From an archaeon (GTDB taxonomy: Archaea; Thermoproteota; Nitrososphaeria; Nitrososphaerales; Gagatemarchaeaceae), in assembly GCA_021819035.1 (NCBI GenBank), contig JAKASL010000001.1, positions 248,001 to 312,000 on the forward strand: a stretch of DNA of 64,000 nt, read 5' to 3'. Shown here in pieces: positions 1-64,000 of this stretch. The position numbers were made by a program, and so were the translations under genes. The notes beneath the pieces are model-generated. The model made no database searches and was not told where the DNA came from. It worked only from the letters and a program-made list of their open reading frames with translations. Within the stretch, counting starts at the first letter, position 1, and every line of letters starts with the position of its first letter.

Positions 1-6
1 CCTGCC

Positions 7-294
7 ATGAAGGCCGCTGACCTCGCCGAAGGTTCAATCTCCGCGGTGGACATCGACGGGGAGCACGTGCTACTGTCCAAGATAGGGGGGGAGGTCTTCG
101 CAGTGGCAGGTACGTGCACCCATGAGGAGGCGGACCTCGGCCAAGGCTTCGTCCTCGACGGCAGGGTGGTGTGCCCTCTGCACCTGTCACAGTTCGACCT
201 CAAGACTGGGGACGTTGTTACCCCCCCGGCGACGGACCCCCTCAAGCACTACAAGACCAGGGTAGACGCTGGGACCGTCTACGTCGAAGTTTAG
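7..294 (+). CDS. Rieske-type [2Fe-2S] ferredoxin
   Basis: A 95-residue soluble Rieske protein, made of little more than the cluster-binding domain. The two ligand boxes are visible: Cys37-Thr-His39 and Cys56-Pro-Leu-His59, spaced as in the NirD/biphenyl-dioxygenase ferredoxin type. There is no membrane anchor or twin-arginine signal, so it should act in the cytoplasm as an electron carrier. The ATG lies only 6 bases from the window edge, so a start further upstream cannot be excluded, though the family N-terminus fits. It is followed 53 bp later by SufS, which suggests, without proving, a role linked to Fe-S assembly or oxygenase electron transfer. Confidence 0.88.
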   Translation: MKAADLAEGSISAVDIDGEHVLLSKIGGEVFAVAGTCTHEEADLGQGFVLDGRVVCPLHLSQFDLKTGDVVTPPATDPLKHYKTRVDAGTVYVEV

Positions 295-347
295 GGAGTT
301 CTTTTAAGCAGGAGAGAGTGTTTCGACCTGCTGGAGTCCACATAGTG

Positions 348-1586
348 ATGCTCGAGTCAGAGGCCATCAACGCGGAAAGGATGAGGGCGGACTTCCCCAT
401 CCTCAGCAGGAAGGTCCACGGGAAGAGGCTGGTCTACCTGGACAACGCCGCCACCACCCAGAAGCCGCAGGCGGTGATCGACGCCCTCGTAAGATTCTAC
501 AGCACCTACAACTCGAACGTCCACCGGTCGGTGCACACCCTGGGCGAAGAGGCCACGGCAGCCTACGAGGGCTCCAGGAAGAAGACCGCCGAGTTCGTCG
601 GGGCCAAGCCTCGGGACCTAGTGTTCGTCAGGGGGACGACCGAGGCGACCAACCTCGTAGGGTCGGCTTGGGGGGAGAAGAACGTGAAGAAGGGGGACGT
701 GATAGTCGTCACAAGGATGGAGCATCACAGCAACATAGTCCCCTGGCAGCGGCTCGCGAAGCGCAACGGCGCGTCACTGAAGTACGTCGGGCTCGACCCC
801 GACGGGACGCTCGACCTGGCGGGCTTCGAGGACCTGCTCCGCGAGGCTCCCCGGCTTGTCGCCCTCACTCACTGCTCCAACGTCCTGGGGACCGTGAACG
901 ACGTGACAAAGCTCTGTTCCATGGCGAAGAGAGCAGGCGCCACCACGCTGGTCGACGGGGCCCAGTCTGTCCCGCACATGCCTGTTGACGTGGGAGAGAT
1001 AGGGTCCGACTTCTACGCCTTCTCAGGGCACAAGATGCTGGGCCCCACCGGGATAGGCGCGCTGGTCGCCCGGGAGGGGCTCCTCGAAGAGATGGACCCG
1101 TTCCAGACAGGCGGCGAGATGATCAGGGAGGTCTTCGACGACCACTCGACATGGAACGACGTGCCGTACAAGTTCGAAGCCGGGACCGTGAACATCGCCG
1201 ACGCGATAGGCCTCGGAGCTGCCGTCGACTACCTCGACGCCATCGGGATGGAGAGGGTCAGAGACCACGAACTCAGGCTCCTCGACTACGCCTTCAAAGA
1301 GCTCGCTTCGGTCAAGGGGCTCAAGATCTACGGGCCAGCCGACACCCGCTCCAGGGCGGGGGTGATCTCCTTCAACTACGCCGACGTCCACCCGCATGAC
1401 CTTGCTACCATCCTCGACGAGGAGGGGATAGCCATAAGGTCCGGACACCACTGCGCCCAACCCCTGATGCGCTGGCTCGACGTCCCAGCCACCAGCAGGG
1501 CGAGCTTCTACATCTACAACGCCCAAGACGACGTAGACGCACTGAAGGCGGGGATTGTAAAGGCTGGAGGCCTGTTCAAGGTATGA
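348..1586 (+). CDS. sufS: Cysteine desulfurase, SufS type
   Basis: A 412-residue PLP enzyme that removes sulfur from cysteine as a persulfide for Fe-S cluster assembly. Visible landmarks are the N-terminal LDNAATTQKP, His-His-Ser-Asn near 126-129, the PLP-binding Lys in FSGHKM (about residue 229), and the catalytic Cys in RSGHHCA (about residue 369). Length matches group II (SufS/CsdA) enzymes. I chose ATG 348 because the reading frame upstream runs through the Rieske gene and because a TATA-like stretch lies at 301-306. The stop overlaps the start of the SufU scaffold gene by 4 nt (ATGA), which indicates translational coupling of donor and scaffold. Confidence 0.95.
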   Translation: MLESEAINAERMRADFPILSRKVHGKRLVYLDNAATTQKPQAVIDALVRFYSTYNSNVHRSVHTLGEEATAAYEGSRKKTAEFVGAKPRDLVFVRGTTEATNLVGSAWGEKNVKKGDVIVVTRMEHHSNIVPWQRLAKRNGASLKYVGLDPDGTLDLAGFEDLLREAPRLVALTHCSNVLGTVNDVTKLCSMAKRAGATTLVDGAQSVPHMPVDVGEIGSDFYAFSGHKMLGPTGIGALVAREGLLEEMDPFQTGGEMIREVFDDHSTWNDVPYKFEAGTVNIADAIGLGAAVDYLDAIGMERVRDHELRLLDYAFKELASVKGLKIYGPADTRSRAGVISFNYADVHPHDLATILDEEGIAIRSGHHCAQPLMRWLDVPATSRASFYIYNAQDDVDALKAGIVKAGGLFKV

Positions 1587-2002
1587 GCAGCGCTGACATC
1601 TACCGAGAGATCATCCTGGACTACTACAGGAACCCGAGGAACTTCGGCAAGTTGGAGCGGTCAGACATCGCGTCTCGGGACACAAACCCGCTCTGCGGGG
1701 ACGAGATCGAGATGCAGGTCAAGCTAGGGGAGGGGATGAAGATAGAGGATGTCAAGTTCACAGGGAAGGGGTGCGCCATCAGCCAGGCGGCGGCCTCGAT
1801 GCTGACAGAGCTGGCCAAGGGGAAGCCGCTCGAATGGGTTCGCTCGCTGGCCAAGGAGGATGTCTTCAAGATGCTCGGGAACCCTGACCTCGGCCCATCA
1901 CGGGTGAAGTGCGCGCTCCTGGGGATGAAGGTGCTGAAGACGGGTGCATACGGGTATCTCGGGGCGCACTACGACGACCCTGAAGAGTCTGACCTGCCAT
2001 AG
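1583..2002 (+). CDS. sufU: Fe-S cluster scaffold / sulfur acceptor, SufU-IscU family
   Basis: A 139-residue IscU/SufU-like protein. The three conserved cysteines are visible: NPLCGDE (Cys38, followed by Asp40), GKGCAISQAA (Cys64) and RVKCALL (Cys110). These ligate zinc or a nascent cluster and accept persulfide sulfur from the desulfurase. The insertion after the second Cys (TELAKGKPLEWVRSL) is typical of the SufU branch rather than IscU. It overlaps sufS by 4 nt, so the two form a minimal sulfur-transfer pair. No sufBCD genes are in the window. Confidence 0.92.
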   Translation: MSSADIYREIILDYYRNPRNFGKLERSDIASRDTNPLCGDEIEMQVKLGEGMKIEDVKFTGKGCAISQAAASMLTELAKGKPLEWVRSLAKEDVFKMLGNPDLGPSRVKCALLGMKVLKTGAYGYLGAHYDDPEESDLP

Positions 2003-2102
2003 CCAGAGGCCTCGGTGTGGCCGGGGGCACGCCAGGTGCCGAGGACCGTTCGGGGAAGCACTTTTACGCACTCAAACTTGACCTGGGTGCTGGAGACTGC
2101 CG

Positions 2103-2807
2103 TTGGCGGTAAATTGGAAGACGCTCTTTCCATACGAGATCTTCGAGCCCAACTGGAGATTCTGGTCGTTCGTCGGCCTCCTGGTTGTGGGCTTCTGGGC
2201 GCTCGTCTCTTTCCCTGTGGCTGAGTACGCCGGGTACATCGACCCGTTCTACAGCCCGACCATCCTGATTGTGCCGCTCCCTGGGCTCTTCAGGCTCACG
2301 TGCTACGCGTACAGGAAGGACTACCACCGTCACCTCTTCAAGCATCCGTTAGGCTGCTCCAACGCTGACCGAGGGGATTCCGGCAAGAGGCATTACACCG
2401 GAGAGAAGAACGGCCTGTTCCAGCTCGAAAATCTCCACAGGTACTTCCTCTACGCAGGCATCGCCATTCTACCGTTCTTCTATTACGACTTCTACCACTC
2501 GCTTGTCTTCAGCGGCAGCTTCGAGCTGAGGGTGGGGAGCCTGGTCCTCCTCGCGAACGCGCTCCTGCTGACGGCGTGGACAGGCTCATGCCACGCGTTC
2601 AGGCACCTCACGGGGGGGAACATCGACTGCTACAGCTGCGTCACCGCAGGTGGGGCGAGGAAGGCCTTCTATGAGAGGCAGAGCTGGCTCAACAGATACC
2701 ACGAGGCGCTCGCGTGGGTGAGCTTGCTCACGATTTTCTTCGCCGATCTCTACATCCGCGGCTTGGCCGCGGGTCTTCCGCTCGACTTCACCCTGGTGAA
2801 GCTGTAG
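2103..2807 (+). CDS. Probable membrane anchor of succinate dehydrogenase (Sdh1/SdhC-like)
   Basis: A 234-residue polytopic membrane protein with about five hydrophobic segments (approximately 20-38, 50-68, 113-133, 143-162 and 200-222). Histidines at or near segment ends (H112, H132, H164, H168, H200) could ligate heme b. The pattern RLTCYAYRKDYHR, then ENLHRYFLY, then GSCHAFRHLTGG resembles the five-helix anchor next to actinobacterial Sdh1-type SdhAB. That assignment is from recollection of family features plus position just upstream of sdhA, not from a search. It starts with TTG after a TATA-like cttttacg at 2061-2068. Confidence 0.6.
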   Translation: MAVNWKTLFPYEIFEPNWRFWSFVGLLVVGFWALVSFPVAEYAGYIDPFYSPTILIVPLPGLFRLTCYAYRKDYHRHLFKHPLGCSNADRGDSGKRHYTGEKNGLFQLENLHRYFLYAGIAILPFFYYDFYHSLVFSGSFELRVGSLVLLANALLLTAWTGSCHAFRHLTGGNIDCYSCVTAGGARKAFYERQSWLNRYHEALAWVSLLTIFFADLYIRGLAAGLPLDFTLVKL

Positions 2808-2809
2808 AG

Positions 2810-2980
2810 ATGGCTCCCCGGATGCCCAAGAGAGCTCGGTACCCGGTCTTCGTCGTCGGACTTGCGGTGACACTCTTCGGCGGCCTTGCGGCCCACCTAG
2901 GAAGCACCGGCGCTCCGGCGGCTGGAGCAGTGGTTGGCGTCGGCTTCCTCCTGATGGTGCTCTCAGTGGCCATCCGCTGA
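2810..2980 (+). CDS. Small two-helix membrane protein in the sdh locus
   Basis: A 56-residue protein starting at ATG 2810, 2 nt after the anchor gene's stop. It has a basic N-terminus (PRMPKRARY) and two hydrophobic helices separated by a short Gly/Ala/Pro loop. There are no recognisable motifs. Its position between the anchor and sdhA makes it a candidate accessory or second anchor subunit. Small extra membrane subunits are known in some Sdh complexes, but I cannot assign it to one. A longer in-frame start inside the anchor gene exists and looks spurious. Confidence 0.5.
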   Translation: MAPRMPKRARYPVFVVGLAVTLFGGLAAHLGSTGAPAAGAVVGVGFLLMVLSVAIR

Positions 2981-3094
2981 GTCGCTGACGCCTCCTGGGG
3001 AGCCCGGGACGGGTAGGTCCGCTACCCCCTGCCGGAAGCCGACGGCTATCAGGCTCTGGTGTCAAGATCGACGCGGTGGCGGCTAAGGGAGTGA

Positions 3095-3104
3095 ACTTAT
3101 TATC
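3095..3104 (+). promoter_or_regulatory. Probable TATA box for sdhAB
   Basis: The AT-rich acttattatc stands in a 160-bp GC-rich gap between the small membrane protein and sdhA, about 39-48 nt upstream of the chosen TTG start. It suggests that sdhA may be transcribed separately from the anchor genes. Confidence 0.4.
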
Positions 3105-3142
3105 GTCAAGGGAACGGCCCAAGGGCACCCGGCGTACTCGAT

Positions 3143-4903
3143 TTGTGGGCTCCTGGACAAGAGAAGGACAGCGTTGACATCAGTGACCGGAGATACGACG
3201 AAAAGGTCTGCGACGTCCTCATAATCGGAGCCGGAGGGGCCGGACTCAGGGCGGCCATAGAGTCCTACGACAGGGGCGCGAAGACCCTCGTCGTCTGCAA
3301 GTCACTCCTCGGTAAGGCTCACACGGTCATGGCCGAAGGAGGGATAGCCGCGGCACTGGGCAACGTCGACCCCAAGGACTCTTGGGAGGTCCACTTCTCC
3401 GACACCATCGTCGAAGGGCAGCACCTCTCCAACTGGAGGATGGCCGAGATATTCGCCAAAGAAGCGATCGAAAGGGTCTATGAGCTCGAGAAGTACGGGG
3501 CGGTCTTCGACCGAACCCCAGAGGGGAAGATAAGTCAGCGAGCATTCGGCGCCCACACCTACAGACGCCTCTGCAATATAGGGGACCGGACGGGGCTCGA
3601 ACTCATCCGCACGCTCCAGGACCAACTCATAGCCAGGGGGGTACCTTTCATAGACGAGGTCATGACCACCTGCATATTCAGGGACTCTAAGACGGGGAGG
3701 GTGGCAGGGGCATTCGGGATCGACATAAAGACGGGGAGGCTCCTCCTCTTCAGGGCAAAGGCGGTCATACTTGCGACTGGGGGGTCAGGGAGGGTCTATC
3801 AGGTGACGTCCAACTCCTATGAGAGCACAGGCGATGGGATAGGGATGGCTTACAGGGCAGGGGCGGAGCTGATGGACATGGAGATGATCCAGTTCCACCC
3901 TACGGGGATGATCTATCCGCCTGGTGTGCGGGGGATGCTCGTCACCGAGGCTGTCAGGGGGGAGGGAGGGACTCTGACCAACTCTGAAGGGGAGAGGTTC
4001 ATGTCCAAATATGACCCAAAGAGGATGGAGCTCTCCGCAAGGGACGTCGTGGCCAGGTCGATATACACAGAGATCATGGCGGGGAGGGGGAGCAAGGGCG
4101 GGGGGGTCTATCTCGACATCTCACACCGGGGGGCGGACTACATCAAGAAGAAGCTCCCCAGCATGTATGACCAGTTCCTGGCGTTCGCTGACATAGACAT
4201 CACAAAGGACAAGATGGAGGTGGCGCCAACCGTCCACTACCAGATGGGAGGCGTCAGGGTCGACCCTGAGACCGCTGAGACCAGCATAAAGATGCTCTAT
4301 GCCGCGGGCGAGGTCGCTAGCGGACTCCACGGTGCAAACAGGTTGGGTGGGAACTCCCTCTCGGACATACTTGTTTTCGGGAAGAGGGCTGGGGCGGCAG
4401 CCGCGGAGAGCGCAGCCGCGATTGACCTCCCATCGGTCGACGGGGGAGAGGTCGAGAAGGAGATATCCAGGGTGTTGTCGCCCTTCTCGTCAGCCGGGGG
4501 TGCTAACCCGTTCCATGTCAAGGAGGAAATCGCGTCCAACATGTGGAAGCACGTAGGCATAGTCAGGAAGGCGGAGGACCTCGAGGCAGGTCTAGCCGAA
4601 CTGGAGAAGCTCCGGGAAGAGGCGAAAGGCTTGAAGGCGGTGGGCGCGCGCGCATACAATCAGTCTTGGACAGATTCGCTCCAGGTCTTGGACATGCTGA
4701 CAGTCTGCGAGGCGATAATTCAGTCCGCTCTGGAGAGGAAGGAGAGCCGCGGCGCGCATACGAGGTCCGATTTCCCTGCCAAGGACCCGAAGTGGCTGGT
4801 GAACATAATCACCGTCCAGGAGAATGGGAAGATGGTCCGCCGGATAGTGCCGGTTTCCAACCCTCCCCCGGAGCTCCAGAGCCTGATCAAGGAGGATGAT
4901 TGA
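3143..4903 (+). CDS. sdhA: Succinate dehydrogenase / fumarate reductase flavoprotein subunit
   Basis: A 586-residue FAD-binding subunit of complex II. The dinucleotide-binding GAGGAG is at residues 29-34, and His60 in GKAHTVMAEGG is at the position of the histidine that carries covalent FAD. QFHPTG, the RGEGG loop, the SARDVVAR active-site arginine region and HGANRLGGNSL follow in family order. The start is TTG 3143, about 23 residues before the first beta strand; no better start was seen. It overlaps sdhB by 8 nt. It acts on the cytoplasmic side of the membrane, oxidising succinate and passing electrons to SdhB. Confidence 0.95.
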   Translation: MWAPGQEKDSVDISDRRYDEKVCDVLIIGAGGAGLRAAIESYDRGAKTLVVCKSLLGKAHTVMAEGGIAAALGNVDPKDSWEVHFSDTIVEGQHLSNWRMAEIFAKEAIERVYELEKYGAVFDRTPEGKISQRAFGAHTYRRLCNIGDRTGLELIRTLQDQLIARGVPFIDEVMTTCIFRDSKTGRVAGAFGIDIKTGRLLLFRAKAVILATGGSGRVYQVTSNSYESTGDGIGMAYRAGAELMDMEMIQFHPTGMIYPPGVRGMLVTEAVRGEGGTLTNSEGERFMSKYDPKRMELSARDVVARSIYTEIMAGRGSKGGGVYLDISHRGADYIKKKLPSMYDQFLAFADIDITKDKMEVAPTVHYQMGGVRVDPETAETSIKMLYAAGEVASGLHGANRLGGNSLSDILVFGKRAGAAAAESAAAIDLPSVDGGEVEKEISRVLSPFSSAGGANPFHVKEEIASNMWKHVGIVRKAEDLEAGLAELEKLREEAKGLKAVGARAYNQSWTDSLQVLDMLTVCEAIIQSALERKESRGAHTRSDFPAKDPKWLVNIITVQENGKMVRRIVPVSNPPPELQSLIKEDD

Positions 4904-5693
4904 AACGTTGGGAGTGACAGGCGAGGGGCCGAAGGAGAAGAGGGTCGTCAGGTTGAAGATCAAAAGGGGGGGTGGTCGCGGGACCACTCCTCCACACTAC
5001 GACACCTTCGAGGTCCCCCGCGAGGATGGGATGGTGGTCCTGAACGCAGTCCACTACATACAGTCCCATCTGGACCCTTCTCTTGCGGTCAGGTGGAACT
5101 GCAAGGCAGGGCGGTGTGGGTCCTGCTCGGCCGAGATAAACGGCAGGCCACAGCTGATGTGCAAGACTAGGGTGGACTCCATAGACGGCGACATCACGAT
5201 CGAACCCATGCAGGCATTCCCACACTTGAGGGACCTGGTCACAGACGTCACCGCCAACTGGAAAGTCGCCGCAATGATACCCCCGTTCACCCCCATGGCC
5301 GACGCGGGGGACACCTTCACCTTCTACCAGACGGACGTGGACAGGTCGAGGGAGTTCAGGAGGTGCATCGAGTGCTTCCTGTGCATGGATGTCTGCCACG
5401 TAGTGAGGGAGCACGAAGCGGACTACATAGGCCCCAGATGGGTCGTGAAGGCTGCTTCCCTGGACATGCACCCCATGGACGGCTTGAATAGGTCGAAGTT
5501 CATGAAGGACGCAGGGGGGCTCGGCTTTTGCAACATAACGAAGTGCTGCCAAGAGATCTGCCCCGAGCACATCGTGATCACCGACGACGCGATAATACCT
5601 GAGAAGGAGAGAGTTGTTGACAGGCACTACGACCCTATACTCTGGGTCTACAGGCACCTCAGGGGCGAGGCCAAAGCCGACGAAACGAAGTAG
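4896..5693 (+). CDS. sdhB: Succinate dehydrogenase / fumarate reductase iron-sulfur subunit
   Basis: A 265-residue electron-transfer subunit. The N-terminal [2Fe-2S] plant-ferredoxin ligands are seen in CKAGRCGSC followed by MCKT. The C-terminal ferredoxin-like half has CIECFLCMDVC and CNITKCCQEICPEH. The second set supplies ligands for the [4Fe-4S] and [3Fe-4S]-type clusters, so the exact centre composition should be checked against structures. It overlaps sdhA and is the last gene of the block; the ribosomal operon follows after 246 bp. Confidence 0.95.
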   Translation: MIETLGVTGEGPKEKRVVRLKIKRGGGRGTTPPHYDTFEVPREDGMVVLNAVHYIQSHLDPSLAVRWNCKAGRCGSCSAEINGRPQLMCKTRVDSIDGDITIEPMQAFPHLRDLVTDVTANWKVAAMIPPFTPMADAGDTFTFYQTDVDRSREFRRCIECFLCMDVCHVVREHEADYIGPRWVVKAASLDMHPMDGLNRSKFMKDAGGLGFCNITKCCQEICPEHIVITDDAIIPEKERVVDRHYDPILWVYRHLRGEAKADETK

Positions 5694-5939
5694 CGAAGGG
5701 CCTGCGGGCTCCCGGTCGCGGAGCGGTCAAACGGACGAGCCTGGGCTCGAAGGCCCATAAGCGCAGTCGGCCCCTCCTTCGTAATGGTCACGTCCCATCT
5801 CATGGGAGGGCAAGGCGACAGAGACACTGCAAACGGGGACGGCAGGAGAGCAAACGCCTGTTTTCGGTCTGAAGAGCGTTTCATCATGGACATCTTTATA
5901 ACCGCATCAACAATCGGCCGGGTCTACGAGAGGGGTAAA
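5694..5939. other. Intergenic region before the ribosomal operon
   Basis: A 246-bp gap. It holds a short GC hairpin (tgggc/gccca) near 5738-5755, the L22 promoter at its right end and no convincing gene. The L22 reading frame is open back to 5784, but that extension lacks family similarity and lies upstream of the TATA box. Confidence 0.5.
5894..5901 (+). promoter_or_regulatory. TATA box of the ribosomal (L22-Cbf5) operon
   Basis: The sequence ctttataa is centred about 42 nt upstream of the L22 GTG start. Transcription about 26 nt downstream would leave a short leader containing gagagggg (5928-5935), a strong Shine-Dalgarno match. This is the only obvious promoter before a run of closely packed or overlapping genes reaching 18.36 kb. 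Confidence 0.65.
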
Positions 5940-6401
5940 GTGCCTCACCATGGTTACAGTTTCCAGGGTTTCGACCCAGCGGTACATGTCCGGGCTAGCG
6001 GGAGAGAAGTCAACATCTCGCCCAAGGCTGCCCGTGAAGTCGCCGTGACTATCAAAGGGATGCCGCTGACAAAGGCCATCGACCTGCTCGAACAGGTCGA
6101 GAGCAAGGAGATGCCCGTGGCCTTCAGGCGCCACAAGCTGAAGGTCGGCCACAGGAGCGAGCTCCAAGGCTTCCCGACCGGGTCTTACCCGGTCAGAACC
6201 GCTAAGGCGTATCTCAACGTCCTCCACAACCTGCAGGGGAACACCGAGTTCAAAGGCTTAGACCCCGAGAGGGTGAAGATAATCCACGCCGCCGGCTACG
6301 CAGGCAGGACCGTGAAGGACTACTACCCGCGGGCCTTCGGCAGGAGCTCCCCCAATTTCCATCAACTCGTGCACATCGAAGTCGTGGGCAAGGAAGTATA
6401 G
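5940..6401 (+). CDS. rpl22: 50S ribosomal protein L22
   Basis: A 153-residue L22, which lines the peptide exit tunnel. Recognised by GYSFQGFDP, RASGREVNISPK and the C-terminal FGRSSPNFHQLVHIE hook. GTG 5940 was chosen because family members begin a few residues before GYS and because a Shine-Dalgarno sequence lies just upstream. It heads the local operon: the genes usually upstream (S19, L2, L23, L4, L3) are absent and are replaced by sdhAB. Confidence 0.93.
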   Translation: MPHHGYSFQGFDPAVHVRASGREVNISPKAAREVAVTIKGMPLTKAIDLLEQVESKEMPVAFRRHKLKVGHRSELQGFPTGSYPVRTAKAYLNVLHNLQGNTEFKGLDPERVKIIHAAGYAGRTVKDYYPRAFGRSSPNFHQLVHIEVVGKEV

Positions 6402-6403
6402 CG

Positions 6404-7111
6404 ATGTCCGTCCAGCAGCGTACAACGGTCAAGTCGATTCTGACGTCGAGCATGTCGTACGCTGACCTGGACGAGTTCTTCGAGAAGGAGTTGCGTGATG
6501 CGGGGTACGGAGGTTTGGAAGTGCAGAAGTCCCCCATGGGGACGACGCTCAAGGTCTACGTGGCCAGGCCGGGCCTCGCCATCGGCAGGAGGGGGACAGG
6601 GATCAAGGACCTGACAGACAAAGTGGCGGCTCGCTTCGCCCTCCCCAACGCCCAGATCGCCGTGACCGAGGTGGAGAGCCCGGAGCTCAACGCCAGGATC
6701 ATGGCCGCCAGGATCGCCCAGATCGTGTCCCGTGGGACAGCGTTCCGCAGGGCTGCCCAGTGGACCGTCAACAACATAATGAGCGCCGGCGCGGCCGGCG
6801 TCGAGATTTCAGTCGCCGGGAAGCTCCGCAGCGACAGGTCGCACGGAGAGAAGTACAGGGCGGGGGTGGTCCCCAAGAGCGGCGACACGGCCGACAGATC
6901 GGTGGACCAGGCCACCACCGACGTCCTGATGAAGCTCGGCCTCTACGGGATCAAGGTGAAGATAGCGCTTCGGGACGCGCTTCCTCCTGACTTCCAGTTA
7001 AAGGAAGACATCAAAGAAGAGAACAAAGAAGAGAACAAAGAAGAGAACAAAGAAGGGAACAAAGAAGATGCCACAACTCAAGCCGAAGGAACTCCGGAAC
7101 CAGGGAACTGA
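6404..7111 (+). CDS. rps3: 30S ribosomal protein S3 with acidic KEEN-repeat tail
   Basis: A 235-residue S3 of the small-subunit head at mRNA entry. The KH domain is visible (GLAIGRRGTGIKDLT). The core ends near LPPDFQL, after which a charged tail of about 30 residues follows, built on four KEEN/KEGN tetrapeptides encoded by 12-bp tandem repeats. The tail and stop overlap the L29 start by 44 nt. Archaeal S3 proteins often have variable acidic tails; this repeat structure is local. Confidence 0.93.
   Translation: MSVQQRTTVKSILTSSMSYADLDEFFEKELRDAGYGGLEVQKSPMGTTLKVYVARPGLAIGRRGTGIKDLTDKVAARFALPNAQIAVTEVESPELNARIMAARIAQIVSRGTAFRRAAQWTVNNIMSAGAAGVEISVAGKLRSDRSHGEKYRAGVVPKSGDTADRSVDQATTDVLMKLGLYGIKVKIALRDALPPDFQLKEDIKEENKEENKEENKEGNKEDATTQAEGTPEPGN
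7013..7060 (+). repeat. Four 12-bp tandem repeats inside rps3
   Basis: The unit aaagaagagaac occurs three times exactly, then once with one change (aaagaagggaac). A partial fifth copy at 7061 runs into the L29 start codon (7068). The repeat encodes KEEN in S3, and its purine-rich copies also sit where the L29 ribosome-binding site should be. Confidence 0.9.
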
Positions 7112-7274
7112 CAAGCTTCGGCAGACGCTCTTCGACCTCAGGTCGGAGCTCTCCAAGCTGTCAGGCGAGGCCCAGCGTGGAATAGTGAAGAAGGACGTAG
7201 GCAACATCAGGCGGATTAAGAAGGACATAGCAAGGGTGATCACCGTGATGCACGAGAAGGGGGTAACCGAGTGA
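7068..7274 (+). CDS. rpl29: 50S ribosomal protein L29
   Basis: A 68-residue two-helix protein near the exit tunnel. The motif DLRSELSKLSGEAQRG and a basic RRIKKDIARV helix fit archaeal L29. The ATG lies 44 nt inside the end of rps3, and the gene overlaps the next start by 4 nt. Confidence 0.92.
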   Translation: MPQLKPKELRNQGTDKLRQTLFDLRSELSKLSGEAQRGIVKKDVGNIRRIKKDIARVITVMHEKGVTE

Positions 7275-7504
7275 ACCTGATAGGAGGCATGTTGACCGTG
7301 CTGGACTCACCGGACCCCACCAAGGTCGGGATGACCGGGAGAGTGCTCCTAGAGACCGCCAACACGCTGATCATCGACTCCGGCGGGCGCCCCGTCACCG
7401 TCGAGAAGGAAGGGGCGGCTTTCATCACGGGGTCAGGCAAGAGGGTGACCGGCGCTGAGATCGCCGGGAGGCTACAGGACAGGCTAGGGAGAGCGCGGCG
7501 ATGA
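7271..7504 (+). CDS. rnp1: RNase P protein component 1 (Rpp29/Pop4 family)
   Basis: A 77-residue RNase P subunit, recognised by position between L29 and S17, its usual archaeal place, and by the Sm-like core pattern: LIGGMLTVLDSPDP, GMTGRVLLETANTLII, then FITGSGKRVTG. It binds the catalytic RNA with Rpp21. GTG start overlapping L29; its stop overlaps S17. Confidence 0.85.
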   Translation: MNLIGGMLTVLDSPDPTKVGMTGRVLLETANTLIIDSGGRPVTVEKEGAAFITGSGKRVTGAEIAGRLQDRLGRARR

Positions 7505-7827
7505 GCTCAGCGGGTCTCGACGTGACGGTCCCCAGGAAGAAGTGCCAGGACAACCGCTGTCCTTTCCACGGCCACGCCAAGGTTCGGGGGAGGATTCTCT
7601 CAGGGAAGGCAGTCTCCACCGCTGGGAAGAGCTTCGTGGTGGTCGAAATGGAGTATCTCCACATGGTCCCGAAGTTCAACCGGGGCGAGAGGCGGAGAAG
7701 CCGCGTCAGCGCCCACGTCCCCCCGTGCATCGAAGTCAGGGACGGTGACGCGGTGACCCTCGGCGAATGCAGGCCGCTGTCCAAGACCATCTCGTTCGTC
7801 GTGGTAGAATCGAGGAGAAGCGCCTAA
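7501..7827 (+). CDS. rps17: 30S ribosomal protein S17
   Basis: A 108-residue S17 with the OB-fold region VRGRILSGKAVS, followed by SFVVVEMEYLHMVPKFNRGERRRSRVSAH and a C-terminal GDAVTLGECRPLSKTISFVV. The archaeal N-terminal CQDNRCPFHG extension is present. It overlaps its neighbours by 4 nt (rnp1) and 1 nt (L14). Confidence 0.93.
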   Translation: MSSAGLDVTVPRKKCQDNRCPFHGHAKVRGRILSGKAVSTAGKSFVVVEMEYLHMVPKFNRGERRRSRVSAHVPPCIEVRDGDAVTLGECRPLSKTISFVVVESRRSA

Positions 7828-8261
7828 TGTCAACGAAGTCTCGTGCAGTCTCGGCGAAAGGGGTCGAGGAGTTCAAGAACTACATCACGAGGTCGATACC
7901 GCTGTACGCTGTCATCACCTGCGCTGACAACACCGGCGCCAAGACGCTGCGCGTGGTCCAGGTCACGAAGGCGAAGGGGAGGCTGAGCAGGGTCCCAGCC
8001 GCATCTGTAGGGGACTCGGTGGTCTGCGTGGTTAAGAAAGGCCCTCCGGAGCTGAAGAAGACCGTGTTTGGCGCAGTGATAGTGAGGCAGAAGTACCCGG
8101 TGAGGAGGGTGAGCGGGCAGAGGGTGGTCTTCGAGGACAACGCCGCTGTGATCATCACGCCTGAAGGGGACCTGAAGGGGACAGACATCAAGGGGCCGGT
8201 AGCCAGCGAGGCCGCAGAAAAGTGGCCGAGAATCGCGAACCTCGCATCGATAATCGTATAG
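7827..8261 (+). CDS. rpl14: 50S ribosomal protein L14
   Basis: A 144-residue L14. The core VITCADNTGAKTLRVVQV, the VGDSVVCVVKKG segment and the final GPVASEAAEKWPRIANLASIIV are clear. ATG 7827 overlaps the S17 stop (taATG); the longer open frame upstream lies inside S17. The N-terminus is about 12 residues longer than many archaeal homologues. Confidence 0.93.
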   Translation: MSTKSRAVSAKGVEEFKNYITRSIPLYAVITCADNTGAKTLRVVQVTKAKGRLSRVPAASVGDSVVCVVKKGPPELKKTVFGAVIVRQKYPVRRVSGQRVVFEDNAAVIITPEGDLKGTDIKGPVASEAAEKWPRIANLASIIV

Positions 8262-8270
8262 GTGGAATGG

Positions 8271-8561
8271 ATGAGGTTCGGGTCTAGGCTGTCGGCGGAG
8301 CTCAGAGGGAAGCACAGCAAGCGCAGCGTAAGGCCGAGGGTGGGCGACTCGGTGAGGATCGTCAGGGGGGAGTTCAAGGGGATCGAAGGGAAGATCACCA
8401 AGGTCGATTCTTTCACCGGGGTGGTTAACGTGGAGGGGGTCACCCACGAGAAGCTCAAGGGGGGGACTGCTCCTGTCCCCATACGCTCCTCCAACGTAGT
8501 CGTCACGGCCCTCGTCCTCGAGGACAAGTTGAGGAAGCGGAGATTGGAGGTGCCGGCGTAG
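8271..8561 (+). CDS. rpl24: 50S ribosomal protein L24
   Basis: A 96-residue L24 with the KOW motif (VGDSVRIVRGEFKGIEGKI). ATG 8271 follows ggtgga (8261-8266). A GTG at 8262 immediately after the L14 stop is an alternative that adds three residues. The stop overlaps the S4e GTG by one base. Confidence 0.9.
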   Translation: MRFGSRLSAELRGKHSKRSVRPRVGDSVRIVRGEFKGIEGKITKVDSFTGVVNVEGVTHEKLKGGTAPVPIRSSNVVVTALVLEDKLRKRRLEVPA

Positions 8562-9289
8562 TGGGGAAGAAGGGGGGAAGGAACAAGATGAAGCGCCTGG
8601 CGGCCCCGCGCACATGGGACATTTCGCGCAAGTCAGACAGGTTCGTCTTCAAGCCTGTCCCCGGGCCGCACTCAATCTCGTCGTCCTACCCGCTTGGCGT
8701 CGTCATACGCGACCTTGCTTCCCTGGCGGGCCTGTCCCGCGAGCTGAAGTACATGGTCAAGACCGGGAAGGTGTTGGTCGACGGGATTGAGAGGCACACC
8801 CCGCGCTTCCCTGTCGGGCTCTTCAACGTGGTCAGCATCCCCGCCGAGGGTGCGGACTACCGGCTCGTCCCAGGTCGCAAGGGCTTGAGGCTGGCCAAGG
8901 TTGCTTCCAGCGAGGCATCGAAGAAGCTATGCAGCATCAACACGAAGACGAAGATCAGGGGCGGGCACATCCAGTATGGCCTGCACGACGGGAGGTCGGT
9001 CCTGGACGACGCCCTGAACCTCGCTCCGGGAGACGCTGTACTGCTAGAGGTGCCCTCCCAGAAGGTGCTGGGTAACGTCAAGTTGGCCAAGGGGTCGCTG
9101 GGCCTCGTCCTCGGCGGGGACAGGGCCGGGCAGCTTGGGATGATAGCTGAGGTGAAGGAGGGGACCGTCTCGCGCGAGAAGATGGTGAGGATCGCTCTCC
9201 CGAGCGGCGAAGCGGAGGTGCCCTCCCGCCTTGTATTCCCGGTAGGGACCTCTTCTCCGATGATCACGGTGGGAGTAGGCGCTTCATGA
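8561..9289 (+). CDS. rps4e: 30S ribosomal protein S4e
   Basis: A 242-residue S4e found only in archaea and eukaryotes. The N-terminal MKRLAAPRTWDI, an S4-type RNA-binding segment (LKYMVKTGKVLVDGI), the S4e central domain and a KOW-like GGDRAGQLGMIAEV are present in order. GTG start; stop overlaps L5 by 4 nt. Confidence 0.94.
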   Translation: MGKKGGRNKMKRLAAPRTWDISRKSDRFVFKPVPGPHSISSSYPLGVVIRDLASLAGLSRELKYMVKTGKVLVDGIERHTPRFPVGLFNVVSIPAEGADYRLVPGRKGLRLAKVASSEASKKLCSINTKTKIRGGHIQYGLHDGRSVLDDALNLAPGDAVLLEVPSQKVLGNVKLAKGSLGLVLGGDRAGQLGMIAEVKEGTVSREKMVRIALPSGEAEVPSRLVFPVGTSSPMITVGVGAS

Positions 9290-9813
9290 GCCAGTCAACC
9301 GTCCAGGCGCACCCCATGAGGGAGATCAGGGTGGGCAAGGTCGTGGTGAACATAGGCCTGGGGAAGTCGGGGGAAGCCATAGAGAGGGGGAAGAAAGTCT
9401 TGGAACAGGTGACCGGCCAGAACCCGGCGCAGACCCGCGCCAAGAAGTCGGTGAGAGACTTCGGTATCCACAAGGGGGAGCCCATCGGGGTGGTGGTCAC
9501 GGTGAGGGGGGGCGGCACGGCCGCGCTCATCGGCAAGCTGCTCACCGCCAGAGAGAAGAAGCTGGCAGAGTCGTCCTTCGACCCTCAAGGTTCGATCTCC
9601 TTCGGGATCCGTGAGCACATCGAGATCCCTGGCATCAGATACGACCCCGCAATCGGCATACTAGGGATGAACGTCTCCATCCTCCTCGAGAGGCCGGGGT
9701 ACGGGGTCTCGCGGCGTAACCGCAGGACATCCAGGGTGGGAAGATCCCACCGCGTCACCAGAGACGAGGCGATGCAGTACTTCAAGGATAAATTCGGGGT
9801 GACCGTCCAATGA
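9286..9813 (+). CDS. rpl5: 50S ribosomal protein L5
   Basis: A 175-residue L5, the central-protuberance protein that binds 5S rRNA. NPMREIRV-like start ([18 protein letters not shown]) and the C-terminal [17 protein letters not shown] are diagnostic. The stop overlaps S14 (ATGA). Confidence 0.94.
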
Positions 9814-9971
9814 AGGAGAGACATCCTAAGGTGAGGAAGTACGGTAAGTCGACTCACTACTGCAAGAGGTGCGGCCAGTACGGCGCCGTCATCAGGTCAT
9901 ACGACCTAGTCCTGTGCAGGCAGTGCTTCAGGGAGGTCGCGGAGAAGCTAGGCTTCAGGAAGTACGACTAG
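9810..9971 (+). CDS. rps14: 30S ribosomal protein S14, zinc-binding type
   Basis: A 53-residue gene that fits exactly between L5 and S8. The sequence starts [13 protein letters not shown] and has the four zinc ligands as CKRCG and CRQCFRE, ending EKLGFRKYD. This is the short archaeal/eukaryal S14 (S29 in eukaryotes). ATG overlaps the L5 stop by 4 nt. Confidence 0.95.
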
Positions 9972-9980
9972 GTGAGATAG

Positions 9981-10373
9981 ATGCCAGCGACCAACATCCT
10001 AGCAAACCTGTTCGCCAGCCTGCAGAACGCGGAGATGAGGAACAAGAAGGAATGCATGGTGATCCCAGCCTCGGGCTTGGCCAGCGAAGTCCTTCGTGTC
10101 CTGCAGAAGCGCAGATACGTCGGGGAGTTCGAGTTCATCGACGACGGCGTGGGGGGGAAGCTGAGAGTGCAACTACTCGGGCGGATCAACAGGTGCGGCG
10201 TCATATCCCCGCGATTCCCGGTCAGGTCGCTGAAACTCGTGGACTGGGAGCACCGATATCTCCCGGCGGTCGGTGTGGGGACCCTCATCGTCTCTACCTC
10301 GCAGGGAGTGATGTCCCACGTCGAAGCCCAGGAGAAGAAGATAGGCGGGAGGCTGGTAGGGTTTGTCTACTGA
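9981..10373 (+). CDS. rps8: 30S ribosomal protein S8
   Basis: A 130-residue S8. The N-terminal NILANLFASLQNAEMRNKKEC and the C-terminal GTLIVSTSQGVMSHVEAQ match the family. ATG follows gtgagatag. It overlaps the L6 start by 11 nt. Confidence 0.94.
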   Translation: MPATNILANLFASLQNAEMRNKKECMVIPASGLASEVLRVLQKRRYVGEFEFIDDGVGGKLRVQLLGRINRCGVISPRFPVRSLKLVDWEHRYLPAVGVGTLIVSTSQGVMSHVEAQEKKIGGRLVGFVY

Positions 10374-10908
10374 GGCGGTCCAAGAGACCGCAGTCGTCAT
10401 CCCTGATGGGGTGACGGTAAAGCTCGACGGGAGGACTCTCTCTGTCAAAGGAAAGCTCGGCGAGGCCAAGAAGCGCTTTGACAAGGTCAACATCAACCTC
10501 GCCGTCCAGGGGAACAGGGTGCTCCTCTCCCCTTTCTCCGCGAAGAAGAAGGACAACGTGATAGTCAACACCGTGGTGAGCATAGTGAACAACATGGTCG
10601 CCGGCGTCACCAAGGGCTTCACCTACAGGCTGAAGGTGGTCTACGCCCACTTCCCCATCTCCGTGAAGGTGAAAGGGGAGCAGGTCCTGGTCGAGAACTT
10701 CATGGGGGAACGGTCTCCCAGGATATCTCAGATTGTAGGAAGCTCTAAGGTCTCAGCCGAGGGGGACGACGTGATAGTGAAGGGGGTCTCCCTCGAGGAT
10801 GTCGGCCAGACAGCGGCCAACATAGAACTCGCCACCAAGGTCAGGAGGAAGGACCAGAGGGTCTTCCTCGACGGCGTATACATATACCATAAGGAGGAGG
10901 GGCCGTAA
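10363..10908 (+). CDS. rpl6: 50S ribosomal protein L6
   Basis: A 181-residue L6 with the duplicated fold: IPDGVTVKLDGRTLSVKGKLG in the first half and KVKGEQVLVENFMGERSPR in the second. The TTG start lies inside the end of S8. It ends with GVYIYHKEEG. The gap to L32e is 5 bp. Confidence 0.93.
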   Translation: MSTEAVQETAVVIPDGVTVKLDGRTLSVKGKLGEAKKRFDKVNINLAVQGNRVLLSPFSAKKKDNVIVNTVVSIVNNMVAGVTKGFTYRLKVVYAHFPISVKVKGEQVLVENFMGERSPRISQIVGSSKVSAEGDDVIVKGVSLEDVGQTAANIELATKVRRKDQRVFLDGVYIYHKEEGP

Positions 10909-10913
10909 AACCC

Positions 10914-11342
10914 ATGTCGAAGGGGAAGCAGGCTGAGGAGAACAGGCTGAAGAGCCTGGTGGCCAAGAGGAAGGAGGTCGCCGACTCGAGGCCTGCCTTC
11001 GTGAGACAGGAGAGCTGGCGCTATGTCAGGATACACCCTGAGTGGCGTAAGCCCAAGGGCGTAGACAGCAAGATGAGGCGCCAGGACAAGGGGTGGCCTC
11101 CGCTCGTCAGGGTCGGCTACAGGGGGCCTGCCGCCGCCAGAGGCCTGCACCCGAGCGGCCACTTCGAGGTAATCGTCCACAGACCGGAGGACCTGGCGCC
11201 GTTGGTGCCAGGGCGGGACGTGGCGCGGATCGGTGGCACGGTAGGGGCGAAGAAGAGGGCCGCGATCATAGAGAGAGCCACCGAGCTAGGGATAAGGGTC
11301 GTGAATCCGACCGGGTTGAGGATAATTGAATCTAAAGAGTAA
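10914..11342 (+). CDS. rpl32e: 50S ribosomal protein L32e
   Basis: A 142-residue archaeal/eukaryal L32e. The core FVRQESWRYVRIHPEWRKPKG and the later VGYRGPAAARGLHPSG are typical, followed by the LVPGRDVARIGGTVGAKKR block. It overlaps L19e by 17 nt. Confidence 0.93.
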   Translation: MSKGKQAEENRLKSLVAKRKEVADSRPAFVRQESWRYVRIHPEWRKPKGVDSKMRRQDKGWPPLVRVGYRGPAAARGLHPSGHFEVIVHRPEDLAPLVPGRDVARIGGTVGAKKRAAIIERATELGIRVVNPTGLRIIESKE

Positions 11343-11760
11343 GCGGAGACTGGCGGCCTCTGTCCTGGGCGTCGGGGTGGACCGAATCGTGTTCGACGAC
11401 GACTACAACGACCTGATACAAGACGCTATCACCCGGAGCACCATCCGCGGCCTGGTGGGTTTCGGGGCCATCAAGGTCACTCCGGAGAAAGGGGTCTCCA
11501 GGGGGAGGTTCAGGACAAGGTCGAAGAAGCTCAAGCGCGGAAGGGGGGCCGGGTCTACAGAAGGGCGCGCCACAGCCAGAAACCCGAGGAAAGACCAGTG
11601 GGTCTCCAAGGTCCGAGCGCTGAGGTGGCGCCTCAAGGTGGCCAAGGAGAGGAAGGAGATCAGCCACGACGCCTACAAGAGGCTCTACAAGCAGGTGAAG
11701 GGGGGCCAGGTGAGGGGGGTGAAGCACCTCCTCGAACTGATGAAGGAGGTAAAGAAGTGA
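11326..11760 (+). CDS. rpl19e: 50S ribosomal protein L19e
   Basis: A 144-residue L19e, highly basic. SKRRLAASVLGVGVDRIVFDD, the RGRFRTRSKKLKRGRGAGS hinge and the helical C-terminus (AYKRLYKQVKGGQVRGVKHLLE) fit the family. TTG start within L32e; its stop overlaps the GTG of L18. Confidence 0.93.
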   Translation: MNLKSKRRLAASVLGVGVDRIVFDDDYNDLIQDAITRSTIRGLVGFGAIKVTPEKGVSRGRFRTRSKKLKRGRGAGSTEGRATARNPRKDQWVSKVRALRWRLKVAKERKEISHDAYKRLYKQVKGGQVRGVKHLLELMKEVKK

Positions 11761-12341
11761 AGCAAGGTCACGTGCAGCTCCTAAGAAGGAGGCGCCAGGG
11801 GGTCACAGACTACAGGGCGAGGAAGCGGGCCATCACTTCGCAGAAGCCCCTACTTGTCGTGAGGATATCGAACAAGAACGTCACCGCTCAGTTCGTGAAG
11901 CCCACGTTCAAGGGGGACGTTGTCCTGTCGTCTTCCCACTCCAGGGAACTGTCGAAACTGGGGTGGCACGGTTCGGCGAAGTCGACCCCCGCCTGCTACC
12001 TGCTGGGGAGGCTCGCCGGGAAGAAGGCGGTTGCCGCGGGGGTGAAGGAGGCCGTAGTCTACAACGGGCTGGCGCCGTTTATCAGGGGGTCGAGGGTCGC
12101 CGCGCTCCTCAAAGGGGTGGTCGACTCCGGCCTGGCGGTCCCGGTGGGAGAAGAGGCCTATCCTGACGAGGACAGGCTCTCCGGGAGGCCCATCGCCGAG
12201 TATGCGGCGAAGCTCGCCGCCGAGGACAAGGACGCCTACGCCCGGGCGTTCTCCGCGCTACTGAAGGCGGGCTTCAAGCCTGAAAACTACGCGGAGGAGT
12301 TCGAAAAGGTCAAGGCTACGATAGCCGGAGGGCGCAAATAA
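11757..12341 (+). CDS. rpl18: 50S ribosomal protein L18
   Basis: A 194-residue archaeal-length L18 that binds 5S rRNA with L5. RRRRQGVTDYRARKR and AYLLGRLAG-like CYLLGRLAGKKAV are recognisable. GTG 11757 was chosen at the GTGA overlap with L19e; the frame is open further upstream, but only as a shadow of L19e. Its stop overlaps S5 (taATG). Confidence 0.92.
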   Translation: MKQGHVQLLRRRRQGVTDYRARKRAITSQKPLLVVRISNKNVTAQFVKPTFKGDVVLSSSHSRELSKLGWHGSAKSTPACYLLGRLAGKKAVAAGVKEAVVYNGLAPFIRGSRVAALLKGVVDSGLAVPVGEEAYPDEDRLSGRPIAEYAAKLAAEDKDAYARAFSALLKAGFKPENYAEEFEKVKATIAGGRK

Positions 12342-12967
12342 TGCCGTACCAGAGGCGCGACCGCCAGGAAGAGGAGCAGGTCTGGGTGCCGCGGACGAAG
12401 CTCGGCACGCTGGTAAACGAGGGGAAGGTCACCTCCCTGGACGAGATTTTCAAGAGCGGCCAGAGGGTCCGCGAAGCAGAGATTGTGAAGAAGCTCCTCC
12501 CTGACCTTAGGAACGAGGTAGTGGGGGTCAGCGTGGTGCAGAAGCAGACCGACGCGGGGGAGCTCACACGCTTCCTGGCCGTGGTCGCCGTCGGGAACGG
12601 CGCCGGCTGGTTCGGGGTGGGCAAGGGGAAGGCGATGCAGACCAGGGAAGCCATCGAGAAGGCCACCACCGCTGCTCTGCTGAACATCATCCCGGTCAAG
12701 CTCGGCTGCGGCTCCTGGGAGTGCCGGGACGGGAGGCCGCACTCGGTCCCCTACAGGATCAGGGGGAAGGCAGGGAGCGTCACCGTGGAGATAATGCCTG
12801 CCCCGAGGGCCCTGGGGCTGGTCGCGGGACCTGCGCTGAAGAACCTCCTCCAGCTCGCAGGAGTTAAGGACGCCTGGGTCAGGACCTTCGGCTCGACCAA
12901 CACCATGTCGTCCCTCGCCAACGCCGTCTATGACGCCTTCAGGGAGTCGCACGGGCTCAACGTATAG
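12341..12967 (+). CDS. rps5: 30S ribosomal protein S5
   Basis: A 208-residue S5 with the double-stranded RNA-binding fold and the glycine-rich VGNGAGWFGVGKGKA loop, followed by GCGSWECRDGRPHS and the DAWVRTFGSTNTMS segment. These are typical of archaeal S5. There is an 11-bp gap to L30. Confidence 0.94.
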   Translation: MPYQRRDRQEEEQVWVPRTKLGTLVNEGKVTSLDEIFKSGQRVREAEIVKKLLPDLRNEVVGVSVVQKQTDAGELTRFLAVVAVGNGAGWFGVGKGKAMQTREAIEKATTAALLNIIPVKLGCGSWECRDGRPHSVPYRIRGKAGSVTVEIMPAPRALGLVAGPALKNLLQLAGVKDAWVRTFGSTNTMSSLANAVYDAFRESHGLNV

Positions 12968-12978
12968 GTGGATGGAGC

Positions 12979-13443
12979 ATGGGTCTAATCCTGGCTGTCA
13001 ACCTCCATGGGCAGATCAACAGCTCCGCCCCTGTGAGGAAAGCCCTCAACGAGCTCTGGGTGGCAAAGAAGTTCTCAGCGTCTGTGGTCCCCGACGACCC
13101 TGCCACGGTGGGCATGCTCAGGCTCTGCAAAGACTACATAGCGTGGGCACCCGTAGAGGCTGGGCTGCTGGCCGACCTCCTTTCGAAGAGGGGGATGGCG
13201 AGCACTGCCAGGCCGCTGGACAAGGCCGCGCTCAAGAAGCTGGGGTTCAGCGACCACAAGGAGCTCGCCGCCAAGATGCTGAAGGACCAGGCGAGGCTCT
13301 CCGCCTTCGCAGGGGTCCTCCCCTACTTCCGGCTGGCCCCGCCGAGGGGCGGGTTCAAGCGCTCCCTCCGGAGGCAGTTCACAGAGAAGGGCGAGCTAGG
13401 GAGCAACCCTAAGCTGGAAGAGATAGTGAGGAGGATGATCTGA
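12979..13443 (+). CDS. rpl30: 50S ribosomal protein L30
   Basis: A 154-residue long-form L30 (eukaryal L7 type). RGQ-like HGQINSSAPVRKALNELWV and the C-terminal FRLAPPRGGFKRSLRRQF are diagnostic. One bp separates its stop from the L15 ATG. Confidence 0.92.
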   Translation: MGLILAVNLHGQINSSAPVRKALNELWVAKKFSASVVPDDPATVGMLRLCKDYIAWAPVEAGLLADLLSKRGMASTARPLDKAALKKLGFSDHKELAAKMLKDQARLSAFAGVLPYFRLAPPRGGFKRSLRRQFTEKGELGSNPKLEEIVRRMI

Positions 13444-13444
13444 C

Positions 13445-13846
13445 ATGCCGACCAGAGCCAGGAAGGGGAGGAGGTACAGGGGGATGCGGACCCACGGGTA
13501 CGGCCAGATAGGCCAGCACCGCCACTCGGGGAAGCAGGGAGGGCACGGCAACGCGGGCCTCCACAAACACAAGTGGAGCTGGCTTGTCATCAACGACCCC
13601 GACCACTTCGGCCGGGACCCGTTCAGGCCGCCGGGGCATCCGCGGCCGTCCAGATGGGTGAACGTCGGCCAGCTCGACGACCTCGCGAAGGGGAGCAGGT
13701 CTCTGGACCTGACCGCGCTTGGGGTAGGGAAGCTCCTGGGCACCGGGGCCGTCGGCGGGTCCTACGAGGTGAAGGTCGCCGCTTTCACCAAGAAGGCTCA
13801 GGCTAAAATAGAGGCCGCGGGCGGAAAGATTCTGACTAAGGAGTAA
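13445..13846 (+). CDS. rpl15: 50S ribosomal protein L15
   Basis: A 133-residue L15. The basic Gly/His-rich N-terminus (RGMRTHGYGQIGQHRHSGKQGG) and a C-terminal VKVAAFTKKAQAKIEAAGG match archaeal L15. It directly precedes secY, the usual order. Confidence 0.92.
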   Translation: MPTRARKGRRYRGMRTHGYGQIGQHRHSGKQGGHGNAGLHKHKWSWLVINDPDHFGRDPFRPPGHPRPSRWVNVGQLDDLAKGSRSLDLTALGVGKLLGTGAVGGSYEVKVAAFTKKAQAKIEAAGGKILTKE

Positions 13847-13857
13847 CCCCCGTCCAA

Positions 13858-15297
13858 ATGGCATCGATGCGAGAATTCATCAAGAGCGTAGGCACGGTCC
13901 TCCCAGAGATACCCAAGCCTGAGAGGAAGCCGACGCTCAACGAGCGCTTCATCTGGACAGGGATCGCCCTCATAGCGTACCTCGTGATGGCCACGACTCC
14001 CCTGTACGGCATAACAGGGACGGCGGCCCAGTCGAACCCCAGCACCTTCCTCAGGGTCGTCTTCGCGTCCGCCCAGGGGACTCTCATGCAGCTCGGGATA
14101 GGGCCGATCGTCACGGCTGGGCTCATCCTCCAGCTCCTCGTGGGCAGCGATATAATCAAACTGGACATGAGCGACCCCTCAGACAGGGCAATCTTCGGCT
14201 CGGCCACCAAGCTCCTCACTATAATCGTGATCGTGGGTGAGTCCATGGCCTACATCTATGGCGGAGCCCTCGGGACCCTGACCGCCGACCAGTCAATCGT
14301 CATCTTCATCCAGCTGGTCATCGCCAGCATGCTCGTCCTGCTCTTCGACGAGATGATTCAGAAGGGGTGGGGGATAGGGAGCGGTGTCAGCCTGTTCATC
14401 CTCGCCGGGGTGGCCCAGCAGGTGATGTGGTACACGTTCTCCCCGATCCCGTTCCAGGTAGCCACCGGGGTCACGCAGATATTCGGGTTCATCCCAGGAG
14501 CCATCAGCCAGTTCTTCGCCGGGGACATCGGCTCCATCCTGATCAGGGAGAACTTCTACCCGAGCGTGATGACGTTCTCGCTGACTGTGGTGATGATTTT
14601 GGTGCTGATCTACATAGAAGGGATAAGGGTCGAGCTCCCCATCACATCGATAAAGTACAGAGGGTTCCAGGGGGTGTACCCGATCAAGCTACTCTACGTG
14701 TCCAACATCCCTGTGATCCTTGTCTCCGCGCTCGGAGCGAACATCACGTTCTTCGCCGAGCTCCTCGAAAGGTACAGCGCGAGCAACCCTCCGTGGTGGT
14801 ACCACTACCTCGCAGTGTTCCCTACCAGCAACTCCACTTCTGTATACAACGCCTCCCCCGTCGGCGGGCTGGTCTACTACCTGACGGCCCCTACGTCCTT
14901 CGGCGAGACGCTCAGCGACCCCATACACACCGTGATCTTCCTCCTCTTCCTGGTGGGCATGTCGGTGGTCTTCGCCAGGCTGTGGGTGGAGATAGGAGGC
15001 CTCAACTCCAGGGCGGTGGCGAAGAACCTGATGGACGCTGACGTCCAGGTGCCAGGGTTCAGGCGGTCAGGCCTCTCCATAGAGCAGATGCTGAACAGGT
15101 ACATCCCCACCCTGACCATCATAGGGGGTATCCTGATAGGGCTGATTGCCGGCGTGGCTGACATAGTCGGGGTGTTCGGGACAGGCATAGGCATGCTCCT
15201 GATGGTGGACATCATCCTCCAGTACTACCAGATGCTGCTGAAGGAACAGGTGGAAGAGGTGTCGCCGGCTCTGGCGGGGCTCATCGGAGCTGGTTAG
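13858..15297 (+). CDS. secY: Preprotein translocase subunit SecY
   Basis: A 479-residue integral membrane channel of the Sec translocon. About ten hydrophobic helices are visible. The first domain has ERFIWTGIALIAYLVM and the plug region TPLYGITGT; the cytoplasmic loop EGIRVELPITSIKYRGFQG is typical of archaeal SecY/Sec61-alpha. It closes the ribosomal part of the operon and is followed by Adk after 2 bp. Confidence 0.95.
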   Translation: MASMREFIKSVGTVLPEIPKPERKPTLNERFIWTGIALIAYLVMATTPLYGITGTAAQSNPSTFLRVVFASAQGTLMQLGIGPIVTAGLILQLLVGSDIIKLDMSDPSDRAIFGSATKLLTIIVIVGESMAYIYGGALGTLTADQSIVIFIQLVIASMLVLLFDEMIQKGWGIGSGVSLFILAGVAQQVMWYTFSPIPFQVATGVTQIFGFIPGAISQFFAGDIGSILIRENFYPSVMTFSLTVVMILVLIYIEGIRVELPITSIKYRGFQGVYPIKLLYVSNIPVILVSALGANITFFAELLERYSASNPPWWYHYLAVFPTSNSTSVYNASPVGGLVYYLTAPTSFGETLSDPIHTVIFLLFLVGMSVVFARLWVEIGGLNSRAVAKNLMDADVQVPGFRRSGLSIEQMLNRYIPTLTIIGGILIGLIAGVADIVGVFGTGIGMLLMVDIILQYYQMLLKEQVEEVSPALAGLIGAG

Positions 15298-15299
15298 CC

Positions 15300-15872
15300 G
15301 TGGGGCTGCGCGCCGTCATAGTGGGCATACCGGGGGTCGGGAAGACCACGGTCCTGGAGAAGGTCGTGGCTAGCTACAGGGGAGCCAGGCTGGCGAACTT
15401 CGGCACGATCATGCTCGAGGTCGGCAGGTCAGAGAAGCTCGTGCAGTTCAGGGACGAGCTCAGGAGGCTCCCGCTGGGGACGCAGAGGCGCCTTCAGAAG
15501 ACCGCCGCAGCCAAGATCTCGCTCATGAAGGACAAGCTCGTGGTGGTCGACACCCATCTTTTCATCAGGACCCGCGACGGCTTCTGGCCCGGGCTCCCGT
15601 TCGACGTCGTGAGGGCCCTGAAGCCGACCCACCTCATACTCCTGGAGGCTTCGCCCGCGGAGGTCGCCCGGAGGAGGGCCAGCGACACGAAAAGATACAG
15701 AGACCCCGCCACCGAGGCGTCGCTCGCCGAGGAGCTGGAGCTCGCGAGAAGCTTCGTCGCTGCCTGCTCGACCATCACAGGCGCCCCCATCACGATAGTC
15801 AGGAACGGGGAAGGCATGCAGGCTGAGGTCGCGCGGTCCATAGCCGGGATGCTGGAGCGAGCTTCGTCATGA
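15300..15872 (+). CDS. adkA: Adenylate kinase, archaeal AdkA type
   Basis: A 190-residue archaeal adenylate kinase, not the bacterial Adk. The P-loop GIPGVGKTT is at residues 9-17, followed by NFGTIMLEVGR. DTHLFIRTRDGFWPGLP is the family nucleotide-binding segment. It converts ATP+AMP to two ADP. GTG start; overlaps the next gene by 4 nt. Its place after secY is conserved in archaea. Confidence 0.93.
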   Translation: MGLRAVIVGIPGVGKTTVLEKVVASYRGARLANFGTIMLEVGRSEKLVQFRDELRRLPLGTQRRLQKTAAAKISLMKDKLVVVDTHLFIRTRDGFWPGLPFDVVRALKPTHLILLEASPAEVARRRASDTKRYRDPATEASLAEELELARSFVAACSTITGAPITIVRNGEGMQAEVARSIAGMLERASS

Positions 15873-16786
15873 AGGCCGGGGCAAAGAGGAGGTCCCAGGG
15901 CGGGCCGTCCTTGGGGAGCTCCAGGCTGATCACCTACGCCCTCGTGGGCCTCATAGTCGTCCTGGTCGGGTACTACGTGGTCCTCCCTGCCGTCGTACCC
16001 CGGTCGACCGCCACGACGACGACCAGCGCCAGCGCCGGGGATGTCAAGTTCAACACCTCTTCTGACATCTCGGGGGCGTCCATCCTGCTGACCGCCACCA
16101 ACCTGGCTCCAAACCAGAACGTGACCGCCACCTTCGGGCCCGCTCCGTTGCAGCTCGTCAACTCCTCGACGGGGGCGACCTCCTGCAGCACCAACGACAA
16201 GGGCGACATCTCAGGGTGCATGTTCTGGGTCCCCAAGGCGTCATCAGGCTCCTACTCCGTCGTCCTGACGGCCGGCACGACGAGCGGGGTCGCCCGCTTC
16301 ACCATACCTCGGTACGTCCCGCCTGTGTCCACCGTGCTGGTCACGACGACCTCAGTGCTGCTGGGGCTCGTCACCCAGGTCGTGACCAAGAGGGTAGTCG
16401 ACCTTGACGCCGAGAGGAGGATGAGGGCAGAGGTGAACGCCTTCCAGAAGGAGAAGCGAGCGGCGACCTTGGCCAAGGACAAGGAGAAGCTCGACAAGCT
16501 CAAAAAGAGAGAGCTCGCCGTCCAGCAGGAGCAGCTGAGGGTGCAGCGGGCAAGGCTCAAGGTGACGGCGGTCACCTTCGTCCCCCTGCTGGTTGTCTAC
16601 TACCTGATGGCCAGCTTCCTCGGGGGGTACGGGGTCATAGTCGCGTTCACGCCGATACCGATCCCCATCATCGCAGGCGCGACCCAGCATGCCGGGGTGT
16701 ACAACGTCAGCCTCGTCTGGTGGTACTTCCTCAGCTCCTTCGCTTTCTCCACCATGCTAGGGCGCCTGCTGCACACCACCCCATAG
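15869..16786 (+). CDS. EMC3/TMCO1/DUF106 family membrane insertase-like protein
   Basis: A 305-residue membrane protein of the Oxa1/YidC superfamily. An N-terminal helix (about 24-46) is followed by a Ser/Thr-rich extracytoplasmic region of about 110 residues. A second helix (TVLVTTTSVLLGLVTQVV), a basic coiled coil (KEKLDKLKKRELAVQQEQ) and two C-terminal helices complete it. DUF106 proteins beside secY are standard in archaea and are proposed to insert membrane proteins. The long external domain is larger than in many homologues. Confidence 0.82.
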   Translation: MKAGAKRRSQGGPSLGSSRLITYALVGLIVVLVGYYVVLPAVVPRSTATTTTSASAGDVKFNTSSDISGASILLTATNLAPNQNVTATFGPAPLQLVNSSTGATSCSTNDKGDISGCMFWVPKASSGSYSVVLTAGTTSGVARFTIPRYVPPVSTVLVTTTSVLLGLVTQVVTKRVVDLDAERRMRAEVNAFQKEKRAATLAKDKEKLDKLKKRELAVQQEQLRVQRARLKVTAVTFVPLLVVYYLMASFLGGYGVIVAFTPIPIPIIAGATQHAGVYNVSLVWWYFLSSFAFSTMLGRLLHTTP

Positions 16787-16794
16787 GGAGTGCT

Positions 16795-17355
16795 TTGAAG
16801 GCGATCATAATCTCCGGGCTGCCCGCCGTGGGCAAGACCTCTGTCTCACGCCAGGTGGCGGAGTCACTGGGGACCCCGATGGTAGGCGGAGGGGACGTCC
16901 TGAAGGAGATGGCAGTGGAAGAGGGCTACACCCCGGGGGGCGAAGACTGGTGGGACAAGGGGGACGGGATGAAGTTCCTGCAGGAGAGGAAGCGCCATCT
17001 GGACTTCGACAAGGAGGTGGACGCCAGGCTACTCAAGAAGGCCAAGAAAGGGGACGTCGTCATAACCAGCTACCCCGTTCCATGGCTCACCAAGGACGGG
17101 ATCAAGGTATGGCTTGCAGGGTCTGTGGAGAGCAGGGCCAGCAGGATGTCCAAGAGGGACGGGATCAGCGTCTCCGAGTGCGAGGCGATACTCTCAGTGA
17201 GGGACCTGGAGAACTACAGGCTCTACAAGAAGATCTACGGGATAGAGTTCGGCAAGGACCTCAAACCCTTCGACCTAGTCGTCGAGACAGACTCGATCGA
17301 CGAGACCAAGGTGGCCGAGATAGTGATACACTACGTGAAGAGCAGGAGGGACTGA
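16795..17355 (+). CDS. cmk: Cytidylate kinase, archaeal type
   Basis: A 186-residue P-loop kinase with SGLPAVGKTSVS near the N-terminus and GGGDVLKEMA just after; it phosphorylates CMP/dCMP. TTG 16795 gives the family start MKAIIISG and follows gggag with 4-nt spacing. The genes for L34e and L14e that often flank cmk in archaea are absent. Confidence 0.9.
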   Translation: MKAIIISGLPAVGKTSVSRQVAESLGTPMVGGGDVLKEMAVEEGYTPGGEDWWDKGDGMKFLQERKRHLDFDKEVDARLLKKAKKGDVVITSYPVPWLTKDGIKVWLAGSVESRASRMSKRDGISVSECEAILSVRDLENYRLYKKIYGIEFGKDLKPFDLVVETDSIDETKVAEIVIHYVKSRRD

Positions 17356-17356
17356 C

Positions 17357-18364
17357 GTGCAAGCCCAGAAGATGCTTGTCCTCGACGAAGAGGCCTCTGA
17401 CCCCGAGCACGGGCACCTCCCCGCCTCGAGGCCCGTCCAGTCGCTGCTCGACTACGGCCTCGTCCCTCTCGACAAGCCCCGTGGCCCCACCAGCCACGAG
17501 GTGGTCGCCTGGACCAGGAAACTCCTCGGCGTGGAGAAGGCCGGGCATAGCGGCACCCTCGACCCCCCTGTCTCCGGGCTCCTCCCAATCGGGCTCGGCC
17601 AGTCGACCAGGGCCCTCAGCCTGCTGCTGCTCTACCCGAAGGAGTATCGCGGGGTGATGCGGGTCCACTCCTCAGTCCCCAAGAAGGAGCTCGAAAGGGT
17701 GAAAGAGGAGTTCACTGGCGAGATCTTCCAGCGCCCTCCCCAGCGCTCCTCCGTGTCCAGGCAGACCAGGACGAGGACCGTCTATGAGTTCGAGATAGAA
17801 GAATCGGCGGGGAACCTGCACCTCTTCAGGGTGCTCTGCCAGTCCGGGACGTACATACGGAAGCTGATCTACGACATGGGGGAGGTACTCGGCGTGGGGG
17901 CGACGATGGTGGAGCTCAGGCGAACCAGGGTGGGACCCCTGACCGAGGAGAGAGGGTTCGTCACCCTCCACCAGCTCAACGACGCGGTCTTCCGGTTGAA
18001 GGCGGGGGACGAAGCGCCGCTCCGGCGGCTGGTCCTCCCGGTGGAAGAGTCCCTGGGACCAATCGGCAGGATTGTCATCCGTGACTCGGCGGTCGACGCC
18101 ATCTGTCACGGCGCCCGCCTCGGCATACCGGGCGTGCTCTCGCTCTCGCCAGGTATCAAGAAGGACGACCCGGTCGCCATATTGAGCGCCAAGGGGGAGC
18201 TGGTCGCCATAGGCAAGGCGCTCCTCTCGGCCGCCGAGCTCCGACCGCTGAAGCGGGGACTGGCAGCCTCAACAGACCGCGTTGTCATGAGGGCGGGGAC
18301 CTACCCTCGGATGTGGAAGACGCACAGGAAGGGAGAGGCAGGGGACGCCGCCGCCTCGAGTTAG
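17357..18364 (+). CDS. cbf5: tRNA/rRNA pseudouridine synthase Cbf5/TruB
   Basis: A 335-residue dyskerin-family enzyme. The catalytic Asp lies in HSGTLDPPVSG. LDKPRGPTSHEVV, the RRTRVGPL region and a C-terminal PUA domain (ICHGARLGIPGVL onward) are in order. It works in H/ACA RNPs on rRNA and can modify tRNA. GTG start 1 bp after cmk. It is the last gene before the integrated element. Confidence 0.94.
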   Translation: MQAQKMLVLDEEASDPEHGHLPASRPVQSLLDYGLVPLDKPRGPTSHEVVAWTRKLLGVEKAGHSGTLDPPVSGLLPIGLGQSTRALSLLLLYPKEYRGVMRVHSSVPKKELERVKEEFTGEIFQRPPQRSSVSRQTRTRTVYEFEIEESAGNLHLFRVLCQSGTYIRKLIYDMGEVLGVGATMVELRRTRVGPLTEERGFVTLHQLNDAVFRLKAGDEAPLRRLVLPVEESLGPIGRIVIRDSAVDAICHGARLGIPGVLSLSPGIKKDDPVAILSAKGELVAIGKALLSAAELRPLKRGLAASTDRVVMRAGTYPRMWKTHRKGEAGDAAASS

Positions 18365-18370
18365 GTTTTA
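18364..18370 (+). promoter_or_regulatory. TATA box upstream of the left tRNA fragment
   Basis: The sequence gttttaa lies about 28 nt upstream of the first base of the tRNA-like copy at 18395, the usual archaeal spacing. The left copy may therefore be transcribed. Confidence 0.5.
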
Positions 18371-18394
18371 AGCGCCCCAACGGGGCTCGTGAAC

Positions 18395-18454
18395 GCCGGG
18401 ATCGCCTAATCTGGTAAAGCTCCCATCCTGCGGGTGCCCTACCTCATTTCCGGC
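18395..18454 (+). other. tRNA-like fragment; left boundary of integrated element
   Basis: Bases 18395-18416 are identical to the first 22 nt of the tRNA gene at 21421, and the match starts at exactly tRNA position 1. After that the two copies diverge. The fragment still ends with ttccggcg at 18448-18455, which can pair with the 5' acceptor strand. It has no T-arm and is too short (60 nt) for a tRNA. It may be an attachment-site remnant, a degraded tRNA or a 5' half-tRNA. Confidence 0.6.
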
Positions 18455-18462
18455 GTCAATCT

Positions 18463-18515
18463 TGGTTGATGTCATGTCAATTGCATATCCGCCTTCGGTA
18501 TATGCGCACCAACCA
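18463..18515. repeat. Nested inverted repeat
   Basis: The outer arms tggttg (18463-18468) and caacca (18510-18515) enclose inner arms gcatat (18483-18488) and atatgc (18500-18505). It lies between the left tRNA fragment and the 3' end of the toxin gene, and could act as a terminator or recombination arm site. Confidence 0.45.
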
Positions 18516-18586
18516 GTGTCAGCGGCCAGGAGCCAAGCGCGCTATACATCTCGGTCCTGAGGGCTCCGCGCGCTACTTACGCGCCC

Positions 18587-19429
18587 CTAGTCTGAGAGAC
18601 AACCTGCAGCCTTCATGACCGCGAAGGTTTCCTCCTTCACGAAGGCATAAATCCCATCCCAGTTGTCGAGGTAGGTTCGACGCGCTTCCTTGGGCAGCTT
18701 TATGGCGTTCTTAGCTCCGTCAGCCCCTGAAGTCTCTTTGAATCTTTCGTAGAGGATGCTCGGCGTCAACTTCACCCGGGCTTCCTTGAGAGAAGCGACC
18801 AGTTCTGGTCGTGTGACTCTGGCATCGCTCAGTTTCGTCAGCGCATAGATGTCAAAGATGTCCTTGTAGAGGTCCTTAACCGGTCTATGCGGAATGATTT
18901 GCATCTTGCCTGCGATGATCTGAGAAGCAGGCAAGACAGGTATCTCCCCCTTCACGTAGTCCACGGAGATGTATGATTTCGGCTTCCGCATCTCGAATGA
19001 TTTCGGAGGATGCGTGTTGGTTACAGTGATGGAGAATTCTGGTGGAACATCCCCCAACTTGAATGACTGGTGGTACGAACGGACTAGCGCGACGGTGCAC
19101 TGCCTCAGATCCGTTGGGACCGCAGAGTCATACCTCTTGAATCTCTTCTCCTCCTGTATTCCATATCCAACTTCCCTTACATCTCCCACTCTCTTGAGGT
19201 CCTTCAGAGTCTGATGGATGTCAGGGGCATTGGAGTAGAAGTCGAGATCGATGCTGAACCTTTGAAGCTCTTGAGGTAGATAAGCCCTGACTCCGTGGCC
19301 ACCGCCAAGGACTAGTGGATCCCCTCCTTTCATCAGCCCCTTCGTCCTGAACTCTTCGAGAGTAATCAGAAGGTTGTACTCTCTTTCCACCAGTGATTCG
19401 TGCAGACCGAGTCTGCTCGCGATATCCAC
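18587..19429 (-). CDS. AbiEii/AbiGii-type nucleotidyltransferase toxin
   Basis: A 280-residue protein with the AbiEii signature: GGHGVRAYLPQE followed by FSIDLDFYS (the paired acidic residues of the nucleotidyltransferase fold), and downstream a helical region with IIAGKMQI and VKDLYKDIFDIYAL, the usual K-x-RD/KDxxD-like element. AbiEii toxins arrest growth by modifying nucleotides or tRNA; here this is inferred. GTG start 17 bp after the antitoxin gene, so the two form an operon. Confidence 0.8.
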   Translation of the reverse strand: MDIASRLGLHESLVEREYNLLITLEEFRTKGLMKGGDPLVLGGGHGVRAYLPQELQRFSIDLDFYSNAPDIHQTLKDLKRVGDVREVGYGIQEEKRFKRYDSAVPTDLRQCTVALVRSYHQSFKLGDVPPEFSITVTNTHPPKSFEMRKPKSYISVDYVKGEIPVLPASQIIAGKMQIIPHRPVKDLYKDIFDIYALTKLSDARVTRPELVASLKEARVKLTPSILYERFKETSGADGAKNAIKLPKEARRTYLDNWDGIYAFVKEETFAVMKAAGCLSD

Positions 19430-19446
19430 GATCTGCCTGTTCGAGA

Positions 19447-20169
19447 CTATGGGAATCCGGCTCCCTTGGCTTCTTCGAGTTCTTGAAGGGCCCGATCGCC
19501 GATTCCTCTGTTCCGGCTGTACTCTCTGAGAAAATCTTCGTCGATTTGGGTCTTCGAATTGGCCATCGATTCCGCAACGGTCTCTATGAACACCACGGAC
19601 TTGTTCTCTGCAATCGCGTCGACCAGCAACTTCTCTGGGATTGCAACGTTAAGCAGGCCTATTCTCTTGGCGTGCCGAATGTCATTGTCCTCGACTATTC
19701 TCGAGTTGGAAAGGAGGTGAGCAGATAGGTTCCTACTCCCTTTGAACGTTCGCCGCAGGAAGTTGTGGAACATCTCGATATTTCGCGTCCTTATCTCTAT
19801 TTCTGGGTCTGGTTCGACGTCCTTTACCGGCAATTGTATCTCGAGGGCAACCTCTCCGCCAAGTATAGCGTCTTCGAAACCTTTCCTTGCTAGGAATGCC
19901 AGCGCCAGTTCTGCTTTCTTCACATCGTTCGCCTGAGAGAGAATCAAGAAGGGGTAGATGGCATCCACGTCCTCGTCCCTTATCTTCGCAATCTTTTCCC
20001 TGCCCATCCTCTTGAATTCGACGAACTGAAACGACCCCACTCCGTACAAGGCCGTCGGGTACGTCACTCCCGCTCCTTTAGCGAGCTGACTGATGCTCAG
20101 TTCGTCCTTCAGGGCAAGCTGTTCGAGAAGCCGCCCCCCTGTTCCGTAAGCATGTGCCACTTTGGCCAC
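19447..20169 (-). CDS. Probable cognate antitoxin with N-terminal HTH
   Basis: A 240-residue protein starting with a helix-turn-helix-like segment (ELSISQLAKGAGVTYPTAL, about residues 24-42) followed by a charged alpha/beta domain. I do not recognise a named family. Its position upstream of an AbiEii-like toxin, and a perfect palindrome over its promoter, suggest an AbiEi-like DNA-binding, self-repressing antitoxin. GTG start. Confidence 0.6.
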   Translation of the reverse strand: MAKVAHAYGTGGRLLEQLALKDELSISQLAKGAGVTYPTALYGVGSFQFVEFKRMGREKIAKIRDEDVDAIYPFLILSQANDVKKAELALAFLARKGFEDAILGGEVALEIQLPVKDVEPDPEIEIRTRNIEMFHNFLRRTFKGSRNLSAHLLSNSRIVEDNDIRHAKRIGLLNVAIPEKLLVDAIAENKSVVFIETVAESMANSKTQIDEDFLREYSRNRGIGDRALQELEEAKGAGFP

Positions 20170-20300
20170 CGTTGTTACTCGAGCGCATTACCTATTAAGA
20201 ATATTTAATAGGACATATATACAGACTATTTAAACAATGAGCCAAAACGTGTGTGCTCCATTAATTCTCGTCCCGTCAATTTCACAAGTTCATCGTTGCT
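20170..20300. other. AT-rich intergenic region
   Basis: A stretch of about 130 bp containing the antitoxin promoter and operator, further TATA-like runs (atatata, tatttaaa at 20215-20234), and no gene I can support. Confidence 0.4.
20191..20212. promoter_or_regulatory. Palindromic operator over the toxin-antitoxin promoter
   Basis: A perfect 8-bp inverted repeat, cctattaa and ttaatagg, with 6 bp between the arms. It sits 22-43 bp upstream of the antitoxin GTG, in an AT-rich promoter region that reaches 20235. A repressor bound here would block TBP or TFB binding, fitting autoregulation by the HTH antitoxin. Confidence 0.65.
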
Positions 20301-20600
20301 TCATTCTCTTTCGAGTTTCAGAAGTTCTAGGGAATCAGAAGCAGTCTTCCCGTCCCCTGCAACTGGCGGGAGTCGCACCCCCTTCAGGCATCTTTGAATC
20401 GCCTCCACCTGATTCTCTTTGAAGTGTATTGCGTTTAGAGCCCACGATAGGTGGGGTCTCCCATCATTGGGTGCCAGCTCCAGAGAGACGCTGGCGTAAC
20501 TCACCCCTCTTGAATAATCGTTGACGCTGAGGCAGAGCATCGAGGCCGTGCAGAACAGGTCGAACCTGAACTTCCTGTCGAAGTGCCTGTAGGTCGGCAA
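20301..20600 (-). CDS. Hypothetical element-encoded protein
   Basis: A 99-residue frame with a TTG start and a plausible protein composition (for example LELAPNDGRPHLSWALNAIHF), matching no family I know. It lies in the same reading frame as, and just downstream of, the stop of the next frame at 20613, so the two could be pieces of one decayed gene. Confidence 0.3.
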   Translation of the reverse strand: MPTYRHFDRKFRFDLFCTASMLCLSVNDYSRGVSYASVSLELAPNDGRPHLSWALNAIHFKENQVEAIQRCLKGVRLPPVAGDGKTASDSLELLKLERE

Positions 20601-20612
20601 CAGCCCATCCGG

Positions 20613-20882
20613 TTAGTCGAGAATTTCCGTCTCCTCGACCGCCAGCCGGTTCTTCTCCGCTTTGTCGCTCTGGTTCATCCTCCTCTTGTCCAGCCTCCAG
20701 AACGCGTTACCGAGGTACTCGACCGTCCCGTCCAGGACCATATGCTCTTCCAGCTGGGCCACCCAGGGGACGAACCTCCACCTCGGCTTCCTGTCCAAGA
20801 GCTTCACGCCGTTCCTGTCGAAGACGAAGATTCTCCAAAATGTCCCACCAGGGTTGCCGTAGTGTGCGACAAGCAGTGGCAA
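20613..20882 (-). CDS. Hypothetical element-encoded protein
   Basis: An 89-residue frame with a TTG start, rich in Trp and Arg (WRIFVFDRNG, RWRFVPWVAQLEEH, AFWRLDKRR). No family is recognised. It is in frame with the upstream integrase fragment and separated from it by a single amber codon, so it may be an independent gene or the continuation of a broken one. Confidence 0.35.
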   Translation of the reverse strand: MPLLVAHYGNPGGTFWRIFVFDRNGVKLLDRKPRWRFVPWVAQLEEHMVLDGTVEYLGNAFWRLDKRRMNQSDKAEKNRLAVEETEILD

Positions 20883-20900
20883 CCAGAACGGCCTCTGCGA

Positions 20901-21369
20901 CTAAATCATCCACCACCCCCCGTCCCTCATCCCCCAGTTGGTCATCAGGCTCTCCGTCGTGATACCCATGATCTTCCTCCCGTCCAGGATTTCCAGCTCC
21001 CTCGCCTTCTTGAACCCGTTCGCCCTGAAGAACGCCACCAGGTGCACCATGGACGACTTTATCCACGCCTTCGACACCCCAGCCTTCAGCATGGTGTCGA
21101 GGTAGCTCTGCACCGCGTCCTCCGCCTCGGACTTCCTCAGCCGGACAAGCTCCGAAGGGGTCTCCCCCCCTCCTGCAGAGGCGCGCCAGGGTGTCGAGGT
21201 AGCTCCTCCTGCTGGACTCCGACCCTGTCTTCCTCGCCAGGTGATCCAGGAGCCTTTGGACGGTGCGGTCTTCGCTCTCCCACCCCTTGACCTTGAGCTC
21301 CCTCTCGTACCAGCGTCCTCTCCGGGAAAGGTCCCCGTTTTCGGAGTAGGCCACCTGCTGCTTGGGCAT
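20901..21369 (-). pseudogene. Truncated, frameshifted tyrosine recombinase (integrase) N-terminal region
   Basis: The gene starts at ATG 21369 and reads as an integrase core-binding domain: HLARKTGSESSRRSYLDTLARLC. It then shifts frame in a run of seven G (minus strand, around 21165) and continues as ELVRLRKSEAEDAVQSYLDT to LVAFFRANGFKKARELEILDGRK. A TAG stop follows soon after. The catalytic domain (Arg, His-x-x-Arg, Tyr) is not seen. The start is leaderless beneath a TATA box shared with the divergent tRNA. Either a true pseudogene or a homopolymer sequencing error plus a truncation. Confidence 0.6.
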
Positions 21370-21388
21370 ACTAACAGGAAGTTGTAAT

Positions 21389-21398
21389 TCTTTTAACG
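21389..21398. promoter_or_regulatory. Shared TATA box for tRNA (+) and integrase (-)
   Basis: The sequence tcttttaacg lies about 27 nt upstream of the tRNA 5' end (21421) and about 25 nt upstream of the integrase ATG (21369) on the other strand. Confidence 0.5.
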
Positions 21399-21420
21399 GG
21401 ACGGAGGTAGGGCGCCCCTT

Positions 21421-21563
21421 GCCGGGATCGCCTAATCTGGTAGGGCGCAGTGGTCGCTTCGCGCAAGCCTGGAATTGCGTCTGGCCGGCGAGCCTGTCTC
21501 GCGAAAGCGGGTTCTGGGTTCAAATTCCTCTCCTAGGAGAGGAGGGAAGTCCCAGTCCCGGCG
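21421..21563 (+). tRNA. Intron-bearing tRNA gene, anticodon unresolved
   Basis: The acceptor strands gccggga (21421-21427) and tcccggc (21556-21562) pair perfectly, with discriminator G. The D-arm (gcct...gggc with ctggta) is normal. The T-stem ctggg (21514-21518) and cccag (21551-21555) is intact, but 32 nt separate its strands instead of 7. The middle (21447-21513) is too long and contains several hairpins, indicating one or more introns. The 5' end and discriminator resemble archaeal tRNA-Ser, but I could not fold an anticodon arm with confidence. Confidence 0.6.
21524..21548 (+). other. Probable 25-nt intron in the tRNA T-loop
   Basis: Removing 25 nt restores a 7-nt T-loop of the form ttcaagt or ttcaaat. 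The insert carries a perfect 8-bp hairpin, tcctctcc and ggagagga around ta. The exact edges can slide by two bases (21526-21550 also works). Confidence 0.55.
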
Positions 21564-21629
21564 CTCAATCCCAAAACACTATAAGCAGTGGAATCAACCC
21601 GAAGTCAAGTGAAGGGTCCTGGCTCCGAC

Positions 21630-23084
21630 ATGCGCGTCGGCCTCACTTTCGACGACGTCCTGCTCGTCCCGAAGTTCTCCGACGTAAAGTCCCGCAGGGA
21701 CGCAGACACCAGGACCCGCTTCTCAAGGAGGATTCCGCTCAGCATCCCCATAGTCAGCGCCAACATGGACACCGTGACCGAGTCGTCCATGGCAATAGCG
21801 CTCGCCAGGCTGGGAGGGATTGGCGTGATACACAGGTTCCTCACGGTCGAGGAACAGGTGGCCGAGGTCCTGAAGGTGAAGAGGTCTGAGGGGGTGGTCA
21901 TAGAGGACCCGATAACCCTAGGGCCCGACAGGAGCGTCAGCGAGGCCCAGGAGATCATCGGGGACAGGGACATAGGAGGAATAGTGATAGTCGACGGGTC
22001 GAAGAACGTCCTCGGGCTCCTCACAAGGCGCGACATAACCCTGGAAGACGACCTGGAGAGGGCGGTGAAGGAGGTCATGACCCCGAGGCAGAAGCTCATC
22101 ACCGCTCGCAAGGGGGTGAGCATGGAAGAAGCGAAGAACATCCTCCACGACCACAAGATAGAGAAGCTCCCCCTGCTCGACAGGAAGGGGAGGCTCGCCG
22201 GGCTGATAACCTCGAAGGACATAATGAAGCGCAAACAGTTCCCATACGCGACCAAGGACGCCAAGGGGCGCCTGAGGGTGGCGGCAGCCGTCGGTGTGAA
22301 GGGGGACCACATGGAGCGGTCGCGGAAGCTCCTCGACGCGGGGGCTGACGCCCTGGTGGTGGACATAGCCCACGGCCACTCTGCCTATGCGATAGACACG
22401 CTGAAGGCCCTGAAGAGGGAGCTGGGGGACGTGGAGGTGGTCGCGGGGAACGTGGCGACGGCGAAGGGGGCCCTGGACCTGATCAGGGCGGGGGCCGACT
22501 CGGTCAAGGTAGGGGTCGGCTCGGGGAGCATCTGCGTCACGCGCGTGGTCACAGGCTCAGGGGTGCCGCAGCTCACGGCCATCATGGACAGCGCCGCCGG
22601 GGCGGCAGACAGCGGCGTCCCAATCATCGGTGACGGAGGGATAAGGAACCCGGGGGACCTGACGAAGGCGCTGGCTGCAGGGGCAACGTCGGTGATGATA
22701 GGGAGCCTGTTCGCGGGGACCGAAGAGAGCCCTGGGGCGACTATCCTCAGAGAGGGGGTCAGGTACAAGCTCACCAGGGGGATGGCGTCCCTCGCGGCGT
22801 CGGTCGACCGGAGGGTGCGCGGGGGGAAGGGGTCTGGTCCGAAGGAGGACGAGCTGGTGGGGGAGGTGATCGAAGAGAGCGTCCCAGAGGGGGTGGAAGG
22901 GCTGATCCCATACAAAGGGAAGGTGGACGAGGTGGTGAGGCAGCTCGTAGGGGGGCTCAGGTCAGGGATGAGCTACTCAGGCGCCCATGACCTCGAGGAG
23001 CTGAGGCGGAAGGCCGAGTTCATGAGGATCACGTCCGCCGGGTACAAGGAGAGCCTCCCCCACGACATACAGAGGGTGGTCTGA
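21630..23084 (+). CDS. guaB: Inosine-5'-monophosphate dehydrogenase
   Basis: Converts IMP to XMP with NAD, the committed step to GMP. The N-terminal [15 protein letters not shown], two CBS domains (about 90-210), the active-site GSGSICVTR loop with the catalytic Cys, and [17 protein letters not shown] are all present. From ATG 21630 it is 484 residues. Alternatives are GTG 21609, at leaderless distance from ctataa (21578-21583), and GTG 21588. It heads a purine operon with purA and purB. Confidence 0.95.
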
Positions 23085-23103
23085 TACGGCGAACCTCTCC
23101 GTC

Positions 23104-24300
23104 GTGGGGCTGCAGTGGGGGGACGAGGGGAAGGGGAAGATAGTCGACTACCTCGCGTCGGGGTACGACGCCGTGGCGAGGTTCAACGGAGGCAGCAACG
23201 CAGGGCACACAGTGGTCATCGGAGACAGGAAGTCCACGTTCCACCTCGTCCCGTCGGGGGCGCTGAAGGGGAAGCAGCTCCTCATAGGGGCCGGGGTGGC
23301 GGCCGACCCGGAGGTGCTGGCCCAGGAGCTCGCCCTCCTCCCAGGCGATACGAGGGGGAGGCTGCTGGTCGACTCCAGGTGCACCCTGGTCACGCCAGTG
23401 GACAGGGACCTCGACGCCATGCTGGAAAGGGGACGGGGGGCCGCCGCGCTCGGGACGACGAAGCGCGGGATCGGGCCGTCCTACGCCCTGCGCGCCCTGC
23501 GCCTGAGCCCGCGAGCCGGGGACCTGGCTGCCGGGTTCGACTTCGCTCCGCTCGTTTCGTTCTACAGCGCCCTCTCGCTGGACAGGACGCGACTGGACGC
23601 CTGGGCCGCCTCGTCGCGCGAGCTCCTGCGGGGGTTGACCGGGGACGTGGCAGCAAAGGTCGAGAGAATCACAGGCGCAGGAGGGAGCGTGTTGTACGAA
23701 GGGTCGCAGGGGACGCTCCTAGACCTGCTGCATGGCACCTACCCCTACGTCACTTCCACACACACCATCGCGAGCTACATCCCAGCGGCCCTAGGGATAC
23801 CCCCGGGGCTGGCTGGGAAGCCCCTCGGGGTGATGAAGTGCTACACCACGAGGGTGGGGAGCGGCCCGTTCCCCTCGGAGATCGGAGGGGAGGATTCCGA
23901 AAGGCTGCGCACGCTGGGGAACGAATATGGCGCCACGACGGGGAGGCCCAGGAGGGTCGGCTGGCTCGACCTGGTGTCCCTGAAATACGCAATACGGCTC
24001 AACGGCGTCGAGGAGGTCGCGGTCACGAAGCTGGATGTGCTCTCAAAGGTGGACGACGCGAAGGTCTGCGTCGCATACAAGCTGCGAGGGAGCGAGACCA
24101 CAGACTTCCAGAGCGCCATGGGCGACTTGGGTCAGGCCGAGCCTGTGCTCAGTTCCCCGTTCTCCCTGCGCGGAGCCGACTTCGAGCACGGCCTCCCTGC
24201 CGAGGGGAAGCGCTTCGTCAGCTTCGTCGAAGAGGAGCTGGGAGTCAGGGTGCGGTTGGTCTCCCACGGGGAGGAAAGGTCGAAGACCATTGAGCTATGA
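23104..24300 (+). CDS. purA: Adenylosuccinate synthetase
   Basis: A 398-residue enzyme that joins IMP and aspartate with GTP. The P-loop-like GLQWGDEGKGKIVD is at the extreme N-terminus, followed by FNGGSNAGHTV, GTTKRGIGPSY, EGSQGTLLDL and TTRVGSGPFP. GTG 23104 is the only usable start codon near the family start, so the protein lacks 3-5 residues seen in many homologues. It lies 19 bp after guaB, placing the GMP and AMP branches side by side. Confidence 0.93.
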   Translation: MGLQWGDEGKGKIVDYLASGYDAVARFNGGSNAGHTVVIGDRKSTFHLVPSGALKGKQLLIGAGVAADPEVLAQELALLPGDTRGRLLVDSRCTLVTPVDRDLDAMLERGRGAAALGTTKRGIGPSYALRALRLSPRAGDLAAGFDFAPLVSFYSALSLDRTRLDAWAASSRELLRGLTGDVAAKVERITGAGGSVLYEGSQGTLLDLLHGTYPYVTSTHTIASYIPAALGIPPGLAGKPLGVMKCYTTRVGSGPFPSEIGGEDSERLRTLGNEYGATTGRPRRVGWLDLVSLKYAIRLNGVEEVAVTKLDVLSKVDDAKVCVAYKLRGSETTDFQSAMGDLGQAEPVLSSPFSLRGADFEHGLPAEGKRFVSFVEEELGVRVRLVSHGEERSKTIEL

Positions 24301-25609
24301 CGCCATCTCCCCCATTGACGGCAGGTACAGCCGAGAGGCCGCCCCCCTTGGCCGCTACTTCTCAGACCGGGCCCTGATGGAAGCAAGGGTCGCAGTCGAG
24401 CTAAGGTACCTCAGCCTGCTCGTCAGGCGGGGGGTCGCGCCGAGTACGAAGGTCCCCAGGATCGGCGCAGACATGGTAGCCTTGGAGAGGCTCGAAGAGG
24501 AGCTGGGCCACGACGTCAAGGCCGTGGAATTATACGTCAGGCGGCGCCTGTTGCGGTCCGCCGCCCGGAAGCTCGCCCCCTTCGTCCACCTCGGCATGAC
24601 GAGCGAGGACACCAACAGCCTCTCCTACGCGATGCTCCAGAAGGCCGCCATTGACGAGGTGCTCATCCCTGCCTACTCCTCCCTGGCGGGCTCCGTCGCC
24701 GACCTAGCGGTGAAGGAGGCGTCGTCGGCCATGGTCGCGAGGACCCACGGGATGCCGGCCGTCCCTACGACCTTCGGGAAGGAGATGGCGGTCTTCGGAT
24801 ACAGGCTCGCGGAGCGCGTCAGCCGTCTCAGGGAGCTGAGGCCAATGGCGAAGTTCTCCGGCGCTGTGGGTACCTACGCGTCCTTCGCCTTGCTCGCCGA
24901 CCTCGACTGGCCCGCGGAGCTCGCGAAGTTCGTCGAAGGGTTCGGCGTGGAGGCTGCCCCATACTCCACCCAGGTCGTCCCCGGGGAGAGGCTTTCTGAC
25001 ATCCTCCACACCGTGATCAACATCAACCAGCTGGTCGCCTCCCTGGCGCGGGACCTATGGCTCTACCAGGCGCTCGGCTACGTCCGCTTCGTCCGCCCAG
25101 GGAAGGTGAGCTCTTCGACCATGCCCCAGAAGGAGAACCCGGTTGACCTAGAGAACGCGGAGGGGCAGGCCGACACGTCCACCTCGCTCCTAATCATGGC
25201 GGCGTACAGGCTCCAGCACACCAGGCTCCAGAGAGACCTGTCCGACTCGGTCGTCAGGCGGATGGTCGGTCAGGGGTTGGCTCACTCCTTTGTGGCGACA
25301 AAGAGGCTGGGGCGTGCGCTCTCTTCAATGAAGGTGGAGCGCGCGGCGATGCTCGACGACCTGAAGGCCCACCCTGAGATCCTCGCCGAGAGGGCGCAGA
25401 TAGTGAGGAGGCTGGCGGGAGACGTCGAAGGCTACGAGAATGTGAGGGCCTCCGTCGGCCGCGGTAGCTTCTCCCCTGGCTCGGACCCAGCCTCATATCT
25501 GGGGGACTCCGTGAACCTGGCCAGGCGCTGCAGGGGGACAGTCGACGAGCTCCTCGGCCTGGGGGGCCGCCGGAAGCGGCGGGGCGCCTCCTCTTCGGCT
25601 AGTTCTTGA
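24290..25609 (+). CDS. purB: Adenylosuccinate lyase
   Basis: A 439-residue fumarase-superfamily lyase acting after PurA (adenylosuccinate to AMP plus fumarate) and in the IMP pathway. SPIDGRYSR at the N-terminus, HLGMTSEDTNS, ARTHGMPAVPTTFGK and the signature SSTMPQKENP are visible. TTG 24290 overlaps the end of purA by 11 nt; the frame is open further upstream inside purA. Its 3' end overlaps the convergent deoxyhypusine synthase gene by 11 nt. Confidence 0.94.
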   Translation: MSYDAISPIDGRYSREAAPLGRYFSDRALMEARVAVELRYLSLLVRRGVAPSTKVPRIGADMVALERLEEELGHDVKAVELYVRRRLLRSAARKLAPFVHLGMTSEDTNSLSYAMLQKAAIDEVLIPAYSSLAGSVADLAVKEASSAMVARTHGMPAVPTTFGKEMAVFGYRLAERVSRLRELRPMAKFSGAVGTYASFALLADLDWPAELAKFVEGFGVEAAPYSTQVVPGERLSDILHTVININQLVASLARDLWLYQALGYVRFVRPGKVSSSTMPQKENPVDLENAEGQADTSTSLLIMAAYRLQHTRLQRDLSDSVVRRMVGQGLAHSFVATKRLGRALSSMKVERAAMLDDLKAHPEILAERAQIVRRLAGDVEGYENVRASVGRGSFSPGSDPASYLGDSVNLARRCRGTVDELLGLGGRRKRRGASSSASS

Positions 25610-26618
25610 AGACCCAGGACAGGTCCGGTGGATAGCTCCTTCCGGACGTCTTCTCGCTGATGGCATGTGCCACGATGGGGAGCGCCAGCGTGATGTCGGC
25701 GTACAGGGTCGCCTTCCTCCCGTCTGACTTTATCTTCCCCCAGCTTATCGCCTCTTCGAGGGTGCACCCAGACAGTCCCCCCCACTGTGGGCTGTCGGCC
25801 GTTATCTGTATCGCATACTCGTGAGGGGTCTCCTCCTCACCTCCCTTCGACAGAGATTTGATTATTGTCGAGAGCTGTATCGTGTCCTTGGGGACGCCGC
25901 CCCCCAGGTACACCACCCCCGTCTTCTTGGTCCTCTCGGCTATCTGGGCCATCTCCTCCATGTCCTTCGTCTGGTCCAGCCTGATCATCTTGCCCTTTTC
26001 GCGTCTAAGAAGGCTCAGCGCCACCCCGTAGCCGCTGTCTATCAGGCCGGGCGAGTACACCGGGACTTTGGCTCTCTGCGCCGCCGCCACTATGCTGTCT
26101 ACGCCCTTCTTGTTCAGGAACTCCCCGAACTGGTAGAGGAACTCCCTGGTCGAGTATACCTTCTTCTCGTCGAGGGTGTCCGCGAATTCGTAGATGGTCC
26201 TCTCCAGCTTCCTGTACTGCATCTCGTCGGCATAGACGTCATAGTACCTGTCGATCTTCAGCTTGAGCAGCTCCTCGTCGTTGGCGAGCCAGGTCCCCTG
26301 GTAGTAGTGGTACCCGAGCGCCTCCAGCAGATCCTCGGAGACGTTCGCCCCGGTGCTCACCACGACGTCGACGTACCTGTGCTCGACCAGCCATCTTATG
26401 ATCTTCCACTGGCCGGTGGTGCTGAGGGAGCCGGTCAGCCCTATGAATATGGTCAGGTCCTTCTGCTTTGCCATCTCCGTCCAGATCTTCGCCACCTCAC
26501 CGAGCTTCTTACCCTGGAAGCCGGTCTGAGACATCTCGTCCAGCAGCTCCGAGATGCTCTTCTTCCCGACCTCGATCGTGCTCAGCGGTTTCGAAAGGAC
26601 TTCCTTCTTTGATACCAC
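25599..26618 (-). CDS. dys: Deoxyhypusine synthase
   Basis: A 339-residue NAD-dependent enzyme that transfers the aminobutyl group of spermidine to a lysine of aIF5A. GLTGSLSTTGQW and VVSTGANVSEDL form the NAD-binding region; YSPGLIDSGYG and GGGVPKD carry the conserved Lys at the catalytic position; SPQWGGLSGCTLEEAISWGKI follows. GTG 26618 is about 27 nt downstream of an AT-rich cttaattgtt, consistent with a leaderless transcript. A start at 26678 would overlap the GlmS stop and adds residues unlike the family. Confidence 0.92.
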   Translation of the reverse strand: MVSKKEVLSKPLSTIEVGKKSISELLDEMSQTGFQGKKLGEVAKIWTEMAKQKDLTIFIGLTGSLSTTGQWKIIRWLVEHRYVDVVVSTGANVSEDLLEALGYHYYQGTWLANDEELLKLKIDRYYDVYADEMQYRKLERTIYEFADTLDEKKVYSTREFLYQFGEFLNKKGVDSIVAAAQRAKVPVYSPGLIDSGYGVALSLLRREKGKMIRLDQTKDMEEMAQIAERTKKTGVVYLGGGVPKDTIQLSTIIKSLSKGGEEETPHEYAIQITADSPQWGGLSGCTLEEAISWGKIKSDGRKATLYADITLALPIVAHAISEKTSGRSYPPDLSWVFKN

Positions 26619-26674
26619 GGCGGAGCGTCTGGACCATCCACTTAATTGTTTTGTGAACGGAGCAGGGCCGGGCG

Positions 26675-29600
26675 TCACTTCACGGTGACCGACTTCGCGA
26701 GGTTCCGCGGGTAGTCCGGGTCGTTGCGCCTCGCAACCGCCATGTGGTACGCGAGCAGCTGGAGCGGGATCGCCTCTATCACAGGCGCGAACTCCGGCTG
26801 CACCCTCGGTACGCGTATGAAGTGTTTGTACACCTCGTCCGCCTTGTCCGAAATCCCGATTACGTCCGCCCCCCTCGCACTGAGCTCTTCCGCGTTGGAC
26901 AGGGACTCCGCGTGGCTTGGCCCTCTCGGGTTGATCACCACCACTGGGGTCCCCTTCTCGATGAGGGCGAGCGTCCCATGCTTGAGCTCGCTTGCGGGCA
27001 TGCCTTCAGCGTGAATGTATGATAGCTCCTTCAGCTTCAACGCCCCCTCGAGGGCCATGGGGCTCACGTACCCCCTGGCTACGAAGTAGAAGTCTGGCCT
27101 GTCCGCGTATCGCCGCGCCAGCTCCCTGACCTGTCCGTCGCACTTCAGGGCATCCTCTATCGCCCTGGGGAGCCCTTCGAGCCCGGCCGGGCGGCCCTTG
27201 CCGAGGACCGCGTCGACCACCAGGTTGGCTACTACGACCTGCGCCGTAAAGCTCTTCGTGGCAGCCACCCCCACCTCAGGGCCGCAGTTCAGGAGGAGGA
27301 CCTCGTCGCTCTCCCTGGCGAGGGACGAGCCTGCGGCGTTGACGACCGAGTACACCTGTGCCCCGAGCCTCTTCGCCTCTCTCACCGCCTCCAACACGTC
27401 GGCGGTCTCTCCGCTCTGCGAGAACACGACAAGCACCGACCCCTTCCCAAGAAACTCTTCGTGCTCCTTCAGCTCCCCTGCCACGACGGCGTCCGCCCTG
27501 ACCCTCGCCTCCTTGTTCAGCCGATACTTCATCAGGAGTCCGGCGTGGTACGACGTCCCCGACGCGGCAATGTACAGCGACTTCGCGCTCCTTATCGCCC
27601 TGGCGAACGTCTCCAACTTGTCCGGGCTCTGAGCCGATGCGGAGAGGACGGCCCTCGGCTGTTCGTAGATCTCTTTCAGGGTGAAGTGGGCGTAGTCGCT
27701 CTTCGTGACGTCAGAGAGCTCCCATGCGACCTTGTCAGGGTCCCTCCTGACCCTCCTCCCGTCTCGCCCGACTATCTTGACGTCGTCCTTCGTGATCTCG
27801 ACCACCTCGTGGTTGTCCAGGAATATGGTGCGGTCCGTCCGGCCGATGGTCGCGAGGACGTCGCTGGCCAGGAACATCATCCTGTCGCCCACCCCGACGA
27901 TCAGGGGGGCGTCCTTGCGCGCCCCCGTCATGACGTCCGGCCTGTCCTGGAACATGGCGACTATGGCGTACTGGCCCTTCAGCTTCTTGACCGCGGCGGA
28001 GGTCGCCTTCAGGGGGTCCCGGGTCCTCTTGTATTCGTCCTCGAGCAGATGCGATATCACCTCGGTGTCCGTCTCGCTTCTGAACTTGTGCCCCTTCGCG
28101 ACGAGCCTGTCCTTCAGCGGGAGGTAGTTCTCGATTATCCCGTTATGGACGACCGCCACCAGCTCCCCGCACGAAGCGTGGGGGTGAGCGTTCCAGTCGG
28201 TCACGCCTCCGTGGGTCGCCCAGCGGCTGTTGTGGGTAAAGATGCCATTCGCCAGGAAGTTCTCCGTCCCTTCCACCTGAAGGTCGTACACCGTGTCTGT
28301 GCCAGACTCGACGGTGGTCACAGACCGTACCCTCTCGAAACACACGTCGCGGCCTCCATAGCCGCGTGGCGAGGTTTCGAGGACCCCGTCCTCTCCACCG
28401 GCCGTGACGAACTCTGTCAGGCCGTCGACGGCCCCCTGGGTCGGATGCTCTTCACGCTGGAGGTAATGATGGACTCCCCTGGCCTCTGAGATGGTGAGGA
28501 GCACCTTCTCGGCGAATGCGACCGGCTTCTCCCCCGCCGATCCCCCGGTCTTGGTCTCCATTTCCATGACCGGCGTCCTCCTCGGCTTTGGGTCGGCCGA
28601 GGACGATAACATGCGGAGGAACCCCGCCACGCCTTCGTCCCAGTTGATCGTGAGGACCTGAGTGTCGTCCCGGTCGTCCCTCCCACTCCGAACTCCGGAG
28701 ATGGAAGAATGAACCCCAAAGCGGAGGAGCAGGCCACGGAGGACGGCTGAAGCCGCGCTGTTCTTCATCCGTATCGCTACCTGCCTCTCCAGGGCGTCAG
28801 CCGACCCTCCGGCGTCAAAGAGCCCTCGGATGAAGCCTGCAACCTCTTCGTCGGGGAGTCGCCCTAACTCGGTCAGGAACCTAGCAGACGGAAAATCGAA
28901 CACCGCGCGCAGCCATCTGCTCAGCGGTACGCTGTCGACCGTCAGTTCATAGGCGTCCGCATCTCTCAGCTTCACGACCCGTCCCTTGAGCGAAAACAGT
29001 CTGGTGGAGAGGCGTTGGTAGCTCCGCAGCAGCTCCCCGTCCCTCTCGCATATCCTGATCCCCTTAGGGTGAACATGGCCCCTGCCGAACAGGTAGCCCG
29101 CCAGTTGCATCAGAGGGGGAGACGTCCGGATAGGGAAGCGAACGTGGTCCGAGCGGGTGCGAGAGACGGGGGCGAGCCCCGGGACAGCACGTATCTTCCA
29201 ACGGCAGGTCAATCTGCGGGCTACGTCTTCTCTTATGGCCCTGTCCCCCCTGACCAGGTGGGCCATGTAAGACGTGCTGGTCCCATATCTACTGGCCGCT
29301 TCGGCGGTGCTCATCCCAGTAGCCTTGATCGAAGCCCTGAGCGCGGCCGTCCACTCCCTGCTCGGTCTGAAGTATCTCTTCGCCTGGGTGCCGGTCAACG
29401 TCCGCGACTTCCCTTGGATCATAATCCTCCTTGGGAGAATCAGAAGGTCTCCTTCTAGCAGTTCTGAAGCGGGTGTCTGGAGGACGAGCCCGTCTCTCAT
29501 GACGATCATCCTGTGGGTCTCGGTGCAGATCAGCTCGGAGGAGCCTGTGGTCACTCTCAGGAGACGGGGGGGCGCGGGGTGAGAAGACTTGGTCGCCTTC

Positions 29601-29932
29601 CTGGCAACGACTCTGAGCGTCGCCGTGTCGAGTGAGACGACCTCCTCTTCGTTGTCCATGTCAGCTATCCTCTTGAGCCGCCCGTCAGCGAGTTGCACGC
29701 AGGTGTCCGGATGGAGGCAATGAGCCATGCCAGTGCGCCCGGGCATCTCAGCGAACCTGAGTTTTTCGGCGAGCTCTGCCACCTTCCCTACCCCCTTTCT
29801 GACCTCCAGTCCGCCTTCGTTGATGGTGGCCATGCCGGCGGAGTCGTAGCCGCGGTATTCGACGCGCCTGAGCCCCTCCAAGAGGAGCCCCGCCACAGGC
29901 TCTTCAGCGACGCACCCGATGATGCCGCACAA
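26675..29932 (-). CDS. glmS: Glucosamine-6-phosphate synthase (isomerizing) interrupted by an intein
   Basis: Makes glucosamine-6-phosphate from fructose-6-phosphate and glutamine. TTG 29932 is immediately followed by Cys-Gly-Ile-Ile-Gly, the N-terminal nucleophile of the glutaminase domain. The TTTAAA at 29957-29962 puts the transcript start at or next to this codon. The glutaminase motif GMAH/SRWATHG is split by a 497-residue intein. SIS domains follow with ASGTSYHAGL and SQSGETADVLEA, and a C-terminus ending LAKSVTVK. Without the intein the enzyme is about 588 residues, the normal size, so splicing is required for function. Confidence 0.95.
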   Translation of the reverse strand: MCGIIGCVAEEPVAGLLLEGLRRVEYRGYDSAGMATINEGGLEVRKGVGKVAELAEKLRFAEMPGRTGMAHCLHPDTCVQLADGRLKRIADMDNEEEVVSLDTATLRVVARKATKSSHPAPPRLLRVTTGSSELICTETHRMIVMRDGLVLQTPASELLEGDLLILPRRIMIQGKSRTLTGTQAKRYFRPSREWTAALRASIKATGMSTAEAASRYGTSTSYMAHLVRGDRAIREDVARRLTCRWKIRAVPGLAPVSRTRSDHVRFPIRTSPPLMQLAGYLFGRGHVHPKGIRICERDGELLRSYQRLSTRLFSLKGRVVKLRDADAYELTVDSVPLSRWLRAVFDFPSARFLTELGRLPDEEVAGFIRGLFDAGGSADALERQVAIRMKNSAASAVLRGLLLRFGVHSSISGVRSGRDDRDDTQVLTINWDEGVAGFLRMLSSSADPKPRRTPVMEMETKTGGSAGEKPVAFAEKVLLTISEARGVHHYLQREEHPTQGAVDGLTEFVTAGGEDGVLETSPRGYGGRDVCFERVRSVTTVESGTDTVYDLQVEGTENFLANGIFTHNSRWATHGGVTDWNAHPHASCGELVAVVHNGIIENYLPLKDRLVAKGHKFRSETDTEVISHLLEDEYKRTRDPLKATSAAVKKLKGQYAIVAMFQDRPDVMTGARKDAPLIVGVGDRMMFLASDVLATIGRTDRTIFLDNHEVVEITKDDVKIVGRDGRRVRRDPDKVAWELSDVTKSDYAHFTLKEIYEQPRAVLSASAQSPDKLETFARAIRSAKSLYIAASGTSYHAGLLMKYRLNKEARVRADAVVAGELKEHEEFLGKGSVLVVFSQSGETADVLEAVREAKRLGAQVYSVVNAAGSSLARESDEVLLLNCGPEVGVAATKSFTAQVVVANLVVDAVLGKGRPAGLEGLPRAIEDALKCDGQVRELARRYADRPDFYFVARGYVSPMALEGALKLKELSYIHAEGMPASELKHGTLALIEKGTPVVVINPRGPSHAESLSNAEELSARGADVIGISDKADEVYKHFIRVPRVQPEFAPVIEAIPLQLLAYHMAVARRNDPDYPRNLAKSVTVK
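28229..29719 (-). other. Intein in GlmS (497 residues, LAGLIDADG type)
   Basis: It begins at Cys (CLHPDTCVQLADGR, block A) after GMAH and ends GIFTHN (block G), with Ser as the first C-extein residue. Block B is TETHRMIV and block F is VYDLQVEGTENFLA. The endonuclease region has LAGYLFGRGHV and FIRGLFDAGGSAD. The first motif has Arg where the catalytic Asp is expected, so DNA cleavage is probably lost while splicing residues look intact. Its base composition is as GC-rich as the host gene, suggesting long residence. Confidence 0.92.
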
Positions 29933-29955
29933 CGTGAAGAGGTGCGCCGTCGCCG

Positions 29956-29963
29956 CTTTAAAC
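29956..29963 (-). promoter_or_regulatory. TATA box of glmS
   Basis: A TTTAAA core about 27 nt upstream of the TTG start on the minus strand, implying a leaderless mRNA. Confidence 0.6.
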
Positions 29964-30083
29964 CCCGCAAAACATTTCACTGTGGCATCCAAAACCTGCG
30001 ATGCACGGTCCCTCTCTGGGCAGCAGCGGAGGTTGCGTCACCATGCAAAACTGTTTATGTAGGGTGCCCCGCCCCTCACAGCC

Positions 30084-31034
30084 ATGCCGCAGGAGAAGAT
30101 ACTCTACGACCCCAAGGGGGACACCCGCCTCGCCAAGAGGGTCCTCGTCTCTGACAGGCCGGACAGGTTCAAGCCGGCCTCGGGCAAGGTCGGTCAGCAG
30201 CTCCTGGCGCTGCTCGCCTCCGGTCCCATGTATCCCGCCGAGATGGCCAGGTCCCTGGGGGCGCACCATCAGACCATCTACTACCACATCGCCCGCCTGG
30301 AGAGGGCAGGCCTGGTCGCACCGGTCAGGAGCGAACAGATCAGGGGGGGCCAGGCGAAGCTCTATGCCCTCGCGTCAGACGGCTACGCGGTCGAGTTCCC
30401 AGTGAAGGGCGAGCCGCTCCCCACGCTGCGGTCTTCGGGCCGCTCCGCCGCCCTCGGCAGGTTCTTCGACGAGTTCCTCCGCGACGGGGAGTTCGACGGC
30501 TGGATAGTGGTCGGGTCTCCGCTCCAGCATGGGTCTGCAGGCACCCAGGCCCGGGACGGTCATTATGCCGTTCAGCTGGGGTTCGCCCTCGGGCAGTTCG
30601 TAGACCTCCCAGAGAGGTTCCCTGTGAAGCTCGACACAGACCTCAGGGCGGAGAAGCTGACCGCTTCGAACCTCATAGTCGTCGGGGGGCCGAGGAACAA
30701 CGTCATAGCTGAGGCGCTCAACCCTCACCTCCCGCTAAAGTTCAGCCAGGGGGGCTTCTGGAGCGCTATAGTGGACGACGTGGGGGACCCGCACGGCTCA
30801 GAGCTGGACTGCCTCGTCGAGAAGATACAGAACCCGTGGGACCGCTCGAAGACGTGCGTGGTCATAGCAGGGCTGACTGGGGGAGGGACGAAGGCAGGCG
30901 TGATCGGCGTCTGCAATCAAGCCGAGACCCTCTTCGCGAAGTACAGGTCAGGCCCCTTGGCAGCGCTGCTGCGCGGGACAGACAAGGACGGGGACGGGAA
31001 GGTCGACTCCGCCGAAGTGCTGAAACTGCTCTGA
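30084..31034 (+). CDS. Winged-helix protein with S-layer-like domain and EF-hand loop
   Basis: A 316-residue protein. Residues about 35-100 form an ArsR-like winged helix (GPMYPAEMARSLGAHHQTIYYHIARLERAGLV). The rest resembles a C-terminal domain seen with archaeal S-layer-type sequences, with LIVVGGPRNNVIAEALN and a terminal DKDGDGKVDSAE, an EF-hand/dockerin-type calcium loop. No signal peptide is seen, so it should be cytoplasmic. It may be a sensor-regulator, and the S-layer relation is from memory of the GGPxxN motif. ATG sits 27 nt after gtttatgt (30053-30060). Confidence 0.55.
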   Translation: MPQEKILYDPKGDTRLAKRVLVSDRPDRFKPASGKVGQQLLALLASGPMYPAEMARSLGAHHQTIYYHIARLERAGLVAPVRSEQIRGGQAKLYALASDGYAVEFPVKGEPLPTLRSSGRSAALGRFFDEFLRDGEFDGWIVVGSPLQHGSAGTQARDGHYAVQLGFALGQFVDLPERFPVKLDTDLRAEKLTASNLIVVGGPRNNVIAEALNPHLPLKFSQGGFWSAIVDDVGDPHGSELDCLVEKIQNPWDRSKTCVVIAGLTGGGTKAGVIGVCNQAETLFAKYRSGPLAALLRGTDKDGDGKVDSAEVLKLL

Positions 31035-31037
31035 GGA

Positions 31038-31442
31038 TTAGGCCCTTCTTCCTCTGCGTCCGCCCTTCTTCCTAGTAGTGTCGTGAGGGATGGGCGTGGC
31101 GTCCTCGATCCGGCCTATCCTGAAGCCGGCCCTGGCGATGGCCCTGATGGCCGCCTGCGCCCCCGGCCCTGGCGTCCTGGGTCCTGTCCCGCCCACGGCC
31201 CTGACCTTGATGTGGACCGCGGTTATCCCCTTGCCTTTGGCGACCTCGGAGGCCGCCGACGCGCTCCTCATGGCGGCATAAGGCGAAGATTCGAACCTGT
31301 CCGCCTTCACGTGCCTCCCTCCGGATGAGAAGGCGATGGTCTCAGCCCCGGTCAGGTCAGTGATGTGGACGATGGTGTTGTTGTACGACGAGTAGATGTG
31401 GCAGACGCCCCAGCGGTCGGCGAGGACTTCTTCTTCTGACAT
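31038..31442 (-). CDS. rps11: 30S ribosomal protein S11
   Basis: A 134-residue S11 of the platform. [21 protein letters not shown] and [17 protein letters not shown] are diagnostic, ending in a basic [14 protein letters not shown] 31442 or GTG 31451 (overlapping the S4 stop) could start it. It is the last gene of the S13-S4-S11 operon and ends 3 bp from the convergent winged-helix gene. Confidence 0.94.
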
Positions 31443-31447
31443 TTCTC

Positions 31448-31990
31448 TCACTGCGCCTGAGCCGGCTGCTCTGCGGGCGCCTCTGCCCGCTCCGCTCCCG
31501 CCGCCTCAACCTTGCCTGTCCCACCGGCCAGCACCACAGCCTCCTGCTCGGACGCAGGTACCTCGTACCCCGGGATCGTGATCACCCTCCCGCCAACCGT
31601 GACATGGCCATGGACGATCAGCTGCCTCGAATGCAGCGGGGAGAGAGCCATCCCCTTCTTGAAGACCATGGTCTGAAGCCTCCTGGAGAGCACGTCCTCC
31701 ACCGTGAGGCTGAGTATGTCGTCAAGGGTGGCAGCCTCCCCGACGAGACCCCTCCTCCTAAGGCTGTCCAGCAGCTTCTTCTCCTCACGTTCCCTCACCA
31801 CCTGGGTGGCCGCCAGCAGCGTCCTCGCCTGCTTCCTGACGCCGCTGAGCTGCGTCTGTGCCTTCCAGAGTTCGCGCTTGTTCCTCAGCCCGAACGTCCC
31901 TAGGAGGTACAACTCCTGGGCCAGCTGGTCGGTCCTCCAGGGGCTCCTCGGCCTGTTGTACTGCTTCCTGGACTTCTTAGGGTCTCCCAA
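31448..31990 (-). CDS. rps4: 30S ribosomal protein S4
   Basis: A 180-residue archaeal S4. [23 protein letters not shown] and the S4 RNA-binding domain ([31 protein letters not shown]) are clear, with an Ala/Glu-rich tail. It follows S13 by 3 bp. Confidence 0.94.
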
Positions 31991-31993
31991 ACT

Positions 31994-32488
31994 CTACTCC
32001 TCCTTCTTCGCTGAGGCTTCCTTCGCCGCCGCCACCAGGGTCGCCTTCCTCACGCCTACGGTCCTCCCCTTCCTCCCCGTCGTCCTGGTCCTTTGGCCCC
32101 TCACCTTCAGTCCGAGGCTGTGCCTCACCCCCTTCCAGCTCCGGATGTTCTTCTCGTCCTCGACGTCGCTCTTCTGTATGAAGTCGAGGTCTGAACCGAG
32201 GAGCTGTTTTGCTTCCCCTGTATCGGGGTCGTTCCTTCGGTTGTAGTACCATTCTGGCAGAGCAGACTTCGTCGTGCTCTGTATCGCCTGCTCGATCTGG
32301 GCGACCTGCTCTTCGGTGAGCGTCCCCAGGCGGACTCTCGGGTCTAGGCTGAGTTTCTTGGTGATCACGTTGGCGAAGTTGTATCCGACACCTCTCAGGT
32401 CGGCCAGCGCGACGATCAGCTTCTTCTGTCCCGCCAGGTCCCGTCCGGAGATCCTGACCAGGTGCCTGAACTCAGAGGCCTCGGACAT
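31994..32488 (-). CDS. rps13: 30S ribosomal protein S13
   Basis: A 164-residue S13, the head protein at the subunit bridge. FRHLVRISGRDLAGQKKL, IVALADLRGVGYNFA and the C-terminal HSLGLKVRGQRTRTTGRKGRT are typical. The ATG lies about 30 nt from a TATA box (gatataag, 32516-32523), so the leader is almost absent. In most archaea S13-S4-S11 runs straight into Rpo3; here the operon points the other way. Confidence 0.95.
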   Translation of the reverse strand: MSEASEFRHLVRISGRDLAGQKKLIVALADLRGVGYNFANVITKKLSLDPRVRLGTLTEEQVAQIEQAIQSTTKSALPEWYYNRRNDPDTGEAKQLLGSDLDFIQKSDVEDEKNIRSWKGVRHSLGLKVRGQRTRTTGRKGRTVGVRKATLVAAAKEASAKKEE

Positions 32489-32524
32489 TTTTCCGACCTT
32501 GCCCTTCGCCGTTCCGATATAAGG

Positions 32525-32730
32525 TTTCGACTGCAGCGCGCCAACTTTCGCATCCGCGTCCGGCGGCGCCTCCTAGACAGCCTGAGGGCGTCCCAGTCCC
32601 AGGGCACCAGGCGGCCGGCCCCCTCTCAGGCCTCGCAGGGGGACCGCGACGTCCCCGCTAACTTTTTAACCGGAACAAATTCCCGAGCTCGAAACGCGAC
32701 GTCTCATGGGAACCAGTTTCGAGCCAGCAG
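32525..32730. other. Divergent promoter region between S13 and Rpo3
   Basis: About 205 bp of GC-rich sequence with a TATA box for Rpo3 (actttttaac, 32661-32670). The GC-rich part (32560-32655) has several self-complementary blocks (for example ccggcc), but I could not fold it into a tRNA or other known RNA. Confidence 0.4.
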
Positions 32731-32739
32731 GTGGAGCGG

Positions 32740-33375
32740 TTGGTTGAGGTAAAGGCGCTTGAAGACAGAGGGAACACTGTCTCAATACAGCTCGGAGGGA
32801 TAGACCGGTCTTACGCCAACGCGATACGGCGGTTCTGCATCTCTGAAGTGCCATCGATGGCGATAGACGACGTAGTATTCCTTGAGAACTCTTCTGTGCT
32901 ATACGACGAGATACTCGCACACAGGCTCGGCATGGTCCCGATAAGGACCGACCTCGAGAAGTACAACCTCCCTGAAGAGTGCGACTGCGGCAACCCGCTC
33001 GGGTGCCACAAATGCAGGGTGCTCTTCGTCTTGGACGCGAAGGGAAAGGACAAGGTCTCGACTGTGACCTCGGGGGACCTCGTCTCGGAAGACAGGGACG
33101 TGAGGCCGGTCAGCGAATCCATCCCTGTCGTCAAACTGGCGGCGGGCCAGTCGGTGAAGCTCGAAGCCTACGCCAGGCTAGGTCGCGGAAAGGAGCACGC
33201 GAAGTGGCAGCCCTGCACCGTTGCCACGCTGACGGACGGCAAGGGTGAGGGGACCTTCATACTCACCGTGGAGTCCGCGGGGGGGCTCCCTGCGAAGCAG
33301 ATAGTGCTGAAGGCCATCCAGCTCCTCGAGAAGAAGCTGAACGACATCCAGGTCGCGGTGGGCGGGGCAAAGTGA
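32740..33375 (+). CDS. rpo3: RNA polymerase subunit Rpo3 (D)
   Basis: The alpha-like assembly subunit (RpoD). YANAIRRFCISEVPSMAID is the alpha-motif, and the C-terminus dimerises with Rpo11. Residues around 85-100 carry CDCGNPLGCHKC, a C-x-C-x5-C-x2-C loop like the zinc loop of eukaryotic Rpb3 rather than the ferredoxin-like Fe-S domain of some archaeal D subunits. TTG 32740 follows aggtgga with good spacing; GTG 32731 is the alternative. Confidence 0.93.
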   Translation: MVEVKALEDRGNTVSIQLGGIDRSYANAIRRFCISEVPSMAIDDVVFLENSSVLYDEILAHRLGMVPIRTDLEKYNLPEECDCGNPLGCHKCRVLFVLDAKGKDKVSTVTSGDLVSEDRDVRPVSESIPVVKLAAGQSVKLEAYARLGRGKEHAKWQPCTVATLTDGKGEGTFILTVESAGGLPAKQIVLKAIQLLEKKLNDIQVAVGGAK

Positions 33376-33725
33376 CTGCGTCCAATCCTGTCCTCAGGCG
33401 GACCGTGGTGATGCTGGAGAAGACAGGGAGGAAGCAGAAGGCGCGCATCTGGAGCGACGCCTCCAAATTGCTCTCTGCCCCCGCTGGGACCAGGGTGGAG
33501 GTGAACCTCGGGCGGATATCCAATGTCGCAGGGGACGCCGGGGCCGTGTTCGTCCCGGGGAAGGTGCTTGGGACCGGGGCAGCGGGTAAGAAGCTGGTCG
33601 TTGGCGCCTTTTCGTTTTCAGCCTCCGCCAGGTCAAAGATAGAAGCGACCGGCGGCGCGGCGCTATCGGTGGAGGATTTCCTGAAGAGGTATCCGAAAGG
33701 GAGCGGAGTCAAGCTTGTCCGGTGA
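33372..33725 (+). CDS. rpl18e: 50S ribosomal protein L18e
   Basis: A 117-residue archaeal/eukaryal L18e (L15 superfamily). It runs NPVLRRTVVMLEKTGRKQKARIW, then EVNLGRISNVAG and a VPGKVLGTGAAGKKLVVGAFSFSASA core. It overlaps Rpo3 by 4 nt and L13 by 11 nt. Confidence 0.92.
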   Translation: MTASNPVLRRTVVMLEKTGRKQKARIWSDASKLLSAPAGTRVEVNLGRISNVAGDAGAVFVPGKVLGTGAAGKKLVVGAFSFSASARSKIEATGGAALSVEDFLKRYPKGSGVKLVR

Positions 33726-34155
33726 GGAGTCAGTGTACATCGACGCGACGAACCAGATAGCTGGGCGTCTCTCTTCCAAGGTCGCGAAGCTCCTCCTGTC
33801 GGGGAAGAGGGTGACTGTGGTGAACGCTGAGAAGTCTCTCGTCTCCGGGTCGAGGACCTCCGTCGTGAACCAGTGGAAGGAGAGGCTCGAGCTGGCGAGC
33901 AGGGTCAACCCGATCTACGGGCCCATACACCCCAGGCGGCCCGACAACATCCTCCGCAGGATGGTCAGGGGGATGGTCCCACGAAAGAAGCCCAAGGGGG
34001 CGATGGCGATGAAGCGCCTCAGGGTGTACATCGGGGTCCCGGAGGGGGTCGACGAAGCGAAGCTGAAGAAGTTCGATGAGACCGCCGCTACGCGGCCTAT
34101 CCCCGTGTACGTGACCATGGGGGACCTCTCGAAGAGCCTGGGGTGGAATGAGTAG
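33715..34155 (+). CDS. rpl13: 50S ribosomal protein L13
   Basis: A 146-residue L13. YIDATNQIAGRLSSKVAKLLL and the PRRPDNILRRMVRGMVP block are diagnostic. TTG start inside the L18e end; overlaps S9 by 8 nt. Confidence 0.93.
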   Translation: MSGEESVYIDATNQIAGRLSSKVAKLLLSGKRVTVVNAEKSLVSGSRTSVVNQWKERLELASRVNPIYGPIHPRRPDNILRRMVRGMVPRKKPKGAMAMKRLRVYIGVPEGVDEAKLKKFDETAATRPIPVYVTMGDLSKSLGWNE

Positions 34156-34585
34156 GATGCCGGCCCCTTCTAAGGCACAGGTGAAGAAGCCGCCGAAGCT
34201 CTACTCGGGAGCGAGGAAGACAGCAAGGGCAACCGCCGCCATCTCTCCGGGAGCGGGTTGCATCAGGGTCAACGGGACCCCGGTCGAGCTATGGGAGCCC
34301 GAGCCGGCGAGGCTCCACCTGCTGGAGCCGGTCTACGTGGTCGGGGAGCTGAGGGAAAAGTTCGACCTCGACGTCAGCGTCGCCGGAGGGGGGTTCATGG
34401 GGCAGGCGGACGCCGCCGCCATGGCCATCGCACGGGCTTACGTCGACCAGGTCAGGGGGGGCGAAATCAGGGAGAGGCTGAATGCATACAATAAATACCT
34501 GCTTTCGGGCGACCCAAGACAAGCTGAACCCAAGAAATTCGGAGGCCCGGGGGCGCGCAGGAAGAGGCAGAAATCTTACAGGTGA
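34148..34585 (+). CDS. rps9: 30S ribosomal protein S9
   Basis: A 145-residue S9. SGARKTARATAAISPGAGCIRVN and the GGGFMGQADAAAMAIARAY segment are typical, ending in the basic FGGPGARRKRQKSYR tail that reaches tRNA in the P site. Confidence 0.94.
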   Translation: MSRMPAPSKAQVKKPPKLYSGARKTARATAAISPGAGCIRVNGTPVELWEPEPARLHLLEPVYVVGELREKFDLDVSVAGGGFMGQADAAAMAIARAYVDQVRGGEIRERLNAYNKYLLSGDPRQAEPKKFGGPGARRKRQKSYR

Positions 34586-34591
34586 TCTGCT

Positions 34592-34801
34592 ATGATGATA
34601 CCTATACGCTGCTTCACCTGCGGTAACCTCATCGGGGACAAGTTCGCCCCGTTCCAGGCCAGAGTGAAGGGGGGCGAAGACCCCGGCAAGGTGCTGGACG
34701 ACCTCGGCCTGAAGAGGTACTGCTGCAGGCGCATGCTAATCTCCTCGGTGGATGTCATCGACCAGGTCCTCCCGTTCTACAGCAGGAAGTCAGAGCCGTA
34801 G
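34592..34801 (+). CDS. rpo10: RNA polymerase subunit Rpo10 (N)
   Basis: A 69-residue zinc-binding subunit. [17 protein letters not shown] and [10 protein letters not shown] supply the atypical CX2C...CC zinc motif. It links Rpo3/Rpo11 with the core. It lies between S9 and S2, with the often adjacent Rpo6 (K) absent. Confidence 0.95.
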
Positions 34802-34816
34802 GTCTGGCGCTTGGCA

Positions 34817-35506
34817 ATGTCTGACTTCGACGACGACGCGGGCTCAGCCGACAAGATGGTGGCCCCGGGCTTTTCTGAGAAGGCCCTCCTCGCCACCGGC
34901 ATCAGGATCGGGACCCCCGTCAGGACGAAGACCATGGAGCCTTTCACGGCGCGGCCAAGGCCGGACGGCCTCCACATGATAGACTACCCCAAGACACTGC
35001 AGCGCATCGACATCGCTGGCAAGTTCATAGCGGCCACCGGGGCGAAGAACACCGTGGTGTACACCAGCCGGGAGCACGGCGCCGTCGCGGTGGAGAAGTT
35101 CTGCGAGCTCACCGGGGCGATGCCAAGGATAGGCAGGTTCATGCCAGGCACATTCACCAACCCCCTATATCCGGGCCACCTGGACGCCGAACTGGTGGTC
35201 GTGGCGGACCCGATGTCAGACACGCAGGCGATGGTGGAGGCAGCGAAGCTCGGGGTCCCCGTGATCGCAGTCTGCGACACGGACAACATCACAGACGACG
35301 TGGATCTGGTCATCCCTGGGAACAACAGGGGGCGCAAGTCGATAGCCGCCATATTCTGGCTCCTGGCAAGGGCGACCCTCGTTCACTCGAAGGCGCTCGC
35401 CGAAGACCAGCCCATGAAGTACGGCATCGAAGACTTCGAGACCAAGGTGGAGGAAGAGCCGCGCCCCGAGCTCTCCGAAGAGAGGGAGTCCGAAAGGCGC
35501 GAATAG
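34817..35506 (+). CDS. rps2: 30S ribosomal protein S2
   Basis: About 229 residues. LLATGIRIGTPVRTKTMEPF, GRFMPGTFTNP and AVCDTDNITDDVDLVIPGNNRGRKS are diagnostic. ATG 34817 is preferred over TTG 34811. The tail is acidic (EEEPRPELSEERESE). Confidence 0.93.
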   Translation: MSDFDDDAGSADKMVAPGFSEKALLATGIRIGTPVRTKTMEPFTARPRPDGLHMIDYPKTLQRIDIAGKFIAATGAKNTVVYTSREHGAVAVEKFCELTGAMPRIGRFMPGTFTNPLYPGHLDAELVVVADPMSDTQAMVEAAKLGVPVIAVCDTDNITDDVDLVIPGNNRGRKSIAAIFWLLARATLVHSKALAEDQPMKYGIEDFETKVEEEPRPELSEERESERRE

Positions 35507-35515
35507 GCCCAGGTA

Positions 35516-36358
35516 TTGCCAGTCCGAAAACCCGCAGTTTCAGGCCAGTTCTATCCGTCAGCCCCCGCAGCGCTCTCTGCCCTCATCGACGAGTGCTACA
35601 CCCACAGGCTCGGGCCGGGGATGCTCCCCCCCGCCCCCGCATCGGACGCGGGCATCGTAGCAGTGGTGTCGCCGCACGCTGGCTACGTCTACTCAGGCCC
35701 TGTGGCCGCCCATTCATACCACCACGTCTCTTCGCTCCGCAGCCCTGACCTGGCTGTCTTGGTGGGGCCCAACCACTACGGCATCGGGGGCGGAGTCTCC
35801 ACCTACGAAGGGGAGTGGGTGACCCCTCTGGGTCGCATGCGCGTCGACGAGGGTGCGGCCGCAGAGCTCGTCGAACTCGCCGGGGCCGCCGTGGACCCGG
35901 AGGCCCACATGCTGGAGCACTCCATCGAGGTGCAGCTCCCGTTCTTGCAGAAGCTCTACGGCGACTCCGTCCCGTTCCTGCCGGTCTCGCTCCTCTTCCA
36001 GGACCAGGACACAGCCGAGGCTGTCGCTTCGGCCCTCGCCCGAATCCTGAGAGGGAGGAGGGCAGTCCTGGTCGCCTCCTCAGACCTGACCCACTACGAG
36101 CCCCCCGCCGTTGCGAAGGAGAAGGACATGGCCCTCCTCGGCGAGGTGTTGAAGATGGACGTCCCGGCTTTCTACTCCGTCCTCGAGAGGCTAGGCGTCA
36201 CCGCCTGTGGCTACGGCGCCATCGCCACCGTGATGCTAGCCGCCAGGTCGCTTGGGCTCACCAGGCCAGAGCTCCTAGCGTACGCCACGAGCGGCGACAC
36301 CAGCGGAGACAACGTTCAAGTCGTGGGCTACGGGGCCCTCAGATTCGTAAGCTCTTGA
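35516..36358 (+). CDS. MEMO1 family protein (AmmeMemoRadiSam system B-like)
   Basis: A 280-residue Memo-like protein, structurally related to non-heme iron dioxygenases. VRKPAVSGQFYP, VVSPHAGYVYSGPVAAH, GPNHYG, EHSIEVQLPFL and VASSDLTHYEP supply the conserved His and Asp residues. The biochemical role in archaea is not established. TTG start. It regularly sits between S2 and mevalonate kinase in archaeal genomes. It overlaps mvk by 4 nt. Confidence 0.9.
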   Translation: MPVRKPAVSGQFYPSAPAALSALIDECYTHRLGPGMLPPAPASDAGIVAVVSPHAGYVYSGPVAAHSYHHVSSLRSPDLAVLVGPNHYGIGGGVSTYEGEWVTPLGRMRVDEGAAAELVELAGAAVDPEAHMLEHSIEVQLPFLQKLYGDSVPFLPVSLLFQDQDTAEAVASALARILRGRRAVLVASSDLTHYEPPAVAKEKDMALLGEVLKMDVPAFYSVLERLGVTACGYGAIATVMLAARSLGLTRPELLAYATSGDTSGDNVQVVGYGALRFVSS

Positions 36359-37281
36359 GGGCCGTAGCAGAGGCTCCTTCGAAGGCGATAGTCACGGGGG
36401 AGCACTTCGTGGTCCACGGCGCCTGGGCCCTGGCCGCCGCGCTGCCGAGGAGGGTCAGGGTAGAGGTGAAGGCCGCGAGCTCCTTCAGGGTGACGTCCCA
36501 GGGGTCAGAAGAGGGGCCTCCCGGGGCGGCGCCTGTAAGGAAGGTCGTCAGAGCCGTCGCCGAGGAGTACTCGGCGCGCCAGGATGTGGCTGTCTCGGTG
36601 TCTTCGTCTGTCCCCCGGGGGGCGGGCCTGGGGTCGTCCGCCGCCACCATGGTGGCGCTCGCCGCCGCCCTGTCAGAGTTCCACTCTCTGGACCTGGGCC
36701 TCGAGGACGTGATCCGTCTATCGATGGTCGGGGAGAAGGAGGTCCATGGCCGCCCTTCCGGGATCGACCCTGCCGTCTGCGCCATGGGAGGGGCGATCAT
36801 GTTCAGGCCGGGGACCAGGCCGAAGAATGTCCCCTTAGAGGGGAGCCGCTCGCTGGTGGTGTCATACTCTGGGATCAGCAGGGACACCAGGGGACAGATA
36901 GGGAGGGTATCAGAGACCAAAGACAGGTACCCGGGCTACTTCGCCCGGCTGGCCAGGTCTGTGGGCGACCTGAGCCTGGACGCGGCAGAGCTCCTCGCCA
37001 AGGGGGACGGCGAGGGGCTGGGAGGGTTGCTGACGATGAATCACGCCCTCCTGGGGATGCTGGGTGTGTCCAACCCCACCCTGGACGGGATGGTCGACCA
37101 GATGATATCTGCGGGCGCCTACGGGGCGAAGCTCACCGGAGGAGGCGGAGGGGGGAGCGTGGTCGCGGTCGCCCCCAAGGCAAAGGAAAAAAGCCTTGTT
37201 TCAGGGCTGTCGGCGCGAGGATTCGAGACTTTCATCGCCAAAGTGCCCGTCGAGGGAGTGAAAAGCTGGCTAGAGCACTAG
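36355..37281 (+). CDS. mvk: Mevalonate kinase
   Basis: A 308-residue GHMP kinase, phosphorylating mevalonate in isoprenoid lipid synthesis. The ATP loop PRGAGLGSSAATMVAL, the early APSKAIVTGEHFVVHG, the substrate loop HGRPSGIDPAVC and the C-terminal KLTGGGGGGSVVA are clear. TTG start at the TTGA overlap with the Memo gene. Confidence 0.94.
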   Translation: MRAVAEAPSKAIVTGEHFVVHGAWALAAALPRRVRVEVKAASSFRVTSQGSEEGPPGAAPVRKVVRAVAEEYSARQDVAVSVSSSVPRGAGLGSSAATMVALAAALSEFHSLDLGLEDVIRLSMVGEKEVHGRPSGIDPAVCAMGGAIMFRPGTRPKNVPLEGSRSLVVSYSGISRDTRGQIGRVSETKDRYPGYFARLARSVGDLSLDAAELLAKGDGEGLGGLLTMNHALLGMLGVSNPTLDGMVDQMISAGAYGAKLTGGGGGGSVVAVAPKAKEKSLVSGLSARGFETFIAKVPVEGVKSWLEH

Positions 37282-38012
37282 TCGCGAAGCTCGGGGGCTC
37301 CGTGATCACGGACAAGTCGAAGCCCTTCTCGTATCGCCCGGACGTGGTCTCGGCGCTCTCGGAAGAGATAGCCTCCTCCGACCAGAAGGTCGTCGTGGTG
37401 CACGGCGGAGGGTCCTTCGGCCACGTCATCGCGAAGCAGCACGGGATAAGCTCCGACGCCGGCGAGGCGCCTGCGGTGGGGGTCGCGCAGACGAGAGGGG
37501 CGATGTACGAGTTGAACAGGATGGTCTGCAAGACGATGCTGGAGTTCAAGCTAAGCCCGTACCCGTTCTCCCCCTTCGACGCCATAAGCAGGGCCGGGGG
37601 GGCTTCTGTGTCTTCATGGCTGAAGGGCCTCCTCAAGGAAGGGCTGACGCCTGTCACCTTCGGGGACGTCGGGCTGACCCCGTCGGGATTCAAGGTGATA
37701 TCGGGGGACGTGATCATGCAGGAGCTGTCGAAGATGCTGGAGCCGGAGCGGTCCGTGTTCGCCCTCGACGTGGACGGGGTCTACGAGGAGAACACCAGGG
37801 TCATCATCCCCGAGCTGACCCCAGCCAAGGTGAAGCGGATGAAGGCGAAGGAGGGGGACGATGCCACCGGAGGGATGAGGCTCAAGCTGGAAGTGGCTGC
37901 CAAGATAGCCGCGGGAGGGACCAGCGTCTGCTTCGTCTCCGGGTACAGGCGGAACGAGTTCTCCAAGGCCCTCCGGGGGCTGGACTTCTACGGCACCTTG
38001 GTCCGCGCCTAG
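37266..38012 (+). CDS. ipk: Isopentenyl phosphate kinase, probable CTG start
   Basis: An amino-acid-kinase-fold enzyme making IPP from isopentenyl phosphate, the last step of the archaeal mevalonate route. VVHGGGSFGHVIAKQHG, PFDAISRAGG and GDVGLTPSGFKVISGD are typical. The conserved N-terminal AKLGGSVITDK is encoded partly upstream of the first usual start codon (GTG 37302). The frame there contains CTG 37266, preceded by gggag (37254-37258), so I place the start there, giving 248 residues and a 16-nt overlap with mvk. Confidence 0.85.
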   Translation: MARALVAKLGGSVITDKSKPFSYRPDVVSALSEEIASSDQKVVVVHGGGSFGHVIAKQHGISSDAGEAPAVGVAQTRGAMYELNRMVCKTMLEFKLSPYPFSPFDAISRAGGASVSSWLKGLLKEGLTPVTFGDVGLTPSGFKVISGDVIMQELSKMLEPERSVFALDVDGVYEENTRVIIPELTPAKVKRMKAKEGDDATGGMRLKLEVAAKIAAGGTSVCFVSGYRRNEFSKALRGLDFYGTLVRA

Positions 38013-38036
38013 GTCAGAGGTAGGGACCGGACAGGC

Positions 38037-39068
38037 ATGCCCACCATCCAGGACGAGATGAGGCGCGTGAAGGCGCAGGTAGACCGCCTGATACTCGACC
38101 AGATCCTCCCGAAGTCCAGCCCGATAAAGGAAGTCGACCTCCTCTACCGGATGATGCGGGACTACCCGTCCCGCCCGGCCAAGGGGATGAGGCCCTTCCT
38201 CTGCGTCACCGCCTGCAGGGCGGCAGGCGGCTCCGAAGGCGACGCTATCCTCACCGCGGCGTGCATAGAGCTCTTCCAGCACTGGATACTCGTCCACGAC
38301 GATATAGAGGACGGGTCAGAGCTGAGGCGCGGGGAGCCAGCCCTGCACAAGAAGTACGGGGAGGCCCTGGCCCTCAACGCCGGGGACGCCCTCCACGCCC
38401 GCACCTGGGAGGCGCTCCTGAAGAACAGGGAGCGGATTGGTCCTGATAGGACGTTCGCTGTCATGGAGGAGTTTTCGAAGATGGTCGACGAGACGACCGA
38501 AGGGCAGCACATGGAGCTGGGGTGGGTCGCTGCCAAGCGATGGGACCTGGGGGAGAAAGACTACTTCGAGATGTGCACCAGGAAGACTTCGTGGTACACC
38601 GTCGCCAGCCCGTGCAGGATGGGCGCGCTCGTGGCCGGGGCCGGAGCGGACGTGCTGGCGGGGCTGAAGGACTTCGGGACCACCCTGGGGGTCGCCTTCC
38701 AGATACAGGACGACGCGCTGAACCTGGTGGGGGACCAGAAGAAGTACGGCAAGGCGAAGTCTGACGACATACTGGAGGGGAAGAGGACCATGATGCTCCT
38801 CCACCTCCTCTCTGTGGCGTCCCAGAGCGAGAGGGACAAGGTGATCGCGATCATGAACAAGGGGCGAGCGCAGAAGACTGACGACGAAGTGAAGTTCGTG
38901 CTCTCTGCGATGGAGAGGTATGACGCCGTGGGGTTCGCCAGGAAGAGGGCGTCAGAGCTTCTCAAGCGGTCCCTGGCGACGCTCCAGAGCATAGACTGGA
39001 AGGGGGACGAGGAAGCCGCGTCCCTCCTGGCTTCATTCGCGAGGTTCGCGGTAGAACGGGAATGGTAG
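38037..39068 (+). CDS. Polyprenyl (geranylgeranyl) diphosphate synthase
   Basis: A 343-residue trans-prenyltransferase. The first Asp-rich motif is HDDIEDGSELRR and the second QIQDDALNLVGD; KGMRPFLCVTAC precedes them. Residues before the first motif (IELFQHWILVHDD) have Trp and Ile at chain-length positions; I do not predict the exact product, though C20 for archaeal lipids is likely. It follows ipk closely and overlaps gltX by 7 nt. Confidence 0.9.
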   Translation: MPTIQDEMRRVKAQVDRLILDQILPKSSPIKEVDLLYRMMRDYPSRPAKGMRPFLCVTACRAAGGSEGDAILTAACIELFQHWILVHDDIEDGSELRRGEPALHKKYGEALALNAGDALHARTWEALLKNRERIGPDRTFAVMEEFSKMVDETTEGQHMELGWVAAKRWDLGEKDYFEMCTRKTSWYTVASPCRMGALVAGAGADVLAGLKDFGTTLGVAFQIQDDALNLVGDQKKYGKAKSDDILEGKRTMMLLHLLSVASQSERDKVIAIMNKGRAQKTDDEVKFVLSAMERYDAVGFARKRASELLKRSLATLQSIDWKGDEEAASLLASFARFAVEREW

Positions 39069-40777
39069 CCGGGTCTCTGGGGGAGGAGGCGCTCGCCGCA
39101 GTGGAGAAGGCGGCCCTGTTGAACGCGGCGAGGCACGGCGGGAGGGCCGAGGTGGGCGCGATCGTAGGCAGGGTCCTTGCCGAGTTCCCTGAGCTGAGGG
39201 CCAGGGCGGGTCTGGTGTCGAAAGAAGCGGCGGCCGCGGCCAAGAGGGTGAACGCCCTCGACGTAGGGGAACAGGAGCGGCTCATCTCAGAGAGGTACCC
39301 GGACGCGGCGGCGCCGGTGGAGAAGAAGGGGCGGGTAGGGCTCCCAGACCTCCCCAACGCCGTGAAGGGAGAGACTGCCTTCCGCCTCCCTCCTGAACCG
39401 TCAGGCTACATGACGGTGGGGCACGCCATGGCATTCACCATCAACTACCTCTACAAAGAGCAGTACGACGGGGAGCTCTGGCTCCGCTTCGAGGACACCA
39501 ACCCGAGGAAGGTCCTCCCGCAGTACTACGACAGCTTCCGCCGGGGGATAGGCTGGCTCTCGATAAGGTACGACCACGAGAAGAACGTGTCGGACGACAT
39601 GGAGGTCATCTATGAGGCAGGGAGGGAGCTCCTGGAGCAGGGGAGGGCCTACGCATGCTCTTGCGACGAGGCGAAGGTGAAGGAGCTGCGGTTCGAAGGG
39701 ACCCCCTGCGAGCACAGGGGGGGCTCTGTCGAGGCGAACCTTAGGGTGTGGGACGAGCTCCTTGCGAAGAAGCACAAGGACGGCGCGTACGTCGTCAGGT
39801 TCAAGGGAGACATGAAGAGCCGGAACTACTCCCTCAGGGACACCAACCTCTTCAGGATCATCTCCCACCCGCACCCGCTCACGGGCGAGAGGTACTCCCT
39901 CTGGCCTACCTACGACCTGGCCAACGCCGTAGAGGACGAGATATGCGGGATAACCCACGTCCTAAGGAGCTCCGAGTTCCGCAACGAGCTCCAGGCGCAG
40001 CTTCGCGAGGCACTGCGGTTCAGGCGGATAGAGGTCATCCAGTTCTCGCGGTTCAACTTCAAAGGGACGCCGGTCTCGAAGAGGCTGCTCCGTCCGCTCG
40101 TCGAGAAGAAGGTGGTGTCGGGCTGGGACGACCCGAGGATGCCGACAATCGACGGCCTCAGGAGGCGCGGCATCATACCGCAGGCGATAAGGGAGTTCAC
40201 CCTCCAGGTGGGCTACACGAAGACCGAGCACGAATACGACTGGAGCATCCTCCTGTCGGTGAACAGGAAGCTCCTCGACCCTCTCTCGAAGCGTATGTTC
40301 TTCGTCCCCGAGCCCGCGAGGCTGGAGGTGGAGGGGGCTCCGATCAAGAAGGCGACCCTCGCCTTCCACCCCCAGAAGGACCTGGGGAGCAGGACGATCG
40401 ACACCGAGGGCGAGTTCTTCGTCCCATCGGCAGACCTTGGGACGATGAAGAAAGGGACAGTGTTCCGGCTCATGGACCTTTACAACGTCAGGCTGACGGC
40501 GGAAGGCTCTTCCCCCCGGGGGGAGTACGCCGGGGACGGACTCGTCCCCGACTCGAAGAAGGTCCAATGGGTCACCCGGGCACACTCGGAGGCGGTGGTC
40601 ACAGTCCCCGGCGAGCTCTTCTCGGAAGGAGGGGTCTACAACAAGGAAAGCCTGAAAGAGGTGGCAGGATACGTTGAAGAGGCGGCGTCCGGGCTCTCTC
40701 CGGGCGACATCGTCCAGTTTCCACGGTTCGGGTTCTGCAGGCTCGACGCTCCTGCGCGGTTCATACTCGCGGGATGA
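39062..40777 (+). CDS. gltX: Glutamyl-tRNA synthetase, archaeal type
   Basis: A 571-residue class I synthetase that charges tRNA-Glu (and possibly tRNA-Gln, to be amidated by GatDE). An N-terminal helical domain of about 100 residues precedes the catalytic PPEPSGYMTVGHAMA; the HIGH box reads TVGH (118-121). GELWLRFEDTNP, SLWPTYDLANAVED and the KMSKS-like VSKRLLRP follow, then an anticodon-binding beta region. Full length for the archaeal family. Confidence 0.93.
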   Translation: MVAGSLGEEALAAVEKAALLNAARHGGRAEVGAIVGRVLAEFPELRARAGLVSKEAAAAAKRVNALDVGEQERLISERYPDAAAPVEKKGRVGLPDLPNAVKGETAFRLPPEPSGYMTVGHAMAFTINYLYKEQYDGELWLRFEDTNPRKVLPQYYDSFRRGIGWLSIRYDHEKNVSDDMEVIYEAGRELLEQGRAYACSCDEAKVKELRFEGTPCEHRGGSVEANLRVWDELLAKKHKDGAYVVRFKGDMKSRNYSLRDTNLFRIISHPHPLTGERYSLWPTYDLANAVEDEICGITHVLRSSEFRNELQAQLREALRFRRIEVIQFSRFNFKGTPVSKRLLRPLVEKKVVSGWDDPRMPTIDGLRRRGIIPQAIREFTLQVGYTKTEHEYDWSILLSVNRKLLDPLSKRMFFVPEPARLEVEGAPIKKATLAFHPQKDLGSRTIDTEGEFFVPSADLGTMKKGTVFRLMDLYNVRLTAEGSSPRGEYAGDGLVPDSKKVQWVTRAHSEAVVTVPGELFSEGGVYNKESLKEVAGYVEEAASGLSPGDIVQFPRFGFCRLDAPARFILAG

Positions 40778-40805
40778 GCCGTTGAAACAGACTCGCCGGC
40801 CAACC

Positions 40806-40814
40806 GTTTATATG
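40806..40814 (+). promoter_or_regulatory. TATA box of the L7Ae-S28e operon
   Basis: The sequence gtttatatg lies 27 nt before tgggag (835-840 region), the ribosome-binding site of L7Ae (ATG 40849). Confidence 0.6.
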
Positions 40815-40848
40815 CTGGCCGAAACTGGCCCGCCTGGGAGATTGTGAG

Positions 40849-41235
40849 ATGACCCCAGACAAGAGGCCTTACTACATCAAGTTTGAGACACCGAAGGAAG
40901 TCTCCGAGGCGGCCTACGAGGTCCTCAGGCAGGCGTCCCGGACAGGCAAGGTCCGCAAGGGGACCAACGAGTCTACGAAGGCCATCGAGAGAGGGCTGGC
41001 CAAGCTGGTGGTGATAGCCGAGGACGTGAACCCCCCCGAGGTGGTCGCCCACCTGCCCATCCTCTGCGACGAGAGGAAGATACCTTACGTTTTCGTCCCC
41101 TCCAAGGACCAGATAGGGCCTGCCATCGGCATCGACGTGTCGACGGCGGCGGCGGCTGTCCTCGAGGCCGGCGAAGGCTCCCAGATACTAGAGCAGGTCA
41201 CCCAAGAGCTTTCGAGGCTGAAGAAGGCCGCATGA
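40849..41235 (+). CDS. rpl7ae: 50S ribosomal protein L7Ae
   Basis: A 128-residue kink-turn RNA-binding protein shared by the ribosome, C/D and H/ACA RNPs and RNase [26 protein letters not shown] and the later [18 protein letters not shown] are diagnostic. Overlaps S28e by 4 nt. Cbf5, its H/ACA partner, is also in this window. Confidence 0.95.
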
Positions 41236-41450
41236 GCAGCAAGAGGGAAATAGAGACACTCACCCCGGCCGAGGTCGTCCAGATAGTGGGTAGGACTGGG
41301 GTCGCAGGGGAGATAACACAGGTGAGGGTGAAGATACTAGAGGGGAAGGAGAAGGGGCGCATACTCACCAGGAACGTGAAAGGGCCGATTCGGATGGCCG
41401 ACGTCCTCGTGCTCAGAGAGACGGAGCGGGAAGCTCGGAAGCTCAAATGA
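41232..41450 (+). CDS. rps28e: 30S ribosomal protein S28e
   Basis: A 72-residue S28e: [34 protein letters not shown] and the C-terminal [11 protein letters not shown]. In many archaea L24e follows directly; here 3.7 kb containing the vWA/tubulin module intervenes. Confidence 0.95.
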
Positions 41451-41526
41451 GCCCCTCCAGCCCCTGTCTGTCCCCTCCCTTCCATCCATAGTGCGCGCCC
41501 CGACTGTCAGGCGTTCGCTTCGGGCC

Positions 41527-42111
41527 CTAGCTGCGGATAGTCTTCTCGAAGTCCGCCAGGTTGTGGGGCCTGGTGTAAGTCCCGTGGGTGAGTGTGGCGA
41601 TGTCTCTGAGCTCCTTCGACGCCTCGTTGGAGAGCTCTATCACGTCTATCTCGACTGGGGAACCCTTCAGCTCGTCGGCTATCGTCTTGACGGGCTCCCC
41701 GTCGTTCCCCCCGTCGCTGATCAGTTTGATCACCTTCTCCTTCCTGATGGAGTCGGAGATGTTGTCGATGCCGTACCTGATCGCGTCGACCAGCGGGCTC
41801 CCCCCTTTGCACTGCAGCTCCTCCAGCCTGTACAGCTCGAGCGAAGCGGGGGCGGGGTTCAGGGGGACCACCACATCTATCTGCGTCGAGCCCGGGGTCC
41901 CCAGCAGCCTGTAGAACGACACCCCCAGCCTTGTCGGCCAAGGGAAGTAGGAGACGGGCCAGTACTCCATGACGAAGTTGAAGAGCCCCGCCTTGACCAT
42001 CTTCATCTTGGTCATGCCTGAGGAGTGGAGCTTCCCCCCCATGCTCCTCGAGCCGTCGATGACGAAGAGCAGGTCCTTCGCCTTTGACTCGTCATAGCTC
42101 AAGCTTGCCAC
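41527..42111 (-). CDS. Small von Willebrand factor A (vWA) domain protein
   Basis: A 194-residue protein consisting of one vWA domain. The MIDAS is visible as FVIDGSRSMGG (D19, S21, S23), with Ser105 in CKGGSPLVDA at the usual Thr position and ISDGGND (D133) completing the metal site. No signal peptide or helix, so cytoplasmic. vWA domains bind protein partners through a divalent metal. It diverges from the tubulin-like gene under one shared TATA box and converges on S28e. GTG 42111 was chosen; TTG 42102 is nearly as good. Confidence 0.85.
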   Translation of the reverse strand: MASLSYDESKAKDLLFVIDGSRSMGGKLHSSGMTKMKMVKAGLFNFVMEYWPVSYFPWPTRLGVSFYRLLGTPGSTQIDVVVPLNPAPASLELYRLEELQCKGGSPLVDAIRYGIDNISDSIRKEKVIKLISDGGNDGEPVKTIADELKGSPVEIDVIELSNEASKELRDIATLTHGTYTRPHNLADFEKTIRS

Positions 42112-42127
42112 CTAGAAGTTGACAAAC

Positions 42128-42138
42128 GTATAAAAAAG
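42128..42138. promoter_or_regulatory. Shared bidirectional TATA box for the vWA and tubulin-like genes
   Basis: The sequence gtataaaaaag is the only AT-rich element in the 47-bp gap. Its centre is about 26 nt from each start (42111 on the minus strand, 42159 on the plus), so one element probably drives both. Confidence 0.6.
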
Positions 42139-42158
42139 ATAGCAATAGAGGTGAAACG

Positions 42159-43523
42159 TTGGCGTTCAGGACAGCAAACCAGGCGCCGCTAGCTCCTAAC
42201 CCCGTCATCATGGCTTGTATGGGCCACGCGGGAGTAGGCATCGGGGCCGAGGCGTATCGCTGGGTCCTCATCGACGTGGGGGCCGACCCCACTGCGCCGA
42301 CGCTGAAGGGCGAGAAGCAGCAGCTGGAGGTCCTCCGCAGGTACGGAAGCACCATTCTCAGGTTCGGCGCGTCCCTCCACAAGGGGGAGACGCCTCTCGT
42401 CCCTAGGGCGCTGCTCGTTGACCTCGACCCCCGCTCCGCGAATCTCATCCTGCAGTCGTACCCGCAGCTCTTCGCCATGAAGGACAAGCACGCTGTCTAT
42501 GGCCTGGGAGGGGCCGCCAGGAACTGGGCCGAGGGGAGGAGCAGGTTCAGGAACGAGATCGTGGGGAAGCAGGACATCGCATCCAGGATACAGGCGATCT
42601 CGCCCGAGCCGGTGAGAGGGTTCGTGGTCCCGTTCAGCATGGGCGGGGGGACCGGCGGCTCTTTCTCGTCCGAGTTCATGTCGTACGTGAAGGGGAGCAA
42701 CGTCCTCGGGCACGCCACCATAGCGACGTTCGGGATACTCCCTGAGTTCGGCTGGGACCCCGTCATCTATGGCCCGGCCCACATCAGCATAGTGCTCAAC
42801 CTGGCCTACCAGATCAGGTACTCCGACGCCCCGATATTGATGGACAACAAGGAGCTCAGGTTCCAGGCAGACAGGCTGAAGGACCAGCTCGACGCACGGT
42901 CTTCCATCGTGGACGAGCTCCCCAAGCAGATCCGCGTCGGCTGGCACGACTACAGGAACAAGAACCTGCTGGCAGCCCACGTCATCGCAGAGTTCATGGA
43001 TTCGTTCATCCGGGAGACAGAGTGGGATATGTCCAACTACAGGACCTGGCTGGCAGCGAGCAAGCCGAAGTTCGTGGTCCCATGGCTCATACCTCTCGTC
43101 CCGAAGGGGAGCCCCGACATAAAGTCGATAGAGGAGGCGGCCGAGGAAGGGAACGACGGGCTGCTCTTCGACCTCGAACAGGAGGGGGAGATGGAGAAGG
43201 GGAAGACGGACTCCGCCTGCGTCCTGATCAAGTGCGCCGGGAGCGTGGGGGCGGAGGAGAGGGAGTTCTTCAAGAAGATACTTGGCGAGAAGTACGGCAT
43301 CCAGGAGAAGAGGGTGATATTCATCAAGATACCCACGATGCCCAACGAGCCGGCGTCAGCGCTCGTCCTCCTCAACATCAAGGGGGTGGGGAAGAAGCTC
43401 CTCCCCATCGTCACAGAGGCGGAGGACGCCTGGGACTCGTACAAGGACGAGTACCAGAACCGGGACCTGACCCACGAGGAGTTCAAGAAGGCTGTCATCG
43501 AAGTCTCGAGCCACCTTGGCTAG
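42159..43523 (+). CDS. Tubulin/FtsZ-superfamily GTPase, tubulin-like
   Basis: A 454-residue protein with the tubulin fold's landmarks in order. T1: MGHAGVGIG (21-29). T3: PRALLVDLDPR (82-92), like the PRAVFVDLEP of tubulin. Then RNWAEGRSRFRNEIV (121-135), like tubulin's NNWARG. T4: GGGTGGSFS (162-170). The ribose region is ILMDNKEL (226-233), like VVDNEAL. T7-like: ETEWDMSNYRTWL (286-298), keeping Asp290. These match tubulin better than FtsZ or CetZ. Start TTG 42159 follows gaggtg. It is followed after 7 bp by a coiled-coil gene. Role unknown: filament formation is inferred from the family. Confidence 0.85.
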   Translation: MAFRTANQAPLAPNPVIMACMGHAGVGIGAEAYRWVLIDVGADPTAPTLKGEKQQLEVLRRYGSTILRFGASLHKGETPLVPRALLVDLDPRSANLILQSYPQLFAMKDKHAVYGLGGAARNWAEGRSRFRNEIVGKQDIASRIQAISPEPVRGFVVPFSMGGGTGGSFSSEFMSYVKGSNVLGHATIATFGILPEFGWDPVIYGPAHISIVLNLAYQIRYSDAPILMDNKELRFQADRLKDQLDARSSIVDELPKQIRVGWHDYRNKNLLAAHVIAEFMDSFIRETEWDMSNYRTWLAASKPKFVVPWLIPLVPKGSPDIKSIEEAAEEGNDGLLFDLEQEGEMEKGKTDSACVLIKCAGSVGAEEREFFKKILGEKYGIQEKRVIFIKIPTMPNEPASALVLLNIKGVGKKLLPIVTEAEDAWDSYKDEYQNRDLTHEEFKKAVIEVSSHLG

Positions 43524-43530
43524 GTAAGAG

Positions 43531-44067
43531 ATGAACCTCACAGAACTGGAGGTTGCAGCCGGGAGGCTGCTTGAAGAGCAGAAGAGGCTGAAGACCATCG
43601 AGAGCGAGCTCGAAGTGCTCTCGCAGGAGATCAAGCAGGACCCGAAGAGGAACGAGAAGGACCAGGCGTTCTACGCCCTGATAGGCCTCGACTGGTCCGA
43701 CCCGGGGCACCAGGACAGGGCGGCGACCTTGAGGAAGGAGCGCGAAGACGTCCTGGACTCCATCCGCGAGGTGCACGAGCAGATGCTCGGCGGGCTCAGC
43801 TCGGGGAGCCTGGTAGTCCCTCTGGACCCGGCCCCCATCGCCGGGGAGGGCTCCTTCACCTTCAGGTTCAGGTCCGGTGCGACCTTCCCGAAGTCGGTCG
43901 AAGAGCTCTCTGCGATGCTCGGGATCCCCGCCCCGCTCAGGCTGGGGGACGTGACTATCTCCGACGACAGGGTGGTTGTCGCCGAGTCAGACGAATATTT
44001 CGCCAAGAAGAAGCTCGTAGACGCCTTCGAGGACCTGAGGAAGGCGGTCAAGCGGAAGCTCTCCTAG
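43531..44067 (+). CDS. Coiled-coil protein of the tubulin module
   Basis: A 178-residue protein, not recognised. Residues about 1-35 (LEEQKRLKTIESELEVLSQE) and 60-90 (RAATLRKEREDVLDSIREVHEQM) are predicted helical coiled coil. A more compact, hydrophobic domain follows (FTFRFRSGATFPKSVEELSAML, VTISDDRVVVAESDEY), ending in a basic helix (DLRKAVKRKLS). Its start lies 7 bp after the tubulin-like stop, so it is probably cotranscribed and may be an adaptor or regulator of the GTPase. Confidence 0.7.
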   Translation: MNLTELEVAAGRLLEEQKRLKTIESELEVLSQEIKQDPKRNEKDQAFYALIGLDWSDPGHQDRAATLRKEREDVLDSIREVHEQMLGGLSSGSLVVPLDPAPIAGEGSFTFRFRSGATFPKSVEELSAMLGIPAPLRLGDVTISDDRVVVAESDEYFAKKKLVDAFEDLRKAVKRKLS

Positions 44068-44109
44068 ACGAAGGGCGGGGATGCTCCTCCCAGTATCCGG
44101 TACGGTCAG

Positions 44110-45054
44110 GTGTCCGGGGGCTTGTCAGCGGTAAAGCGGATCGCGGGCTTCTTCGACAGGGTGAAAGCACCTCTCGCCAAGATGTCCAGACCTGGTTCCA
44201 CGAAGGACGAGGACCTGATACTGGCGGTCATAGGCAGGATCGAGGTCCCCGGGGAGGACGCTTCACTCCCGCCAGCTCCTGAAGATAGCGACGAGATGTA
44301 CCGCAGGCTGATGCGTCGCCTCGACTGGCAGCTCAAGAACTCGGGCCTGACCCCCGAGGAGCTCCTCAGGTCCTACCCCTACGAGGCCCGGTCGCTCCTC
44401 CTCTTCAAGTCCTACGAGAAGACGAAGAAGAAGAAAGAGTCTACCGCCTTCAAAGAAAGGCTGATCGAAAAGGGGTTCAAGGCGGTCCAGCCCGGGGTCT
44501 GGGTGCTCCCCCCGACGAGGACCCCCCCGGGGCTCGACTCACAGGACGCCATACGGCTCTGGTTCAGGCAGAACCTGGCGAAGAAGGTGCCGAAGAGCGT
44601 CGCCTACGTCTTCCCGTTCATCGCCTCGGTGGACCTGAAGAGGATGGTCTCGGAGAGGAGAGGGGTCAGGAAGATGCCCATGGCAAGGACGCTGTTCGGC
44701 GCCCTGTCCCTCGAGGAGGTGGCCCCCCCAAGGCACCTCTATGCGGCGATGAAGGCCAAGGGGAGGTCGGTCAAGGAGACCATATTGACAGGGGACGTCC
44801 CGTTCCTGTCGAGCGCCTTCGCAGAAGAGCAGGAGCTCAGGGCCATCCAGGCCAACGAGCTGGAGATAGGGGCGCGGCTGAGGAGCGCCACCGGCTTGCG
44901 GGCGGTAAACCTGGAGGACCTGGCAAACCTCGGCCCGGAGACCCTGGCCAAGGCCCTCGAGGGGTTCGTCCCCCACCCGAAGGACTTCGGCCAGCGGCTC
45001 ATCATAGAGGCCCAGTACTGGCTCAGGCATCTCGGAGGGACCGTCCCGACCTGA
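44110..45054 (+). CDS. Conserved-looking unknown protein of the tubulin module
   Basis: A 314-residue, mostly basic soluble protein; no family recognised. The N-terminus is basic and amphipathic (GLSAVKRIAGFFDRVKAPLAKM). Around 115-140, FKERLIEKGFKAVQPGVWVLPP recalls the ferredoxin-like pattern of Cas2/PaaX proteins, but the similarity is weak. The C-terminal half is alpha-helical and charged. GTG start 42 bp after the coiled-coil gene in the same direction. It may be a DNA- or membrane-interacting partner; this is speculation from position. Confidence 0.65.
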   Translation: MSGGLSAVKRIAGFFDRVKAPLAKMSRPGSTKDEDLILAVIGRIEVPGEDASLPPAPEDSDEMYRRLMRRLDWQLKNSGLTPEELLRSYPYEARSLLLFKSYEKTKKKKESTAFKERLIEKGFKAVQPGVWVLPPTRTPPGLDSQDAIRLWFRQNLAKKVPKSVAYVFPFIASVDLKRMVSERRGVRKMPMARTLFGALSLEEVAPPRHLYAAMKAKGRSVKETILTGDVPFLSSAFAEEQELRAIQANELEIGARLRSATGLRAVNLEDLANLGPETLAKALEGFVPHPKDFGQRLIIEAQYWLRHLGGTVPT

Positions 45055-45059
45055 AGCCA

Positions 45060-45090
45060 GGGGCCGCAAGCCCCGGGCCCCCTAGGGGCC
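45060..45090 (+). terminator. GC-rich hairpins after the tubulin module
   Basis: Two adjacent hairpins, ggggc/gcccc (45060-45074) and ggcccc/ggggcc (45076-45090), lie between the stop of the 314-residue gene and the L24e TATA box. No long U tract follows. They may separate the module from the ribosomal cluster. Confidence 0.4.
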
Positions 45091-45098
45091 GGCGCCGT

Positions 45099-45108
45099 CT
45101 TTATATCC
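45099..45108 (+). promoter_or_regulatory. TATA box of the L24e-Ndk-aIF5B operon
   Basis: The sequence ctttatatcc lies about 50 nt before the L24e ATG; the predicted leader contains gaggtg (45135-45140). Confidence 0.65.
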
Positions 45109-45152
45109 AGAGTCTCAAAGGCCATCGAAAGGTCGAGGTGCGGTAGCCTGAG

Positions 45153-45335
45153 ATGTATGTCCCAAAGAAATGCGTCTTCTGTGGTAAAGAGGTCAGGCTC
45201 GGTTCGGGCATCCTCTACGTGAAGAACGACGGTTCCACTAAATCATACTGTTCCTCCAAGTGCAAGACCAACGACCTGAAGCTGGGTCGCGACCCGCGCA
45301 AGCTGAAGTGGGCAAGGGTGCCTGCTAAGAGATGA
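45153..45335 (+). CDS. rpl24e: 50S ribosomal protein L24e
   Basis: A 60-residue zinc-finger protein. CVFCGKEV and CSSKCKTN hold four cysteines, with GTGILYVKNDGS-like SGILYVKNDGS between. It overlaps ndk by 4 nt and, with L7Ae and S28e upstream of the inserted module, forms the typical archaeal cluster. Confidence 0.95.
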   Translation: MYVPKKCVFCGKEVRLGSGILYVKNDGSTKSYCSSKCKTNDLKLGRDPRKLKWARVPAKR

Positions 45336-45751
45336 GCGCGGTCGAAGACACCCTGATAGTCGTGAAGCCGGACGGGGTGAGGCGGGGTCTGGTAGGGGAG
45401 ATAATCGGCAGGTTCGAGAGGAAGGGGTTCGCCCTGAAGAGGGTCAAGATGCTCACCATGTCGAGGCCCCAGGCGGAGGAGTTCTACAGCGTCCACAGCC
45501 AAAAGCCTTTCTTCGGTGAGCTGGTCTCCTTCATCACCTCGGGTCCCGTCGTCGGGGCCGTCCTCTCGGGGAGGGACGCGGTCGCGACTGTCAGGCGGAT
45601 GGTCGGGGCGACGAAGAGCTGGGAGGCAGCGGCGGGGACGATAAGGGGTGACTTCGGGCTCGGGCTCACAGACAACTGCATCCATGCCTCCGACTCCACC
45701 GAGAGCTTTACAAAGGAGAGCGCTGCCTTCTTCGGCAAGACGCCAGGGTGA
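45332..45751 (+). CDS. ndk: Nucleoside diphosphate kinase
   Basis: A 139-residue Ndk that balances NTP pools, including GTP for the next gene product. TLIVVKPDGVRRGLVGEII, RDAVATVRRMVGAT and the active-site NCIHASDS (His118) are clear. Close spacing on both sides. Confidence 0.95.
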   Translation: MSAVEDTLIVVKPDGVRRGLVGEIIGRFERKGFALKRVKMLTMSRPQAEEFYSVHSQKPFFGELVSFITSGPVVGAVLSGRDAVATVRRMVGATKSWEAAAGTIRGDFGLGLTDNCIHASDSTESFTKESAAFFGKTPG

Positions 45752-45777
45752 GGCCACCTTAAGGAACTGGATTAGAC

Positions 45778-47565
45778 ATGTCAGAGCAAAGCCGCATGCG
45801 GCAGCCTGTGGTAGTCATCCTGGGGCACGTAGACTCCGGGAAGACGTCGATCGCTGACTGTCTGAGGGGGACAGGGGTCCAGGCCCGCGAGGTGGGCGGG
45901 ATAACCCAGGAGATAGGCGCAAGCTTCTTCCCCATGGCGACGCTGAAGGAGATCTGCGGGCCCCTCCTGGACCGCGCTGGGGGGGAGCTGCACATCCCAG
46001 GGCTCCTCATGATAGACACACCCGGCCACGCTGTCTTCTCTAACCTGAGGCTCAGGGGAGGGTCGGCGGCGGACATAGCCATCCTGGTCGTCGACGTCCT
46101 GAAGGGGCTGGAGAACCAGACGCTTGAGAGCATCGACATCCTGAAGCAGAGGCAGGTGCCTTTCCTTGTCGCTCTGAACAAGATAGACATGATCAACGGC
46201 TGGAGGAAGGGGAGCAAGGGGCCGCTCCTGCAGGTGATGAAGGACCAGGTCCCGACCTGGGGGGACGAGCTGGAGGAGCGGCTGTACAACGTGGTAGGGG
46301 GGCTCAACCGCCTCGGCTTCCAATCAGACGCCTACTACAGGGTGAAGGACTTCCGGCAGCAGGTGTCCATCGTCCCAGTCTCGGCGCGGGCCCCGGTGGG
46401 GATGCCTGAAATGCTCGCCATGCTGATCGGCCTCGCGCAGCAGTTCCTGAAGGGGAGGCTGAAGGTGGGGGATGCACGCTCGGCGCGGGGGATCATACTC
46501 GAGCTCCAGGAGGAGGTGGGGATCGGCCAGACCGCCAACGTGATCCTGACCGAAGGGACCCTGAGCGTCGGAGACCCCATCTCGTTGGTCCGCAGGGACG
46601 GGACGTTCAAGTCGAAGGTGAAGGCGCTGTTCATGCCGAAGCCGCTGGACGAGATGCGCGACCCCAGGGACAAGTTCACGCCCGTGAGCTCCGTCTACGC
46701 CGCCGCAGGGGTGAAGCTGGTCACCCCGGACCTCGGGGGGGTGGTGGCGGGGACCTCCATCGCGTCCTTCTCCACCGAGCAGCAGTTCCAGGACCTGAAG
46801 GCAGAGATGGAGAAGGAGCTCTCCAACATCGTGGTCAAGACCGACAACATGGGAGTGATAGTGAAGGCGGGGAGCATAGGCGGCCTCGAGGCCCTGCTGA
46901 GGATGCTGGAGGAGAGGGGGGTCCCCGTGAGGGAGGCAGACACAGGGGACATCTCGAAGAACGACATCGTGGCCGCCCAGGTGGTGGGGGAGCACGACCC
47001 TTACCTCGGCGCGATCCTCGGCTTCGACTCGAAGGTCCTCCCAGAGGCGAAGGAGTACGTTGGCTCGAGCCCGATCTTCGTCTCCTCGGTGATCTACGAG
47101 GTCATCGACGACTACGCCAGCTGGGCGGCGTCGAAGAGGGACGCGGACGAGAGGGCGGCCCTCTCGAGCCTGACGAGGCCGTGCAAGCTCAAGGTCCTCC
47201 CAGGGACGTTCTTCAGGCGCAACGACCCCGCCGTCTTCGGGGTCGTGGTGGTCGCCGGGAGGCTCCGCCCCAAGGTGAAGCTGATGTCGTCGGAAGGGAC
47301 TGAGGTAGGGACGGTCGAGCAGGTGCAGGACAACGGCAAAGCTGTCGTTGAGGCGAAGGAGGGGGAAGAGGTGGCAATCTCGGTCCAGGGCCCGACCCTC
47401 GGGAGACAGGTGAAGGAGAACGACACCCTCTACGCCACCCCCCGGAGCCACGAGGCGAAGCTCCTCCGCACCAAGCTCCTCGGCTCCCTGACCGAGGACG
47501 AGAAGCGGGTGCTCGACGAGATAGTCGCGATAAAATCCGCGGCAGACCCGATGTACGGGTTTTAG
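45778..47565 (+). CDS. infB: Translation initiation factor aIF5B (IF2-like)
   Basis: A 595-residue GTPase for subunit joining. The P-loop ILGHVDSGKTS is near residues 14-24, then IDTPGHAVFSNLR and NKIDMI. Domain II starts with GIILELQEEVGIGQT, and the C-terminal domains III-IV are present. It has no bacterial-style N-terminal extension and, unlike aIF2-gamma in this window, no intein in its P-loop. Confidence 0.95.
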   Translation: MSEQSRMRQPVVVILGHVDSGKTSIADCLRGTGVQAREVGGITQEIGASFFPMATLKEICGPLLDRAGGELHIPGLLMIDTPGHAVFSNLRLRGGSAADIAILVVDVLKGLENQTLESIDILKQRQVPFLVALNKIDMINGWRKGSKGPLLQVMKDQVPTWGDELEERLYNVVGGLNRLGFQSDAYYRVKDFRQQVSIVPVSARAPVGMPEMLAMLIGLAQQFLKGRLKVGDARSARGIILELQEEVGIGQTANVILTEGTLSVGDPISLVRRDGTFKSKVKALFMPKPLDEMRDPRDKFTPVSSVYAAAGVKLVTPDLGGVVAGTSIASFSTEQQFQDLKAEMEKELSNIVVKTDNMGVIVKAGSIGGLEALLRMLEERGVPVREADTGDISKNDIVAAQVVGEHDPYLGAILGFDSKVLPEAKEYVGSSPIFVSSVIYEVIDDYASWAASKRDADERAALSSLTRPCKLKVLPGTFFRRNDPAVFGVVVVAGRLRPKVKLMSSEGTEVGTVEQVQDNGKAVVEAKEGEEVAISVQGPTLGRQVKENDTLYATPRSHEAKLLRTKLLGSLTEDEKRVLDEIVAIKSAADPMYGF

Positions 47566-47599
47566 ACTTAATTACCCGGCGTAGTCGGAGCCGGTTTCG

Positions 47600-47959
47600 A
47601 TGGCGAGCTTCAAGCTGGTCCTCTCTGACCCCAAGACAGGCAAGTCAGAGGCCAAGGAACTCAAGGACTCCCCAGCCCAACTACTGATCGGGAGGAAGAT
47701 AGGGGACGTCTTGGACGGAGCCACCATAGGGCTGGCCGGGGAGATAAAGATCACCGGCGGGAGCGACAAGGCGGGGTTCCCCATGCGCGGGGACGCGCTG
47801 GGGGGAGGGAAGAACTACATCCTCATGACCAGGGGGGTGGGGTACAGGACGAAGGAAGAAGGGTCCAAGAAGCGGAAGCTGGTGAGAGGGGGGACGATAA
47901 CCGAGGAGACGTTCCAGGTGAACGCCAAGCTCGTAGACGAGCCACAGAAAGCAAGCTAG
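47600..47959 (+). CDS. rps6e: 30S ribosomal protein S6e
   Basis: A 119-residue archaeal S6e. FKLVLSDPKTGKSEAKEL, LIGRKIGD, ITGGSDKAGFPMRGDA and RGGTITEET are diagnostic. A promoter (gacttaattacc, 47565-47576) lies about 27 nt upstream, so it is probably transcribed separately from aIF5B. Confidence 0.94.
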   Translation: MASFKLVLSDPKTGKSEAKELKDSPAQLLIGRKIGDVLDGATIGLAGEIKITGGSDKAGFPMRGDALGGGKNYILMTRGVGYRTKEEGSKKRKLVRGGTITEETFQVNAKLVDEPQKAS

Positions 47960-48056
47960 CTAGACACGTCCGGCGCCGGTTTCTGGCAAAACTCGTGAAG
48001 TCCCTGTCTGAAAAGCAGAAATATCTGGGGTCGAGCCGGGACCACAGGGACCTCGC

Positions 48057-48515
48057 TTGGCCAGGCTGGACGACCTAGACATGAAGATACTCTCCTCCCT
48101 CCATGCCGACGCGTCTGTGTCCGTCCCCAGGCTCAGCAAGGAGCTCGGGGTCAACCTCTCGGTGATGTACAGCAGGATAAAGCGGCTGCAGAAGCGGGGG
48201 GTGATAGAGCGGTTCACGGTGCAGGTCAACGAGGACATGCTCGGCATGCAGGCCGGGGCGCTGGCAGGTCTCAACATCGACCCGAAGCTGAGGGAGAGCG
48301 TCCTGGCCGAGATCGAGAAGGTCGAGGGGGTGAGGCTCGTCAGGGAGGTGACCGGAAGGTTCGACGTAATCATAAACCTCAGAGGGAGGTCTCTGGACGA
48401 GCTGCACAGGACTGTCTACGACCTGATAGGGAAGATACCGGGGGTGATGCACACTGAGGTGTTCATGGAGGTCTCCAGGCGCTACCCACCGGTCAGTTTC
48501 AAGCTCACCGAGTGA
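48057..48515 (+). CDS. Lrp/AsnC family transcriptional regulator
   Basis: A 152-residue regulator with an N-terminal HTH (LDDLDMKILSSLHADASVSVPRLSKELGVN then SVMYSRIKRLQKRGVI) and a C-terminal RAM ligand-binding domain (EVTGRFDVIINLRG). It probably acts as a dimer or octamer responding to an amino acid; the target is unknown. TTG start about 30 nt after gaaatatctgg. Confidence 0.88.
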   Translation: MARLDDLDMKILSSLHADASVSVPRLSKELGVNLSVMYSRIKRLQKRGVIERFTVQVNEDMLGMQAGALAGLNIDPKLRESVLAEIEKVEGVRLVREVTGRFDVIINLRGRSLDELHRTVYDLIGKIPGVMHTEVFMEVSRRYPPVSFKLTE

Positions 48516-48555
48516 CGCCCAAGGTTCATATGCACCGGGCCGAGGTAGCGCCCAG

Positions 48556-49242
48556 TTGGACCCGTTGATCCTGCTCGACCAGGCCGTGGCGCAAGAGAAG
48601 GTCCCCAGGGCGCTGGCCAAGAAGGTGAGGCTGAGGATGAAGTACCTCCAGGCGGCGGTGGAGCGGGTGGAGAAAGCGAGCGGCCTCCGTTACCCACCCT
48701 ACTATGTCGAGCCGACCCTCCCAGTCTCGAAATCAGGGAGCGAGTACGGACAGATGGGGGTGCTCTTCGCCAGGGTGATCCCGACCGCGGTCAACGGCGT
48801 CGTCCTCATCTTGGTGCAGTTCACCGCCGCCCTGGTCGCCTTCGGGACCAAGGGGACCATGGACGCCGTAGCCGCCCACGAGTTCACCCACTACGTCGAC
48901 CTCGTCCGAAAGCTGAGCACGACCAACATCACGAGCGACGAGACCGCCACCACCCTGTACGAGGCGGCGTTCGCCGATGCGGAGCGGGTCGTCCCCCCCA
49001 AGCTCCTCTTCGCCGACAAGGCTCTCGTCTCGCTGGTCAGCCGGAAGTTCAAGAACGAGCTGTCTGACGAGGCCCTCAACAAGAAGGTGGGGGCTTCCTG
49101 GATAGCGAAGGACCTCCCCGTCCGGCTGGTAGGGCCGGAGGAGAACAGGGTCAGCCTTTCGATGGAGGCGGTGGCGGCAACGAAGTTCGACCCCGCCGTC
49201 CTGGCGAAGGTCGCAGAACTAGGGAAGAAGGCCCGCCCTTGA
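48556..49242 (+). CDS. HExxH putative zinc metallopeptidase
   Basis: A 228-residue protein with AAHEFTHYVDL (His108, Glu109, His112), the gluzincin/minigluzincin metal and catalytic motif. A downstream acidic ligand is plausible in LYEAAFADAERV. A hydrophobic stretch before the motif (VNGVVLILVQFTAALVAFG) could be a membrane or core helix. Family not recognised. TTG is at leaderless distance from gttcatatg (48524-48532). It overlaps the next gene by 4 nt. Confidence 0.6.
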   Translation: MDPLILLDQAVAQEKVPRALAKKVRLRMKYLQAAVERVEKASGLRYPPYYVEPTLPVSKSGSEYGQMGVLFARVIPTAVNGVVLILVQFTAALVAFGTKGTMDAVAAHEFTHYVDLVRKLSTTNITSDETATTLYEAAFADAERVVPPKLLFADKALVSLVSRKFKNELSDEALNKKVGASWIAKDLPVRLVGPEENRVSLSMEAVAATKFDPAVLAKVAELGKKARP

Positions 49243-50864
49243 GGCTGAAAGAAGAGGAGCGCGCCACCTTAGAGAAGCTCGCTGCCGCGCTCGTGGACCC
49301 GTCGAAGACCTCCGGTGTCGCGGCCTACGGCTCGAAGGTGGCAGGGTACGCCAGGCCAGACTCCGACTACGACGTCATCATAGTGGCGAAGCGCTTCAGG
49401 GAGGGGGTCCGGTACAGGTACGTCAGCGACCCCGTCGAGGCGTCGGCTCTGATAGTGGACGAGGACATGCTCCTCCAGGACGCCCGGTCGTCTTACCTCG
49501 GGGAGTTCGTCGTGGGGCGGCTCCTCAACGCCTACGAGCCGCTCTCCAACCCCGAGCTGTTCCGGAAGGCAGAGCACGAGTACAAGAAGCGTGTTATCGT
49601 CGAGGCCCTGCTCGACCTGTCCTCGGACTACGGGGAGTTCGGGAGCCGCCTGTTGGTCCCCTACGACTACTTCCTCTTCGACAAGCTCCACAGCCGCGCT
49701 GCCATCTACCCCCCGGCTCTCTACAGCTACGTCCACACGTACACCACGGGGCTAGGGGAGGCGAACCGGGCGGAGTCCGTGGCAGGGTTCAGGGCCGCTG
49801 CCGAGGCCCTCCAGCCGAGGGGCTTCCTGGTCGCAGGGCCAGACGGGGTGAGGCTCGTCCCAGAGAAGCTGAGGGGGGACGCGTTCACCAGGGTGCAGTC
49901 CCTCTTCTCCGTCACCGCCAGGGGGGTGGCCCAGTACGCGGTCCACGGCTACGCCGGGAGGGTAGGGCCGTCGGTGTTCAGCAGGGAGGCGCTGTCGAAG
50001 CTGAGGCGGATGAGGGAGGCGCCCCCGCGGTTCGTCCCCCTGGAGCTCCCCCGCTCGCTGCTCAGGCTGGACGAGGGGGCGATAATACCTGACGCGTCGT
50101 TCCTCGTGAAGGAGCTGGCCAGCCTCCTGGGGCTGGACACCTACTCCACCACGGAGAAGGACATCGGGGAGCCGTACTCCACCACGAGGGTCCTCACCTT
50201 CAGGGCCGGCGAGGTGGAGAGGTCAGTCGTGGTCAAGAACTACACGGACGTGAGGTCCCTCAAGTGGGCCTTCCTGGGGATCTGGGCGTCCACCGCGAAC
50301 AGGTTCAGCGCGGGCCCCCTCACGAGGATGGACCGCGAATACGGGGCGACCCTCTCCCTGAGGGCGAGAGGGGTCCTCGTCCCGGCTGTCATCGCCGTCG
50401 CTCCTGCAGAGCGGGTCCTCGTGAAAGACTTCGTCAGGGGCCCGACGCTGGCCTCGGAGGTCAACGCCTTCCTGAAGGGTGACGGCGCCTCTCTCCCACA
50501 GGTGGGGCCCTACGGGGGCCTGATGGCCCGGGTCCACGGCTGGGGGATGGCGCTCGGGGACGCCAAGCCGAGCAACGTCATCGTCTCCGGGGAAGGGCTC
50601 TACCTCACAGACCTGGAGCAGGCGTGCAGCGGCGGGGACCAGGCGTGGGACGTGGCAGAGTTCTTGTACTACACCGCCAAGCTCTCCAACAGAGAAGACG
50701 CGATGAAGAGGGTGGCCGCGGCCTTCCTAGACTCCTACGTCAGGGAGGGGGACGCTTCTGTGGTGGCGAAGGCCAGGGGGTCGAAGTACTTCGGCCCCTT
50801 CAGGCCGTTCCTGACCCCTGGGATGGCAAAGATGCTCAGGGACCTGATGGCAGCCTACACCTAG
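49239..50864 (+). CDS. Nucleotidyltransferase-protein kinase fusion
   Basis: A 541-residue protein. The N-terminus has a Pol-beta nucleotidyltransferase motif, YGSKVAGYARPDSDYDVIIV (about 30-49). The C-terminus has a RIO/Bud32-like kinase segment: MARVHGWGMALGDAKPSNVIV, then LTDLEQACSGGDQAWDVAEF, corresponding to the catalytic loop and metal-binding Asp. The middle (about 130-300) is not recognised. The fusion suggests transfer of a nucleotide or phosphate to RNA or protein. Its stop overlaps the convergent S27ae by 4 nt. Confidence 0.7.
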   Translation: MRLKEEERATLEKLAAALVDPSKTSGVAAYGSKVAGYARPDSDYDVIIVAKRFREGVRYRYVSDPVEASALIVDEDMLLQDARSSYLGEFVVGRLLNAYEPLSNPELFRKAEHEYKKRVIVEALLDLSSDYGEFGSRLLVPYDYFLFDKLHSRAAIYPPALYSYVHTYTTGLGEANRAESVAGFRAAAEALQPRGFLVAGPDGVRLVPEKLRGDAFTRVQSLFSVTARGVAQYAVHGYAGRVGPSVFSREALSKLRRMREAPPRFVPLELPRSLLRLDEGAIIPDASFLVKELASLLGLDTYSTTEKDIGEPYSTTRVLTFRAGEVERSVVVKNYTDVRSLKWAFLGIWASTANRFSAGPLTRMDREYGATLSLRARGVLVPAVIAVAPAERVLVKDFVRGPTLASEVNAFLKGDGASLPQVGPYGGLMARVHGWGMALGDAKPSNVIVSGEGLYLTDLEQACSGGDQAWDVAEFLYYTAKLSNREDAMKRVAAAFLDSYVREGDASVVAKARGSKYFGPFRPFLTPGMAKMLRDLMAAYT

Positions 50865-51133
50865 CCCTTCTTGGTGTACGTCGTGTACCCGCAGTGGCCG
50901 CAGGTGAGCCTGTCGCCGTGCTGGGCCATGAAGTAGCCCTTGCCGCACCTTGGGCACTCCTTCCTCAGCCTGGTGAGCGAGCCCTCGCCCACCTCGTAGA
51001 GCTTGTGGACCTGTATCCTCCGCTTCGGGGCCTTCGGCTTCTCCTTCTTCTCCGGCTTCTTCTCCTCCGCAGGGGCCGATGCCGCGGCGGGGGCAGGAGC
51101 TGGCGCTTGAGCTGGGGCGGGCTGCTTGGACAT
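50861..51133 (-). CDS. rps27ae: 30S ribosomal protein S27ae
   Basis: A 90-residue S27ae. An Ala/Pro/Lys-rich N-terminus of about 35 residues precedes the C4 zinc ribbon CPRCGKGYF...CGHCGYT. In eukaryotes it is fused to ubiquitin; here it stands alone. ATG 51133 follows the S24e stop by 2 bp; the frame is open upstream only as a shadow. Confidence 0.93.
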   Translation of the reverse strand: MSKQPAPAQAPAPAPAAASAPAEEKKPEKKEKPKAPKRRIQVHKLYEVGEGSLTRLRKECPRCGKGYFMAQHGDRLTCGHCGYTTYTKKG

Positions 51134-51135
51134 GC

Positions 51136-51477
51136 CTACTTGGCCCCAGCAGCTGCCGGCGCTGCAGCCTTCTTCTTCCTCTCCTGTTTCAGCTTCTCGC
51201 GCTCCTCCTTCGAGAGAGCCCGCTCGTCGAGATGACGGAGGTGGATACGCTTCTTGGACTCGGCGGAGCCGTAGACGTAGAACCTCCCCTGGACCCTGGT
51301 CGTCCCCGACTGGCCCTCCATCCTGATCAAAGCCACGTTCTCCACGGGGACCCCCATCCCCTGGGCCACAGCAGCGATGGCCTCCTTCCTCGAGACCTTC
51401 CCCGCCCTGTCCTCCAGCGTCAGCTCCACGTAGGACCTGTCGAGGACCTTCGACTGGGACTTCTTCTCTACCTGCAA
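51136..51477 (-). CDS. rps24e: 30S ribosomal protein S24e
   Basis: A 113-residue S24e: SRKEAIAAVAQGMGVPVENVALI and GRFYVYGSAESKKRI are typical. TTG 51477 lies 27 nt from an AT-rich gatattaag (51501-51509), suggesting an internal promoter. An Ala-rich tail is similar in style to that of S27ae. Confidence 0.92.
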   Translation of the reverse strand: MQVEKKSQSKVLDRSYVELTLEDRAGKVSRKEAIAAVAQGMGVPVENVALIRMEGQSGTTRVQGRFYVYGSAESKKRIHLRHLDERALSKEEREKLKQERKKKAAAPAAAGAK

Positions 51478-51519
51478 ACCGGGGCACCCGAATCTGGCGG
51501 GGATATTAAGTTGAGGCCC

Positions 51520-52038
51520 CTATAGCCTCTCGATGCCCATCGCCGACAGCACTCCCCTGTTCCTAGCCTTCGACACGGCGTCGACCTTGACTGCCACCAC
51601 CCCCGCCCCCGGCTGGCCATAGAAGACCGTGGCTGAGACCGGGGCCATCGCTATGGCAAGCATCGCCATGAGGTCCTCCTCGCCGTCGACGAGCACCCGG
51701 ACAGGCTTCTTCCCAGCGAACGCCTCCCTCATCCCTTCGATGGCTTCCTGAGTCAGGGTCCCCGCGGGGTTGCTCACCTTCACCACCCTCGCGTAGGGGA
51801 CGTCAGGGAGCTCTCTCTTTGACCTCCGCTCCACGCCGTCGACCACGTGGACAGCCGGGGTCGCCCCCAGGTGGTGCAGCGTCTCTGTGACCTTGTCCCC
51901 GACCGTGACAACCATCGACGCGTCCTTGGCCAGCCTGGCGAACTCCTCACCGGCCGTCTCCTGGGGGCCGAACACGTGCCCGAGGGGCTCCGACAGTTTC
52001 GCTCGCAGGTTCTCAGGGAGCTTGAACGCCCTCGCCAA
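51520..52038 (-). CDS. GTP-dependent dephospho-CoA kinase (DUF359)
   Basis: A 172-residue DUF359 protein. VVTVGDKVTETLH, VDGVERRSKR, VSNPAGTLTQEAI, VDGEEDLMAMLAIAMAP and VFYGQPGAGVVAV are family blocks. It performs the last step of archaeal CoA synthesis. Its place between Spt4 and S24e is conserved. Confidence 0.9.
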   Translation of the reverse strand: MARAFKLPENLRAKLSEPLGHVFGPQETAGEEFARLAKDASMVVTVGDKVTETLHHLGATPAVHVVDGVERRSKRELPDVPYARVVKVSNPAGTLTQEAIEGMREAFAGKKPVRVLVDGEEDLMAMLAIAMAPVSATVFYGQPGAGVVAVKVDAVSKARNRGVLSAMGIERL

Positions 52039-52042
52039 GGGC

Positions 52043-52228
52043 CTAGCTTACCTTCAGGGCGTAGCGCCCTGGCTTCGCTATCCCCAGTGTCTTCGCGACC
52101 TGGGACTTCTCGGCGTTGATTATCACGATCAGCCCCGACCACTCGTTGCTCAGCTCGGTAGACCCGTCGTTGGGGCAAGCCTTCTCGGTCGTCAGCATCC
52201 TGCACTTGCGGCAGGCCAGTTCTTTCAT
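52043..52228 (-). CDS. spt4: Transcription elongation factor Spt4
   Basis: A 61-residue zinc protein (formerly RpoE''), partner of Spt5. MKELACRKCRMLTTEKACPNDG has the CX2C and a third Cys, ending in GRYALKV. ATG 52228 fits the family. It follows Rpo7 by 5 bp. Confidence 0.92.
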   Translation of the reverse strand: MKELACRKCRMLTTEKACPNDGSTELSNEWSGLIVIINAEKSQVAKTLGIAKPGRYALKVS

Positions 52229-52233
52229 GGCGA

Positions 52234-52818
52234 TTACTTCTCCGTCCGCTCGGCTGCCTTGCGCGCCTTGGCTGCCTTTGCCACTTCTTCTTCTATCCAC
52301 TCGACCGCTCCAAGGAAGGGCTGCCTGCAGGTCACCCCTATCTTCCCCATGGAGATGCCATGGCCGAGGCTCACCGCCGTGATCCTCACCCTCACCCTGC
52401 TCCCGACGCGGAGGGTCCTCTTGCTCTGAGTGGCCGTGATAATCCCCGACTTCACGTCGCTGTTGAGGTAGTCGTCCATGATTTGGCTGAGGTGGAGGAG
52501 GGCGTCTGCGGGCCCTATCCTGACGAAGGCCCCGAAGTCGGTCACTTCGACTATCTCCCCTTCCACTATCTCCTGCTTCAGCGGGTAGAAGGAGAGGACC
52601 TCGAACCTCACCCTGTGATAGGTCGCCCCGTCCCCAGCGATTATCTTCCCAACCTTGTCTACGTCGACCTTGGTGACCAGGACCAGGTACCCGTGTTCGG
52701 GGTTGATGGTGCTTTCATACTTCAGCTTCAGCAGGTCCATGGCGACCTTTTCGAGGGGGGACCCGAACCGGTCGGGGGGCACCCTCACCACATCTTCGAG
52801 GTTCACAAGCTCAAACAT
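52234..52818 (-). CDS. rpo7: RNA polymerase subunit Rpo7 (E')
   Basis: A 194-residue stalk subunit pairing with Rpo4. The N-terminal RNP-like domain (VVRVPPDRFGSPLEKVAMDLL) precedes an S1 domain (GEIVEVTDFGAFVRIGPADALLHLSQI). It heads the minus-strand operon rpo7-spt4-DPCK-S24e-S27ae. The TATA box is gattttaatc (52856-52865). Confidence 0.94.
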   Translation of the reverse strand: MFELVNLEDVVRVPPDRFGSPLEKVAMDLLKLKYESTINPEHGYLVLVTKVDVDKVGKIIAGDGATYHRVRFEVLSFYPLKQEIVEGEIVEVTDFGAFVRIGPADALLHLSQIMDDYLNSDVKSGIITATQSKRTLRVGSRVRVRITAVSLGHGISMGKIGVTCRQPFLGAVEWIEEEVAKAAKARKAAERTEK

Positions 52819-52897
52819 GAATTATTCAGAAACCGGAGCACCCCTTCGACTCAGCGATTTTAATCTTTGGTGTAGATGAGACGAATCTGGCCTCGAA

Positions 52898-54838
52898 TCA
52901 GGCCAAGGAGGGCGGCATGGCCCTCTTGTGGGCCGTCTTCCTGTGCATCTCCAACACCCGGTCCACCAAGGCCTTTGAGACCCCGGCAGCCAGAGCAGCC
53001 TGGGAAGGCGTCGCCTTCCTGTCAAAGAGGTAGCTGAGGACCACGTCCAGCTTGTCGTAGTCTGCGGGAATCTCGTCGGTGGCCCTCTGCCCAGGCCAGA
53101 GCTGCGGCGACGCTGGCTTGTTTACAACGCCCTTCGGCAGGCCCAGGTATGCTCCCAGCTCGCGGACCTGGGTCTTATAGAGATGGGCTATTGGGAGGAA
53201 GTCGACCCCGCCGTCCCCCCACTTGGTATTGCCGCAGAACACGTAGTTGCCATTTCTCTCAACGAGCATGTTCTCAAACGGAGGGACCGACGGACACCAT
53301 ACTTTGCCCTCGTAGTGGACTTTCTTCGCGTTGGAGTTCCGTATCGTGCGGCCACTCTTCACCTTGCGGGGATAGATGATTTCGTAGGACTTCGGGGACC
53401 TGATGATTTTGCCGCTCTTCAGCCTTGATGTCCCCGGGGTTCTAGTTCGGACTTTAGGCATCCTTCCGAGTTTCACGCACAGCTGAACAAAATCGTCCTT
53501 CAAGCGGGATGAGCTTGTGTGATAGGCCTCCCCCTTCCCCTTGCTGCCATCGCTAGCCCTCAGGCCTTGAAGCAAGAATGTCAGATAGCTTGAGGGGTAA
53601 TCGAGTATCCATGGGGGGATGTGCTTCTGACGAGCGTCGAATCCGCACTGACTGAACAGGTCAAACAACCCTTTAGATGGGATTCTCACCAAATCTTTCG
53701 TCAAGGAGTAGCCGATTTCGTACTTCTCGAGGATTCGGATGAGTCGTTGGCGGGCATCGCCTTTGGTATAATTCGGGAGCGCGAAGTCGGTCTCGTACGT
53801 GTCGTATGCCTTCATCCTCGGCCCGGAGACTTGCCGTGAAAGGGCGAGGACTCTTCCTTTGGTGTCTCGAACCTGCGCCTGATATTCGCCTCTTGCCAGG
53901 TCGGACTTCGCAGGGACGACCGTCGTTCCCTTTATAGCACAACCACCCCCGATGAACAACCCGAAGACAAAGAGCAGGTCCTCCATACGGACTGAAATCG
54001 TTCGAACAACATGCCTTTGGCTGAAAGTAACCTGGAGTTCCGCGGGAAGACCCCCCACTCCGTCCCAGCCAGCGGGTATAGGAACGACTGTATACTCGCG
54101 CCGTAGACATTCCTGCGCTGGTCGAAAGACCGGCTTTACATATCGACAGTCTCCGGTGGCAGATGGAATGACAAGCATCCGATGGTTCGGGGTGACCATG
54201 ATGTCCGCGTTTCTGGACCTGAAATTGATCATCTCTCCATTGTAATCGAAGACGAAAACGCCATCGACCTTCGATTCCTTGACCTTCTTGGTAGTGGGGT
54301 CGAACGAAAACACGACATCGCCTGTCTTGAGTTCACCGATTCCCTTCGGGCCTTGCTTTGTCACGACGCGCGTCTTCTCGTCGTAACAGAAATAGCCCAG
54401 TAGGTTCTCACTCCGGTCGTCAGTCCCTGCGACCAAGTGATCCATCTTGTTCGCGTAGAAATAGAGGATGCTCATCCTTATCCGTGCTTGGAGATTGGCG
54501 TACGGCATCCTGACTCTCTCGCCTCCCAGAGCAGACGAAAACGAATCGAGGATAGGGGATATTCTGACAATCGCCGACCTTATCCCCCAAGACTCCACCA
54601 GCGATTGAGCGTCATCCACATCCTCCTTGGGCGTGTGTTCTGATGGCAGAAGCAGACCGAAGACCCTGCTCTTCCCCAGCGCCCTGACGCACAGCGCCCC
54701 GACGACCGAGCTGTCTATCCCGCCGCTCAGCCCGACCACGGCCCCCTCGGCCCCCGCCCCGGCGACGGTCCTCCTGACGAACGCATAGATGCGCTCCGCT
54801 TCCCGGGGGGCGTCCAGGTCTAATCCGCTAGGCGCCAC
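52898..54838 (-). CDS. nadE: NAD synthetase (NH3-dependent) interrupted by an intein
   Basis: Amidates deamido-NAD. The PP-loop VVGLSGGIDSSVVG is at about 34-47. The conserved GTDDRSENLLGYF/TKWGDGG motif is split by a 387-residue intein. The mature protein is 259 residues, typical of archaeal NadE without a glutaminase domain. GTG 54838 is about 27 nt below gttttaacc (54861-54869). The C-terminus has SPQLWPGQRATDEIP and an HTH-like tail. Confidence 0.94.
   Translation of the reverse strand: MAPSGLDLDAPREAERIYAFVRRTVAGAGAEGAVVGLSGGIDSSVVGALCVRALGKSRVFGLLLPSEHTPKEDVDDAQSLVESWGIRSAIVRISPILDSFSSALGGERVRMPYANLQARIRMSILYFYANKMDHLVAGTDDRSENLLGYFCYDEKTRVVTKQGPKGIGELKTGDVVFSFDPTTKKVKESKVDGVFVFDYNGEMINFRSRNADIMVTPNHRMLVIPSATGDCRYVKPVFRPAQECLRREYTVVPIPAGWDGVGGLPAELQVTFSQRHVVRTISVRMEDLLFVFGLFIGGGCAIKGTTVVPAKSDLARGEYQAQVRDTKGRVLALSRQVSGPRMKAYDTYETDFALPNYTKGDARQRLIRILEKYEIGYSLTKDLVRIPSKGLFDLFSQCGFDARQKHIPPWILDYPSSYLTFLLQGLRASDGSKGKGEAYHTSSSRLKDDFVQLCVKLGRMPKVRTRTPGTSRLKSGKIIRSPKSYEIIYPRKVKSGRTIRNSNAKKVHYEGKVWCPSVPPFENMLVERNGNYVFCGNTKWGDGGVDFLPIAHLYKTQVRELGAYLGLPKGVVNKPASPQLWPGQRATDEIPADYDKLDVVLSYLFDRKATPSQAALAAGVSKALVDRVLEMHRKTAHKRAMPPSLA
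53228..54388 (-). other. Intein in NadE (387 residues, LAGLIDADG type)
   Basis: Starts at Cys (CYDEKTRVVTKQGPKG) after LLGYF and ends VFCGN with Thr as the first C-extein residue. The residue before the terminal Asn is Gly, not the usual His. Block B is VTPNHRMLV. The endonuclease motifs read VFGLFIGGGC (Gly at the expected Asp) and LLQGLRASDGS. The N-splicing residues look fine; the endonuclease may be weakened. It is clearly less GC-rich than nadE itself. Confidence 0.92.
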
Positions 54839-54892
54839 CCCCTCCTAGCCGCATTCCGGCGTTTTAACCACTTGCAGAACGTGAGGCCAGGG

Positions 54893-55276
54893 TCAGACGA
54901 GGCGTACCCTGCCGCCGCCGAGGGAGATCGCCCTGACGCGGGCCACCTTCAGGGAGGCGAGGAGGTCCGAGTCTACCGTCGCGACGACCCCTTCCAGTGT
55001 CTTGGCGGCGGAGACTATCTCGTCGTCGACCTTCGCGTCCCCGCACCGCTCCGGTGAGAACTTTGAGGAGAGTTCGAGGGCTACCCTGGCGGTCCGGGCC
55101 CTCCTGCCCCCCTCTGACGCCAGGCGCTCCAGTTCCGACTTCACGCAACCGAGGAGGATGGGACGGAACCCTCCGACGGCTTCGACCGTGTCCTCGAACC
55201 AGGTGGTCGGCGACTCCGCCACAGCCATCAGGAAGCTGCTGTCGAAGATTACCCTCTGCAATGTCACACTTGCCAC
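54893..55276 (-). CDS. PIN-domain protein (Fcf1/Nob1-like)
   Basis: A 127-residue PIN domain. VIFDSSFLMAVAES, SELERLA and the acidic AKVDDEIVSAAKT and VATVDSDLLASL carry the metal-binding acids. The pattern resembles archaeal rRNA-processing PIN proteins of the Fcf1/Utp23 type more than VapC toxins, and no antitoxin precedes it. GTG 55276 is one of several possible starts (GTG 55267, TTG 55261). Confidence 0.75.
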   Translation of the reverse strand: MASVTLQRVIFDSSFLMAVAESPTTWFEDTVEAVGGFRPILLGCVKSELERLASEGGRRARTARVALELSSKFSPERCGDAKVDDEIVSAAKTLEGVVATVDSDLLASLKVARVRAISLGGGRVRLV

Positions 55277-55299
55277 TGGTGCATATCATAAGGCGAATC

Positions 55300-55309
55300 A
55301 AATATATGG
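55300..55309 (+). promoter_or_regulatory. TATA box of vapBC
   Basis: The sequence aaatatatgg is centred about 27 nt before ATG 55331, so the vapB message should be leaderless. An AT-rich run toward 55281 may serve the divergent PIN gene. Confidence 0.6.
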
Positions 55310-55330
55310 TGTTTGCGATTTTGTATGGTC

Positions 55331-55570
55331 ATGACGGAGACTTCGACAGTGACGAGCAAGAGCATGGTCAACATCCCGGCTTCTATTCGGAAGAAGTATG
55401 GCATCCATAAGGGTGACAAGCTCGCTTTCGTCGAGACGGAGCACGGGCTCACCGTCATCCGGATACCTCCCTTGTCAGAGGTCTACGGCAGCGGGGTCCA
55501 CGAGCGGCACAAGATAATCCAGGCGATTCACGAGCTGGAAACAGAGCATCGAGGGGAGGCTCACGAATGA
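55331..55570 (+). CDS. vapB: AbrB/SpoVT-fold antitoxin (VapB-like)
   Basis: A 79-residue swapped-hairpin protein: VTSKSMVNIPASIRKKYGIHKGDKLAFVE is the AbrB DNA-binding core. A charged tail (IQAIHELETEHRGEAH) would wrap the toxin. ATG 55331 gives a leaderless mRNA; ATG 55325 is an alternative. Overlaps vapC by 4 nt. Confidence 0.85.
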   Translation: MTETSTVTSKSMVNIPASIRKKYGIHKGDKLAFVETEHGLTVIRIPPLSEVYGSGVHERHKIIQAIHELETEHRGEAHE

Positions 55571-55959
55571 CATCTTTTGTCTTTGACACCGGTGCGCTGT
55601 CCCTCATCTACGCCAAAGATGAGCGACTCCGCGCTGTCGTAGAAAGAATCGAATGTAGCGAAGCCGAGGGCCTCGTCTCGTCGGTTACACTGGCCGAGTA
55701 CTATTACAAGGGATGTCAATGGTCGGGCAAGGACGTCGCGCTCCTAAGGTCCCGACAACACGTAGAACGCATGACCGTGATGGAGACGAGCGTAGGGCAA
55801 TCCAGAGCGGCAGGTATGGAGAAGTGCCGGAACAGCAGGCTGTCGCTTGCCGACTCGTTCGTCCTGGCACTCGCAAAGAGACAGAGGGGGACAATCCTCA
55901 CCACAGACGGCGAGTTAGCTAAGGAACGTGACGTAAAGGTAAGATACCTTCAGGTATAA
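55567..55959 (+). CDS. vapC: PIN-domain toxin (VapC)
   Basis: A 130-residue PIN ribonuclease. FVFDTGALSLIYAKDE (first Asp), VSSVTLAEYYYKG (Glu), SRLSLADSFVLALAKRQRG (Asp) and ILTTDGELAKE (Asp) give the four acidic positions of the active site. Partner of the upstream AbrB-like gene. VapC toxins cut RNA, often initiator tRNA or rRNA; the target here is unknown. Confidence 0.88.
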   Translation: MTSFVFDTGALSLIYAKDERLRAVVERIECSEAEGLVSSVTLAEYYYKGCQWSGKDVALLRSRQHVERMTVMETSVGQSRAAGMEKCRNSRLSLADSFVLALAKRQRGTILTTDGELAKERDVKVRYLQV

Positions 55960-56008
55960 GCCGCACGAGCAGCCGCCGTCAGTTGAGCAGGCGGGCGGAC
56001 GATGGGCC

Positions 56009-59000
56009 CTACTTCAGGACGCCTGAGCCGATGAGGCGCCAGCGCTCTGCTATCCTCCTGCTTATGGCTGCCCTCATGCCGCTCTCGATTGCCACCGGCT
56101 TTTTGAGGTCCAGCTCCACGACCTCGCCTCTCACCGAGGTTGCGACCGCAAGGGTGGATGCAGTGCCGAGGTTGAGCCTGACCGTCTCCGAGAGCTTGAT
56201 CTTCTCGACCTTCACCTGTTCCGCGGCGCCGACGGCTGTTTCAAGCAGCGCCACGTCCAGCGTTATGTGCTCGAGGGACTCGGGGAGCGTCCCCGGCTTC
56301 CCAATGACGCTACCCACCATCTGGTCCCCCTTCACGAAAGTGGGGTCTAGGTGGGTCCCAACGGCGATGAGCCCCCCTGGCCCTACTCTCTCCGCAAGGC
56401 CCGCGCTTGTCTGGAGGCTCGCCACTCTGGTTATCACAGGGACGAACTTCCCGCTCCTCTCGTCCACCATACCTGGCTTGAGCTCCACTTCGTCCCCCAC
56501 CTTCAGCTCGCCCCTGGTCAGGCTCCCCCCCAGGACCCCTCCGGATAGCCCCTGGACGTCCGCCCCTGGCTTGTTCACGTCGAAGCTCCTGAGTATGTAC
56601 ATCAGGGGGCTCGCCCCCGCGTCCCTCTTCGGGGTGGGGACCACCTCCTCGAGAGCCTCGATCAGGGCGTCGATGTTCAGCCTCTGCTGGGCGGAGATGG
56701 GGACTATCGGCGCGCCTTCAGCCACTGTCCCCTTCGCGAACTTCTGGATCTGGGAGTAGTTCTTCTCTGCTTCCGCGTCGGTGACCAGGTCGACCTTGTT
56801 CTGGGCTATCACTATCTTCTTCATCCCGAGCATCTGGAGGGCCTGGAGGTGCTCCCTCGTCTGCGGCTTGGGGACCGGCTCGTTGGCCGCAATCACGAGG
56901 AGCGCTCCGTCCATCAGGAACGCCCCGGCGAGCATGTTGGTCATGAGGCTCTCGTGCCCCGGGCAGTCGACGAAGCTTATCGCCCTCAGAAAGACGGTCT
57001 TCCTCCCGCACACGGGGCAGACGGGGCTCGTCGAGTAAGAGGCCACCCCATGGTCTTGGGTGCACCGATAGAACGCGGCGTCGGCGTACCCTACCTTGAT
57101 GGTGATCCCGCGCTTCAGCTCCTCGCTGTGGGCGCTCGCCCAGATTCCAGTGATGGCTTGGGTCAGGGTCGTATTGTGGCAGACAATCGAGGAGGTGCCT
57201 CCGATGAAGTTTCGGGGCCCAGGCACGCTCAGGTCGAATACCATCCCGTCGTACGCTTCACGTTTGATTTCGACGATCCTATCGAATTCCAACGGGGTCG
57301 TGGCCAGCCTGCGCAGTTGGACAAGCCAGGAATCGATGGATTTGATGCTCTGCCGGGTCTTCAGCTCTACGTGTAGTGCGAGCGTTTCCAGCTCTGAATC
57401 GGTGCCCTTCCTGATTGCTCTTATCAGCTTCCTGCGGCTGTAGCCGAGCTCACTCGCAAGAGTTTCTTGGGACATTCCGGCGAGAGACACGTGTGCGAGG
57501 ATATTGGCTGACGATAGTCTTAACGTCGAGAGGGATTGTTCGAGCCGATCGATTTGATTATCAACTTCATGTATTAGCAGGAGCAGCTTGGTCCGCGATA
57601 ATCGACTGCTGTTTCTCGCCGTCTCGTAAGCCTTGTACCAAGACGACGATTTGACGGGTGGGAGGACGTTGTCGCCGAACCCTTCGCGTAAGAGCCCTGA
57701 CAGGCGTAGATGGTTCCTGATGGACTCGAAATCGATTGGAGTCGAGAAATCGGTCTCCTCTGATTCTTCCTTGGTCTTCCGGAGGTATCGTCTCAGCTTG
57801 TCTTGGATTCGTGGGTCCTCGAAGCCGATTTCCCGTGCGAAGATAGCGAGATCTCCTCTCCCTGAAATCGAAATCTTGTAGTGAGCCTTTTCACTGTTCT
57901 TCAGGCGCTGGGTCTTCTTCCCCAGCCGAGGCACAATCCCAAAGGAATGAAGCAGATACGAAATTATTATGACGCTCCTTTCGTCCTCATGGGACACCAC
58001 TATCCGGCCGGAGTGTTCGTCAAACTCTCCATCTAGGGTGAGGAACCATCTCAGGAATATTGCTTTCATGCTCACAGGAAGTTTGCATACCCAAGGTGCA
58101 ATGGAGTGTCCTGCCCCAGTGCGGGGCCCGAAACCAAACTTGAACCTGAGATAATCAACTAGCGGTGTGTTGCAAATTGCGTAGTGACCGGCGGGGTCAG
58201 CTTTGACTTCAGTCCCCAGGACTCTGCGCGATATTTCAGTCCACTCTCTAACCATCTCCATCTGGATTGTCCGTGTAACCTTGACAGAGTTCGCATCGAC
58301 AGATCCTTCCGACCAAACGAAAGCTAGCCACTTGACGAAGTTCTCATCCATGTTGACTGTCTTCAACCGAAGAATCTTCATCCCGCCGGTTCGTCTTTCA
58401 ACAACAAATTCACCTTCTGATAGCCTTGTGATTTCATTTCGTGAAAGGGCGTTTATCAAGGCGTTTTGAAGCTTAGGAGGCTTCACCTGACCTTTCGAGA
58501 TTCTCCTGTATGTCAACGGACTCATCTTCACCATTCTGCAGAAGTCTTTGATGCCCAAGCCTAGCAGTATCCTGACCTGATTCATCTGAGGGACGCTGAT
58601 ATCGTTCAGCTTCGAGAAGTCATTCGTCAGTCTCGCGAGTTCTTGATACTGCTGCCACGTCACGACGTTATATTTGTCCTCAAGTTTTTCAAACGGTTCG
58701 GCAAATAGCGCATCCTCGGGAAGAGGGACAGTCCTGAGAATCGCTACATCGTCTCCTTCTTCGAGTTTGCCTGCAGGTAACCAAATTATGCTGCCTCTTC
58801 TGTTGACAAGTAGCGGATGTGCAGGAGTCACCGATATCGCTCTTCCTGATCGAGTCAATATCTCCACCATCGGCCCTTGGTAGCGCTCTGAATAGAACAA
58901 GGCACGGCTGACGATCGGTTTGAATGATCCGTCAATACTTACCACCGAGTTTTCTTGGAAGGAGAACACCGACCCGCCGTCGACTTCCGCAATCAGCCGC

Positions 59001-59185
59001 CCTTTGGTCTGCGCCAGCTGCTGGATTTCTTGCCCCGTCATCGGCATACCGTCTACCAATGCATAATTGGAAAATTGGACACACTTTCCATGGTCCACAT
59101 GCCCAGAGGTTCCTATGTTCACCTCCGGCTGCTGCGGCATGAGCGGCTTGCCCTGGTCCGACTCGACAGACACCTGGCTTGACAA
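56009..59185 (-). CDS. eif2g: Translation initiation factor aIF2 gamma interrupted by an intein
   Basis: The GTPase subunit that carries Met-tRNAi to the ribosome. The P-loop GTSGHVDHGK/TTL is split by a 637-residue intein. Downstream are the zinc knuckle (RCTQDHG, CPVCGRK), FVDCPGHESLMTNMLAGA, AQNKVDLV and domains II-III. TTG 59185 is 27 nt from TTTAAA (59211-59216), giving a 421-residue mature protein. ATG 59140 (MPQQPEVNIG) gives 406 residues and fits the family start closely, so both are possible. Confidence 0.94.
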   Translation of the reverse strand: MSSQVSVESDQGKPLMPQQPEVNIGTSGHVDHGKCVQFSNYALVDGMPMTGQEIQQLAQTKGRLIAEVDGGSVFSFQENSVVSIDGSFKPIVSRALFYSERYQGPMVEILTRSGRAISVTPAHPLLVNRRGSIIWLPAGKLEEGDDVAILRTVPLPEDALFAEPFEKLEDKYNVVTWQQYQELARLTNDFSKLNDISVPQMNQVRILLGLGIKDFCRMVKMSPLTYRRISKGQVKPPKLQNALINALSRNEITRLSEGEFVVERRTGGMKILRLKTVNMDENFVKWLAFVWSEGSVDANSVKVTRTIQMEMVREWTEISRRVLGTEVKADPAGHYAICNTPLVDYLRFKFGFGPRTGAGHSIAPWVCKLPVSMKAIFLRWFLTLDGEFDEHSGRIVVSHEDERSVIIISYLLHSFGIVPRLGKKTQRLKNSEKAHYKISISGRGDLAIFAREIGFEDPRIQDKLRRYLRKTKEESEETDFSTPIDFESIRNHLRLSGLLREGFGDNVLPPVKSSSWYKAYETARNSSRLSRTKLLLLIHEVDNQIDRLEQSLSTLRLSSANILAHVSLAGMSQETLASELGYSRRKLIRAIRKGTDSELETLALHVELKTRQSIKSIDSWLVQLRRLATTPLEFDRIVEIKREAYDGMVFDLSVPGPRNFIGGTSSIVCHNTTLTQAITGIWASAHSEELKRGITIKVGYADAAFYRCTQDHGVASYSTSPVCPVCGRKTVFLRAISFVDCPGHESLMTNMLAGAFLMDGALLVIAANEPVPKPQTREHLQALQMLGMKKIVIAQNKVDLVTDAEAEKNYSQIQKFAKGTVAEGAPIVPISAQQRLNIDALIEALEEVVPTPKRDAGASPLMYILRSFDVNKPGADVQGLSGGVLGGSLTRGELKVGDEVELKPGMVDERSGKFVPVITRVASLQTSAGLAERVGPGGLIAVGTHLDPTFVKGDQMVGSVIGKPGTLPESLEHITLDVALLETAVGAAEQVKVEKIKLSETVRLNLGTASTLAVATSVRGEVVELDLKKPVAIESGMRAAISRRIAERWRLIGSGVLK
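57173..59083 (-). other. Intein in aIF2 gamma P-loop (637 residues, LAGLIDADG type)
   Basis: Starts at Cys right after the P-loop Lys (CVQFSNYALVDGMPM) and ends IVCHN, with Thr first in the C-extein. Block B is VTPAHPLLV; block F is YDGMVFDLSVPGPRNFIGG. Candidate endonuclease motifs WLAFVWSEGSVD and RWFLTLDGEFD keep acidic residues. An HTH-like MSQETLASELGYSRRKL lies near the C-terminus. It has the most AT-rich coding sequence here, suggesting recent arrival. Confidence 0.92.
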
Positions 59186-59939
59186 GAGGACCGGCTCTTC
59201 CGGGGCTCCTTTTAAACTGCAAAACCAACAACAGGTCTTGCCGGCGGTTAAGGCTGGAGTCCCGTAGCCCACCCGCCTATGCTGCTCCTCGATCTTCTCC
59301 TCTGACGCGGCTGGCGGGCTACCGTCTGGATGGGGTCTTGCCACAGCGGAAGATAACCACTGTCAAGATACTGAGGAAGTGCGACCCTGACCGATTTGGG
59401 GTTGTAGTTCTAGTCGCTCTCTTCTTCACACCGACCGTCGCCGGGGGTTGGACTTCTGACCTCACAAGAGGCTTCTTGCAGCAGACCTCGTCGATCCACC
59501 AAGACCAGGTTCTCGTCAGCTCCGCGATGTCTTTGCTCGCCTCGCACACCCCAGACTCCGCTGTCAAGTCACTGACCCCACATTCATCTACTCAAACATC
59601 ATCTGCAGGAACGGCGCCTTCGAGTGCGTCAGAAACTCACTCTTGTGACTAGCTTCGCCACGCGGAATCGATGCCGGTACCTGACGGCGGCACGGGTCTG
59701 CGTCTTCCTCAGCCCCCTACCCGTCTTCCAGATTCCTTCCCAGGCCCTCCTTGGACGACAAATGTGCCGTCGCAGAGGATGCATCTAGACTACAACAACA
59801 CCGACGCGAAGCTGCTCCGCATTCCTCCGACCCGACATGCCGTGCAGTCGAACGTGCCCGGGCTTGCGTTCGGCCAGTATGACTGTCCTGCCATGAACGC
59901 AATCGTTTTCTCTATGTCATCCACGGGTTCAAGTCTGCC
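59186..59939. other. Gene-poor stretch upstream of aIF2 gamma
   Basis: About 750 bp with the aIF2-gamma TATA box (59211-59216), one possible small exported protein (59338-59652) and otherwise no convincing gene. The frame at 59671-59997 is Pro-rich and unlikely to be coding. Confidence 0.4.
59338..59652 (+). CDS. Possible small exported protein
   Basis: A 104-residue frame from TTG 59338 with a basic start (PQRKITTVKILRK), a hydrophobic segment (VVVLVALFFTPTVAGG) and a Ser/Thr-rich remainder (TSSAGTAPSSASETHS), as in short secreted or anchored archaeal proteins. No family is recognised and the start is weak, so coding status is uncertain. Confidence 0.3.
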   Translation: MPQRKITTVKILRKCDPDRFGVVVLVALFFTPTVAGGWTSDLTRGFLQQTSSIHQDQVLVSSAMSLLASHTPDSAVKSLTPHSSTQTSSAGTAPSSASETHSCD

Positions 59940-60521
59940 GTGGCCAGACAAAGACAAAGAAAGAAACTGGGGCAGCTCCTTTTCTTCGGCCCCATAATTG
60001 CTTTGATCGTCATAGTCCTGTTCGGGTTCGGCGGCTCTATCGCGGGGGGGACCGGGACCCTCGTCGTGCGCGCTCAAGGGACACAGCAGCTCCCAGGAGA
60101 ATATCTCGCCGTCCGTGCCACGGTGGCGGGTTCTTCCCACACCACGCCGTTCAACCTCACTCTCCGCCAGGGGACCTACACAGTGAGCTACGCCCCTCTG
60201 GAGTGGTATCGGACTCCTAGCCCTGTTTCTGTGACGGTCATCGGCGGGAAGACGGCCTACGCGGTCGGTAGCTACGTCCCGACTCCGGTTGGGGTCAGCA
60301 TCGGCCCCGGTGGTCCCAACGTGACGTCTGCAAGGGCAGAGCATGGCGTTACCCCGGTCGTCTGGTTCAACAGGAGTACCGCCACCGTCCAGATATCATC
60401 CACCCTGTTCTCTGTCCCGATCCCTCCCGGAGCGAACTACACCCACACGTTTTCAACGCCTGGCACTGTGCTAGTGAAAATCTTCCCCTATGGGGGGTCG
60501 GTAAATGTCGTGGTGGTCTAG
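59940..60521 (+). CDS. Membrane-anchored extracytoplasmic protein, function unknown
   Basis: A 193-residue protein: a basic N-terminus (ARQRQRKKLGQ), one transmembrane helix (LLFFGPIIALIVIVLFGFGG), then an all-beta, Thr/Ser/Val-rich domain (TLVVRAQGTQ, TVSVTVIGG-like VSVTVIGGKTAY) outside the cell, with NXS/T sites typical of archaeal cell-surface proteins. No catalytic or metal motifs. GTG start. It lies beside two S-layer-like genes, supporting a cell-surface role. Confidence 0.6.
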   Translation: MARQRQRKKLGQLLFFGPIIALIVIVLFGFGGSIAGGTGTLVVRAQGTQQLPGEYLAVRATVAGSSHTTPFNLTLRQGTYTVSYAPLEWYRTPSPVSVTVIGGKTAYAVGSYVPTPVGVSIGPGGPNVTSARAEHGVTPVVWFNRSTATVQISSTLFSVPIPPGANYTHTFSTPGTVLVKIFPYGGSVNVVVV

Positions 60522-60681
60522 CACCGACTATAGGTCTAGCTGCCCAGAGCCAAGAAAGGACTAAGGCGATTCTGGCCAAATCGGCCTGATCCACCTTGTG
60601 CTGAACCTGCACGCCTGAAAGAATGAGGCGCGACCCGACAACGGTCCAGTTCTCCCTTCCAGAAGTCAGCAGCGAACTGAA

Positions 60682-60700
60682 TATGGACGATTTGTCCATA
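60682..60700. promoter_or_regulatory. Inverted repeat upstream of the S-layer-like gene
   Basis: tatggac (60682-60688) and gtccata (60694-60700) flank 5 bp and lie immediately upstream of the TATA box ccttatatac (60703-60712), covering the TFB recognition position. A likely operator. Confidence 0.5.
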
Positions 60701-60702
60701 CG

Positions 60703-60712
60703 CCTTATATAC
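60703..60712 (+). promoter_or_regulatory. TATA box of the S-layer-like gene
   Basis: The strong ccttatatac is about 33 nt before ATG 60741, predicting a leader of only a few bases. Confidence 0.65.
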
Positions 60713-60740
60713 AAATCCACGGGCCCTCCAACTTGAAAAT

Positions 60741-63700
60741 ATGTATACGCCTACGAATGCGTATCAAAGAAAATTTAGCTCAGGACTCATCGTCGCCTTG
60801 CTGGCGTTCTCAGGGGCCTTGCTCCTGGTACCGCTGGCGGCAACGGTGAGCGCAGCAAATTCAGGTTCAAGCTACACGCTCACCTCAAGCAGCACAGTCC
60901 TCTCGGGGACTGGTGCGACGACAGTCACGCTGACAATAAACAACCCAGCCACTAACCACTACGCGATAACCGGGTTCACGATATCCATGCCTTCGGGCTG
61001 GACAGTCAGCGGCACCCCGTCGGCGGCAACGTTCGCCTCTACGGGATGCTCTGTGACGTCAGTTTCGGTGCAGTGCACCGGAGGAAACTCCGCCCCTGGC
61101 ATAGCGCTCGTGATCACGGGACTCAGCATAGCCGCGCCATCAGTGTCATCGTACCCAGCGAGCGGAAAACTGACGACGACGATTCAAGACGCGTCGTCCA
61201 GTGCGTTCTACTCGGGGCCATCGTTGACACTCTACGAGGTCGACAGCAGCGGCACCCTGACGGTTGCCCTGTCGCCGACTTCCACCACCTTCACAGCAGG
61301 CGGCTCCCCGTACACTGTCACAGCAACCCTCCTCGACAGCAGCTCCGCTGCTGAAGTCGGCGTCCCAGTAGTCTGGACAGTCGGCGGGACAGGAACTGGC
61401 ACGGTGACCGCAGTCACTTCGGTGACGAACTCCAACGGAGTCGCGACCGCGACATTCACCCCCAGCAACACCGCTGGGAACTCGAACTTCGTCGTAGCGA
61501 CGCTTGGCGTCAACACCCCGGAGTCAACTGCCGGCACAGCCACTGTCCTATCGTCAGCGACATCAGCTGTGACCACACAGGCAGGACCACCTTCACAGGT
61601 GACCTTCCTGATCAGTGGGGAGTCCAGCAACTACCTCAGGACTGAGGCAACCACCACGTCGACTTCGACGACATATCCTAACCACTTCACTGGCGCCGAG
61701 TTGACCACCACCCAGGTCACATACTCTGTGGCCGACAGCTTTGGCAACTCGATCGCCTTTACCGCTTCGACCCTGACCATCAACTCGATCACCATCTCTG
61801 CGCTGTCCGGCGGCGGCGTCTTTGACGGCGTCACATCCACCACGTTGCCCTCGACCATAAGCTGCAGCACAAGCGCTGCATGCATCGCGACGCCCTGGGG
61901 CACCTCGACAGCAGTCAGCGGGGATCTCCCATACAACTACTTCCAGTCCCCCGTATATGGCACGGCAGGGCAGCTCAGTGCGACCATATCCGGGACCTAC
62001 GGCGCCTCGGCTACGGCATTCACCGTCGCAGGTAACAGCGGGACGGCAACCACATCCACCTTCGCCACCTCCTCGCCCTCACCCGCAGTCAGCAGCACTG
62101 CGCCTCAGGCAGGGAGCTCAATCAGCGTCTACGCGACCCTTCCGACCGTTCAGTCGGGCGTCCCAATCAACATCGCCTTCTACCTTCCTGGTACCGGGCA
62201 GGTCAGCCTCGGCGACGGCCTGTACTCTGGTCACTTCAGCAACGGCATGCATGTCATCACACTGACCACCAACAGCAGCGGAATGGTCCAGACATCATTC
62301 AGCATAGACAACGTCAAGGGAGCCACAGTCGAGTTCGTCGCCAACGTGACGGCACCTATCTATGGCACCCCGACAAACGAACTGGCGAACTCAACCACAC
62401 CCAACACGAGCGGAACTGCGGTGACAGCAGCAGGCCCAGCGGCCTCTTTCGCTGTCAACACATACTTCTACGCCGCGCCTGGTAACCCGCCTGTCTTTTC
62501 AGACTCCACGACCAGCGTTGTCCCCTCCGGCACACTCTACCTGGATGCAACCCTGGTAGATGCTTATGGGAACATGGTGACTCTAGCATCGAACGCCAAC
62601 ACCATCCAGGTCAACCTCGGCGCGACCGCAGGAACTCTCTCAGCCACAAGCGTCTATATCACAGCTCAGCACTCTACCACCGGGAGCTCGTTCGGAGCGG
62701 TGATCTACACCGCGCCATCGGCAACCGGCTCTCTCACGATCACAGCATCCGGCGTGGTCGCGGGGAAGGCGGTGACTGGTACGAGCACCCTAACGGTCGT
62801 CAGCCCCAAGCCAAGTCTCTTCGTGACCTCCCCGATGCCGGTATCGGGCGCCATCTACTCCATGACAACCCCAATCGTCTTCCACGGCAACGCCAGCGTC
62901 TCAACCGGCTATCCGACCACGGGGGCATCTGCTGACGCGATCTCACAGGTCTGCTACACAGCAGGGACCCAGTCGGCATGCCAGGCGGAGTCGACCTCCC
63001 CAGTGACATGGGCGATGGCCGTCAACGTCGGCGCTGGACTGCACACAATCAGCTTCAACGCCACCGATGCGAACGGTAACACGGTTTCGAGTGCCCAATA
63101 CCAGGTGCTCGTTGACACCGCAGCGCCAAGCATCAACTTCGTGACCGTGAACAATGCCAACATCTCGTCCCCCGCAACAGTGTCGGCGAACGTAGTCGAC
63201 GCTGAGGGAGACCTGAACTCGAGCAGCGTCACGGCAATCGCGACAAATCTCCAGACCTCCGCAACCATGACACTAACCGCCAAGGTGACCGGGACCAACA
63301 GCCTAGGGAGCAGCGTGACGTACGGCGTCACAATCTCCGGTCTCACGACCGGGAATTGGACCGTCAAACTCAGCGCGAGCGACCTGGCGGGGAACAGCAA
63401 CTCGAGCACCATCACGGTGCACGTGACCGTGCCGTTCGCCCAGTCCTTCGTCGTCTCAGGCACTCCTCAAACAACGACCATCGGGACGTTCACAGGCATC
63501 AACGCGTCATACACCAACCTTAACCCAACCTCCCAGAGCGTCGTGGTCTTCGCTGTCTTCAAGAACAGCGCCGGCCAGACCATGGGAATCGGGACAGGCA
63601 GCCTCACGGTGGGCGCAGGTGCGACGCAGTCGGTGTTCATCGCGGAGCCGGTAGGCCTCGCGAGCGGCACCTATTCTGTGAGCATCTTCGTCTTCACCAC

Positions 63701-63749
63701 GGGTAACCTGCCCGTATCAGTATCCACCACAATCTCCGTCACCGTCTAA
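60741..63749 (+). CDS. Large exported surface protein with Ig-like domains (S-layer-like)
   Basis: A 1002-residue protein. A signal peptide is visible (GLIVALLAFSGALLLVPLAATVSAA, about 15-39, likely cut after SAA). The rest is Ser/Thr/Ala/Gly-rich beta sandwich. It includes an invasin-like segment (TVTATLLDSSSAAEVGVPVVW, about 190-250) and C-terminal Ig-like repeats (DTAAPSINFVTVNN, LSASDLAGNSNSS). Many NXS/T sequons suggest glycosylation. No C-terminal anchor helix is obvious. A following gene of similar type (63763) suggests a cell-wall locus. Confidence 0.75.
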   Translation: MYTPTNAYQRKFSSGLIVALLAFSGALLLVPLAATVSAANSGSSYTLTSSSTVLSGTGATTVTLTINNPATNHYAITGFTISMPSGWTVSGTPSAATFASTGCSVTSVSVQCTGGNSAPGIALVITGLSIAAPSVSSYPASGKLTTTIQDASSSAFYSGPSLTLYEVDSSGTLTVALSPTSTTFTAGGSPYTVTATLLDSSSAAEVGVPVVWTVGGTGTGTVTAVTSVTNSNGVATATFTPSNTAGNSNFVVATLGVNTPESTAGTATVLSSATSAVTTQAGPPSQVTFLISGESSNYLRTEATTTSTSTTYPNHFTGAELTTTQVTYSVADSFGNSIAFTASTLTINSITISALSGGGVFDGVTSTTLPSTISCSTSAACIATPWGTSTAVSGDLPYNYFQSPVYGTAGQLSATISGTYGASATAFTVAGNSGTATTSTFATSSPSPAVSSTAPQAGSSISVYATLPTVQSGVPINIAFYLPGTGQVSLGDGLYSGHFSNGMHVITLTTNSSGMVQTSFSIDNVKGATVEFVANVTAPIYGTPTNELANSTTPNTSGTAVTAAGPAASFAVNTYFYAAPGNPPVFSDSTTSVVPSGTLYLDATLVDAYGNMVTLASNANTIQVNLGATAGTLSATSVYITAQHSTTGSSFGAVIYTAPSATGSLTITASGVVAGKAVTGTSTLTVVSPKPSLFVTSPMPVSGAIYSMTTPIVFHGNASVSTGYPTTGASADAISQVCYTAGTQSACQAESTSPVTWAMAVNVGAGLHTISFNATDANGNTVSSAQYQVLVDTAAPSINFVTVNNANISSPATVSANVVDAEGDLNSSSVTAIATNLQTSATMTLTAKVTGTNSLGSSVTYGVTISGLTTGNWTVKLSASDLAGNSNSSTITVHVTVPFAQSFVVSGTPQTTTIGTFTGINASYTNLNPTSQSVVVFAVFKNSAGQTMGIGTGSLTVGAGATQSVFIAEPVGLASGTYSVSIFVFTTGNLPVSVSTTISVTV

Positions 63750-63762
63750 TCGGGTGGCCACC

Positions 63763-64000
63763 ATGAAGACACTCCCTGCAATCGCCGCAGTCTCGATCGC
63801 ACTGGTCCTAGCGCTGTCGCCTATGATCGCCACCGCAGCTGGTAGCATCACGTTCACCAGCCCAGCGGCCGGCGCCTCATACAGCGGCTCGCAGACCTAT
63901 ACGATCTCCGGCACCATAAGCCCCGCACCGACCCAGCCAGACCAGGTGGGCATCACAGTAAAGAACCCATCAGGCCAGACTGTCGACATAGCGAGCGTGA
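63763..64000 (+). CDS. Exported beta-rich surface protein, 5' part
   Basis: Cut by the window end; only 79 residues are visible. It has a signal peptide (AIAAVSIALVLALSPMIATAA) and then a repeated beta pattern (GSITFTSPAAGASYSG, TISGTISPAP), like Ig-like or Big repeats in surface proteins. ATG 63763 follows gggtgg at good spacing and lies 13 bp after the previous gene, so the two may be cotranscribed. Confidence 0.7.
   Translation, partial: MKTLPAIAAVSIALVLALSPMIATAAGSITFTSPAAGASYSGSQTYTISGTISPAPTQPDQVGITVKNPSGQTVDIASV

Follow-up and report, generated by a model that had tools for sequence, protein, structure and literature searches.

We analysed a four-gene module situated between S28e, which ends at 41450, and L24e, which starts at 45153, in a 64,000-nucleotide stretch of DNA from an uncultured archaeon (the window) on a chromosomal contig of 1.1 Mb. 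The four open reading frames of the original prediction were confirmed. A gene for a 194-aa vWA-domain protein lies on the minus strand (41527..42111) and is divergent from the tubulin operon, which comprises on the plus strand a TATA box read from the sequence (TATAAAAAA, 42129..42137), the gene of a 454-aa GTPase with a TTG start (42159..43523), that of a 178-aa coiled-coil protein (43531..44067) and that of a 314-aa protein (44110..45054). A further plus-strand TATA box, TTTATATCC (45100..45108), belongs to L24e-Ndk-aIF5B and marks the downstream border of the insertion. Pfam searches recognized a VWA domain (PF00092, 2.3e-8) and a Tubulin/FtsZ GTPase domain (PF00091, 1.7e-10) above the curated cut-offs, and gave no match above cut-off for the coiled-coil protein or the 314-aa protein. 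All four genes are under purifying selection, with dN/dS values in four genome-pair comparisons of 0.044-0.055 (tubulin), 0.066-0.135 (coiled-coil), 0.085-0.157 (314-aa) and 0.091-0.238 (vWA), the yardstick aIF5B giving 0.072-0.104. The TATAAAAAA box sits within a ACAAACGTATAAAAAAGA element about 30 nt upstream of the tubulin start codon, and a near-leaderless transcript is predicted from its position. This element precedes the tubulin gene, exactly or with one or two changes, in all ten other main-group loci viewed (L106, L107, L111, L112 and L114-L119), and is divergent in L121-L123.

The GTPase had been predicted to belong to the tubulin superfamily, and both the PF00091 match and the matching tubulin chains in the PDB bear this out. 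The best chains (best 60 of 170) were Heimdall alpha-tubulin (6.8e-22), AtubA (1.7e-17) and, with a profile, gamma-tubulin (6e-14). No chain labelled FtsZ occurred among the best 60 of 170 or the best 60 of 173, a few being labelled only 'Tubulin-like protein'. Among the matches listed in the PDB chain search the protein is nearer to eukaryotic and Asgard tubulins than to FtsZ, and Asgard tubulins are its closest solved relatives by sequence. The motifs GHxGxGxGAE, DLDP, GGGTG and DNxxLR, which we take to be the tubulin-type GTP-binding loops, lie inside the stretch aligned with Heimdall tubulin. The alignments with tubulins stop near residue 236; further on, RETEWDMSN at 285-293 is invariant within the family and is a candidate only for the catalytic T7 loop. 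Over residues 9-449 the protein shares about 51-56% identity with full-length homologues of Nitrosotalea, Nitrosotenuis and Nitrosarchaeum and forms one family with them (alignment A7), these figures resting on the homologues from those three genera. Rather than a new kind of tubulin, the GTPase is an artubulin, from a family that is known but poorly understood. Artubulins have been discussed among the archaeal groups nearest to the tubulins of eukaryotes, and they bear on the origin of eukaryotic tubulin. They were first described from Nitrosoarchaeum (PMC3349469), and by genus the proteins of Nitrosoarchaeum and of Ca. Nitrosotenuis uzonensis (PMC3835317) are the same tubulin family. The parts of PMC13394414 considered here describe them as a very long, unresolved branch and report that Asgard tubulins form eukaryote-like microtubules. 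The portions of the artubulin literature used here give neither a tested function nor a tested partner.

To define the gene neighbourhood of artubulin, 80 of 85 relatives were kept as named loci, some of which derive from one isolate or are near-identical, while L233 and L234 stayed outside the locus analysis. Neighbour clustering missed several loci of the window's family owing to long spurious antisense ORFs, and these were read by hand. The coiled-coil gene follows artubulin at a gap of 2-18 nt in 76 of the 80 loci, and the contig stops at artubulin in the other four. In a class sample of 400 genomes, which overlaps the named loci in many genomes and is not independent of them, the partner is present in all 86 artubulin genomes. 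It is a same-strand neighbour of 85 of the 89 artubulin matches; the remaining four artubulins are truncated by a contig end or lie no more than about 50 nt from one. Two genomes (G026 and G384) each carry two full-length artubulins with two adjoining partners, duplicated as pairs. The pair is constant while its other neighbours vary, with Snf7 in L170-L176, Nre in Nitrosotenuis-type loci and still other genes in Nitrosotalea and family f13. A gene that stands behind every artubulin with enough contig, and is duplicated alongside it, offers a specific clue to the working partners of this tubulin.

The AlphaFold2 model of the partner (mean pLDDT 92.8) consists of a helical hairpin (residues 3-50 and 60-90) and a C-terminal alpha/beta domain (about 94-178). 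A fold search gave no confident relative (none of 615 matches at E 0.001). A kinetochore-like reading (Spc24, Zwint, Mis12, FTA4) was rejected, as these matches reached E 0.02-0.1 in only 1-3 of 33 members and unrelated coiled-coil families score as well. Counting against a strict pair, 42 of the 128 genomes that carry the coiled-coil family have no detected artubulin: 31 belong to family f8 and hold a short form (seven f8 loci were inspected, one only in part), six belong to f2 and hold a full-length form, and five are contig-edge cases or remnants. Because of these genomes, the coiled-coil family must have some artubulin-independent role.

Another candidate partner is ESCRT-III, with which artubulin would work in cell division, the coiled-coil protein being a minor accessory. 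In seven of the 80 loci (L170-L176; Pfam-confirmed in L176) the gene immediately upstream of artubulin is Snf7-like, and G279 (family f13, L231) has a Snf7-like gene (E 8.7e-37) at a distance of about 2.8 kb from its coiled-coil gene. The neighbours in L176 also include genes that we take to be deaminase-like and DNA-polymerase-like. This arrangement resembles that in the Nitrosoarchaeum figure legend of PMC3349469, and Snf7 adjacency was the basis of the 2012 proposal made there, in which, as far as the cited portion goes, a Snf7/CdvB neighbour is reported for two species and is not defining. The text of that portion does not treat the downstream gene as a partner, and the legend has an unnamed 'conserved hypothetical protein'. 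However, the other 73 loci yielded no Snf7-like ORF (up to 10 kb searched on each side, often less), Snf7 is kept where artubulin is missing in, for example, G002, G003 and G005, and in the window's genome, which also has a separate FtsZ-like tubulin-family gene, the Snf7 match (C3:585231) is about 294 kb from artubulin, with no Snf7/CdvB neighbour. We consider a division role with ESCRT-III unlikely, and the focus shifts from Snf7 to the coiled-coil protein. In the parts of the published accounts compared, FtsZ encoded besides, a patchy distribution and insertion into an otherwise conserved neighbourhood are common to the window and the published artubulins, whereas the window lacks a Snf7 neighbour and has instead a vWA gene in divergent orientation and an operon extended to three genes.

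The vWA gene is present in 18 of the 80 named loci, always in the same divergent position and only in one family. Its protein contains the MIDAS-like motifs DGSRS and SDGG, which we take to be the MIDAS motif, and D19, S21, S23 and D133 do not vary across the 11 rows of alignment A4, one of which is the window's. With vWA next to a gene of the tubulin superfamily, the locus could belong to the membrane-remodelling system that Makarova and Koonin described for FtsZl1 and vWA, a reading that we tested and hold to be very improbable. Artubulin (P0002) gave no match at E 10 or below to Tubulin_2, presumably the domain model of FtsZl1, one of 19 family members matched at E 0.25, and its nearest solved chains, among the matches listed, are tubulins; it falls outside the FtsZl1 family. 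According to the sections of PMC2875224 considered, FtsZl1 shares with the window the vWA neighbour and a coiled-coil element, but it represents another branch of the superfamily, its coiled coil lies mostly within the same long polypeptide, and its operons often include kinases, GTPases or OmpA proteins. Here the coiled coil is encoded by a gene of its own beside that of a 454-aa tubulin, and no Ser/Thr kinase, GTPase or OmpA gene is found among the window's annotated immediate neighbours. The vWA pairing looks independent of that of FtsZl1. The membrane-remodelling role put forward in the original prediction is conjectural for the window's module. The suggestion that the gene set is an undescribed system holds in part, given that the GTPase belongs to a known family and that a tubulin-superfamily/vWA pairing was already known for FtsZl1 (PMC2875224, in the part considered).

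The 314-aa gene occurs in 16 of the 80 named loci, confined to two genera. In the middle of its product (about residues 90-180) we tentatively place a ferredoxin-type domain resembling Cas2 and PaaX_M; the C-terminal part is helical. PaaX_M matched 13 of 14 family members with E values no higher than 0.1 (the lowest being 2.3e-4), and the window's protein with 14.8 bits against a cut-off of 24. Foldseek returned Cas2 chains with a probability of up to 0.91 at E 0.34 or more; the best model reached a pLDDT of 80.7, two of five lying near 80 and three at 56-58. A fold of this kind could bind nucleic acid, and a tubulin relative with small operon partners recalls plasmid TubZRC, in which a tubulin filament, an adaptor and a centromere segregate DNA. 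Yet no iteron-like or iterated repeats were found in 41400-45200, the contig is chromosomal, artubulin had no match in 72,556 plasmid and 50,697 phage records, and 64 of the 80 artubulin loci have no 314-aa gene. DNA segregation is an improbable function of the module. An origin from a virus or plasmid was likewise rejected, none of 44 pattern matches in viral contigs being confirmed as a relative, as was a defence system, for which PADLOC matches were weak (best 0.0097, Cas2_II, 314-aa protein).

The four genes were found to occur together and to relocate together. Among 41 genomes compared (the window's own and 40 relatives), 25 belong to the same genus; all four genes are present in 14 of these and absent from ten, and the remaining genome, G011, which is 53% complete, has just a piece of the vWA gene at the end of a contig. 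Several of the 41 genomes are incomplete, and assembly gaps may account for part of the absences. The module occupies two chromosomal sites in constant gene order, S28e/L24e and, in G017 and G316, a position beside LysRS, as expected of a set that moves as one unit between chromosomal sites. The narrow range of two of the genes would suit chance neighbours, vWA being found in one family only (18 loci) and the 314-aa gene in two genera only, but the all-or-none pattern in 24 of 25 genomes and the same order at two sites largely refute that reading, above all for the artubulin/coiled-coil pair; the arrangement is not chance, a coincidence being most improbable. As one system, the set held up for the tubulin/coiled-coil pair: only this pair is widespread, and the vWA and 314-aa genes are lineage-specific additions.

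The S28e/L24e site is empty in relatives, in line with the predicted insertion of the module as a unit beside the translation cluster. Six same-genus genomes without the module have S28e and L24e on one contig, separated by 16-193 nt in five and by 993 nt, module-free, in the sixth. Of six empty sites viewed, G022, G003 and G015 have the TTTATATCC element before L24e and G002 nearly so; no element of this type was seen in G262 (16-nt gap) or G196 (12-nt gap). Insertion inside the cluster was right as far as the position between S28e and L24e goes; because the insertion ends just upstream of the L24e TATA box, it lies at a transcription-unit boundary rather than within an operon. Three ORFs, one each in the S28e/L24e gaps of G316 and G017 and one beside the L121 module, looked like homing endonucleases, but none had a Pfam match, and this reading was dropped.

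The artubulin and coiled-coil tree conflicts with the marker tree (AU p 0.0006 and 0.0004), whereas for vWA alone the conflict is not significant (AU p 0.057). The comparison covered 15 genomes, G353 contributing only aIF5B among the markers and insertion-split aIF5B only its largest segment; the rooted tree held 29 sequences. Because of this conflict the set has probably also been transferred between lineages, old duplicates or long-branch effects being alternatives. The G017 LysRS, the sole copy found in that genome, is 74-80% identical to those of five of six genus members, 73% to that of G316 and 71% to that of the sixth member, G005; contamination is an unlikely source of this module contig.

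We propose, with a probability of about 0.62, that the locus is an artubulin operon with the GTPase and a dedicated coiled-coil partner as its core and the vWA and Cas2/PaaX-like proteins as add-ons, mobile as a unit. Artubulin, a tubulin-fold GTPase, would probably form GTP-dependent protofilaments; the coiled-coil protein, translated directly after it, may bind it through the C-terminal alpha/beta domain or the hairpin and cross-link, cap or anchor the filament. In this Nitrososphaerota family the core is joined by the divergent vWA protein, which probably serves as a metal-dependent (MIDAS) switch or adaptor; the Cas2/PaaX-like protein is a further addition to the operon in two genera. The unit, here placed between S28e and the promoter of L24e-Ndk-aIF5B, would act alongside the FtsZ-like and ESCRT-III-like proteins that the cell also has, and not replace them. 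A wider reading, to which we give slightly less than even odds, is that artubulin and an unnamed coiled-coil/alpha-beta tubulin-binding family form an old two-component cytoskeleton, artubulin never occurring without its partner and vWA having been recruited independently of FtsZl1; the partner family would be older or longer-lived than the pairing because it is kept without artubulin in two other families. With the pairing as a guide, the role of artubulin can be tested directly in ammonia oxidisers that are in culture (Nitrosotenuis, Nitrosotalea, Nitrosarchaeum). A tubulin with an accessory gene in a partly conserved neighbourhood is likewise found in BtubA/BtubB with its kinesin-light-chain-like TPR protein (PMC3349469, in the portion considered), where two tubulins accompany a TPR accessory, in contrast to the helical hairpin and alpha/beta domain encoded in the window.

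The four reading frames predicted between the S28e and L24e genes (41527-45054) were confirmed, coordinates included. Two of the encoded proteins carry a Pfam domain above the cut-off, one a vWA domain and the other a Tubulin/FtsZ GTPase domain, and no Pfam match above the cut-off was obtained for the coiled-coil protein (178 amino acids) or the 314-amino acid protein. A Heimdall alpha-tubulin ranked first when the GTPase was compared with the PDB in both single-sequence and profile searches, followed in the profile search by Lokiarchaeal and gamma-tubulins. The Pfam domain and these top PDB matches bear out the predicted membership of the tubulin superfamily, and by sequence the GTPase belongs to the artubulin family (PMC3349469). 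Among the named genomes scanned, those encoding this protein include Nitrosotalea devanaterra, Nitrosotenuis chungbukensis and Nitrosarchaeum MAGs, and full-length matches outside the window's family and family f13 share ~51-56% identity with it. In a class sample of 400 genomes, 86 have an artubulin match (E 1e-10), and among 398 genomes drawn from the phylum there were matches in 23, all in the window's order (E 1e-8). The window's genome contains another tubulin-family gene, presumably FtsZ, and its Snf7 gene is located elsewhere than the module, indicating that artubulin is an additional cytoskeletal element of this genome. Two archaeal artubulin loci are found in records titled 'Gammaproteobacteria bacterium' (L159, BMAH01000059.1) and 'bacterium' (L121, DAIDAO010000036.1), which are probably mis-binned or mislabelled.

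The coiled-coil gene directly follows artubulin in 76 of 80 named loci, with a spacing of 2-18 nt; in the other four (L160, L180, L182 and L184) the contig stops at or inside artubulin. In the class sample, which overlaps heavily with the named loci, all 86 artubulin genomes carry the partner (E 1e-5). It adjoins artubulin on the same strand for 85 of 89 artubulin matches (83/86 genomes), and the remaining four matches sit at the ends of contigs whose lengths equal those of L160, L180, L182 and L184. Two genomes, G026 and G384 (the latter a MAG with 5% contamination), carry two full-length artubulins apiece, and a separate partner accompanies each artubulin. The genes flanking the pair vary between groups of named loci: a Snf7-like gene lies upstream in L170-L176 (7/80), Nre flanks the pair in loci of the Nitrosotenuis type (10 clustered loci, of which one was tested), and Nitrosotalea and f13 loci have other flanking genes. 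The partner was modeled with high confidence as a helical hairpin plus an alpha/beta domain, and a fold search with this model gave no confident relative. Most likely, artubulin would assemble into a filament to which the coiled-coil protein binds.

No artubulin was detected in 42 of the 128 genomes bearing the coiled-coil family, which counts against a strict pair. Thirty-one of these belong to family f8, where the protein is shorter and the match is mainly to its C-terminal domain (hhalign probability 99.4%, six of 31; loci L223-L227, L235, L236). Beside it, in the six loci covered in full, lie what we take to be Rpp21/S19e and Nep1 genes. Six more belong to family f2 and have a full-length relative (99.8%, three of six), located in L218 and L228-L230 one gene away from genes resembling archaellum components. 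In G385 and G279 the coiled-coil gene lies ~100 nt from a contig end and artubulin could be unassembled, the gene of G036 is a decayed copy, and the matches in G124 and G144 span only ~40 positions. In G279 (f13), a Snf7-like gene (L231, 3461-4093, coiled-coil gene forward) is found ~2.8 kb from the coiled-coil gene, making this the second lineage in which a gene of this family has Snf7 nearby.

The original prediction that the four genes form a set holds within the genus, where 14 of 25 genomes contain all four, 10 contain none and one contains a vWA fragment. Among the 80 artubulin loci, an adjacent, divergent vWA gene is present in 18 (L106-L123; identity down to ~38% in some relatives) and the 314-amino acid gene in 16, plus genome G316. 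In the window's family, the vWA protein would most likely be a metal-dependent partner. A weak yet recurrent PaaX_M/Cas2-like match was found in 13 of 14 members of the 314-amino acid protein family, and a fold search, based on an uneven structure model, agrees with it (Cas2 chains, E 0.34 or more). All four module genes are under purifying selection, artubulin being at least as constrained as the neighboring translation factor gene. The artubulin start codon is TTG in the window (42159) and in 10 other main-group loci examined, in each case ~30 nt downstream of a TATA box, a distance suggesting a nearly leaderless transcript.

The module lies between S28e and L24e in 13 of the 14 four-gene genomes (12 loci and the window). 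Its predicted insertion there as a unit is supported by same-genus genomes with S28e and L24e on one contig (G012 and G273 were left out because of contig ends): the site is present without the module in G262, G022, G003, G015 and G002, with matched ends 16-193 nt apart, and in G005, with a gap of 993 nt. In other genera of the family the gap is 12 nt (G196) or 645 nt (G237), both without artubulin. The TATA box of L24e was found in four of six empty sites examined. In G010 (L206), where the contig ends 3.98 kb upstream of L24e, this interval contains neither S28e nor the module; adjoining L24e it has an ORF that weakly matches phage integrase (E 0.0019, below the cut-off), and it also includes a HepT-like ORF. 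The boundary upstream of L24e may therefore be a repeated insertion site; unrelated ORFs are likewise present in the gaps of G017, G005 and G316. The GC content of the module (0.621) and its third-position GC match those of its surroundings in the window, so nothing in its composition suggests that it came recently from a genome of different base composition.

In G017, of the same genus, and in G316, of another, the module instead adjoins LysRS; other ORFs are present in the S28e/L24e gaps of these genomes (964 nt in G017, 1427 nt in G316). In the tree of artubulin and partner, G017 branches outside G316 and the main group; in the marker tree it falls within the genus, and each data set rejects the grouping of the other (AU 0.0006 for artubulin and partner, 0.0004 for markers). 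Because of this conflict, we read the module as a unit that was transferred between lineages. Alternatively, the conflict may stem from old duplicates or long-branch effects, and vWA alone gave no rejection in the AU test (0.057).

Artubulin itself is already known, so the original statement that no such system had been described does not hold for the GTPase. It stands for the downstream partner and the vWA pairing, as neither was found described in literature searches or in the available text of PMC3349469, PMC2875224, PMC9871819, PMC13394414, PMC3835317, PMC9856176, PMC7613921, PMC4571572, PMC6468392 and PMC10606840, and the available part of PMC7203096 yielded no passage. Coiled coils are frequent in unknown genes beside archaeal tubulins according to the available text of PMC9871819, and these genes may include the artubulin partner.

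The aIF5B genes of L114 (13615-16974), L022-L025, L209 and L215 contain a ~1.5 kb insertion near the start, which is absent from aIF5B of the window and which in L114 is an intein with a LAGLIDADG domain (Pfam).
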